Of a stretch of 39,774 nt of DNA, positions 1 to 39,774 are shown in pieces. A program made the translations under genes and the position numbers. Source of the DNA: Candidatus Nomurabacteria bacterium (lineage in GTDB: Bacteria > Patescibacteriota > Saccharimonadia > Saccharimonadales > Saccharimonadaceae); contig JAITGI010000027.1 of NCBI GenBank assembly GCA_031280785.1, positions 1 to 39,774 of the forward strand. Reading direction: 5' to 3'. The notes under the pieces are model-generated. The model saw only the letters and a program-made list of their open reading frames with translations, did no database searches and was not told where the DNA came from. How positions within the stretch are numbered: position 1 is the first letter of the stretch; each line of letters opens with the position of its first letter.

Positions 1-838
1 TCAGAATATTCGTAAAATCCGCGCCGCGCCAGCTGTAAATCGACTGCCAATCGTCGCCCACTGCACAAATATTTTGTTCAGCGTTTGTCAGGAGTTTGAT
101 CATTTTATATTGCGCCTTGTTGGTGTCCTGGTACTCGTCGATCAAGATGTGTTTCAGCGATTTCTGGAAATATTCCCGCACCGTCGGCGCGTTTTCCAGC
201 AGCCGCACCGTGTCGAGCAACAGGTCGTCGAAGTCCAGCGCCTTGCCGGCGCGGCGCAATTTTTCGTAGCGCGGGTAAATCTCGGCGGCGATTCGCTGCG
301 CATCCGTGCTGGCGATACGTGCGAAATCGCTCGGCGACAGGCACTCGTTTTTGGCGCTGGAAATATAATTTGCCATCGAACTGACCGAATATTGCTTGTC
401 GGTGATGCCGAGATTTTTCATCACTTGCTTGATCAGGCTCTGTTTGTCGCTCTCGTCCAGGATCACGAAGTTTTTGGGAATCTCGATATTCTCGCCGTGC
501 GCCCGCAAAATCCGCACCGCGATGGAGTGAAAAGTCCCCATATAGAACATAAAATGGCGCGGGGGAGCATCGTCGGGAAGGGGTTGGGCGGATCTTCCCT
601 CGTCAAGCAATTTCCACAACCGCTCGCGCATTTCCTTGGCGGCCTTGTTGGTAAAAGTCACCGCCATAATCTCGCTCTGGCTGACGCCGCGCTCGGCGAT
701 CAAATAAGCAATCCGATGCGTCAAAGTTTTAGTCTTGCCGCTGCCCGCGCCCGCCAAAATCAACAGCGGTCCACGCTCGTGTAAGACCGCCTGTGCCTGC
801 GATTCGTTTAGACCCTCCAAAATGTTTTTGCTTTGCAT
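1..838 (-). CDS. UvrD/PcrA-like superfamily 1 DNA helicase, N-terminal part (runs off window start)
   Basis: Reverse-strand translation from ATG at 838: MQSKNILEGLNESQAQAVLHERGPLLILAGAGSGKTKTLTHRIAYLI...VTFTNKAAKEMRERL...GTFHSIAVRILR; Walker A AGAGSGKT and TFTNKAA motif. Absent from the ORF track because it has no stop in the window. Confidence 0.93.
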   Translation of the reverse strand, partial: MQSKNILEGLNESQAQAVLHERGPLLILAGAGSGKTKTLTHRIAYLIAERGVSQSEIMAVTFTNKAAKEMRERLWKLLDEGRSAQPLPDDAPPRHFMFYMGTFHSIAVRILRAHGENIEIPKNFVILDESDKQSLIKQVMKNLGITDKQYSVSSMANYISSAKNECLSPSDFARIASTDAQRIAAEIYPRYEKLRRAGKALDFDDLLLDTVRLLENAPTVREYFQKSLKHILIDEYQDTNKAQYKMIKLLTNAEQNICAVGDDWQSIYSWRGADFTNIL

Positions 839-929
839 ACGGGAACTATCATACCAGAACCGCGCTGATTTTTGAACAAAATGATATTCAAAATTTGACC
901 TCAAACAGCTAAAATTATATCATTAAACT

Positions 930-1505
930 ATGTCAAAACTCAGAATTATCAGCGGCGAGTTCGGTGGGCGGTGGATCGCGGCGCCGGATGGGCGGACGAC
1001 GCACCCGATGGGCGACCGGGTGCGCTCGGGGCTGTTTAATATAATAGATGTCAGTGGCGCGCTGGTGCTGGACGCCTATGCCGGGTCGGGCGCGGTCGGG
1101 TTGGAGGCGCTGAGTCGCGGCGCGACCACTGTTGATTTTGTAGAGCGCGACAAAAAAGCTCAGCGGATTATCGCCGAAAATATCGCCGGGCTGGGCGTGG
1201 AGGCGCGAGCGAAGTTATATAAAATGAGCGTGCACGGCTTTATCGACGACCGCGTGGCGAAAATGACCGCGGCGAACGGCACGCGAATCGCCTATGACGT
1301 CGTGTTCGCCGATCCGCCGTATCATTTTTTCGACAAACCGGACTACTTTTCCACAGCTTTCGAACTAAAAAAGCTTGTAAAGCCCAAAGGACTTATGGTA
1401 TTATCATATCCAGGAAGACTGTGTGCCCCGACCGTTAATGGAGTTGTTGTGGTGGACAAACGTAGTTACGGAGATGCGGGACTAGCAGTCTTCCGTTTTG
1501 AATAG
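930..1505 (+). CDS. rsmD: 16S rRNA (guanine(966)-N(2))-methyltransferase RsmD
   Basis: MSKLRIISGEFGGR...RVRSGLFNII...VLDAYAGSGAVGLEALSRGA...VVFADPPYH; RsmD-type SAM-MTase with DPPY. Confidence 0.9.
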   Translation: MSKLRIISGEFGGRWIAAPDGRTTHPMGDRVRSGLFNIIDVSGALVLDAYAGSGAVGLEALSRGATTVDFVERDKKAQRIIAENIAGLGVEARAKLYKMSVHGFIDDRVAKMTAANGTRIAYDVVFADPPYHFFDKPDYFSTAFELKKLVKPKGLMVLSYPGRLCAPTVNGVVVVDKRSYGDAGLAVFRFE

Positions 1506-1533
1506 GATATTTTTTTCGGAGCGTCGCCGAATT

Positions 1534-1552
1534 TTTACAAGGTCCGTCCTTG
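1534..1552. repeat. TTTACAAGGTCCGTCCTTG stem-loop element downstream of rsmD
   Basis: Exact 19-nt match to the reverse complement of 35462-35484. Confidence 0.85.
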
Positions 1553-1634
1553 AAAAACTAGATAATATGTTGTTGAGTTTGACTTTTATGAAATTATTTA
1601 TTGAACTTTTCCACAACTTTTAATGATAAAAGTG

Positions 1635-1684
1635 TTGACATACATGTATAACTTGTATAACATGTCATACATTATGCATGACAT
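1635..1684 (+). promoter_or_regulatory. Promoter and candidate operator of the AbrB/ABC-exporter operon
   Basis: TTGACA (1635-1640), 17-nt spacer, TAACAT; perfect direct repeat TGTATAAC (1645-1652, 1654-1661); inverted repeat ATGTCAT (1662-1668)/ATGACAT (1678-1684); TACATGTA palindrome 1641-1648. Confidence 0.55.
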
Positions 1685-1940
1685 ACATCACAAATTTAGA
1701 CTCTATGGCGTCGGCACGATCGGACCGAAAGGTCAAATCGTCATCCCTGTCGAAGCGCGCCGCGAGATGAACCTGAACCCTGGCGACAAGGTCGTGCTGG
1801 CGGGTTTGCCGCACGAAAAAGCCATCACTGTCGTGGACGAGCATACATTTGAGCGTCACATGGGCATGATGCGCCAAAAATATCACATGATGGGCGAAAT
1901 GCTGGACGACCTGGACACGAGGAAAAAGCCAAATGCATAG
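1674..1940 (+). CDS. AbrB/MazE-type (SpoVT-AbrB) transcriptional regulator
   Basis: VGTIGPKGQIVIPVEARREMNLNPGDKVVL is the swapped-hairpin AbrB signature. Track ORF starts at 1623, but in-frame ATG 1674 lies downstream of the likely promoter. 3' end overlaps the ABC gene by 8 nt. Confidence 0.8.
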   Translation: MHDIHHKFRLYGVGTIGPKGQIVIPVEARREMNLNPGDKVVLAGLPHEKAITVVDEHTFERHMGMMRQKYHMMGEMLDDLDTRKKPNA

Positions 1941-3699
1941 GTTTTTCCGCTATCTCGGCCGCTATTGGTGGCAAGTGATTTTGCTACTGGCGGGGCTGGC
2001 GTTGCAAGTTTGGTGTAGCCTGGAATTGCCGTCGATGATGAGCCAAATCGTCGATCAGGGGATCGTGGGCGGCGACCAGGACCTTATCGTCGGCAAGGGC
2101 GTGGAGATGCTTGGCGTGACTTTTGTTGGCGGCGTCGGCACAGTAGTGGCGGGTTTTTTGGCGTCGCGGATCGGCGCCGGTTTGGCGCTGCGGGTGCGCC
2201 AGGATCTCTTTGCTAAAATTATGAGTTTTTCGATGACGGAAATGAGCAAATTTTCGACATCGTCGCTGGTGACGCGTTCGACCAACGACATCAATCAGGT
2301 CCAAATGGTGACCACGATGGCGCTGCGCATGAGCTTGCAGGCGCCGATTATGGGCGTCGGCGCGATCATGATGGCGTTTGGCACGGCGCCCGATATGACC
2401 TGGATTATCGCCCTGGCGGTGGGCGTTTTATTAGCGTTAATCGCGGTGGTTTTTGTCTTTGCCTTGCCAAAATTCAGCAAATTGCAAAAATTAGTCGACA
2501 AGCTGAACCAAGTCACGCGCGAAAATTTAACCGGTTTGCGAGTGGTGCGAGCGTTCAATAACGAGGCACGCGAAGAGCAGAAATTCGACGCCGCCAACGA
2601 GGACTTGACGCGCGTAAACCTGTTCGTCAACCGCCTGATGGTTTTGGTTTTCCCGGTGGTCGGGCTGACTTTGAATGTGGCAACGCTGTTGGTGATTTGG
2701 GTGGGCGCCGGCTATATCGACGGCGGCGTGGTGGAGATCGGCGACCTGATGGCGTTCATGCAATATGCCATGCAGGTTATGATGGCGTTTATGTTCCTGG
2801 CGATGACGTTTATCATGGTGCCGCGCGGCGCGGTTTCATGGAAACGTATCAACGAAGTGCTGAACACGACGAATTCGATTCAGTTTCCTGGCAGTGCGAA
2901 AAAGCCCGCCCGGAATTTGCGCGGCGTGGTCGAGTTTCGCGACGTCAGTTTTGCCTATCCTGGCGCCGAGGACGCCGTTTTGAAAAATATTTCGTTCAGC
3001 ACGCGCCCGGGTAAAACTACGGCGTTCATCGGCAGCACTGGCAGCGGCAAGTCGACATTGGTTAATCTGGTGCCGCGTTTTTTCGACACCACCAGCGGCG
3101 AAGTTTTGGTCGACGGCGTCAACGTGCGCCAGATGAGCCAACGTGATCTGATGAGCCGAATCGGTTATGTGCCGCAAAAAGGCGTCCTGTTCAGCGGCAC
3201 CGTGCAGTCGAATGTGGCGTTCGGCAGCAGCAAGAACGACGGCAAAAACATCAAGCGCGCCCTGGACGTGGCGCAGGCAAAAAGCTTTGTTAGCAAATTG
3301 TCCGGCAAGCTGAAAGCGCCGATCGCCCAAGGCGGCAACAACGTCAGCGGTGGTCAAAAACAGCGTCTGTCGATTGCGCGGGCGATTGCTCGCCGACCGG
3401 AAATCTATATATTTGATGACAGTTTTTCGGCACTGGATTATCGCACGGACAAGAATTTGCGTGCGGCGCTGAGCAAAAATACCAGCGATGCCACGGTGAT
3501 GATTGTGGCACAGCGTATCGGCACGATTAAAAAAGCCGACCAAATCGTGGTGCTGGATCGGGGAAAAATCGCGGGTATCGGTCGCCACTATGAGCTACTG
3601 AAAAATTGTGCCGTGTATCGCGAAATCGCCGCCAGTCAGCTGTCGGATGATGAGATGACAGCGGAAATGAAATTGGCGGACAAGGAGCAACATGGCTAA
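1933..3699 (+). CDS. ABC exporter subunit, permease-ATPase fusion (degenerate-site half)
   Basis: ABC transmembrane domain plus Walker A GSTGSGKS, signature NVSGGQKQR, Walker B IYIFDDSFSALD. Confidence 0.93.
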   Translation: MHRFFRYLGRYWWQVILLLAGLALQVWCSLELPSMMSQIVDQGIVGGDQDLIVGKGVEMLGVTFVGGVGTVVAGFLASRIGAGLALRVRQDLFAKIMSFSMTEMSKFSTSSLVTRSTNDINQVQMVTTMALRMSLQAPIMGVGAIMMAFGTAPDMTWIIALAVGVLLALIAVVFVFALPKFSKLQKLVDKLNQVTRENLTGLRVVRAFNNEAREEQKFDAANEDLTRVNLFVNRLMVLVFPVVGLTLNVATLLVIWVGAGYIDGGVVEIGDLMAFMQYAMQVMMAFMFLAMTFIMVPRGAVSWKRINEVLNTTNSIQFPGSAKKPARNLRGVVEFRDVSFAYPGAEDAVLKNISFSTRPGKTTAFIGSTGSGKSTLVNLVPRFFDTTSGEVLVDGVNVRQMSQRDLMSRIGYVPQKGVLFSGTVQSNVAFGSSKNDGKNIKRALDVAQAKSFVSKLSGKLKAPIAQGGNNVSGGQKQRLSIARAIARRPEIYIFDDSFSALDYRTDKNLRAALSKNTSDATVMIVAQRIGTIKKADQIVVLDRGKIAGIGRHYELLKNCAVYREIAASQLSDDEMTAEMKLADKEQHG

Positions 3700-5755
3700 T
3701 AAACGCCGACACGACAACAGGCGCGGCGGCATGCCGGGCGGACCAATGATGATGGGCGACGCCAAGCCGAAGAATTTCAGCCGCGCCATGAAAAGCCTGT
3801 GGAGCGTGCTGCGACCGCATCGAATCGCCATTTCCATCACGGTGTTGCTGACAATTATCTCGACGATTTTTTCCATCGTCAGCCCGAAAATCCTGGGCAA
3901 TATGACGAACCAAATTGTGGACGATTTCATTTCGATAAAATCATACGAAGCGGTGCGGGGTAGTTTGCCGGCGGAGCTGGAATTGCCGGCGGGCACGACG
4001 GTCAAGAATTTGCCGGAGACCTTGCAAAACCTGGCGCAGACCGGGCAATTGCCGCCGCAGGTTTTGTCGGGCTTGGCGGAAAGTCAAAAAAATCTGGGCG
4101 AGGCGTCCGACTTGGACAAGATCCCCTCCGCCCAGCGTGAATTGATCGAAAACCTGGATCTGGGCGCCGCCAAACCGGCTTTTCATTACGAAAAATTGGC
4201 GGAAATCGCGCTGGTTTTGATCACGCTCTATGTGTTGTCGTGCCTGGCGAATTATGTCAGCGGTTGGGTGCTGAGCGGTCTGGTGCAGCGCGCCATGCGT
4301 GATTTGCGGGCGCGGCTGAGTCGGAAAATCAATCGATTGCCGATTGGTTATTTTGATCGCGTGCAATACGGCGATACGCTGAGTCGCGTGACGAACGACG
4401 TGGACACCATCGGTCAGACGCTGAATCAGGCGTTCAGCCAGGCAATTTCGTCTGTGGTGCTGATTGTCGGCGTGTTGGCGATGATGATTTCGATCAGTTG
4501 GCTGATGACGTTGGTGGCGCTGGGCGTGCTGGTGATCAGTTTTGTTTTCGTAGGCACGATAACCAAGAAAACTCAAAAACATTTCAAATCACAGCAGGAT
4601 AGCATTGCCGATATCAACGGGCACGTCGAGGAAAACTATGCCGGACAGCTGATCGTCAAGGCTTATTCGGCGGAGGCTGGGGCGATGCGGCGGTTCAATA
4701 CTATCAACCAGCGACTCTATGCCAGCAGTTGGAAGTCGCAATTTTTGTCAGGTTTGATGATGCCGCTGATGCAATTTATCGGCAATCTGGGCTATGTGGC
4801 GACGGCGGTGTTGGGCGGTTGGCTGGCGCTGAACGGGCGGCTGAGCATCGGCGACATCCAGGCGTTTATTCAATACGTCAGCCAAATGCAGCAGCCGATT
4901 ACCCAGGTTGCGCAGATTATGAATCTGTTGCAGTCGACGGCGGCGGCGAGCGAGCGCGTTTTTGATTTCTTGGCGGAGCCGGACGAGGCGCCTGACCCGA
5001 CGAATCCGCAAATCATCGAATCTGTGCGCGGCGAAGTCGAATTTAACGGCGTCAATTTTGGCTATGAAAAAGGCAAAAAAGTCATCCGGAACTTCAACGC
5101 CCACATTCGTCCCGGGCAAAAAGTCGCCATCGTCGGCCCGACCGGCGCTGGCAAAACCACCATCGTGAACTTGCTGATGCGGTTTTACGACGTCGATTCC
5201 GGCACCATCAAGGTCGACGGCGTGGACACGCGCGCCATGCGCCGCGCCGATGTGCGTGAGCTGTTCGGCATGGTGTTGCAGGACACTTGGCTGACGAACG
5301 GCACGATTTACGAAAATCTGGCGTATGGCGATCTGAACGCTGATCGTGAGCAAATTAAGCACGCCGCTGTTTCGGCGCACGTCGATCATTTCGTGCGCTC
5401 GCTGCCGGACGGCTATGACACGCGCATCGACGAAGACAGCGAAAATATCAGCGTGGGCGAAAAGCAGTTGCTGACGATCGCCCGTGCCATGTTGGCGGAC
5501 GCGCCGATGCTGATCCTGGACGAGGCGACCAGCAGCGTCGACACCCGCACCGAAGTGTTGATCCAGCGCGCCATGGAAAAATTGACCGCCGGTCGCACCA
5601 GTTTCGTCATCGCCCATCGCCTGTCGACAATTAAAAACGCCGACTTGATCCTGGTCATGCAAAACGGCAACATCATCGAACAGGGCACGCACCGCGAGTT
5701 GTTGCGCGCCGATGGTTTTTACGCCAAACTTTATAATTCGCAGTTTGCGGAGTAG
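3692..5755 (+). CDS. ABC exporter subunit, permease-ATPase fusion with ~100-aa TM1-TM2 insertion
   Basis: Walker A GPTGAGKT, signature NISVGEKQL, Walker B MLILDEATSSVD, H-loop AHRLST; overlaps the preceding ABC gene by 8 nt. Confidence 0.93.
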   Translation: MANKRRHDNRRGGMPGGPMMMGDAKPKNFSRAMKSLWSVLRPHRIAISITVLLTIISTIFSIVSPKILGNMTNQIVDDFISIKSYEAVRGSLPAELELPAGTTVKNLPETLQNLAQTGQLPPQVLSGLAESQKNLGEASDLDKIPSAQRELIENLDLGAAKPAFHYEKLAEIALVLITLYVLSCLANYVSGWVLSGLVQRAMRDLRARLSRKINRLPIGYFDRVQYGDTLSRVTNDVDTIGQTLNQAFSQAISSVVLIVGVLAMMISISWLMTLVALGVLVISFVFVGTITKKTQKHFKSQQDSIADINGHVEENYAGQLIVKAYSAEAGAMRRFNTINQRLYASSWKSQFLSGLMMPLMQFIGNLGYVATAVLGGWLALNGRLSIGDIQAFIQYVSQMQQPITQVAQIMNLLQSTAAASERVFDFLAEPDEAPDPTNPQIIESVRGEVEFNGVNFGYEKGKKVIRNFNAHIRPGQKVAIVGPTGAGKTTIVNLLMRFYDVDSGTIKVDGVDTRAMRRADVRELFGMVLQDTWLTNGTIYENLAYGDLNADREQIKHAAVSAHVDHFVRSLPDGYDTRIDEDSENISVGEKQLLTIARAMLADAPMLILDEATSSVDTRTEVLIQRAMEKLTAGRTSFVIAHRLSTIKNADLILVMQNGNIIEQGTHRELLRADGFYAKLYNSQFAE

Positions 5756-5815
5756 ACACAACAGCGTTGCGCTATCCGGTAAAAAATGGTAGAATCATGG
5801 CGCTGTAACTATTTC

Positions 5816-5900
5816 GCGCGAGTGGTGAAATTGGTATACACGCATGCCTTAGGAGCATGTGCCTTCGGGCGTGGAGGTTCGATCCCTCTCTCGCGCACCA
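5816..5900 (+). tRNA. tRNA-Leu (anticodon TAG), CCA encoded
   Basis: Acceptor GCGCGAG/CTCGCGC, anticodon arm catgc-cttagga-gcatg, long variable arm tgccttcgggcg, T-arm GGAGG-TTCGATC-CCTCT, encoded CCA 5898-5900. Confidence 0.93.
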
Positions 5901-6000
5901 ATTTGGAAAAATACGACGAATTTCGGCTCCCCCGAGCCGTTTTTTGTTTCATTTTTTATAGATAACACCAACCAAGCCTTTTGTGATAAAATTTATTCAT

Positions 6001-6573
6001 ATGTACTATGATTTGCAAAACGGCGTCAAGCCTCACGGCGGTCTCTTTTCGAGGCGAGCCGTGGCAGCAATGACCATCTCGCTCGGTTTGATCGGTATAT
6101 ATATGGTCATAAATTATTTTGCCCCAGACATTTTTGTCCGGAACCCAGGTGAAAAATACGCCATCGAACAAGCCGCGACAAAAGGGACGCCTGAAAAAAA
6201 CCTAAATATCATGCGCATTCCGTCGGTCGGTATCAACGTCATGATTAGTGAAAAAGTTACGGAGGGCGGCGCTGTCTATAAATGGACGGGCAAAACCCTA
6301 AATCTGTCGGCGAAACAGCGTGTGCTCGGCGCAACGCCATGGGAAACGTTGCGATTGTCCTCCGTTTATCAATCGTGGAGGATAAAAAACCAGGACAAAA
6401 TTTACATCGACATCGACGGTAACAGAACAGTTTACGTGGTCAAGGAAGTGAAATTTAACGTGCCGCTGTCAAAACCGCAACAAGCTGACTTGACTATTTA
6501 TGTCACGACCGACGATGATCCGGAGCGAGCCGTGGTGTTGGTTGAGGCTGGGCGCCAGGAGACCGAATTATGA
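6001..6573 (+). CDS. Sortase-fold-like membrane-anchored protein, apparently lacking catalytic His/Cys
   Basis: N-terminal TM, then IPSVGINVMI...GDKIYI-like NQDKIYIDIDGNRTVYVVKEVKFNVP and LTIYVTTDDDPERAVVLVEA, matching the sortase layout. ATG 6001 is in frame with the 5983 ORF; -10-like TAAAAT lies just upstream. Confidence 0.5.
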   Translation: MYYDLQNGVKPHGGLFSRRAVAAMTISLGLIGIYMVINYFAPDIFVRNPGEKYAIEQAATKGTPEKNLNIMRIPSVGINVMISEKVTEGGAVYKWTGKTLNLSAKQRVLGATPWETLRLSSVYQSWRIKNQDKIYIDIDGNRTVYVVKEVKFNVPLSKPQQADLTIYVTTDDDPERAVVLVEAGRQETEL

Positions 6574-6596
6574 TAGCCGTTTCAACCCTCACCGGA

Positions 6597-6637
6597 ATAC
6601 GAACGTTCCACTACGAAAAGGGGTAAAACGTTCGTAT
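6597..6637. repeat. Perfect 11-bp inverted repeat ATACGAACGTT - 19 nt - AACGTTCGTAT
   Basis: Read directly: 6597-6607 and 6627-6637; no T-tract follows. Confidence 0.85.
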
Positions 6638-6715
6638 AGGAAAACCAAAGTTAACACCAGAAGCGCGAGATGTTATTGAAAAAATGCAGAATTAGCTATA
6701 CAATTTAGACATAAT

Positions 6716-7201
6716 ATGAAAATTGTGACCATACGCAGCGGCGGACAAACTGGGGTTGATCGGGCGGCACTGGACGTTGCTCGTGAATTTGGTATGGCGA
6801 TTGCTGGCTGGTGCCCGCGGGGGGGGGTCGCCGAGGACCATGATGAGGCGCCAGGTTTACTGGTGAAGTATCCCGAACTTCGCGAAACGAATTACTCCGG
6901 TTACAGCCAGCGCACCGTTCTGAATGTATGGGACGCGGACGCCACGTTGATTTTTTACCCGGTGGACGGAGAACTGTCGCCCGGAACTGAATTGACGGTG
7001 ACGGCTGCGAAAAAACTTAAAAAACCGTATTTTATCATGCGGCACGAAAAAGAGATGACAAAGTTAGTCGACTGGCTGAACGAAAAATTTGCCGACCGCG
7101 AAATAGAGCTGAACATTGCCGGTCCTCGTGCCAGCTCGATCCCCGATATATACGATCGGACGCGAAAATTGTTGGGCGATTTGTTTGGGCGTCTGCGCTG
7201 A
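6716..7201 (+). CDS. Putative molybdenum-carrier / circularly permuted YpsA (SLOG superfamily) protein
   Basis: [42 protein letters not shown]-like start, later [29 protein letters not shown]; typical of the MoCo-carrier/cpYpsA family. Confidence 0.75.
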   Translation: [161 protein letters not shown]

Positions 7202-7265
7202 ATGGTGAATCTTGGCAGGCGACCTAATCATAAAAACAATAATGTGATATAATTACGCACAAGTA

Positions 7266-8564
7266 ATGAACAAGTTTTTTATGCGAGAACTGCGATTTTT
7301 CGGTTGGCGTTTACCGCTGTGGCTGGTTGTTGTGGCGAGCGTGATTTTGTTGGGGTCGCTGATTAGTTTGATCACGGTTTTGTCGGTTCGTCCGCGCACG
7401 GTTGACGAAAATGGTCGGCTTGTCACGTTTTATGACGACGGCACTTCGAAAACGATTTTGACCAGTGCCGGAACTGTCGCCGGCGCCCTGAAACAGGCGG
7501 AAATCGAGGTCGACAAAGCCGACATCATCGAACCGACCGTCGGCACCGAGCTCATAGCCAGCAGTTACAGTGTCAATATTTACCGCGCCCGACCGGTGGT
7601 GGTCATCGACGGCGGGCGGCAAACTCGCGTAGTGACAGCGGCGCAGACCGGCAAAACTATCGCTCAGGCGGCGGATGTCAGCCTCTATGCCGAGGACGTC
7701 GCTGACATTCGGCGCGAGGGCGACATTTTGGAAGCCGACGGCGCCATTATGCGCGTGCAAATTCGCCGCGCCGTGCCGGTTCGTCTCAGCCTGTATGGTC
7801 AGACGACGAGCCAGCGCACCCAGGCGGCGACAGTGGCGGAATTTCTGGACGAGAAAGGCCTGAAACTGGACGAGCACGACAGTATCACGCCGTCGCTCAG
7901 CGCGCCGATCGCGCGCGATATGGAGATCAAGGTTTGGCGCGAGGGTAAAAATGTCATCACCGTTGACGAGGATGTGCCGTTTGAAATCGAAACTATCCAG
8001 AGCAACGACCATGACATCGGCTATCACGAGGTGCAAACGGTGGGCGAGAACGGTCGTAAATCCGTGACTTATGAAATCGAAATTCGTGGCGGCGTCGAAG
8101 TCGGTCGCACCGAAATCCAGAGCTTGGTCACGCTGTCGCCGAAATCACAGATCGAGATCGTCGGCATCAAGCGCAAGGGCAGCTATACCACGCCGTCCGA
8201 GAACGAAAATATCACCTGGAATTACCTGCGCGCCCAGGGTTTCAGCCGCGAGCAGACCGCGGGCATCATGGGCAATTTGCAACAGGAACACGGCTTCCAG
8301 ACATCTGGCGACGGTCTGGCGCAATGGACGGGCGGTCGGCGGGCGGCGCTGATGGCGATGGACGATCCATACAGCATTTACACACAATTAGATTTTCTGA
8401 TGATTGAATTAAATGGCGGTTATCGTGCGGTTAAAAATAGTTTATTGGCGGCGACCACTGTCGAGGAAGCCGTGATTATTTTCCAGGATCGTTTCGAGCG
8501 CTGTGGCGTTTGCATGCAGACGCGGCGGATCGAATACGCCTATAATATTTTGGCGAGTCATTAA
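7266..8564 (+). CDS. DUF348-repeat/G5-domain cell wall protein with C-terminal phage-tail-lysozyme-like domain (RpfB-like architecture)
   Basis: N-terminal TM; TFYDDGTSKTILTSAGTVAGALKQAEIEVDKADIIEP (DUF348) repeats; G5-like EIEIRGGVEVGRTEIQSLVTLSPKSQIEIVGIK; C-term NENITWNYLRAQGFSREQTAGIMGNLQQEHGFQTSGDGLAQWTGGRR. Confidence 0.8.
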   Translation: MNKFFMRELRFFGWRLPLWLVVVASVILLGSLISLITVLSVRPRTVDENGRLVTFYDDGTSKTILTSAGTVAGALKQAEIEVDKADIIEPTVGTELIASSYSVNIYRARPVVVIDGGRQTRVVTAAQTGKTIAQAADVSLYAEDVADIRREGDILEADGAIMRVQIRRAVPVRLSLYGQTTSQRTQAATVAEFLDEKGLKLDEHDSITPSLSAPIARDMEIKVWREGKNVITVDEDVPFEIETIQSNDHDIGYHEVQTVGENGRKSVTYEIEIRGGVEVGRTEIQSLVTLSPKSQIEIVGIKRKGSYTTPSENENITWNYLRAQGFSREQTAGIMGNLQQEHGFQTSGDGLAQWTGGRRAALMAMDDPYSIYTQLDFLMIELNGGYRAVKNSLLAATTVEEAVIIFQDRFERCGVCMQTRRIEYAYNILASH

Positions 8565-8565
8565 A

Positions 8566-9393
8566 ATGTCCGTTCGCGCCCAAACATCGCCCGGCAAAAC
8601 GACGCCGAAACCCGACAAATCGCTGGGGCAGCATTGGCTAAGGGACGAGGCGGTTTTGAGCGCGATCGCCGATTGCGCCGAGGTTGTGTCCGGCGACACG
8701 GTATTGGAAATTGGTCCGGGGCTGGGCACCTTGACGCGAGTTTTAGCGGCGCGCGCTGGGCGAGTGTTGGCGGTGGAGTTTGACCCGGATTTGGCGGCGA
8801 GGTTGAGCCGGGAGTTTGCGGAGTCCAAAAGTGTCGAAATCATCCCCGGGGATTTTTTGCGATTTGATTTGAGTCGTTTGCCGGCGGGGTATAAAGTCGC
8901 GGCTAATATCCCCTATTATATCACAAATCCCATAATTATGCAACTATTGAGCGCTCGGAACAAGCCGTGCGTGGCGGCGCTGCTCGTCCAGCGCGAAGTC
9001 GCCGAACGTTTGGCGGCAAAGCCCGGCGCGATGTCGATTCTGGCGGTAGCGGCGCAGTTCCACGCCGAAGTCAGCCTGGGACCGGTGGTGCCGGCGCGGC
9101 TGTTTACGCCGCCGCCAAAGGTCGACAGTCAGGTCGTGATTTTACGCCCCCGTCCGAGCGGTCGCGATTTATCGCCAGACCAGGAAAAACTATTTTTCCG
9201 CATCGTCAAAGCCGGCTTTTCAGCGCGCCGCAAAAAGTTACGCACTGCGCTGTCCGGCGGACTAAACACCCCTGTTGCGGAAGCTGAAATACTGTTACAT
9301 ACTGCCGGCATTAACCCAAATCTACGCGCCCAGGACTTGACGATTGAGGATTGGTGTGAGATAATGCAGTCATTCGACAATATCGTTGGATAA
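8566..9393 (+). CDS. rsmA: 16S rRNA dimethyladenosine transferase RsmA/KsgA
   Basis: KSLGQHWLRD, VLEIGPGLGTLTRVLA, VAANIPYYITNPIIMQLL, QREVAERLAAKPG. ATG 8566 preferred over track start 8503. Confidence 0.93.
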   Translation: MSVRAQTSPGKTTPKPDKSLGQHWLRDEAVLSAIADCAEVVSGDTVLEIGPGLGTLTRVLAARAGRVLAVEFDPDLAARLSREFAESKSVEIIPGDFLRFDLSRLPAGYKVAANIPYYITNPIIMQLLSARNKPCVAALLVQREVAERLAAKPGAMSILAVAAQFHAEVSLGPVVPARLFTPPPKVDSQVVILRPRPSGRDLSPDQEKLFFRIVKAGFSARRKKLRTALSGGLNTPVAEAEILLHTAGINPNLRAQDLTIEDWCEIMQSFDNIVG

Positions 9394-9506
9394 ACACGGC
9401 GCAGGTCGGCAAAAGCAATTGCTTTTGTTTCACTCATCAGAGTGAAACGGGTTTAATTCATTGTCGCCGCCCGCGCACATTTACAGTTCACATGGAGGTA
9501 AAAAAA
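9337..9506 (+). promoter_or_regulatory. Cassette A promoter and structured leader
   Basis: TTGACG (9337-9342)-17 nt-GATAAT (9360-9365), inside the rsmA 3' end. P1 ATTCGAC-aatatc-GTTGGAT 9372-9391; P2 palindrome CAAAAGCAATTGCTTTTG 9410-9427; P3 GTTTCACTC-ATCA-GAGTGAAAC 9427-9448; GTCG...ACATTTACAGTT; SD GGAGGT. Confidence 0.7.
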
Positions 9507-9983
9507 ATGGACATATTATCTTTTCAAAACGTAGCTTTAGCCGTAGTTTTAGTTTTAACAATCGTCCAATTTGTCGTTAGTGACAAATGCGACAATATTA
9601 TTGATAGCGTCCGATATATAAAATCGTTCAAGATGATACCTGCTGACGAGGGTCATGTGGTGGGAGAAAAAAAATATATCAATGGCGAAGAAGTATCGAA
9701 AGAGCTCTTTCATGAAGTATCTTTTTTGCGAAGGACGACATTAAAAGCCGCCAACAAATTAGAGGTTTTTCTATTAAGATTTAGACTGGTCGTGTGCGCC
9801 ATATATTCAGGCGTAATTATCACCTTTGTGATAAAATTTTTAATCGATTCTATACTTATCGGCGCAGTTATTTTTTTAGTGTTATTAGTTATGAACTTTA
9901 TGTTTAATACTAAAAGTGAAATCTTAAAATATGTTAATCTCCTAAAAGAGCAACAACCCGACAACGCCGGAAAACCCGACTAA
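9507..9983 (+). CDS. Orphan multi-TM protein (cassette A)
   Basis: ATG 9507 after SD GGAGGT; hydrophobic N-terminal segment and two C-terminal TMs; ends ...KPD* inside the terminator. Confidence 0.65.
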   Translation: MDILSFQNVALAVVLVLTIVQFVVSDKCDNIIDSVRYIKSFKMIPADEGHVVGEKKYINGEEVSKELFHEVSFLRRTTLKAANKLEVFLLRFRLVVCAIYSGVIITFVIKFLIDSILIGAVIFLVLLVMNFMFNTKSEILKYVNLLKEQQPDNAGKPD

Positions 9984-9996
9984 GTCGGGTTTTTTC
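9971..9996 (+). terminator. Intrinsic terminator with the stop codon in its loop (cassette A)
   Basis: AAAACCCGAC-TAA-GTCGGGTTTTTTC; TAA 9981-9983 is the stop codon. Confidence 0.88.
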
Positions 9997-10025
9997 TATC
10001 TATACACACAGGGAAAGGCGCATTA

Positions 10026-10202
10026 TTGACTTATCGGCTCAGGCGTGACACAATGTTAGTGTTAGATATTCATTTCGAATATCACGAAGAGTTTGACCGG
10101 GCAAAAGGAATTTCTTTTGCATCACTCGCTTGAAGTCATGCAATCTAGATTCATCGTCGTTGGTCATGGCACATTTACAGTTTTTTTAGGAGGTGCAAAA
10201 AA
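10026..10202 (+). promoter_or_regulatory. Cassette B promoter and structured leader
   Basis: TTGACT (10026)-17 nt-CACAAT (10049); P1 GATATTC-ATTTC-GAATATC 10065-10083; P2 GCAAAAGGAATTTCTTTTGC 10101-10120; P3 TGCATcACT-CGCTTGA-AGTcATGCA 10118-10142; ATCGTCG...GCACATTTACAGTT; SD AGGAGGT. Confidence 0.7.
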
Positions 10203-10598
10203 ATGGATACCATTATAATAGTTATAGGCATAATGTTTCTTATTGCTTTATCACCACAAAAGGAGCATTTTATTAATTTTTGGCTGATGGGTATGGCTGA
10301 AACTAGGGAAGAAGAAAAGTATGCATGGAAGGAGTTTGAGAAATTACGAAACCTGCGATCCAGATTGATTTTTGCGGCTGCAGCTTGCGCCATGGCTATA
10401 TTTTTCGTGAGAAGTTTTAACATAGGGAATACTGTGACCATTTTTAGTATAGACTATAATGTGGTCATTACTATTTTTCTATATGTTGCTACAATGATAT
10501 TGTTATTAGCTGTAATAATAAATAAAATAAAAACATATTTATTCTACGGTCGCCGGGCAAGAAGAAGAAAAAAGCTGAGTAATATAAAACCCGACTAA
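10203..10598 (+). CDS. Orphan multi-TM protein (cassette B)
   Basis: SD AGGAGGT upstream; N-terminal TM, charged loop, two C-terminal TMs, ends ...NIKPD*. Confidence 0.65.
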   Translation: MDTIIIVIGIMFLIALSPQKEHFINFWLMGMAETREEEKYAWKEFEKLRNLRSRLIFAAAACAMAIFFVRSFNIGNTVTIFSIDYNVVITIFLYVATMILLLAVIINKIKTYLFYGRRARRRKKLSNIKPD

Positions 10599-10610
10599 GT
10601 CGGGTTTTCT
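10586..10610 (+). terminator. Intrinsic terminator with the stop codon in its loop (cassette B)
   Basis: AAAACCCGAC-TAA-GTCGGGTTTTCT, same 23-nt core as cassette A. Confidence 0.88.
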
Positions 10611-10658
10611 TCTACTCGCACGCACAGCGACAAAAAACAATATGCTAAAATAGTAAAC

Positions 10659-12062
10659 ATGACCAACATCACCGAATATTATTTATTGCATCACCTCGAA
10701 TCGGTGCTGATCTTGTTGCTGATTTTTGTGGTGGCGTATACGATTGCCAAGACTTCGATTTTGCGCCGGCTGTATTTGCCGGTGGCGTTGGTGGCGGGGA
10801 TTATTATTCTGGCGGTGGGACCGCAAGTGCTGGGGCGGTGGCACCCGGAGCTCGCGCTGCCGGCGGATTTTTACACGACATGGGCGCCGCTGCCGGGGGT
10901 GCTCATCAATATCGTTTTTGCCTGTCTGTTCCTGGGGCATCCGGCGCTGAAACTGCGCCAGATGTGGAGCTTGTCGGGGCGGCAAATTGCCTTTGGGCAG
11001 ATGGTGGCGTGGGGGCAGTATCTGGTCGGCGGGCTGGTGGCGCTGTTGCTGCTGATACCGCTGTTCGGCGACACGCCGCTGGTTGCCAGCCTGTTGGAAA
11101 TCAGTTTCGAAGGCGGTCACGGCACGGTGGCGGGGCTGACGCCGGTTTTCAACGACCTGGGTTTTCATGACGGCGCAGCGATGGCGAATGGGCTGGCGAC
11201 GCTCAGCCTGGTTTCGGCGCTGATCATCGGCATTATCCTGATCAACTGGGGTCATCGTCGCGGTCACGCCGAGAAAACTCAGCCGCTGATTCATCGCGAA
11301 AAGCAGCGTTTTTATCACTATACGATTATCCATCGGATTCATTTACAGTATAAGGAAATGCATGATCGGCGCCTGACGGTGCGCAAGCTGGTGCGCCATG
11401 CGTTTTTGGTGATGTTGTCGCTGGGGCTGGGTTTTGGCATTCGGGCGATTTTGATCGCCATCGAGGACGCCACCTGGGGTCAAGCCGGGGTAAAGGTTTT
11501 TGGTTACGTGCCGGCGTTCAGTATTTGTCTGTTCGGCGGGCTGATCGTGAACAAGCTATGTTATCGGCTGGGTGTGCGGATTTCCATGACGGCAAATTCG
11601 CTGATTTCGACGCTGTCGCTGGGGATTTTGATTATGACGGCGGTTGGCACGATGTCGCTGGAATTTTTCCGCCAGCCGAACCTGGCGGCGTCGTTCTGGA
11701 TTTTGTTCGTGGCGGGTGCGATTTGGATTTTGGCGGCGGTGCTGATCCTGGCGCGGCGGATTTTTACGCGTTATTGGTTTCATAATGCCATGATTAGCTT
11801 CGGTCAGGCGATGGGTATGACGGCGACGGGGCTACTGTTCGCCCAAATGCTCGACCCGAAAAATCGCACGGGTGCCGTCGAGGCGTTTGGCTATAAACAA
11901 ATGCTGTTCGAGCCGCTGATGGGCGGCGGCTTGGTGACGGCGATGTCGATGCCGCTGATTCTGTTGCTGGGGCTGCCGCTATTCACGCTGATTTGCGGCG
12001 TGATTGCGGTCGGCTGGTTTTTGGCGGGAATTTTCTATTTCCGGCGGCTGTCGTTTGAATGA
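10659..12062 (+). CDS. Sodium/glutamate symporter (GltS) family transporter
   Basis: ISFEGGHGTVAGLTPVFNDLGFHDGAAMANGLATLSLVSALIIGIILINWGHRRG resembles the GltS core motif; about 10 TMs. Confidence 0.75.
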   Translation: MTNITEYYLLHHLESVLILLLIFVVAYTIAKTSILRRLYLPVALVAGIIILAVGPQVLGRWHPELALPADFYTTWAPLPGVLINIVFACLFLGHPALKLRQMWSLSGRQIAFGQMVAWGQYLVGGLVALLLLIPLFGDTPLVASLLEISFEGGHGTVAGLTPVFNDLGFHDGAAMANGLATLSLVSALIIGIILINWGHRRGHAEKTQPLIHREKQRFYHYTIIHRIHLQYKEMHDRRLTVRKLVRHAFLVMLSLGLGFGIRAILIAIEDATWGQAGVKVFGYVPAFSICLFGGLIVNKLCYRLGVRISMTANSLISTLSLGILIMTAVGTMSLEFFRQPNLAASFWILFVAGAIWILAAVLILARRIFTRYWFHNAMISFGQAMGMTATGLLFAQMLDPKNRTGAVEAFGYKQMLFEPLMGGGLVTAMSMPLILLLGLPLFTLICGVIAVGWFLAGIFYFRRLSFE

Positions 12063-12082
12063 GGTGTGATAAAATAGGTGTT

Positions 12083-13513
12083 ATGAAAAAATACATCACG
12101 ACGGCTATTCCGTATCTGAACGCGCGACCGCATATCGGGCACGCCATGGATTATTTGTTGGCGGACGTTTGGGCGCGCCATGAAACCATAGGCGGGCACG
12201 AGGTTCGCATGTCCGCCGGTGCCGACGAGCATGGCACCAAGGTCGAGCAAAAAGCTCGCGAAGCCGGCGTCAGCCCCCAGCAATTCGTCGACGATTTGGC
12301 GCCGACTTTTCGCGTCATGATCGCCAAATTGAACGTCGGCGTGACCGATTATGTCCGCACGTCCGACCCCGAACACGCGCGCCGCTGCCAGGAAATTTGG
12401 CGTCGGCTGGACGCGGCGGGCGTGATTTATAAATCCAAATACCAGGGTTGGTATTGCAGCGGCTGCGAAAGTTTCGTGACCGAAACTGAGGCGCGCGCTA
12501 TGGATTATCAATGCCCGGATCATCAAAAACCACTGGAAAAAGTTTCCGAGGAAAACTATTATTTGCGCGTCAGTAAATTCACCGACCAAATTCGCGAATT
12601 TGTGCGCACGGCGGTCGTGCCGGAATTTCGCGGTCGGGAAATCCTGGAACTGATCAAGGACGGCGCCCAGGACGTCAGTATCAGCCGTCCGCTCGAAAAG
12701 CTGGCGTGGGGCGTGCCGGTGCCGGACGACGACGCCCAAGTCATGTATGTCTGGGTGGATGCGCTTTCCAATTACATCACGGCGCTGAGCTATCCGGACG
12801 ACGATTTCGCCGCTGATTTTTGGCCGGCGCACGTCCAGGTTGTCGGCAAAGACATTTTGCGTTTTCACGCTATCATCTGGCCGGCGATGTTGTTGGCGCT
12901 GGGGCTGAAATTGCCGCGCACGCTGCTGGCGCACGGTTTTATAAATGTTGATAATACTAAAATGAGTAAATCCCTGGGCAACGTGGTTGATCCGATCGAG
13001 CTGGTCGAGCAATACGGCGTCGACGCCGTGCGGTATTTTTTCCTGCGGCATATTCCGACATTCGAGGACGGCGATTACACGACGGAGAAATTCATCGCGG
13101 CGTATAACGGCGAGCTGGCGAATGATCTCGGCAATTTGGTCAGTCGTCTGGCGAATATGATCGACAAATACGACGTGCCCAGCGCTTGGCGGGACAGTCA
13201 ATCGCGCATCGCCGCCGAGGTGGCAGAGTTTCACAAATTTATGAAAAAGTTTGAATATCACCGCGCTTTGGAAACGATTTGGACGGCGGTGCAGTCGTGT
13301 AATCGCTATATCGACGAAACCAAACCGTGGGCGCTGGCGAAAACCGACTCCGCCGAGATGGCGCAAGTTCTGAACGTCCTGTGGGGCGACATCATGATAA
13401 TTCAGGCACTGCTCACACCGTTCCTGCCCGACGCTGCCGCTAAAATTCGTGCGGTTTTCGATGGCGATACTGTCCAGCCGGCGCCGATTCTATTCCCGAA
13501 AGTTGACATATAG
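12083..13513 (+). CDS. metG: Methionyl-tRNA synthetase
   Basis: MKKYITTAIPYLNARPHIGHAMDYLLADVWAR; WYCSGCESF; DNTKMSKSLGNVVDP (KMSKS). In-frame ATG 12083 preferred. Confidence 0.96.
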   Translation: MKKYITTAIPYLNARPHIGHAMDYLLADVWARHETIGGHEVRMSAGADEHGTKVEQKAREAGVSPQQFVDDLAPTFRVMIAKLNVGVTDYVRTSDPEHARRCQEIWRRLDAAGVIYKSKYQGWYCSGCESFVTETEARAMDYQCPDHQKPLEKVSEENYYLRVSKFTDQIREFVRTAVVPEFRGREILELIKDGAQDVSISRPLEKLAWGVPVPDDDAQVMYVWVDALSNYITALSYPDDDFAADFWPAHVQVVGKDILRFHAIIWPAMLLALGLKLPRTLLAHGFINVDNTKMSKSLGNVVDPIELVEQYGVDAVRYFFLRHIPTFEDGDYTTEKFIAAYNGELANDLGNLVSRLANMIDKYDVPSAWRDSQSRIAAEVAEFHKFMKKFEYHRALETIWTAVQSCNRYIDETKPWALAKTDSAEMAQVLNVLWGDIMIIQALLTPFLPDAAAKIRAVFDGDTVQPAPILFPKVDI

Positions 13514-13673
13514 TGTTGGCTATGATACAATGATAGTGACGCAATGTGAATCGCGTCGGTTTGTGGCATAAACACTAGTGTTTAGTATTAGCCTTTATGG
13601 CTAATACCTATTCATTTTGTTGTTTATCGTCGCTGACCGCAATTATTTCCGGAGTTTGACAGGAGGTGTCATA
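13503..13673 (+). promoter_or_regulatory. Cassette C promoter and structured leader
   Basis: TTGACA (13503-13508, inside the metG 3' end)-17 nt-TACAAT (13526-13531); P1 GACGC...GCGTC 13538-13557; P2 AAACACTAGTGTTT 13570-13583; P3 GTATTAGCC-TTTAT-GGCTAATAC 13585-13607; TATCGTCGCTGACCG; SD AGGAGGT. Confidence 0.68.
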
Positions 13674-13964
13674 ATGAAAAGCCGGGACGAACTTTTGATT
13701 AAAACCAGGGAAGACGCAGAGAAGTTGATTGCGCAAGTTTTACTAGCGCTTAATATCCCAAAGAATGGGCTTGAGGAGGAAGTGCTTAAATCATCTATGG
13801 AGTTCTGGGACCACGAGTATCATGAAATTACGTCCAAAGAGGATATGGCGCCTGAACTTGCGGCGCGGAGCACTACGGTTCTTGTCATGATAGTGATATT
13901 CGGCGGGAGTTACGGCTCAACTACGATCGACGCATCGATGTACGTGCTGAACAAACTTCTTTAA
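13674..13964 (+). CDS. Orphan small protein (cassette C)
   Basis: ATG 13674 after SD ACAGGAGGTGTC; 96 aa MKSRDELLIKTREDAEKLIAQVLLAL... Confidence 0.6.
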   Translation: MKSRDELLIKTREDAEKLIAQVLLALNIPKNGLEEEVLKSSMEFWDHEYHEITSKEDMAPELAARSTTVLVMIVIFGGSYGSTTIDASMYVLNKLL

Positions 13965-13977
13965 CTAGTCTTTACCA

Positions 13978-14005
13978 CTACCCCGTCAACCATGGCGGGG
14001 TTTTA
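13978..14005 (+). terminator. Intrinsic terminator (cassette C)
   Basis: ACCCCG-tcaaccatgg-CGGGGTTTT. Confidence 0.65.
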
Positions 14006-14022
14006 AAATTTGTCACCGACAT

Positions 14023-14129
14023 TTGCAAAAAGTAAAAAATAGTTATATAATGCCAACAATTCACGGGGCAATCCGGCTTTTTGTGAACGAAACTTGAAAA
14101 GTTATTGTTTTTCCGAAGGAGGTGGAAAA
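14023..14129 (+). promoter_or_regulatory. Cassette D promoter and leader
   Basis: TTGCAA (14023)-17 nt-TATAAT (14046-14051); stem TTCAC...GTGAA 14060-14087; SD AGGAGGT before ATG 14130. Confidence 0.6.
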
Positions 14130-14264
14130 ATGTTTTCTATAATCAGAGTGCTCGAAATACCGAGCACCATCGGCAATATCCTATTTGCCGTTGCCGCAGT
14201 AAGCGTTGTCACTGAAATTATCGTGACGAGGCTTGCGAAAAAAAGGAGGACAAAAAATGGGTAG
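14130..14264 (+). CDS. 44-aa single-TM peptide (cassette D, ORF 1)
   Basis: MFSIIRVLEIPSTIGNILFAVAAVSVVTEIIVTRLAKKRRTKNG*; SD GAAGGAGGTGG. Below the ORF-track size cutoff. Confidence 0.6.
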   Translation: MFSIIRVLEIPSTIGNILFAVAAVSVVTEIIVTRLAKKRRTKNG

Positions 14265-14388
14265 CGTCTATGCCTGCGCAATTACTATTGCGTTTTTTGC
14301 AGTTATAGCGTTCACTGCGCTCGGCATCGTTGCTCATACTATGATCGCGCGGTGGAAGAAAAAAGGAGGCGACCACGATGTTTCATAA
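14257..14388 (+). CDS. 43-aa single-TM peptide (cassette D, ORF 2)
   Basis: MGSVYACAITIAFFAVIAFTALGIVAHTMIARWKKKGGDHDVS*; SD AAAGGAGG inside ORF 1; 8-nt overlap. Below the ORF-track cutoff. Confidence 0.6.
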   Translation: MGSVYACAITIAFFAVIAFTALGIVAHTMIARWKKKGGDHDVS

Positions 14389-14770
14389 TTTTGATTGGCA
14401 ACTAGCCGCTCAAATTATAGGAGCGGCTTTTTTCGTCGGCGCAATGTTTGCGGTGGTATCAATATTACTGATGTATTGTGCATTTTTCCGCACAAATACT
14501 CGGCAGAAATTCGCGCCATATTTGCGGGCGTATGACTTGATACCGGTATTCACATTTCTCTTCGGATTCGGATTTGGAATAATCGTGATATTCCGGGAGA
14601 GATTTCCCATGTCTGACGATTGGGCAGGAGGATTAAAGCCCGTAGTGTTTTTTGTGATTGCCATCGCAATCACGTTTTTGGGCATGTTTATTCGAGATTA
14701 CTCGAGTGACATGCGTCGCTTGGCAAATGATGCCAAACGGGCTGCTGAGAGAAGGGAGGAGCCAACATAA
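14378..14770 (+). CDS. 130-aa multi-TM orphan protein (cassette D, ORF 3)
   Basis: SD AAAGGAGG inside ORF 2; 11-nt overlap with ORF 2; three hydrophobic segments and a basic C-terminus. Confidence 0.65.
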   Translation: MFHNFDWQLAAQIIGAAFFVGAMFAVVSILLMYCAFFRTNTRQKFAPYLRAYDLIPVFTFLFGFGFGIIVIFRERFPMSDDWAGGLKPVVFFVIAIAITFLGMFIRDYSSDMRRLANDAKRAAERREEPT

Positions 14771-14782
14771 CAATAACTTCAC

Positions 14783-14821
14783 AAAACCCGCCATTTGATA
14801 ATTTCAAACGGCGGGTTTTTC
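14783..14821 (+). terminator. Intrinsic terminator (cassette D)
   Basis: AAAACCCGCC-aTTTGA-taat-TTCAAAc-GGCGGGTTTTT. Confidence 0.88.
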
Positions 14822-14836
14822 ACGTATAATGGGCGT

Positions 14837-15619
14837 ATGAATTTAATTGATACACATTGCCACATCCATGACACGGATTTTGGTTTGGCGGTCGAGCCGG
14901 TTTTGGCGGCGGCGCGCGCGGCTGGCGTGGGGCGCGTCATCACGGTCGGGACCGACGTGGCGAACTCGCGCGCTGCGGTGGAATTTGCGGCGGTGCACGA
15001 CGGCGTTTTTGCCGTCATCGGCATTCATCCGGGCGAGGCGCCGCGTGGCACGCTGGACGAGCTGGACGAGATTGTCAAGAATAACCAGTCGGAGGCGAGC
15101 AAATTACTTGGGCTGGGTGATATCGGACTTGATTATCATCGGGGGCGCGACGATCGCAGCGCGCAGATAAAATTGTTCGAAGCGCAGCTGGATTTGGCGA
15201 CGAGATATGATTTGCCGGTGAGTTTTCATGTCCGCGAGGCATTTGATGATTTCTGGGCTATTTTCGACAGTTTTCCGTGTCGGGGGACTTTGCACAGCTT
15301 TACCGACAACGTGACAAATATGGAAAAGGCGTTATCGCGCGGGCTACTGATCAGCCTGAACGGGATTTTGACGTTTAATCGGCAGGCGGATTTGGACGTG
15401 GTTTTCGACGCTGTGCCCATGGGTCGAATCTTACTGGAAACCGACGCGCCGTTCCTGGCGCCGCACCCGCATCGCGGCAAAATCAATCAGCCAGCGTATG
15501 TCGCTGACATCGCGGCGTGCCTGGCGCAGCGCCGCAAAATGGCCGTCGCCGACATCGCCGAGATCACCACCCGAAACGCCGAAAAACTATTTAGCAAAAA
15601 ACTCTTGTCGAATGTTTGA
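14837..15619 (+). CDS. tatD: TatD family metal-dependent hydrolase
   Basis: MNLIDTHCHIHD...VIGIHPGEAP...LGLGDIGLDYH...HVREA...LHSFTD...ILLETDAPFLAPHPHRGKINQP. Leaderless: TATAAT 6 nt before ATG 14837. Confidence 0.92.
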   Translation: MNLIDTHCHIHDTDFGLAVEPVLAAARAAGVGRVITVGTDVANSRAAVEFAAVHDGVFAVIGIHPGEAPRGTLDELDEIVKNNQSEASKLLGLGDIGLDYHRGRDDRSAQIKLFEAQLDLATRYDLPVSFHVREAFDDFWAIFDSFPCRGTLHSFTDNVTNMEKALSRGLLISLNGILTFNRQADLDVVFDAVPMGRILLETDAPFLAPHPHRGKINQPAYVADIAACLAQRRKMAVADIAEITTRNAEKLFSKKLLSNV

Positions 15620-15659
15620 GCGGCTGGTATAATTAGCATAACTGTAAAATAGGGGGAAG

Positions 15660-16292
15660 ATGAAAGATCTCGACGGCATAAAATTAGATAATCTGTGGCG
15701 CGAACGAGAAGGGCTAGGTCCAGGGTCGGGTGACGAAAGGAAACCTGCTGAGCCGCCTCGCGAGAGCGAAAATCAGTCTAACGACGGATTGACCGCGAAA
15801 AGTGAGCCAGCTATGGTTGATGTCGGTAAAAAAAATGAAACTCCGCGAAAATCTGAGTCGGGCGAGGCGCCAAAAGCTCCAAAAAAGCGCAATGTATCGA
15901 AGCCGTTGCTTGTGGCTCTGGTCGTCCTGGTCATCTGCGGTCTGGCGACGCTCGTCGTGTTGCAATACCAGGAAAACCAGCGTCTGCGCGACCCGCAACA
16001 GGTAGCGGCTGAAGCCGAGAAAGCTAACAGCGACCTGTTGGGTAAGGTTTCGAGGCTGATCCAGCTGCCCAGCTCGACGCCGATAATCTATGCCGTGTCC
16101 GACAAGGAAGCGGATGATTCCAAACAGATGGCGACTTCGTTAGGCGTGACGCTGGAAAACGAGGATAAAATTATTATTTACTCCGAGGATAAAATGTTCA
16201 TAGTCTATCGTCCGAACGAGGATCGCGTCATCAAATCCGGTCCGATCGCCATCACCGCAGCAGATGAAGGGGCTACTACCAAAGAGCCGTGA
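15660..16292 (+). CDS. Single-TM hypothetical protein
   Basis: Charged N-terminus, TM KPLLVALVVLVICGLATLVVL, then a soluble domain; AGGGGGAAG upstream. Confidence 0.6.
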   Translation: MKDLDGIKLDNLWREREGLGPGSGDERKPAEPPRESENQSNDGLTAKSEPAMVDVGKKNETPRKSESGEAPKAPKKRNVSKPLLVALVVLVICGLATLVVLQYQENQRLRDPQQVAAEAEKANSDLLGKVSRLIQLPSSTPIIYAVSDKEADDSKQMATSLGVTLENEDKIIIYSEDKMFIVYRPNEDRVIKSGPIAITAADEGATTKEP

Positions 16293-16372
16293 ACGCGACG
16301 GTCGAGTAGTTGGCTTCTGTGTCAAATTTGCTAAAATCATAAAAGTCTGCTAAAATTGCAAAGTTAAATTAT

Positions 16373-16435
16373 AAGTTTCACGCGGGCGTTGGCGATAGGT
16401 TCGCCGCGCGGCAAAAACGCGTGTGAAAGGAAAAT
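16373..16435 (+). promoter_or_regulatory. Candidate structured leader of rplU (L21)
   Basis: TTTCACGCG...CGCGTGTGAAA outer stem enclosing GGCGA-taggt-TCGCC, immediately 5' of the L21 start. Confidence 0.4.
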
Positions 16436-16747
16436 ATGAAAGCAGTAATCGTGAGCGGCGGTAAGCAATACTTGGTCGCCGAAGGGGAAAAAGTCCAAGT
16501 CGATTTGATCGACGGGGCGAAGGCGGGCGACAAACTGGACTTCGCGCCACTGATGTTGGTGGACGGCGACAAATCAAAGGTTGGCACACCAGAGGTCGCG
16601 GGCGCGAAAGTCAGCGCCAAAATCGTCGAGCCGGAAATCAAGGGCGACAAAGTCCGCTATATCCGCTACAAGAGCAAAAAACGCGTCCACACCGAAGGTG
16701 GTCACCGGCAGCGGTATTCGGTGATTGAAATCACAGCGATAAAATAA
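16436..16747 (+). CDS. rplU: 50S ribosomal protein L21
   Basis: MKAVIVSGGKQYLVAEGEKVQVDLI...VRYIRYKSKKRVHTEGGHRQRYSVIEI. Confidence 0.95.
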   Translation: MKAVIVSGGKQYLVAEGEKVQVDLIDGAKAGDKLDFAPLMLVDGDKSKVGTPEVAGAKVSAKIVEPEIKGDKVRYIRYKSKKRVHTEGGHRQRYSVIEITAIK

Positions 16748-16823
16748 TCTAATGAGACCAGCGACGGAATAACAAAACCCGCAAAATTTGGTCGGCTATT
16801 CCGTTAATGCTACAATATTAGCC

Positions 16824-17378
16824 ATGGACAGCTTTTTCACGGCGCAGATTCTCGGGGCGGTGGCGGCGCTGATTTTTATTTGCAGCGTCCAGTTCAAGGA
16901 CAAGCGTCACATGGTCTATTTCCTGGTCGCCAACACTTTGGTCGCGGGCGCGGCGCTGGCTCTGTTGGGGGCGTGGGGCGGGTTCATGACGAACATGCTG
17001 ACGCTCCTGCCAGCCCTGTATATTTACTATAAAAGTGATAAACGCCACGGCAAGGTGAGACCGGGGCTGATGTGGTTGTTCCTGGCGATCATGTTCGTGG
17101 GGTGGCTGCTGATTGCGCCGACGGTTATCGACATATTCGCGCTGGTCGGGAGCTCTGTTTATATCTGCTCACTTTTCCAGAGGAAGGAAAACAGCATTCG
17201 TGTTCTGTTGCTGATAAACCAGGTTATGTGGTTGGTTTATTACTCTGTGGTTGGGCAATATCCGGGCTTAATATTCGGCGTCGGATTCGTGGTTTCCGAC
17301 ATCATCGCCCTCCACAGATTTTCAAAGGGTCACAAAAAAGCCCGCCGTTCGGTTAGCCATTGGTGGCGGACCAACTGA
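16824..17378 (+). CDS. YgjV-like inner membrane protein
   Basis: Six or so TMs: MDSFFTAQILGAVAALIFICSVQFKDKRHMVYFLVANTLV...; leaderless TACAAT 7 nt before ATG 16824. Confidence 0.6.
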   Translation: MDSFFTAQILGAVAALIFICSVQFKDKRHMVYFLVANTLVAGAALALLGAWGGFMTNMLTLLPALYIYYKSDKRHGKVRPGLMWLFLAIMFVGWLLIAPTVIDIFALVGSSVYICSLFQRKENSIRVLLLINQVMWLVYYSVVGQYPGLIFGVGFVVSDIIALHRFSKGHKKARRSVSHWWRTN

Positions 17379-17445
17379 TTGGGGTAAAAATATTACCACT
17401 TTTCACAAACTTTTGATATAATATTTGCACCATGAGGGTAAAACA

Positions 17446-18216
17446 ATGAGCGCGACGGTGATCGCGGTAACGAATCAGAAGGGCGGTGTGGGCAAGACTA
17501 CCACAGCGGTGAATCTGTCATTTTATCTGGCGAAGTCGGGGCGGCGAGTGTTGCTAGTCGACTTTGACCCGCAGGGCAACGCCACCAGTGGTCTGGGTGT
17601 GGAAAAGTCCAAATTGACCGCCAGTATTCTCGACGTGATGGAAAAAAACGCCACGCTCGCCGCGGTCAAGATTGATTTGCCGTTCAAAAACCTGTCGATC
17701 GTGCCTGCCACGCCGGAGCTTGCCAATGCCGAGCCTGGCTTGGCGACCCTCAGCGACCGTTTCGCGCGGCTCAAGAGCGCCATCGCGACCATCGCCGGCG
17801 ATTGCGATTTTGTCATCATCGACGCGCCGCCCAGTCTGGGGTTGCTGACCGTCAACGCGCTGACAGCGGCGAAATACGTGCTGCTGCCGGTGCAGGCGGA
17901 GTTTTACGCGCTCGAAGGGCTCAGCCAACTGCTCGAAACGATGCAGCTAGTGCGCAAATCGCTCAATCCGACGCTGGAACTCGCCGGTGTTTTGGTCACG
18001 ATGTATGACGCCCGCACCACTCTGTCGGCGCAGGTTTACGCCGAAATCGAAAAGCATTTCCCGGGCAAAGTTTTCGCCACCAAAATTCCGCGCAATGTCC
18101 GCCTGGCGGAGGCGCCCAGCAACGGCCTGCCGGTCGGCGCGTATGACAGTTTGAGCAAGGGCGCGCGCGCCTACAAAGCGGCGGCGCGTGAATTAACGGA
18201 AAGGATTGGAAAATAA
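17446..18216 (+). CDS. parA: Chromosome partitioning ATPase ParA/Soj
   Basis: MSATVIAVTNQKGGVGKTTTAVNLSFYLA...VDFDPQGNATSGLG...VIIDAPPSLGLLTVNAL. Confidence 0.95.
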   Translation: MSATVIAVTNQKGGVGKTTTAVNLSFYLAKSGRRVLLVDFDPQGNATSGLGVEKSKLTASILDVMEKNATLAAVKIDLPFKNLSIVPATPELANAEPGLATLSDRFARLKSAIATIAGDCDFVIIDAPPSLGLLTVNALTAAKYVLLPVQAEFYALEGLSQLLETMQLVRKSLNPTLELAGVLVTMYDARTTLSAQVYAEIEKHFPGKVFATKIPRNVRLAEAPSNGLPVGAYDSLSKGARAYKAAARELTERIGK

Positions 18217-19104
<888 letters not shown>

Positions 19105-19112
19105 AAACCATA

Positions 19113-19463
19113 TTGACTTTTAAACCCCCATGTGCTATAATAGGGGTGTAGGGTGATATATAAACATCATCCTCGCAACCAAGACAATTCCAACTCAATA
19201 ACAGTAATCACAGAGCAGATTCGCCCTGTAATTACAGGGTTTTCTCTTTAAACCAAGAGAAAACCCTATGAGCTTAATTGTCAGCACCTTAACAAAGTGC
19301 AAGCTACTTATACCTCAATCCCATTTCATCTCTCCATCTCCACTTGTGTGGACGGCGTAAAGAGCGCTAACCCAGTGCCCTTTACGCTGTCCGCACGGGG
19401 ACAGTAATTGTTTTTAATTGCTAACCGTAAAAGGATGTGGTTGGCGTTGGAAGGAGAAGAATA
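19113..19463 (+). promoter_or_regulatory. Cassette E promoter and long structured leader
   Basis: TTGACT (19113)-17 nt-TATAAT (19136-19141); P1 GGGTGAT...ATCATCC 19151-19172; P2 CCCTGTAATTACAGGG 19224-19239; P3 GGGTTTTCTCTT-TAAACC-AAGAGAAAACCC 19237-19266; CCTTAACAAAGTGCAAGCT; 17-bp stem-loop 19346-19396. Confidence 0.75.
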
Positions 19464-20201
19464 ATGAATAAGAAGATTTTTTCACTGGTCGAAATGCTGG
19501 AACATTTTCCAGAGAGGAACTACCGTCAATTGGATGACGGGCGGTTCTTCTATGAAGACGATGATTATGGGGTCACCTTTGTCCACGCGGCGGAACTTGT
19601 CGTAGACGAGCATGGCGATCCTACGGCCAACCCCGTGTCGTTCGTGAAGGACGTGGAGACGACAAGCCCCATGAACATTGACTGGGGAAGCGACAGTCAA
19701 GGAGTTCTTTTTGGTTGTTTCGGCGGCAACGAGGATTCAAAATTTTTTGAAATCGCCGATGAGTCGAGACCACCGACCCATATAATGGTGGTCTCCTGGT
19801 GGGAGGAGTGGCTGGACCAGGACGATAACTGGTCCGGCACAAGCGGAAGGCTCTGGGAAGATCCCGAGCCCTCCGCGGCGGAGCATTTTCGCACGGCTGT
19901 AACAAGCGATGACAACGACTGGCGCTATACCGCCGGTTATGATACATACGTGTTCCCAATAGGAACACGTATGAAAATCACCCTCGACCGATCTACTGCT
20001 AAGATCGGTGTTGTCGCTGAGGTCGACTCCGCGTGGGGAGAGGAGTGCTACCAGAGATATAGATCTCTGACGGCAGAACGTCATAGCCCAGAAGCCTCTG
20101 CGGAAGAACCCGCAGAATCAATAGGGTCAAAAATAAGAAGGACCCTTGCGGAGGCGCAAGCGGAAAAGGAGGAAAAGGAGGAAAAGGAGGAAAAGGAGTA
20201 G
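19464..20201 (+). CDS. Orphan protein, acidic/Trp-rich, repeat C-terminus (cassette E)
   Basis: ATG 19464 after SD GGAAGGAG; MNKKIFSLVEMLEHFPERNYRQLDDG...EKEEKEEKEEKE*. Confidence 0.65.
   Translation: MNKKIFSLVEMLEHFPERNYRQLDDGRFFYEDDDYGVTFVHAAELVVDEHGDPTANPVSFVKDVETTSPMNIDWGSDSQGVLFGCFGGNEDSKFFEIADESRPPTHIMVVSWWEEWLDQDDNWSGTSGRLWEDPEPSAAEHFRTAVTSDDNDWRYTAGYDTYVFPIGTRMKITLDRSTAKIGVVAEVDSAWGEECYQRYRSLTAERHSPEASAEEPAESIGSKIRRTLAEAQAEKEEKEEKEEKE
20162..20197 (+). repeat. Four tandem copies of 9-bp GGAAAAGGA in the 3' end of the cassette E gene
   Basis: Read directly; encodes EKE-EKE repeats. Confidence 0.95.
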
Positions 20202-20210
20202 CAAGCGCTT

Positions 20211-20252
20211 ACCCCCGACCATACACCAATTGTGTTATGGCCGGGGGTTTCT
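20211..20252 (+). terminator. Intrinsic terminator (cassette E)
   Basis: CCCCCGaCCATA...TATGGcCGGGGGTTTC. Confidence 0.8.
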
Positions 20253-20327
20253 CGTAAATACAAAGCGCACTTTGCGACATCTTGCGATATCGCGGCATAT
20301 AGTGTATATTAAATACGCGCCACGCAT

Positions 20328-20403
20328 GGAGCCATAGCTCAGTTGGTAGAGCACGGGCCTTTTAAGCCTGGTGTCGCGGGTTCGAGCCCCGCTGGCTCCT
20401 CCA
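20328..20403 (+). tRNA. tRNA-Lys (anticodon TTT), CCA encoded
   Basis: Acceptor GGAGCCA/TGGCTCC, D-arm AGCTCAGTTGGTAGAGC, anticodon loop cttttaa, T-arm GCGGGTTCGAGCCCCGC, encoded CCA. Confidence 0.95.
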
Positions 20404-20457
20404 AAATCAGGTAATTGCACCTGGTTTTTATTTATGTAAATTTGTATACTTGGGTTT

Positions 20458-21951
20458 ATGATATTTCGGGTGTTCAGACGGAGGATTCATATTTCATGGC
20501 ATATTGCGCTGCTGGCGGCGGGGTTTTTGCTGGGGGTTGGGCTGTCGTTGGTGCCGGCGACGGCGGTGTTTGCGCAGGGGTGGTGGCTGGTTTTGGCGGT
20601 TGCTTTGGCGGCGATGGGGCTGGCGCGGCGACGAGTTTGGACGCTCAGCCTGTTGCTGTTGGCGGGGATGTTGGTTGGGCTGTGGCGCGGCACGATTGAG
20701 CGGGTTGATTTGACGGGTTATCAGGCTTTTCTGGGCCAAAATCTGACACTCACGGGCAAAGTTTTTGAAGATCCGAGCGTGGAGGACAATCTGGTCAAGC
20801 TGCGCCTGGTCGAGGTGGAGATCGACGGCGTGCAGTTGCCGGGGCAAGTTTGGGCGAGCGCGCTGGGGCGGATTAGCGAGGTGCGGCGCAGCGACCGCGT
20901 GGAGATTTCGGGCAAGTTGAAAAATGGTTTTGGCACTTTTCCGGCGACGATGAGTTATGCGCGGTTGCTGGGCGTGCAGCCGGGGCAGGACGATCCGGCG
21001 CGCGATTTGCGCGACGCTTTTGGCGAGAAATTATCAAACGCGCTCGGCGGTGCGGCGCAAAACTTGGGGATGGGGATTTTGGCGGGGCAAAAAACCGCCT
21101 TACCGCCAGAGGTGAGCGAGGCTTTTCGGATCGCCGGGCTGACGCATATTGTGGTCGCCAGCGGTTATAATTTGACGATTTTGATTCGTTTTGCACGGCG
21201 TAGTTTTGCGCGGATTAGTCGGCTGGCGGCGCTGTTTGGCGGAGGTAGTTTGGCGCTGGGTTTTGCCTGTGTGACCGGGTTTTCGCCCAGTATGACGCGC
21301 GCCGCGCTGGTCGCCGGGCTGAGTTTGCTGGCGTGGTATTTTGGGCGCAAGTTTCATCCGATTATTCTGTTGCTAGTCGTGGCGGCCGCCACCGTAGTCG
21401 TCAACCCGATGTATGTTTGGGGCGACGCCGGCTGGTATATGTCGTTTTTTGCTTTTGCCGGCGTGCTGATTTTTGCGCCGCTGGTGCAGGATTATTTTTG
21501 GGGCGGGGAACGCGCGAAACCAGCACGAAAGCTTTCTCGGCTTAAACAACTCGGCACCGATATTCGGCAAATTTTCATCGAAACCACCAGCGCGCAGCTG
21601 TTGACGATGCCGATTATCGCGCTGATGTTGGGGCAGTTTTCGCCCTATGGCTTGCTGGCGAATTTGCTGGTTTTGCCGATTGTGCCAATCACTATGTTGC
21701 TGACTTTTGTGGCTGGAATTGTTGGCTGGCTTGTGCCTGTGGCGGCTCCGATTGTTGGTATGCCGGCGCAGAGTTTGCTGGATTATATTATCTGGGTGTC
21801 GGGCGCGGTGGCGCAATTACCCGGCGCTAATCACGAGGTGACGTTTGGCCTGGCGCCGTTCGCCGGTGTCATCGCGCTGATTCTCACAGCCATAATTTAT
21901 ATGCGCCGCCGCACGCGGCACCAGTTTCGCGACAATAACGTTGTCGCCTGA
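20458..21951 (+). CDS. comEC: ComEC/Rec2-type competence channel lacking the C-terminal metallo-beta-lactamase domain
   Basis: DUF4131-like N-terminus then AFRIAGLTHIVVASGYNLTIL and Competence TM domain (SPSMTRAALVAGLSLLAWYFGRK...); ends after the TMs. Confidence 0.88.
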   Translation: MIFRVFRRRIHISWHIALLAAGFLLGVGLSLVPATAVFAQGWWLVLAVALAAMGLARRRVWTLSLLLLAGMLVGLWRGTIERVDLTGYQAFLGQNLTLTGKVFEDPSVEDNLVKLRLVEVEIDGVQLPGQVWASALGRISEVRRSDRVEISGKLKNGFGTFPATMSYARLLGVQPGQDDPARDLRDAFGEKLSNALGGAAQNLGMGILAGQKTALPPEVSEAFRIAGLTHIVVASGYNLTILIRFARRSFARISRLAALFGGGSLALGFACVTGFSPSMTRAALVAGLSLLAWYFGRKFHPIILLLVVAAATVVVNPMYVWGDAGWYMSFFAFAGVLIFAPLVQDYFWGGERAKPARKLSRLKQLGTDIRQIFIETTSAQLLTMPIIALMLGQFSPYGLLANLLVLPIVPITMLLTFVAGIVGWLVPVAAPIVGMPAQSLLDYIIWVSGAVAQLPGANHEVTFGLAPFAGVIALILTAIIYMRRRTRHQFRDNNVVA

Positions 21952-21959
21952 ACCTATTT

Positions 21960-22541
21960 TCAGGCGCGCGTAAACGCCGCCACACCCTGGTTGGTGATAC
22001 GGTGAATGAAATTGCCCAGCTCCTCGGCATCGGCTTGGATGGTGCCGTCGGTTCGGCGGCTGACGATCCCGATAACGCCATTCATGACGAAAAAGTAAAT
22101 CATCTCCAAGGTTTTCGGGTCATTGCAATTCAGGCTGTTGCGCCAATATTCAATAAACTGATCGTGAAAAATCCCGAAAATTTGTCGCGCCAATTCGTAT
22201 TTACCGGACGCGAAAATTGCCTGCGCCATATCGTTGTTCTTGTAAACCAATTCCAAACAGATATGAATAAAACTATCCGGATTTTTGGTTACCGGCAAAT
22301 GTTGAGCGATATAGCGAAAATCGTCCAAAATACTGGTTTCGATATGTTCCAGCAAATCGTCAACGTTTTTGTAATATTTATAAAAAGTCGTGCGATTGAC
22401 CTGCGCCTCGGAGCACAGCTCCTGGACGGTTATGCGACTAATGGCTCGAGATTTCAGCAGCTCCAATAGGCTTTTGCGCAATTTTAATTTGCTGCGTAAC
22501 ACTTTCGTGTTCTCTGGTTTTGATTGTGGTAAAGTATTCAT
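21960..22541 (-). CDS. TetR/AcrR family transcriptional regulator
   Basis: SLLELLKSRAISRITVQELCSEAQVNRTTFYKYYKNVDDLLEHIE: TetR-type HTH. Confidence 0.85.
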   Translation of the reverse strand: MNTLPQSKPENTKVLRSKLKLRKSLLELLKSRAISRITVQELCSEAQVNRTTFYKYYKNVDDLLEHIETSILDDFRYIAQHLPVTKNPDSFIHICLELVYKNNDMAQAIFASGKYELARQIFGIFHDQFIEYWRNSLNCNDPKTLEMIYFFVMNGVIGIVSRRTDGTIQADAEELGNFIHRITNQGVAAFTRA

Positions 22542-22676
22542 AATAAACTAATCATATCACAAACTATTATTGAAAACAACACTTTGTTGATATTATTAAA
22601 CAGGGTTGGTTTCAAAAATACCTTCAACATGATAAAATACAGGGTAAATAAGTCATAAGTCACGAGGAGTAAATTC

Positions 22677-23390
22677 ATGAGCGGACACAGTAAATGGTCA
22701 ACAATCAAGCGTCAAAAAGGCGTGGCGGATGCCAAGCGCGGCGCGATTTTTACCAAAATCGGCAATCAAATCGCCATCGCGGCGCGGGGCGGCACTGATC
22801 CGGCGCTGAATTCGGCATTGGCGCTGGCGATCGAAAAAGCCAAGAGCGCCAATATGCCCAGCGCCAATATCGACCGCGCCATCGCGCGCGTGGCGGACAA
22901 ATCGGCGGCGCAACTCGAGGAAGTGACTTACGAGGCTTACGGCCCGGGCGGCGTCGGCATCATCATCGAGACGGCGACGGACAATCGCAATCGGACTTTC
23001 CCGGAGGTGCGCACGGCGCTGACCAAAAACGGCGGCACTATCGCCGAGCCGGGCAGCGTGGCTTTTCAATTCACGCGCCAGGGTGTTATCCGCGTGGCGG
23101 CGACGGGTGAGGAGGCGCTGCTGGCGGTGCTAGACGCCGGGGCAGAGGACGCCGCCGAGGAGGAAGGCGAAATCGTGGTCTATACCGACGCCAAAAATCT
23201 GAGCGCCGTGCGCCAGGCGATCCTTGATGCCGGGCTGAACGTGACCGACGCCGGGCTGGAATATATCGCCAATACGCCGGTCGAGATCGCCGACCAGTCG
23301 GTGGCGGATAAAATTATCAAAGTGCTTGATGCGTTGGACGACCTGGACGACGTCACGGCGGTGCATAGCAACGCCGATATCGTAATCTAG
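22677..23390 (+). CDS. YebC/PmpR (TACO1) family protein
   Basis: MSGHSKWSTIKRQKGVADAKRGAIFTKIGNQIAIAAR...YEAYGPGGVGIIIE; SD GAGGAG. Confidence 0.93.
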   Translation: MSGHSKWSTIKRQKGVADAKRGAIFTKIGNQIAIAARGGTDPALNSALALAIEKAKSANMPSANIDRAIARVADKSAAQLEEVTYEAYGPGGVGIIIETATDNRNRTFPEVRTALTKNGGTIAEPGSVAFQFTRQGVIRVAATGEEALLAVLDAGAEDAAEEEGEIVVYTDAKNLSAVRQAILDAGLNVTDAGLEYIANTPVEIADQSVADKIIKVLDALDDLDDVTAVHSNADIVI

Positions 23391-23437
23391 GTAAAAACCA
23401 CAAAAACTCTTGCATTTATGGGCAGGGGGCAGGTATA

Positions 23438-25681
23438 ATGTGTTTATGGTTGTGGAGGCTGTATATGTTTATGAGTAGGGAAAAGATGCTATCTGGTTTG
23501 GGTTGCGGGCTTGGCGTGGTTTTGCTGGGCTTGGTCGGGGTTTTATTTTTCGCGTCGCCGACCGCAACTCGGGCGAGTCAAACTGATACTACCGTGAATA
23601 TCAACACTGTGGTTTCGCTGGGCGTGACCAATTGCACGGTCGGCAGCACCCTGGACATTCCCGTGACGATGCACAGCGCCGGAACCTTTTCCTCGAATTG
23701 CCAGGAATTGAGCGTTGCTACGAATGGCGTGGGCTATCAACTGTCGGCGCAGGCGAATGACAGCGGTTCTTGCACGGGACAGAAACCATGTCTGTATTGG
23801 ACAGGGGCGACTCCGCCGGTGCCGTTGCCGTTTATTCCGTCAACAACTGATCTGCCGTCGGCTCCTGGTATTTTAACCACCAACACCGGTGTTAGCCCCG
23901 CGACTGGCACGTGGGGATTTGCCGTGCCGTCGGGTTATGCGGACAACAGTTATCGCCAGGGAGGCTTTACTTTTCCGGACGTTGCAAATTATACAACATC
24001 TATTTCGCCGCTGACGTCAATTTCGGATATCAACCTTAGCACGGTTTCGGCAAATACTAAATTTGCGCGGCTGCCGCACGATGCGTCGACACTGTTGGCG
24101 GAGGCGGACGGTTTGGCGGCGCCGAATCACACCATCGCGATTTTCTATGGCGCGGCGGTGCCGCAATTGCAAGCCCCCGGGACTTATCAGGCTACCGTGA
24201 CATACACGGCGGTCGGCGTGGATCCTCCGCCACCGCCGCTATGCGCCAGCGGTGCCGAGAATGTCAACCTCTGCCAAGTCGATATCGACGACAACATGGT
24301 GCCGATAGCCTATGACGGCAGCAAGTGGAAAGCGGTTTCGACGACCGAGGCTGGCGGTGGTTGGTATAACTATGACAACAAACAGTGGGCGAACGCCGTG
24401 ACGGTCGTCGACCCGACGAAATATATCGACGGCAGCGGTCCGATCGTCGGCACCGAGATCGACGAGGACGACGTGCTGGGCTACTGGGTTTACGTGCCGC
24501 GCTATGCCTATGAAGTGATGCGCCACAGCGCCATCGACGCGCCGATTGCCACGCCGGAAAACTTTGATATTAAATTTGAAAAAGCCACCGATGTCAAGAA
24601 GGCGCCCGCCGACAGCTGCTCGTCCGGAACGCCAGGCGACGGTGTGCCCGCCAACCACAAAGATTACCGCACGGCGTGCGGGCATTCGCGGGACTACGGC
24701 GCCGCCACCGGCACGACATGGACGACGCATCCGGCGTTCAGTTTTGGCGCGGTTGAATTGAACGGTATTTGGATCGGCAAATTCAACGCTACCGGCACCA
24801 ACACCGCGCCGACCGTCAAGCCCAACCAACACGCCAATATTTATGAAACCGGCGGCCGGCAATATGATCTCGCCAAGTCGATCGGTGTGGAAAATGTCGT
24901 TAATAACGGTGGTGCTGGGACGGCTCTGACTCGCAACCAGCATCACTTGACCAGTTTTGAATCGAGCATGTTGAAAAACCGCGATTACGGCGCCGCCGCG
25001 TATTTGTCGGCGTCAGAATTCGGCGCCGGCGTCGGTAATGTCAAGCCGAACACCGCCTATCCGTCAACCAGCGCCGATGCCGACGGCAGAACTAGTCGCT
25101 TTGGCATCACTGGTTGCGGACCAACTTCCGCCGGATCAAACGGCGTTTACACCGACGGCACCGCACTCAGCGTCGGCACCATTGCCAGTCCGACGGCGTG
25201 CTCGGGCGACACTAGCCGCGCCTATAACGGTGCGGTCGGGCAGTTGGCGTCCACGACTAATAACATTTACGGCATTTACGATCTGTCGGGCGGCGCCAAT
25301 ATCATGACCGTGGCGGCGCGCGGCGGGTTGGCGAATTTCGGCACTATGCCGCCGGCAGCGTATTATGATAATTACCCAACCGCCATTTTCAACACTCCGC
25401 CCGCTGGTTCGGACAGCAGAGTCTGGGCGTATGGCTATGACGTTTGCACATTCCAATATTGTGGCGGTCACAGCCTGCACGAGGTGCTATCCGTCCAGGC
25501 TGTCACCGGCGATCGGCAATCGTGGACGTCAAATTATTCACATTTTGGCGCCTGGTTCGCACGTGGCGGGCATGTCAACGACGGACCGACGGGCGGCGCC
25601 GGCGTGTTCTACTCGTATGAAGGCAACGGCTCCGCCCAGAACGCCAACGGTTATTTCGTGGTATTGTTCAAAAATCAATGA
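23438..25681 (+). CDS. Large exported/surface protein with FGE-sulfatase/C-type-lectin-like C-terminus
   Basis: N-terminal hydrophobic signal/anchor, Cys-containing N-terminal region, C-term IYGIYDLSGGANIMTVAARGG...WFARGGHVNDGPTGGAGVFYSY...GYFVVLF. Exact start uncertain (in-frame ATGs also at 23465 and 23471). Confidence 0.65.
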   Translation: MCLWLWRLYMFMSREKMLSGLGCGLGVVLLGLVGVLFFASPTATRASQTDTTVNINTVVSLGVTNCTVGSTLDIPVTMHSAGTFSSNCQELSVATNGVGYQLSAQANDSGSCTGQKPCLYWTGATPPVPLPFIPSTTDLPSAPGILTTNTGVSPATGTWGFAVPSGYADNSYRQGGFTFPDVANYTTSISPLTSISDINLSTVSANTKFARLPHDASTLLAEADGLAAPNHTIAIFYGAAVPQLQAPGTYQATVTYTAVGVDPPPPPLCASGAENVNLCQVDIDDNMVPIAYDGSKWKAVSTTEAGGGWYNYDNKQWANAVTVVDPTKYIDGSGPIVGTEIDEDDVLGYWVYVPRYAYEVMRHSAIDAPIATPENFDIKFEKATDVKKAPADSCSSGTPGDGVPANHKDYRTACGHSRDYGAATGTTWTTHPAFSFGAVELNGIWIGKFNATGTNTAPTVKPNQHANIYETGGRQYDLAKSIGVENVVNNGGAGTALTRNQHHLTSFESSMLKNRDYGAAAYLSASEFGAGVGNVKPNTAYPSTSADADGRTSRFGITGCGPTSAGSNGVYTDGTALSVGTIASPTACSGDTSRAYNGAVGQLASTTNNIYGIYDLSGGANIMTVAARGGLANFGTMPPAAYYDNYPTAIFNTPPAGSDSRVWAYGYDVCTFQYCGGHSLHEVLSVQAVTGDRQSWTSNYSHFGAWFARGGHVNDGPTGGAGVFYSYEGNGSAQNANGYFVVLFKNQ

Positions 25682-26853
25682 TTTCGGTCCAGGAATTTCA
25701 GCGCGTCGTCGGGCAGGTAAGGTTTCTGATGTTTGAACCCCGCCACCCACTGTTGCCCCTCGCCGAAACCGAGATCGCGCATCAGTTTGGTCGGCGCGTT
25801 GCGGACGTGCAGCGGCACCGGGGAATCGGGGAACTGGCTGGCGAGTTTGGTCGAATCAAACCACAAGTCGGTGGACTCGCGCGATTTCTTGCCGCGGGCA
25901 AGCGCCACCACGACGTGCGCCAAAATCAGTCCGCTTTCCGGCATACCGATTCGCTCCACCGCCTGAAAAGCGTTCAACGCCAGTCCCAGCGCGCCGTTGC
26001 CCGCCAGCCCGATGTCTTCGCTGGCGAAAATCACCATTCGCCGCGCGATAAACTTGGGGTCTTCGCCGGCCGCCACCATTCGCGCCAGATAATACAGCGC
26101 GGCGCGTTCGTCGCCCCCGCGCATTGACTTGATGAAAGCGCTGATGACGTCGTAGTGCATATCGCCTTTTTTGTCGTAGCCGGGCAGTTTTTTGCCGGCG
26201 GCGGCTTCGATTTTGGCTTTGGTGACTTTGCCGCCGAGACCCAGCGCCACCTCCAGCGTGCCGAGCGCCACCCGCGCGTCGCCGGCGCTGATTTCGGCTA
26301 GGAAGTCGATGGTTGCGGGGTCGATTTTTTTGCTGGTTTTTAATTTCGCGACGCCGCGCTCAATAATCTTCACGATATCATCGCGGCTGAGGCGCTCCAG
26401 CACCACCACGCGCGTGCGCGAAATCAGCGGCGTGATGACTTCAAAGCTGGGATTTTCGGTGGTGGCGCCGATGAGAGTGATCAGCCCGCTCTCGACGTGC
26501 GGCAAAAAAGCGTCCTGTTGAGCCTTGTTGAAACGGTGAATTTCGTCCACGAACAAAATCGTCCTGAGCCCCAGATTCCAATTTTGACGAGCGTGCTCGA
26601 CGATGCGTTCGATGTCTTTTTTACCACTGGTAACAGCGGACAGCTCGACAAAATCCGCCTCCATTTCGCGCGCCATAATCCGCGCCAAAGTCGTTTTGCC
26701 CGTGCCCGGCGGCCCCCAAAAAATCATCGACACCGGCTCGCCTTTTTTCACAATATTTTTCAACATCGGCAAAACTTTAGCTTGCCCGACCACCTCATCC
26801 AGAGTCTGCGGGCGCATTCGCTCGGCCAGCGGGATTTTTCGTTCACTTTTCAT
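25675..26853 (-). CDS. rarA: Replication-associated recombination protein A (RarA/MgsA, AAA+ ATPase)
   Basis: PLAERMRPQTLDEVVGQ...MIFWGPPGTGKTTLARIMA...ILFVDEIHRFNKAQQDAFLPHVESG...IGATTENPSFEV. Confidence 0.94.
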   Translation of the reverse strand: MKSERKIPLAERMRPQTLDEVVGQAKVLPMLKNIVKKGEPVSMIFWGPPGTGKTTLARIMAREMEADFVELSAVTSGKKDIERIVEHARQNWNLGLRTILFVDEIHRFNKAQQDAFLPHVESGLITLIGATTENPSFEVITPLISRTRVVVLERLSRDDIVKIIERGVAKLKTSKKIDPATIDFLAEISAGDARVALGTLEVALGLGGKVTKAKIEAAAGKKLPGYDKKGDMHYDVISAFIKSMRGGDERAALYYLARMVAAGEDPKFIARRMVIFASEDIGLAGNGALGLALNAFQAVERIGMPESGLILAHVVVALARGKKSRESTDLWFDSTKLASQFPDSPVPLHVRNAPTKLMRDLGFGEGQQWVAGFKHQKPYLPDDALKFLDRNH

Positions 26854-26995
26854 AACAATATTATACCATATAGTTAAAACCTACTCCGTAAAAGGTGACC
26901 AGCGTATTTTGCCAAGCGACGGCTCGTATGAGTATATAAATAATCGTTATATGATCTTGAAATCACCAACCAAAATTGCTACACTGGAATGGACC

Positions 26996-27247
26996 ATGGA
27001 AGACAAAATCAAAAGCCCGTCCAGGGGCGCCGGCGCTGATAGTAGTCGCTTGGTGATATCGACGCTGGTGACGACGAATTTGTTGATTTTTATTCCGGTT
27101 CTGGGTTCGTTGGGGCTGGGTGCGGCGTTGGGTTGGTGGCTCGGGGTCGTCAATACGGGAATGCTGGTCGGCGTTGGCGTCGGCATAGTCATCGCCGCCA
27201 TTCTGGTCGCCAGGCAGATCCACGCTATCCGAAAGGGCAGAAAATGA
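26996..27247 (+). CDS. AtpI-like small membrane protein preceding the ATP synthase operon
   Basis: Two TMs; overlaps the atpB start (ATGA). Internal ATG 26996 of the 26603 ORF fits the operon. Confidence 0.6.
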   Translation: MEDKIKSPSRGAGADSSRLVISTLVTTNLLIFIPVLGSLGLGAALGWWLGVVNTGMLVGVGVGIVIAAILVARQIHAIRKGRK

Positions 27248-28125
27248 CCGGTGGTTTCCTGGCGGAGGCGATGCATATCAGCATCAAAGCTGAGCCGATT
27301 TTGGAGTTCGCCGGCGTCAAAATCACCAACTCGATGTTGATGAGCGTCGCCGGATTTTTGCTAGTCATCGTATGGCTGAGTTTTATCGCGCATAAAAGCC
27401 GCCAGCCGGAAAGCGCCAAAAAAGGTTTCTTTACCCGCCTGGGAATTTGGTGTTTTACGGGGCTGTATAATACGGTGCGCGAAATTATTCCGAATCCGAA
27501 AATTTGCCGTATCGTGGCGCCGTTCGCGATTTCGCTGTTTTTCTATATCGCGCTGCAATATTACGTGGGGATTTTGCCGTTTGTGGGCGAGGCGATTACC
27601 TGGAACGGCACGCCGCTGCTGCGCGGTCCGAACGCCGATCTGAATATGACGTTTGGACTGGCAATTCTGACGATTATCGTGATCCAAATCATGGCGACGA
27701 TCAAGCACGGTTTTCGCGGAAATGTCGGACGTTATTTGCGCAATCCACTGCGTGATCCGATGGGATTTTTCGAAGGATTGCTCGAATTGATCGCCGAATT
27801 TTCGCGTTTGGTGGCGCTCAGCATGCGCCTGTTCGGCAACGTTTTTGCCGGCGAAGTTCTGCTGATGATTGTGACTTGGCTGACTTCGTTCGCCAGCCCG
27901 CTGCTCCTGCCTTTCCTCTATATTTTCGAGATGTTCGTCGGCGGCATCCAGGCTTATGTCTTTTTCTCTCTGACCGTAGTTTTTGCCGGTCTGGCCGTGT
28001 CCGATCACGGCGCTGAGTCCAGTCATCACAAGGGTTTAACGCGCAAGGAATTGCTCAGTGATGAGAATATAAAATTAAGTAAAGGTCAACGAGTCCCCGC
28101 GACTTCCGCGACCGGACAGGAGTAA
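27244..28125 (+). CDS. atpB: F1Fo ATP synthase subunit a
   Basis: LIAEFSRLVALSMRLFGNVFAGEVLLMIV...EMFVGGIQAYVFFSLTVVF. Confidence 0.93.
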   Translation: MTGGFLAEAMHISIKAEPILEFAGVKITNSMLMSVAGFLLVIVWLSFIAHKSRQPESAKKGFFTRLGIWCFTGLYNTVREIIPNPKICRIVAPFAISLFFYIALQYYVGILPFVGEAITWNGTPLLRGPNADLNMTFGLAILTIIVIQIMATIKHGFRGNVGRYLRNPLRDPMGFFEGLLELIAEFSRLVALSMRLFGNVFAGEVLLMIVTWLTSFASPLLLPFLYIFEMFVGGIQAYVFFSLTVVFAGLAVSDHGAESSHHKGLTRKELLSDENIKLSKGQRVPATSATGQE

Positions 28126-28127
28126 AA

Positions 28128-28346
28128 ATGGAACTGCTAAGTTTTGGTTTGACTTATGCGATTTCGGCGGCGGGCGCAGCGATGGCGGTAGGCATGATTG
28201 GGCACGCGGCGCTGACCGCGGCGGGGCGCAACCCGGAGAAAATCAACGATTATCGGACACTTATGGTGTTGGCGATTGCCTTTGCGGACGCCCTGGCAAT
28301 CATCGGTTTGGTGGCGGCAATCGTCGGTAATTCGATGGTCGGCTAG
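28128..28346 (+). CDS. atpE: ATP synthase subunit c
   Basis: 72 aa, two TMs, AAGRNPE loop, Asp in AIAFADALAIIGL. Confidence 0.93.
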   Translation: MELLSFGLTYAISAAGAAMAVGMIGHAALTAAGRNPEKINDYRTLMVLAIAFADALAIIGLVAAIVGNSMVG

Positions 28347-28355
28347 GAGCCCCAA

Positions 28356-28901
28356 ATGTTGGGATTTTTGAGGCAATTTGCCACGGCGACCGAAACCGCC
28401 ACGGACGGTGACATTTTTGGCAGCCTGGGCATCGATTGGCAAATGCTGATTTTACAGATGATAGCCTTTATGATTTTGGTTTTCATTTTGGGTAAGTTTA
28501 TTTATCCGCAAATTGCGGCAATGCTGGATCGACGTGAAAAATTGATCGCCGACAGCGTTTTGGCGGCGCGCGAAGCCGAGGAAAAAGCCGCGGCGAGCGA
28601 AGCGGAAACGGCAAAGATGCTCCGCGAAGCCAGGGCGGAAGCCGGCGAAATTGTCGCCACCGCCAGGAAGGAATCGGCTGACATTATCGCCGACGCCGAA
28701 GCTAACGCCGGCAAAAAAGCCGCCTCCATCGTGGCGGGCGCTCGGGCGGAAATCGAGCGCGATGTCCAGGGCGCGCGCCAAGCTCTGCGCGACGAAGTCG
28801 TCGAGTTGGTGGCGCTGGCGACCGAGAAAGTCGTCGGCGATAAAATCAACCACCGCGACGCCAAAATCATCGTCGATACGCTAAAACGGGAGAATAAATA
28901 A
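28356..28901 (+). CDS. atpF: ATP synthase subunit b
   Basis: N-terminal TM, long charged coiled coil; operon position. Confidence 0.9.
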   Translation: MLGFLRQFATATETATDGDIFGSLGIDWQMLILQMIAFMILVFILGKFIYPQIAAMLDRREKLIADSVLAAREAEEKAAASEAETAKMLREARAEAGEIVATARKESADIIADAEANAGKKAASIVAGARAEIERDVQGARQALRDEVVELVALATEKVVGDKINHRDAKIIVDTLKRENK

Positions 28902-29293
28902 TGCCCGCCAAAGTCAGTCGCCGCCGCGAGGTCGCCGTCATCGTGGACCTGTTGGAGCGCGGCAAAAGCGCCAAGCAAATCGCCGTCGCTCTGGCGACGT
29001 ATCTGCGCGAAAAGCGCCAGACGCGTCTGGCGGAACTGTATCTGCGCGATATTCGGGCGGAAATCCAGCGGCGGTTTGGCTTGGTGTCGGCAGAGGTGAC
29101 TTCGGCGAGCAAGCTCAGCGACGAGCTGGAGCGCGAGATTAAAACTTTTATCAAAAACCAGACGGACGCGCAAAAAGTTGAAATTATCAAAACTGTCGAT
29201 CCTGATCTGATCGGTGGTGTTGTAATTTCAACAACAGATGCTGAAATGGACGCATCGGTGCGCACTAAATTACAGAAATTAAGGAGTATATAA
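28901..29293 (+). CDS. atpH: ATP synthase subunit delta
   Basis: Operon position between b and alpha; C-terminal [29 protein letters not shown]. Confidence 0.88.
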
Positions 29294-29294
29294 T

Positions 29295-30818
29295 ATGGCA
29301 AATATTTCAGTCAAAGAGTTGAGCGCGGAGCTGCGCCAGGCGATTTCCCAGCTCGAAACCAGCGAGGGCTTGACGCGCGCCGGTATTGTGACGCGTGTGG
29401 GCGACGGCGTGGCGTGGATTTATGGGCTGTCTGGCGCTGGCTACAACGAGGTTCTGAAAATCGAAACCACCAGTGGTGGCACGGCGGAGGCGTTCGCGCT
29501 GAACCTGATGGAGGACGAAATCGGCGCGGTGCTGCTGGGCAGCGAAAACGAAGTCGCCGCCGGCGCCAAAGTTACGCTGTCCGGCGAGGTAGTCAAAGTC
29601 CCGGTCGGCGAGGAATTATTGGGGCGCGTGGTCGATCCATTGGGGCGACCATTGGATGGTTTGGGCGAGATCAAAGCCAAAAATCGCGGCTTGGTCGAGC
29701 AGCCGGCGCCTGGCGTGATGGCGCGCCAGTCGGTCAGCGAGCCGCTGATGACCGGCGTGGTGGCGATCGACACGATGGTGCCGATCGGTCGCGGTCAGCG
29801 CGAACTTATCATCGGTGACCGCCAGACCGGCAAAACCGCTATCACCATCGACACGATGATCAACCAAGCCCGCCAAAAAACCGGCGTCAAAAATATTTAC
29901 GTAGCGATCGGTCAGAAACGCAGCAAAATCGCGCGGCTGGTCGAAAAGCTGAAAAGCGAGGGCGTGATGGAGCAGACGATTATCGTTGCCACCAGTCCGG
30001 CCGATCCGGCGCCGCTGCTGTATCTTGCGCCCTATGCTGGCGCGGCGATGGGTGAATATTTCCGTGACAACTCCGGTCACGCGCTGATTATTTACGACGA
30101 TTTGTCCAAGCACGCCAACGCTTATCGCCAAATGTCGCTGTTGCTGCGTCGTCCGCCCGGCCGCGAGGCTTACCCTGGCGACGTGTTTTATCTGCACTCG
30201 CGCCTGTTGGAGCGTGCCGCTAAACTCAGCGACGAATTGGGCGGCGGCTCGCTGACGGCGCTGCCGATTATTGAAACTCAGGCCGGCGACATCAGCGCGT
30301 ATATTCCGACCAACGTGATTTCCATCACCGACGGGCAGATTTTTCTGGAAACTGATTTGTTTTATCAGGGTATTCGGCCGGCAATTAGCGTCGGTCTGAG
30401 CGTGTCGCGCGTCGGCGGCGCGGCGCAGACCAAGGCCGTCAAATCGGTCAGCGGTGGCATGAAACTTGCCTTGGCGCAGTTTCGCGAACTCGCCAGTTTC
30501 GCCCAGTTCGGCTCTGACTTGGACGAGGAAACGAAATCAACGATTGAACGCGGCCAACGCCTAACCGAGATGCTGAAACAGCCGCAATATCAGCCGTATA
30601 GCGTCTGGCAGCAAGTCGTCAGCGTTTTGGCTTTGACAGAGGGCGCGTTTGACAAAGTGCCGGTCGCGAAAATCAACGACGCCAAAGCCGCGCTGCTCGC
30701 CGCGCTAAAAGACAAGCCGGAAATCCGCACCATCGACACCGGCAACAAGCCCGACGACAAACTGCTCGAGCTCATCAAAAAATCCGCCGCGAGCGTCGCG
30801 AAAGGATTCGAGGTTTAG
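29295..30818 (+). CDS. atpA: ATP synthase subunit alpha
   Basis: [49 protein letters not shown]. Confidence 0.97.
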
Positions 30819-30821
30819 AAT

Positions 30822-31691
30822 ATGCCCTCTGTCTCGCAGCTAAAAGGCAGGATCCGCTCGGTCAACTCGACCAAGCAAATCACCGGTGCGATGGAGCTGG
30901 TCAGCGCCAGCAAAATGCGCCGCGCGGCCGATGCCAGTTTGGCGACGCATGAATACCACGCGCATGCGACCGAGCTGATCGAGCGTTTGATGGCGGACGG
31001 CATCGCCGATGGTCACCCGCTGTTTGTGCATCGACCGATGCGCAGCCGCCTGCTCGTCGTCATCACCAGCGACACCGGTTTGGCGGGAGCCTATAATTCC
31101 AACGTTTTGAAACGTTATGTGGCGTCGCTGAAAATGGACAAGGAGCGCGGCGTGCGAACTTTGACCATCGCGGTCGGGCGCAAAATCGCCAATTTCGCGG
31201 CGCGGCTGGACGAAGCCGAGGTCATCGGCGTTTACAAGGGTATTTCCGGCGCCCTGACGCCCAGCGATTATCGTGCCATCGTCGACACCGCCGTGGAAAA
31301 ATACGCCCGCGCCGAAATCGACGCCGTGGATATCATTTATACCAAATATTGTTCCAGCCTGTCCCAGGAAGCGCGGCTGTGGCACCTGCTACCGGCCGGT
31401 CATACGCCGGGCAAGGAAGACGATTTCGACGCGCGCTCAGCGATCTTCGAGCCGTCGCGCGCCGAAGTTTTTAACGTGGTCGTCGAGCGAATTATCGAAA
31501 TCCAGGTCGTTCAGGCGATCCTGGACAGCGTGGCGAGCGAACATTCCATGCGCATGATGGCGATGAAAAACGCCACCGACAACGCCACTGAATTGTCGGA
31601 CGACCTGACGCTGGAAATGAACAAAGCCCGCCAAGCCGCCATCACCCAGGAAATCAGCGAAATATCAAACGGCGCGGAGGCGGTGAAATGA
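30822..31691 (+). CDS. atpG: ATP synthase subunit gamma
   Basis: LKGRIRSVNSTKQITGAMELVSASKMRRA...TSDTGLAGAYNSNVLK...ASEHSMRMMAMKNATDNA. Confidence 0.96.
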   Translation: MPSVSQLKGRIRSVNSTKQITGAMELVSASKMRRAADASLATHEYHAHATELIERLMADGIADGHPLFVHRPMRSRLLVVITSDTGLAGAYNSNVLKRYVASLKMDKERGVRTLTIAVGRKIANFAARLDEAEVIGVYKGISGALTPSDYRAIVDTAVEKYARAEIDAVDIIYTKYCSSLSQEARLWHLLPAGHTPGKEDDFDARSAIFEPSRAEVFNVVVERIIEIQVVQAILDSVASEHSMRMMAMKNATDNATELSDDLTLEMNKARQAAITQEISEISNGAEAVK

Positions 31692-31695
31692 ATAA

Positions 31696-33512
<1,817 letters not shown>

Positions 33513-33550
33513 TATGTAGAACGCCAATTTCGGATATTATTATGTGCCTA

Positions 33551-33745
33551 TTGACTTATTTACGAATCTTTGATATAATGGTTGTATAGGGTATGAAGAT
33601 ATCCTATGCAGCGGATAAGTAGTCTGTGTTGCGGGGTGATTTTCGCTCCGTATATACGGAGCTTTCTATGAAATAGAAAGCTTAACTCTTTCCCGAGAAC
33701 CTTACCAGAGTGTTGCTGGCGGAACCGGCAGAAAGGAAAATAAAA
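33551..33745 (+). promoter_or_regulatory. Cassette F promoter and structured leader
   Basis: TTGACT (33551)-17 nt-TATAAT (33574-33579); P1 ATAGGGTAT-gaag-ATATCCTAT 33586-33607; P2 GCTCCGTATATACGGAGC 33645-33662; P3 AGCTTTCTAT-GAA-ATAGAAAGCT 33660-33682; CCTTACCAGAGTGTTGCT. Confidence 0.78.
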
Positions 33746-35432
<1,687 letters not shown>

Positions 35433-35461
35433 AAAAAGCACATTACACAATAAAAACGCTA

Positions 35462-35484
35462 TTTACAAGGACGGACCTTGTAAA
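35462..35484. repeat. Stem-loop TTTACAAGG-ACGGA-CCTTGTAAA, reverse-complement copy of the 1534-1552 element
   Basis: 19 nt identical to 1534-1552 on the opposite strand. Confidence 0.85.
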
Positions 35485-35510
35485 TTATTATTTACATTGT
35501 CGTAAATGAG

Positions 35511-36875
35511 CTACTCGTCGACCGGCAAAATCGACTCAACCCAGAGTTGGATTTCCTCCAACACGAACGGGTCAGCGTCGGCGGCGGCGAGCTGCGCCAA
35601 ACGATTAAAATAACCCGGTAACTCGCGTTCCAACTTGGTGCGGCGATAGCTTTCCCAGGTCGATTGCTCATCCTCAGACAGGGCGGTCGGGAAATTGCGC
35701 GCCTTGTATCGCAACAGCAATTCCGGTAAACGCTCGTCGTCGAATTTCGGATGCAGGTCGGCCAGCGCGTCGGCGTCGCTCTCGCGCACGGTTTTGACGC
35801 GCGGTTTGTCGCTGTCGGTGGTAAAGCTGTCATATAGGCGACCCTCGACGTCGGGCGCGGGCGGAAAATCAGGGCGAGCCCGCCATATATCAATTACTTT
35901 GTCGATGACGCCACGATTTTTTTGTAATTTATCCAAGTTTCCCTGAATTGTTTTCAGAGACAGGCTGAGACGTTTTTGCGACGTTTTGTCTAATACGCCC
36001 AAAGGCGCCACGGCTGGGCAGCGGTTATATTGCAATTCCTTGACCGGCAAGCCCAACCATGGTCGCTCGGCTTTGTCGTCGAATTTGACGGCGTCCGGAT
36101 CGAAACGCAAATTGTAAACCAATACCGAGCCGGGTTTGGAGCCGGGCGCAATCGGCAGCGCCACGGTGGCTTTTTCGAATTCGGCGTTATAGCGTCCGCT
36201 GGCATAGACGAACGGCGTGGGATCGTCGAGATTAACCAGCTTTGCGACCTCTTTTTTATCACGCATATTCAACAGATAGTCGTATAATTTTAGCTGGCGT
36301 TCGTGAATTAACTTGGTGATGGCGATCAGCGCCGTTACGTCGGACAGCGCGTCGTGAGCTTTTTCATGATTGAGTTTATTGTCATGCGCCAGCGACTCCA
36401 ATTTATTAACCGATTTGCCGTTTTTATCGGTCGACCATTTGATTCCGTCCGGTCGGAGCGCCCGCGTCAGGCGCACCACGTCGAGCAAATCCCAGCGTGA
36501 ACGCTCCTCGCTCCAACTCCATTCGTATGGGTCATAGAAATTTCGCCACAGGGTATGGCGAATGAATTCGTCGTCAAATCGAATATTGTTAAAGCCCACT
36601 GCGATGGTGCCAGGCGTGAAGATCTCATCCATCAACAGGCGACACAGCTCAGGCTCCTGCACGCCGTCGCGGGCAGTTTGCTGCGGTGTGATGCCAGTGA
36701 CTAGCAGCGCTTCGGGCGAGGGCAAAATGTCCTCGGGTAATTTGACCAACAAATTATAAGGCTCGCCGAGCGGCCGCAAATCCATATCGGTGCGCTGACC
36801 GGCAAATTGCATAATGCGATCATATCGCGGATTCAAACCGCTGGTTTCGAGGTCGTAAAAAAAGAAACTAGCCAT
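35511..36875 (-). CDS. sbcB: Exodeoxyribonuclease I (SbcB-like, DEDDh)
   Basis: MASFFFYDLETSGLNPRYDRIMQFAGQRTDMDL...GFNNIRFDDEFIRHTLWRNFYDPYEW...DLLDVVRLTRALRPDGIKW; internal ATG 36875 preferred over 36965. Confidence 0.9.
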   Translation of the reverse strand: MASFFFYDLETSGLNPRYDRIMQFAGQRTDMDLRPLGEPYNLLVKLPEDILPSPEALLVTGITPQQTARDGVQEPELCRLLMDEIFTPGTIAVGFNNIRFDDEFIRHTLWRNFYDPYEWSWSEERSRWDLLDVVRLTRALRPDGIKWSTDKNGKSVNKLESLAHDNKLNHEKAHDALSDVTALIAITKLIHERQLKLYDYLLNMRDKKEVAKLVNLDDPTPFVYASGRYNAEFEKATVALPIAPGSKPGSVLVYNLRFDPDAVKFDDKAERPWLGLPVKELQYNRCPAVAPLGVLDKTSQKRLSLSLKTIQGNLDKLQKNRGVIDKVIDIWRARPDFPPAPDVEGRLYDSFTTDSDKPRVKTVRESDADALADLHPKFDDERLPELLLRYKARNFPTALSEDEQSTWESYRRTKLERELPGYFNRLAQLAAADADPFVLEEIQLWVESILPVDE

Positions 36876-36895
36876 GGACCCATGATAGCATATAT

Positions 36896-36979
36896 GATAA
36901 TATATCCTCAACAGGTGGGCACAATGAGTGTCCACCGTCGTAATTTTACAGTTTAGTAGTCTCAAAGGAGGAGAAAGAA
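36896..36979 (+). promoter_or_regulatory. Cassette G leader
   Basis: GATAAT -10 (36896-36901, weak -35); GGTGGGCAC-AATGA-GTGTCCACC 36914-36936, immediately followed by GTCGTAATTTTACAGTT (motif shared with A and B); SD AAAGGAGGAG. Confidence 0.6.
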
Positions 36980-37861
36980 ATGAGAGCTTTTCGTAAGAAG
37001 GATAAAGAAATCCTTGGACTGTTATCGGAGTTTGTAGAAAAAGTTAACGGGATAAATAAAGCCATACGGGAGTACCCTTTTAAAATGTATATTGGGTATT
37101 TTGCAGATGAAATATCTTTTTTAGACCCAAAATATATTATTTTTGGCAAAAAAGATATAACCGTGGAAATGACATTGGATTCAAAATGGTCTCTCGATGG
37201 TTTATATAAAAGGGCGCAAGTAGGCAGCGCTCCTAAAATATTGTCGGCATATTACGGTGGAAAAAAATCATTTTCGTCGGAGGACTGCGAAAATATAAAA
37301 AAAGTTTCCATCGACAGCGCGAAAAAATGTTGTGAGTTTATCGAGAAGATGTTTAATCATTACAAAAAGGTATATTCAGCGAGTGATATAAACCTTGCAC
37401 GTGCATGTAGCGCTGTGTTGGATATAGAACAAGGAGGCGACCGCCAAAAATGGAATAAACTCGAAAACATAGTCGAGTTTTTAAATAAGGAGTTTTTCGT
37501 CTGCGAACAATTCAGATGTATCGAGGCGAGGACAAAATGTAAAATCCCGGAGGAATCAATATCCTTATTAGCTAAATATCTCAAAAAACCTATTCGCCTT
37601 GAAGACTCCTGGGTGAGATATCATGATTACCCCTCGGGGGACCAGGTTGCAAGCGTTAATTTTAAAACCCTCTTTTTCTGCAAAGATGGTGGAAAAATCG
37701 AACGTCTAGGCGTCGATGAGAAAAGCGTCAAGCAGTCACTATGGGAGATGGGTAAGAGCCAACTCATCGAGTGGGAAAAAACTTATGGTCCCATAACGCA
37801 ACGGCTGCTGTCTCTAAGGCAGGAATTCGCAGAAATATGCGAAAAGGTTAATAAACTTTGA
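36980..37861 (+). CDS. Orphan 293-aa protein, AT-rich (cassette G)
   Basis: SD AAAGGAGG upstream; MRAFRKKDKEILGLLSEFVEKVNGINKAIREYPFKMYIGYF...; no recognised family. Confidence 0.7.
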   Translation: MRAFRKKDKEILGLLSEFVEKVNGINKAIREYPFKMYIGYFADEISFLDPKYIIFGKKDITVEMTLDSKWSLDGLYKRAQVGSAPKILSAYYGGKKSFSSEDCENIKKVSIDSAKKCCEFIEKMFNHYKKVYSASDINLARACSAVLDIEQGGDRQKWNKLENIVEFLNKEFFVCEQFRCIEARTKCKIPEESISLLAKYLKKPIRLEDSWVRYHDYPSGDQVASVNFKTLFFCKDGGKIERLGVDEKSVKQSLWEMGKSQLIEWEKTYGPITQRLLSLRQEFAEICEKVNKL

Positions 37862-37873
37862 GGGCTAAAATCT

Positions 37874-37906
37874 AAAAACACAGGTATTCTTGACCTGTGT
37901 TTTTAA
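37874..37906 (+). terminator. Intrinsic terminator (cassette G)
   Basis: AAAAACACAGGT-ATTCTTG-ACCTGTGTTTTT. Confidence 0.93.
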
Positions 37907-37925
37907 AAAGATGAACAATCATCAT

Positions 37926-37955
37926 CAAAACTCCCCGCTAAACGGCGGGGAGTTT
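37926..37955 (-). terminator. Intrinsic terminator of the aquaporin gene
   Basis: Reverse strand AAACTCCCCGC-CGTTTA-GCGGGGAGTTTT. Confidence 0.88.
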
Positions 37956-37972
37956 ATCTTTACCTCGATTTC

Positions 37973-38956
37973 CTACTCGTGACAACCGCAATCGCACTTA
38001 TCGCCACAATCGTCACAGTCGCAAGCATTCTTGCGAATGAAACGATAGGCGGTCAAGCCGACCAGGACGCCAGCGACGGTCGCGACAACGTAAATCACGA
38101 TCGACCACATAAAGCTGCTGATCTCGAATGCGCCGAGGTTAAAGGCGCCGATCGCTGCTGCGATGGCAGGGTTCAAAACCACGCCCGCGCCGCCGATGGT
38201 CAAGCCAACGAACATGGCGAAGCCCAACACGACGCCGCGCACCAACGGTTTTTTATGCTTGGCGAGATAGGCGAAACCAGCGCCGAATCCGAACACGATC
38301 GCTGCCATCAACTCGCTGAAAAACGTTACCAACCCGTTCGCTTCCAGGCTGGCGAAAGGCTTGACATTCAAAAAGTCCGCCATCGCCGCGATGCTGGCGA
38401 AATTATTAGCCTTGGCAAATTCCAGCAAACCGCCGGCTTGGTCGATGGCTTCCTGGGTGACATTGCGCTCGCTCAGCGCCGCGATAATCATGCTGTCGTT
38501 TGAATCGACCAACCCGATACCGGCATTAGCGGCGAAAAACGCGCGAAACACCAGCCACGCCACAGCCGCGCCGAAACACTGCACCACGATATACAAAATG
38601 GTTTTGATGCCGCCAAATTTGCGATTCGCCCACAACGCCAACGTCACCGCTGGGTTGAAATGCGCGCGGCTGATGATGGCGAAAATCACCACCAACGCGA
38701 TCAACGTCAACGCGATGCCGATGTGACCCTCGACGCCGCCCGCGAACAGCGTAATAAAGGCGCCGGTCAACACGAACGCGCCGACGAACTCAGCAATTAG
38801 CGCGCCGATGCGCGGCATTTTATTCTCGTTTTTTTCGGTTTTTTTGATCTCTGCAACGGCCGAGACGGATTTTCCGCTGTTTCGGCTGGTCGCAGGCTTC
38901 TTTTTGGCGGGCGCCTTTTTGCGCGCTGCCGTCGATTTAGCCTTTGTTGTGGCCAT
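37973..38956 (-). CDS. MIP/aquaporin-family channel with KA-rich N-tail and Cys-rich C-tail
   Basis: Two NPA boxes (SRAHFNPAVTLA; GVVLNPAIAAA), six TMs; N-term ATTKAKSTAARKKAPAKKKPA, C-term RKNACDCDDCGDKCDCGCHE; SD AGGAGGAG. Confidence 0.85.
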   Translation of the reverse strand: MATTKAKSTAARKKAPAKKKPATSRNSGKSVSAVAEIKKTEKNENKMPRIGALIAEFVGAFVLTGAFITLFAGGVEGHIGIALTLIALVVIFAIISRAHFNPAVTLALWANRKFGGIKTILYIVVQCFGAAVAWLVFRAFFAANAGIGLVDSNDSMIIAALSERNVTQEAIDQAGGLLEFAKANNFASIAAMADFLNVKPFASLEANGLVTFFSELMAAIVFGFGAGFAYLAKHKKPLVRGVVLGFAMFVGLTIGGAGVVLNPAIAAAIGAFNLGAFEISSFMWSIVIYVVATVAGVLVGLTAYRFIRKNACDCDDCGDKCDCGCHE

Positions 38957-39026
38957 ATCTGCTCCTCCTTATCTATTATGAAATTGATTGTAGCACAGAT
39001 CGGTCGATAGTGCTATACTTTTCCAT

Positions 39027-39272
39027 ATGGGATTATTTATTCAAAATCAGGGCAAACGCAGCGATTTGCAGGAACGCGTCGCCGCCGAATTGCGCGAAAA
39101 ATTGGCGAGGGACGACGCGCCCGCGCCGCCAGAGGCGCCGGACGGCGTTGACGACAGCAATTACGTTCGGGACTACGAAAAATCCAGTCCGTTGCCGCGC
39201 GGCGTGATTGTCGGAATTGTGGCTGGCGTGATCGTGGCGATCGCCATTGTTGTAATTTCGACAACGTCGTAA
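39027..39272 (+). CDS. Small C-terminally anchored membrane protein
   Basis: 81 aa; soluble N-terminus then TM GVIVGIVAGVIVAIAIVVI; leaderless TATACT 7 nt before ATG. Confidence 0.6.
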   Translation: MGLFIQNQGKRSDLQERVAAELREKLARDDAPAPPEAPDGVDDSNYVRDYEKSSPLPRGVIVGIVAGVIVAIAIVVISTTS

Positions 39273-39304
39273 AAAACACCGAAATAGTGTATAATTTTCG
39301 ACAG

Positions 39305-39774
39305 ATGAATGAGATTGATAAAATCGGTAAAGTTTTATTGGCGCGCGTGAGTGATGTGCCCGAACCGCGCTCGGTTTTACGCGCGCCGGAGTTGCGCGGG
39401 TTGTATGCCGAGATTCCGAAGTTGCCGGCGGAAGAGCGTGCGGCGTTCGGGCAGCAGATAAATGAGTTGAAAAACGCGTTGGAAACCGCCGTCGCGGAAC
39501 GCGAAAACGCCGCCGCCGACGCGGAAGTTGAACCGTTGGACGTGACCGCGCCGTGCGGGCTGAACCAGCCTTTGCCGACGCTGATGACCGCCGATCACGG
39601 CAGCCGCCACCCGCTGATGCGCGAGATGGAACGCGTGGTGCAAATCTATAATTTGATGGGTTTTAACGCCGTTGAGTCGCGCCAACTGGACGACGATTTT
39701 CATATGTTCGGCGCGCTGAATTTTCCGGTCGGGCATCCGGCGCGCGACGGTTTTGACACCTTTCACACCGAGGA
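39305..39774 (+). CDS. pheS: Phenylalanyl-tRNA synthetase alpha subunit, N-terminal part (runs off window end)
   Basis: MNEIDKIGKVLLARVSDVPEPRSVLRAPELRGLYAEIPKLPAEERAAFGQQINELKNALE...HPLMREMERVVQIYNLMGFNAVESRQLDDDFHMFGALNFPVGHPARDGFDTFHTEE; absent from ORF track (open at the edge). Confidence 0.9.
   Translation, partial: MNEIDKIGKVLLARVSDVPEPRSVLRAPELRGLYAEIPKLPAEERAAFGQQINELKNALETAVAERENAAADAEVEPLDVTAPCGLNQPLPTLMTADHGSRHPLMREMERVVQIYNLMGFNAVESRQLDDDFHMFGALNFPVGHPARDGFDTFHTE

What the first reader, a model, noticed from the sequence alone, without database searches (positions are those of the whole stretch)
9971..10610. Stop codon embedded in the terminator loop, giving two unrelated proteins the same KPD C-terminus
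Cassettes A and B both end in AAAACCCGAC-TAA-GTCGGGTTTT: the stem's 5' arm encodes K-P-D and the loop is the stop codon. Terminating ribosomes would cover the terminator stem, so translation could affect transcription termination. Post-terminator sequences also resemble each other (CTATACACACAG / CTCGCACGCACAG), suggesting A and B are diverged tandem copies of one unit.
Basis: partly seen in the sequence, partly recalled or inferred. Interest (0 to 1): 0.7.

Follow-up and report, generated by a model that had tools for sequence, protein, structure and literature searches.

The report
Twin gene cassettes, stop-codon terminator loops
Two small membrane-protein genes, inserted side by side into a tiny bacterial chromosome, share the same folded start-of-message RNA and an identical end signal whose loop is the stop codon; this is unusual for this bacterial family and predicts that translating each gene weakens its own end signal.

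Summary
AAAACCCGAC-TAA-GTCGGGTTTT occurs exactly twice (9971-9993, 10586-10608), each supplying the last codons (K-P-D) and the stop of an ORF; there are no other exact copies in the 649-kb assembly. The A and B leaders are clearly homologous (about 68% over 102 columns, z 14.7), with two helices supported by compensatory changes. The ORFs and post-terminator flanks show no detectable similarity. The pair therefore has shared ends and different middles.

It is an AT-rich (33-34% G+C versus 53% for the window), moron-like insertion between ksgA and a transporter gene. A relative has these two genes directly adjacent. The stop-in-loop placement is a real outlier. In this genome 24 of 26 sampled terminators lie 6-74 nt after the stop; only A and B enclose it. 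In about 961 kb from ten relatives, 0 of 73 enclose the stop in the loop, and distances peak at 18-30 nt.

From published E. coli work, ribosomes finishing A or B should block the hairpin and cause readthrough. Whether the cell uses this is not shown. No relative of the leader or the proteins was found, so this remains a two-copy, single-genome case.

The parts
9355..10625 (+). approximate extent of the inserted two-cassette block between ksgA and the transporter gene (boundaries by comparison, about +/-15 nt)
   Evidence: G041 (L064) has ksgA and the same transporter directly adjacent; G+C of the two ORFs 33-34% versus 57% in both neighbours
9337..9365 (+). predicted promoter of A (TTGACG-17-GATAAT, TG before -10), lying in the 3' end of ksgA
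   Evidence: consensus scan, 10 of 12; prediction only
9398..9488 (+). structured leader RNA of A (helix P1 closed by GCGC.GG.CGGC/GCCGCC.GCGC, hairpins P2 and P3, then conserved GCACATTTACAGTT)
   Evidence: homologous to B leader, 6 of 22 pairs changed on both sides, fold z -3.4 for 9372-9500
9494..9499 (+). Shine-Dalgarno GGAGGT of A, 7 nt before ATG 9507
   Evidence: sequence
9507..9983 (+). ORF A, 158 aa, N-terminal hydrophobic helix plus two further hydrophobic segments, C-terminus KPD; no known family
   Evidence: orphan in all searches
9971..9993 (+). terminator A: AAAACCCGAC-TAA-GTCGGGTTTT followed by TTT; loop is the stop codon 9981-9983
10026..10054 (+). predicted promoter of B (TTGACT-17-CACAAT, TG before -10)
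   Evidence: consensus scan, 9 of 12; prediction only
10090..10182 (+). structured leader RNA of B, homologous to that of A
10189..10194 (+). Shine-Dalgarno GGAGGT of B, 8 nt before ATG 10203
   Evidence: sequence
10203..10598 (+). ORF B, 131 aa, hydrophobic segments as in A, C-terminus KPD; no known family and no detectable similarity to A
10586..10608 (+). terminator B, identical to terminator A; loop is the stop codon 10596-10598
10643..10651 (+). extended -10 (TGCTAAAAT) kept in front of the transporter gene; the same motif TGCTACAAT precedes it in G041
   Evidence: prediction by similarity

Best explanation
A and B are two self-contained, horizontally acquired small membrane-protein genes, each with its own predicted promoter, a shared structured 5' leader, and an identical intrinsic terminator that also supplies the last three codons and the stop. 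They were inserted as one block between ksgA and a transporter gene, like phage 'morons'. The terminator works when untranslated RNA emerges. When a ribosome follows RNA polymerase to the stop codon, it covers the whole hairpin and some polymerases read through, from A into B and from B into the transporter-metG region. Shown: the anatomy, the leader homology, the insertion relative to a relative, and the outlier stop position. Inferred: horizontal origin, promoter activity, translation-dependent readthrough, and leader control of translation.
For: Identical terminators with in-frame TAA loop. Leader homology z 14.7 while ORFs are at background, and compensatory pair changes. Empty site in G041, where ksgA and the 70%-identical transporter are directly adjacent. 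AT-rich ORFs, 34% and 33% versus 57% in both neighbours. Own-genome stop-to-stem distances: A and B -9, the other 24 from 6 to 74, median 18.5. Relatives: 73 terminators, median 23, none with the stop in the loop. Published: in E. coli a terminator close after a stop codon is almost fully repressed by ribosomes and is freed when translation is removed (PMC4824070). Moron definition: single coding region with promoter and terminator, different composition, inserted between adjacent genes (PMC4378225).
Against: No expression data. Promoters are consensus matches only. Transcription-translation coupling in this lineage is inferred from terminator spacing and not measured. The relatives searched give no second insertion and no donor. 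The 3-way-junction fold is not the minimum-energy fold of B, so helix P2 is uncertain.
Confidence: 0.5

Rival explanations
1. Passive inheritance: the block came from an AT-rich donor whose terminators lie close to or inside stop codons because its polymerase outruns ribosomes (runaway transcription). In the present host the placement is a leftover with no regulatory use.
For: AT-rich ORFs; B. subtilis-type genomes place terminators only a few nucleotides after stop codons (PMC7858274); all other own-genome terminators keep their distance.
Against: No donor found in viral, plasmid, phage or genome collections. Being inside the loop is more extreme than a few nucleotides after the stop. Identity of 23 of 23 in both copies, against about 68% in the leaders, hints at constraint or homogenisation.
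Confidence: 0.3
2. Ordinary tandem duplication of one gene: A and B descend from one cassette, and the fast-evolving membrane ORF has lost detectable similarity while leader and terminator stayed conserved.
For: Same order of parts, same start context ATGGA, same three hydrophobic segments, same C-terminus; leader homology.
Against: Protein alignment is at background (local z 0.8, global z 1.6) and ORF DNA also (z -0.4 and 0.9). Swapping of ORFs between common ends explains the same pattern equally well. This rival concerns origin and is compatible with the main explanation of function.
Confidence: 0.5
3. A translation-sensing switch: the structured leader senses a signal and sets translation of A and B; translated genes let polymerase through to the transporter and metG, untranslated ones terminate.
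For: Conserved structured leader directly before the Shine-Dalgarno sequence in both units; Shine-Dalgarno bases mostly paired in predicted ensembles; stop-in-loop terminators.
Against: The transporter has its own promoter-like element between terminator B and its start, so it need not depend on readthrough. No ligand-binding family matches. Only two sequences of the leader exist.
Confidence: 0.12
4. Non-stop mRNA regulation as in ArfA/BrfA: the terminator ends the mRNA before the stop codon so that tmRNA controls the product.
For: The terminator stem lies in the coding sequence, as in brfA (PMC6881298).
Against: The stop codon is in the loop, upstream of the 3' arm and the T tract, so a terminated transcript contains the stop.
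Confidence: 0.03

Closest known systems
Phage morons (accessory single-gene units inserted between adjacent genes; PMC4378225)
   Same: Single coding region with own predicted promoter and terminator, different base composition, inserted between two genes that are adjacent in a relative
   Different: Located in a chromosomal context (ksgA, metG) with no phage genes recognised in the insert; two units in tandem share a structured leader and an identical terminator
Ribosome-repressed intrinsic terminators near stop codons in E. coli (tR2 constructs; pyrBI attenuator, both discussed in PMC4824070)
   Same: Hairpin within the region that a terminating ribosome covers; predicted repression by translation
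   Different: Here the stop codon is the loop itself, in two natural genes; no effect on termination has been measured
B. subtilis-type short stop-to-terminator spacing (runaway transcription; review PMC7858274)
   Same: Terminator not kept clear of the terminating ribosome
   Different: All other terminators sampled in this genome and relatives keep 18-30 nt as a rule, so this is not the genome's general style
arfA / brfA terminator inside the coding region (PMC6881298)
   Same: Terminator stem overlaps the 3' end of the ORF
   Different: In A and B the stop codon lies before the release point, so the message is not non-stop

Membership tests
Moron-type accessory gene unit | inserted between two genes that are adjacent in a related genome | tested here: met
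   G041 has ksgA directly followed by the 70%-identical transporter
Moron-type accessory gene unit | own promoter and own terminator | tested here: inconclusive
   Terminators clear; promoters only consensus matches
Moron-type accessory gene unit | base composition different from neighbours | tested here: met
   ORFs 34% and 33% G+C versus 57% for ksgA and for the transporter gene
Moron-type accessory gene unit | carried in a (pro)phage genome | tested here: not met
   Immediate neighbours are ksgA, the transporter gene and metG; no match of A or B in viral, phage or plasmid collections for A, viral for B. So: works like a moron, not filed as one
Intrinsic transcription terminator | G+C-rich hairpin followed by a T tract | tested here: met
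   10-pair stem, 3-nt loop, T tract within the 3' arm and after it
Translation-sensitive terminator | stem within the stretch covered by a terminating ribosome | tested here: met
   stem begins 9-10 nt before the stop and ends 10 nt after it
Translation-sensitive terminator | termination efficiency rises when translation is removed | not testable with these tools
   needs reporter or Term-seq
Known structured leader RNA (Rfam) | covariance-model match above the gathering score | tested here: not met
   no match above gathering score in 9000-11000; best matches are to the terminator or chance
Non-stop (ArfA/BrfA-like) gene | stop codon downstream of the transcript end | tested here: not met
   TAA lies in the loop, upstream of the T tract

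The most novel reading that the evidence does not exclude
A portable cassette format in which a structured leader and a terminator with a built-in stop codon bracket interchangeable small membrane-protein ORFs, with translation of each ORF switching off its own terminator so that expression passes to the next cassette.
Probability: 0.1. Interest if true: 0.75.

Novelty: new variant of a known kind. Interest (0 to 1): 0.35.

Why it matters
If translation of A and B does suppress their terminators, the pair would be a natural case of self-relieving termination, built into gene cassettes with common ends and different ORFs. The side result is of wider use: in this small-genome bacterial family the terminator stem usually starts 18-30 nt after the stop codon, which is what a lineage with ribosomes close behind polymerase would be expected to show, and it gives a baseline against which exceptions like A and B stand out. 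With only two copies in one genome, the general importance is limited for now.

Tried and rejected
Post-terminator flank homology: at background. ORF A versus B homology by DNA and protein: at background. More copies of the hairpin: none exact in own genome. In 374 genomes searched, own genome included, only one other, G252, has the core ACCCGACNNNGTCGGGT, and there it is an ordinary terminator 12 nt after a stop, following an ORF I read from memory as ribosomal protein L21. G012 has a similar stem with a longer loop after a separate stop. More copies of the leader: covariance model on 394 family genomes and 393 order genomes (overlapping samples) found only A and B. A pattern scan of genome contigs gave three hits, about the number I expected by chance, scoring 15-16 bits against 105-108 for A and B. 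Viral scans gave none. Protein families, PDB, phage and plasmid searches: nothing significant for A or B; P0002 was not searched in phages, plasmids or PDB sequences. Fold search of single-sequence models: no match with E below 0.001; helical models, not informative. Integron-like attC reading: considered by eye, no convincing core sites. Non-stop mRNA reading: contradicted by stop position. A first version of my terminator script missed terminator A; the looser version is the one used.

Full report
What is there. The hairpin AAAACCCGAC-TAA-GTCGGGTTTT lies at 9971-9993 and 10586-10608 on the + strand, identical in all 23 bases. In both places the reading frame is AAA-CCC-GAC-TAA, so the proteins end K-P-D and the loop is the stop codon. 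No match is expected in shuffled sequence. No other exact copy exists in the 649-kb assembly, which is estimated 83% complete.

The genes. A most likely starts at 9507 (GGAGGT 7 nt before ATG; 158 aa) and B at 10203 (GGAGGT 8 nt before ATG; 131 aa). Both have an N-terminal hydrophobic stretch and two more hydrophobic segments in the C-terminal half. Neither has a significant match in Pfam, PHROGs, PADLOC or NCBIfam. A has none in PDB sequences, phages or plasmids. Neither has a relative in viral contigs. Single-sequence structure models are helical and of modest confidence (mean pLDDT 79 and 67), and fold searches give nothing with E below 0.001.

Shared ends, different middles. The stretch before each ATG is homologous: local alignment of about 102 columns at about 68% identity, z 14.7 against dinucleotide shuffles, with none of 1000 shuffles as good. 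Structure supports this. In a common fold 6 of 22 pairs differ on both sides between A and B and still pair, and sliding the partners by 1-3 columns reduces this to 0-1. The outer helix and the second hairpin carry most of these changes. The first hairpin is almost unchanged in sequence, and in B the minimum-energy fold uses its 5' part differently, so that hairpin is uncertain. Two sequences are few, and the structure was drawn from these same two sequences, which favours it. I therefore keep 'related units' and drop the flank argument. Duplication with fast ORF divergence and ORF exchange between common ends cannot be told apart here.

Insertion. In genome G041 the ksgA homolog is directly followed by the same transporter gene, 70% identical. 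In the window about 1.27 kb stands between them. The ORFs are 34% and 33% G+C, ksgA and the transporter gene 57%, and the window 53%. An extended -10 motif in front of the transporter is kept in both genomes (TGCTAAAAT / TGCTACAAT). Predicted promoters precede each cassette. This anatomy (single genes with promoter and terminator, odd composition, inserted between neighbours) is that of phage morons as defined in PMC4378225, although the setting is chromosomal and no phage gene is recognised. G041 is one relative; loss there rather than gain here is less likely given the composition, but is not excluded.

How unusual is the stop in the loop? I measured the distance from stop codon to the first G-C pair of the nearest downstream terminator-like hairpin with one script throughout, on mechanically called ORFs of at least 80 codons. 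In 304 kb of this genome, 26 such terminators were found: A and B at -9, the other 24 from 6 to 74 nt, median 18.5. In about 961 kb from ten relatives, 73 were found: median 23, most between 18 and 30. One was at -37, with the stop in its tail rather than its loop, in an ORF of doubtful reality (L124). None had the stop in the loop. In 150 kb of E. coli K-12 the script finds 21, median 19, none below 5. So A and B are outliers, and since they are related they may count as one event. The ORFs are uncurated and the terminator definition is simple, so the exact numbers will shift with better annotation.

What it would do. In E. coli a terminator placed several bases after a stop codon is almost fully repressed; efficiency recovers beyond about 27-30 nt, and removing translation abolishes the repression (PMC4824070). 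The usual spacing in this family fits a lineage in which terminators must avoid the ribosome, although that is an inference from spacing alone. A ribosome stopped at the TAA of A or B would cover the whole stem. The prediction is readthrough when the gene is being translated and termination when it is not. The predicted Shine-Dalgarno pairing in both leaders would allow the leader to set this, but nothing here shows that it does. The alternative that the placement is a relic of a donor with short stop-terminator spacing (the B. subtilis pattern, PMC7858274) remains quite possible.

What it is not. It is not a non-stop gene of the ArfA/BrfA type, because the stop precedes the transcript end (PMC6881298). 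It is not a recurrent KPD*-hairpin: among 374 genomes searched, including this one, only one other has the same stem core, as an ordinary terminator 12 nt after a stop. The leader matches no Rfam family above threshold, and its covariance model finds only A and B in 394 family and 393 order genomes (these samples overlap and used stricter filters).

Verdict. With only two copies in one incomplete genome I rate it a new variant of a known kind, of moderate interest.

Noticed in passing
L112-L131 and L145-L184 (ten relatives), window and L092-L111, L132-L141 (own genome): Stop-to-terminator distances in this family peak sharply at 18-30 nt, with few below 10 nt. This looks like a lineage-wide rule and could bear on how closely ribosomes follow polymerase here.
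   Followed up: partly
window 9949-9962: A second copy of the terminator's 5' arm (ACAACCCGAC) lies about 18 nt upstream in A and could pair with the 3' arm instead (I11: 86% complementary); B has no such copy.
   Followed up: no
window 10659-12062: A 467-aa membrane protein with no Pfam or NCBIfam match is present in 22 of 121 family genomes at 38-70% identity over long stretches: a conserved but unnamed transporter-like family.
   Followed up: no
one search matches such as G092:C7:132029-132556 and G066:C50:31176-31718: Many relatives have a second, about 30% identical KsgA-like methyltransferase of about 250 aa in addition to ksgA.
   Followed up: no
L012:1501-1530 and L090:1501-1520: G012 and G252 carry nearly the same CCCGAC/GTCGGG terminator stem in ordinary positions after a separate stop codon.
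   Followed up: yes
L124:1267-1617 (+): The single relative's terminator-like hairpin at -37, with the stop codon in its tail; possibly a spurious ORF.
   Followed up: no
window 7266-8564: A G5-domain protein with a Phage_lysozyme2 domain lies directly before ksgA, an unusual cell-wall enzyme arrangement.
   Followed up: no

Follow-up and report, generated by a model that had tools for sequence, protein, structure and literature searches.

Three kinds of described systems can be compared with the locus considered here. Type I toxins of the TisB, Hok and DinQ kind are peptides of commonly no more than 60 aa, with one transmembrane (TM) segment and a charged C terminus. A review is available (PMC8309996). 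In class IIb two-peptide bacteriocin operons, two small peptides are followed by one multi-TM protein. Small one-TM subunits such as CydX, KdpF and CcmD accompany ordinary membrane enzymes or transporters and are usually conserved. The locus studied here has three ORFs and lies in a stretch of 39,774 nt (the window) that belongs to contig 51 in a draft genome of 649 kb (G000; 83% complete). The bacterium is probably a member of the Saccharibacteria, to judge from its gene content, its genome size and a large family of relatives with genomes of 0.5 to 1.5 Mb. Its first two products, like type I toxins, are under 60 aa with one TM segment and a charged C terminus, and the whole follows the class IIb order. 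It differs from type I toxins in being polycistronic, with apparently coupled translation, a strong open Shine-Dalgarno sequence (SD) and no antisense promoter found. From class IIb operons it differs in having no double-glycine leader or local transporter and in its anchor-like peptides, and the closest relative has one peptide in place of two.

A three-ORF operon between metG and tatD

The cassette is situated between two housekeeping genes (Table 1). The ORF coordinates and lengths given in the preliminary description, together with overlaps of 8 nt (ORF1/ORF2) and 11 nt (ORF2/ORF3), were exact on recheck, and the SDs that it had placed inside the upstream ORFs were found there. SD-to-ATG spacings are 7, 7 and 8 nt for ORF1, ORF2 and ORF3, and hydropathy assigns them one, one and three TM segments; a single-sequence structure model of ORF3 had low confidence (pLDDT 69.5), and a fold search with it gave nothing meaningful. 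The sequence thus supports the earlier claim that small membrane proteins are encoded here in an overlapping, coupled operon bounded by a promoter and a terminator of its own, and a similar layout occurs in G041, the closest relative. Behind the operon, tatD would be served by a putative leaderless-type promoter of its own. A strict promoter pattern was rejected as a cassette signature, as it is the general promoter of these genomes.

Table 1. Features of the cassette and its surroundings (window coordinates unless a locus is named)
Feature	Position	Strand	Remarks
SD-led ORFan cassette	9492-9983
SD-led ORFan cassette	10203-10598
metG	12059-13513		housekeeping gene
Cassette C, SD-led ORFan	13674-13964		between metG and the operon
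Candidate promoter	14023-14051	+	sigma70-like, TTGCAA-17-TATAAT; 10/12 consensus matches
5' leader	14052-14129	+	contains GTTATTGTTTTTC (14101-14113) and SD AAGGAGG (14116-14122)
Inverted 16-mers	14094-14109, 14769-14784		flank the cassette
ORF1, 44 aa	14130-14264	+	one TM, predicted N-out/C-in; basic tail ...LAKKRRTKNG
ORF2 SD, AGGAGG	14244-14249	+	within last codons of ORF1
ORF2, 43 aa	14257-14388	+	one TM, predicted N-out/C-in; end ...RWKKKGGDHDVS
ORF3 SD, AGGAGG	14364-14369	+	within ORF2
ORF3, 130 aa	14378-14770	+	three TM plus charged C-terminal helix
Intrinsic terminator	14783-14819	+	AAAACCCGCCATTTGA-aattt-TCAAACGGCGGGTTTT; 16-nt arms; -21.3 kcal/mol; z -6.5
tatD -10 box	14825-14830	+	6 nt 5' of tatD ATG (14837)
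tatD	14837-15619		housekeeping gene
G041 cassette	L068:14713-15332		same metG-tatD junction
G041 inverted leader-box copies	L068:14773-14785, 15265-15277		AACAATAAC copy at last stop codon
M1	19216-19308		ahead of ORFan at 19464
M1	33638-33721		ahead of ORFan at 33747
M1, weak	9403-9499		weakly, ahead of cassette A

For statistical comparison, we generated 3,000 dinucleotide-preserving shuffles of positions 14000 to 14836. An SD-led ORF of at least 35 aa was present in 61 of them, and a chain of at least two such ORFs in none (0/3,000); the real region holds a chain of three. Across the 39.8-kb window there are 17 SD-led ATG ORFs on the plus strand and 1 on the minus strand, three of them being ORF1 to ORF3. 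The pattern AAAAGGAGG-N4-9-ATG occurs 19 times in G000, compared with 2 times for a reversed control, and many of the matches precede real genes (e.g., rpsG, tsf and rplO), which indicates that the SD is meaningful in this genome. For each of the three ORFs, the proposed frame ranked best of six by a codon-usage score referenced to the housekeeping genes of the window. The cassette ORFs are AT-richer, with a GC3 of 0.46 to 0.49 versus 0.70 in housekeeping genes. While the ORFs, SDs, overlaps and terminator-like hairpin can be read directly, promoter activity and translation are predicted from them; we regard it as very probable that ORF1 to ORF3 form a translated operon.

The coupling also bears on the appearance of the peptides, which had been described as one TM segment plus a basic tail; it was these tails that had led to the holin-, toxin- or bacteriocin-like reading. 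At the 3' end of ORF1 (gcg aaa aaa agg agg aca aaa aat ggg), the in-frame SD encodes K-K-R-R, and at that of ORF2 (aag aaa aaa gga ggc gac cac gat gtt tca), it encodes K-K-K-G-G; the peptide in G041 ends with aca agg agg tga, i.e., T-R-R. Since the SDs lie in frame at the ORF ends, the appearance is partly a by-product of the coupling. Ribosomal-protein junctions in G000 (before rpsG, rpsB-tsf and before rplO) likewise carry the SD of the next gene in lysine-rich last codons, and the upstream genes end in ...KKEGK (before rpsG), ...KEAK (before tsf) and ...KKEAAK. Those junctions overlap by 1 to 4 nt and involve conserved cytosolic products, whereas the cassette overlaps by 8 and 11 nt and encodes ORFan membrane proteins.

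Homology searches returned little. ORF3 had no homolog in 245 genomes of the family, where other matches were at an E value of 1e-3 or worse and mostly short pieces of long frames, and none was found in GTDB contigs or among phages and plasmids; ORF1 and ORF2 were searched in fewer collections than ORF3. None of the three matched Pfam, NCBIfam, PHROGs or PADLOC above the cutoffs. The best PHROG match (E = 0.037) was to a family of unknown function, the PADLOC antiphage defense profiles gave no match at E values up to 1, and PDB searches yielded no credible match for the cassette proteins. DUF202 (PF02656) was rejected as the family of ORF3: residues 12 to 44 align with the latter half of the profile (E = 4e-4), essentially one aligned hydrophobic helix, at 21.1 bits against a gathering cutoff of 23.4 bits. 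The RNA structure of the cassette leader is not unusual (z = 0.13), and the leader had no Rfam match above the cutoff.

The metG-tatD junction in relatives

MetG and TatD of G041 are approximately 71% identical to those of G000, and a cassette occupies the same junction. Its first ORF, preceded by AAGGAGG, encodes a 40-aa one-TM peptide (MSISYILF...RKKITRR), and the in-frame AGG AGG that ends this peptide is the SD of the next ORF, a 115-aa three-TM protein. Downstream of it are a hairpin resembling a terminator and then tatD, of leaderless type. The two cassettes therefore share their location, their gene order, the coupling by an SD in the peptide tail, the topology, the terminator and the 13-mer of the leader. 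They differ in that G041 encodes a single small peptide where G000 has two, and its ORFs are separated by a 2-nt gap rather than overlapping. A fixed three-part complex is accordingly not conserved. The 13-mer GTTATTGTTTTTC is identical in both leaders, at a similar distance from the SD, and a common 13-mer was reached in only 1 of 2,000 shuffled leader pairs.

At the level of sequence, very little is shared. ORF1 and the 40-aa peptide are approximately 20% identical, which is marginal (P of ∼0.03 against local shuffles), and the alignment of ORF3 with the three-TM protein of G041 was no better than shuffles. The latter two have an equal number of TM segments and the same N-out/C-in topology as predicted by the positive-inside rule; homology of ORF3 to this protein is argued from position and topology only. 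The preliminary description had proposed, as a check, to see whether close relatives conserve the short ORFs, and the answer is divided: the architecture and place are kept in G041, but the sequence hardly is. The synteny is plain, and orthology would be our reading of it; we consider it likely that the G000 and G041 cassettes are the same module. Most likely, it is one module older than the split of the two genera, in which the sequence turned over and the architecture stayed.

The module was seen in these two genomes only. In G083, which belongs to the same genus as G041, metG is followed within ∼10 nt by tatD, and metG adjoins tatD in most other relatives with a resolvable junction; at many of these loci metG was recognized only by its C-terminal sequence, and a few junctions were unresolved. 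In one genome (G032, locus L060), the space between metG and tatD holds a different ORF on the minus strand, and in another (G048, locus L053) the two genes are apparently nonadjacent, with another insert.

Inverted copies of the leader box flank the cassette in both genomes (Table 1); in each, the right-hand one lies at the last stop codon. We do not claim them as mobile-element ends, as the shared 9-mer is a ∼2% event and could be due to chance. At another locus of G083 (L112, on the reverse strand of contig 65), an SD-led 101-aa three-TM ORFan is preceded by a leader that contains GTTTTTGTTTTTC, which differs from the cassette 13-mer at one base; this leader lies behind TTGACA-17-TACAAT.

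Possible roles of the operon

A single mRNA would start near position 14058 and end at the terminator, with strong ribosome loading on ORF1. Because each SD lies inside the preceding ORF, translation of ORF2 and ORF3 would be coupled to that of ORF1 and, judging from the anatomy, their output kept in proportion. The two single-span N-out/C-in peptides, with their basic cytoplasmic ends, may pack against the three-span N-out/C-in protein with its charged cytoplasmic helix; that the three products form a physical, stoichiometric complex is a reasonable inference, to which we give an even chance. On this reading, the module would have entered the metG-tatD junction before the divergence of G000 and G041. 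From then on its sequence would have turned over, with position, gene order, coupling and topology retained. Tentatively, then, the cassette may be a lineage-restricted, fast-evolving operon for a small inner-membrane complex, with a protective or exclusion-type function fitting better than a housekeeping one.

The leading alternative is that the metG-tatD junction is an insertion hotspot at which G000 and G041 independently took up different cassettes of small membrane ORFans. In its favor, the three-TM proteins do not align, and the surroundings are suggestive: cassette C shares the gap, cassettes A and B lie upstream, another small membrane ORFan sits just upstream of metG in G041, and the G032 and apparently G048 junctions carry inserts of their own. 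The low GC3 of the three ORFs is also compatible with recent acquisition in place of fast divergence. Independent uptake would, however, have to reproduce the order of one-TM and then three-TM ORFs, the SD-in-tail coupling, the predicted topology and the 13-nt leader box. Moreover, the only other SD-led small-TM chain in the 468 kb sampled from both genomes was atpE-atpF, so two arrivals at one junction by chance are unlikely, as is, in our view, this reading. Small lineage-specific subunits belonging to some conventional membrane enzyme or transporter would likewise account for tiny one-TM ORFs coupled to a larger membrane protein, and ORF1 has a weak match to CcmD (E = 0.14). Since that match scores 12.6 bits against a cutoff of 25.6 bits, the operon has no large catalytic partner and such subunits tend to be conserved, this is less probable again.

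The preliminary description had thought of a holin-, toxin- or bacteriocin-like module, an idea that we find unsupported: the locus shows neither lysis genes nor an antisense promoter, a double-glycine leader or a transporter, and no family matched. A holin/lysis cassette is not supported, as no endolysin or phage genes are adjacent and no phage family matched. Peptides like ORF1 and ORF2 (≤60 aa, one TM segment, basic C terminus) could be type I-like toxins that either regulation or ORF3 restrains. Unlike this cassette, genes for type I toxins are typically monocistronic. A consensus scan of positions 13551 to 16172, which bears on cis-encoded antitoxins only, gave no minus-strand promoter-like site and hence no sign of a cis antisense antitoxin, and the ordinarily structured leader with its strong SD is unlike a silenced toxin mRNA; a toxin module is therefore highly unlikely. 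Scarcely probable is a bacteriocin-like module of class IIb layout, in which the 44- and 43-aa cationic peptides would be followed, in one operon, by a 130-aa multi-TM immunity protein. G041 would have a one-peptide form, and rapid divergence would fit, yet neither ORF1 nor ORF2 has an N-terminal double-glycine leader site, and the GG in ORF2 is SD-coded and sits 6 residues from the end. The neighbors are metG and tatD rather than a transporter (two ABC transporter-like genes at 1933 to 5755 are 8 kb off, with no link seen), and the peptides, which match no family, resemble membrane anchors of one TM segment plus a basic tail.

For the small inner-membrane complex preferred here, the most economical guess is a protective or exclusion role at the envelope, against phage, competitor or host factors; what favors it is that the design stayed fixed while the sequence changed fast, in a CPR bacterium that presumably lives attached to a host, and we put it forward as speculative. 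Somewhat more doubtful is the stronger form, a positionally fixed, hypervariable membrane module whose order, coupling and topology are preserved while nearly all of its sequence is replaced between sister genera, as expected of an arms-race (phage/host exclusion) ORFan system in a CPR epibiont. The cassette illustrates that, even in a reduced CPR genome and with empty sequence searches, unannotated 40-aa ORFs can be real and architecturally constrained, and it makes metG-tatD a specific locus for following the fast evolution of small membrane proteins. If the protective role is true, it would offer a new entry point to how host-attached bacteria handle phages or hosts.

Neighboring cassettes and the M1 leader element

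The further SD-led ORFan cassettes between ksgA and tatD (Table 1) have strong promoters and long leaders, and two of the three encode small multi-TM proteins. The leaders of the cassettes at 9492 to 9983 and 10203 to 10598 have GGCAAAAGnAATTnCTTTTG and GCACATTTACAGTT in common, and an identical 23-nt terminator-like palindrome, AAAACCCGACTAAGTCGGGTTTT, ends both (9971 to 9993 and 10586 to 10608). Many housekeeping genes have a −10-like box 6 to 10 nt before the ATG and thus a leaderless look (e.g., tatD at 14825 to 14839 and genes of L068); the ORFan cassettes, by contrast, combine long leaders with strong SDs.

Ahead of many ORFans in this family, and approximately 75 nt downstream of sigma70 promoters, we noticed an element of ∼90 nt, termed M1. 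Its order is an 18-nt palindrome (e.g., GCTCTGTATATACAGAGC), a U-rich arm forming a second hairpin, an CCTTAATTGTCT..CACCTTAA box and the SD-led ORFan. A search for M1 (palindromic hairpin, second hairpin and ACCTTAA box) in the operon leader, with filters off and E values up to 10, gave no R1 match; as the three-ORF operon is without M1, the element is listed here as a side observation. In the leader of cassette C (13578 to 13628), a hairpin comes after a perfect palindrome of 16 nt, TAAACACTAGTGTTTA; this is the M1 layout with different bases, but it scores only 8.3 bits (E = 4.9) with the M1 model.

A covariance model built from 6 sequences found 12 sites in G000 and matched well in several further genera of the family; at E values up to 0.01, M1 was present in 12 of 198 genomes, a few of the matches being weak. 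Loci with M1 outside the window are L145, L147, L148, L149, L150, L151, L157, L158, L159, L163, L164, L172 and L174. Among 30 distinct sequences, some of them related and all aligned by fitting to the structure, 14 of the 15 pairs changed on both sides, and 94% of the cells paired, versus 78% in shuffles and 41 to 65% when the alignment was slid (covariation score, 0.482 versus 0.179). M1 matched no Rfam family. Self-complementarity of the four central bases, seen in 27 of 28 sequences, is a feature that an ordinary RNA hairpin does not need and that hints at a DNA palindrome or RNA kissing; M1 may be a novel regulatory leader or else a palindrome at the DNA level. In one leader (L168, positions 1501 to 1624; G029, contig 12), the palindrome-hairpin unit is tandemly duplicated.
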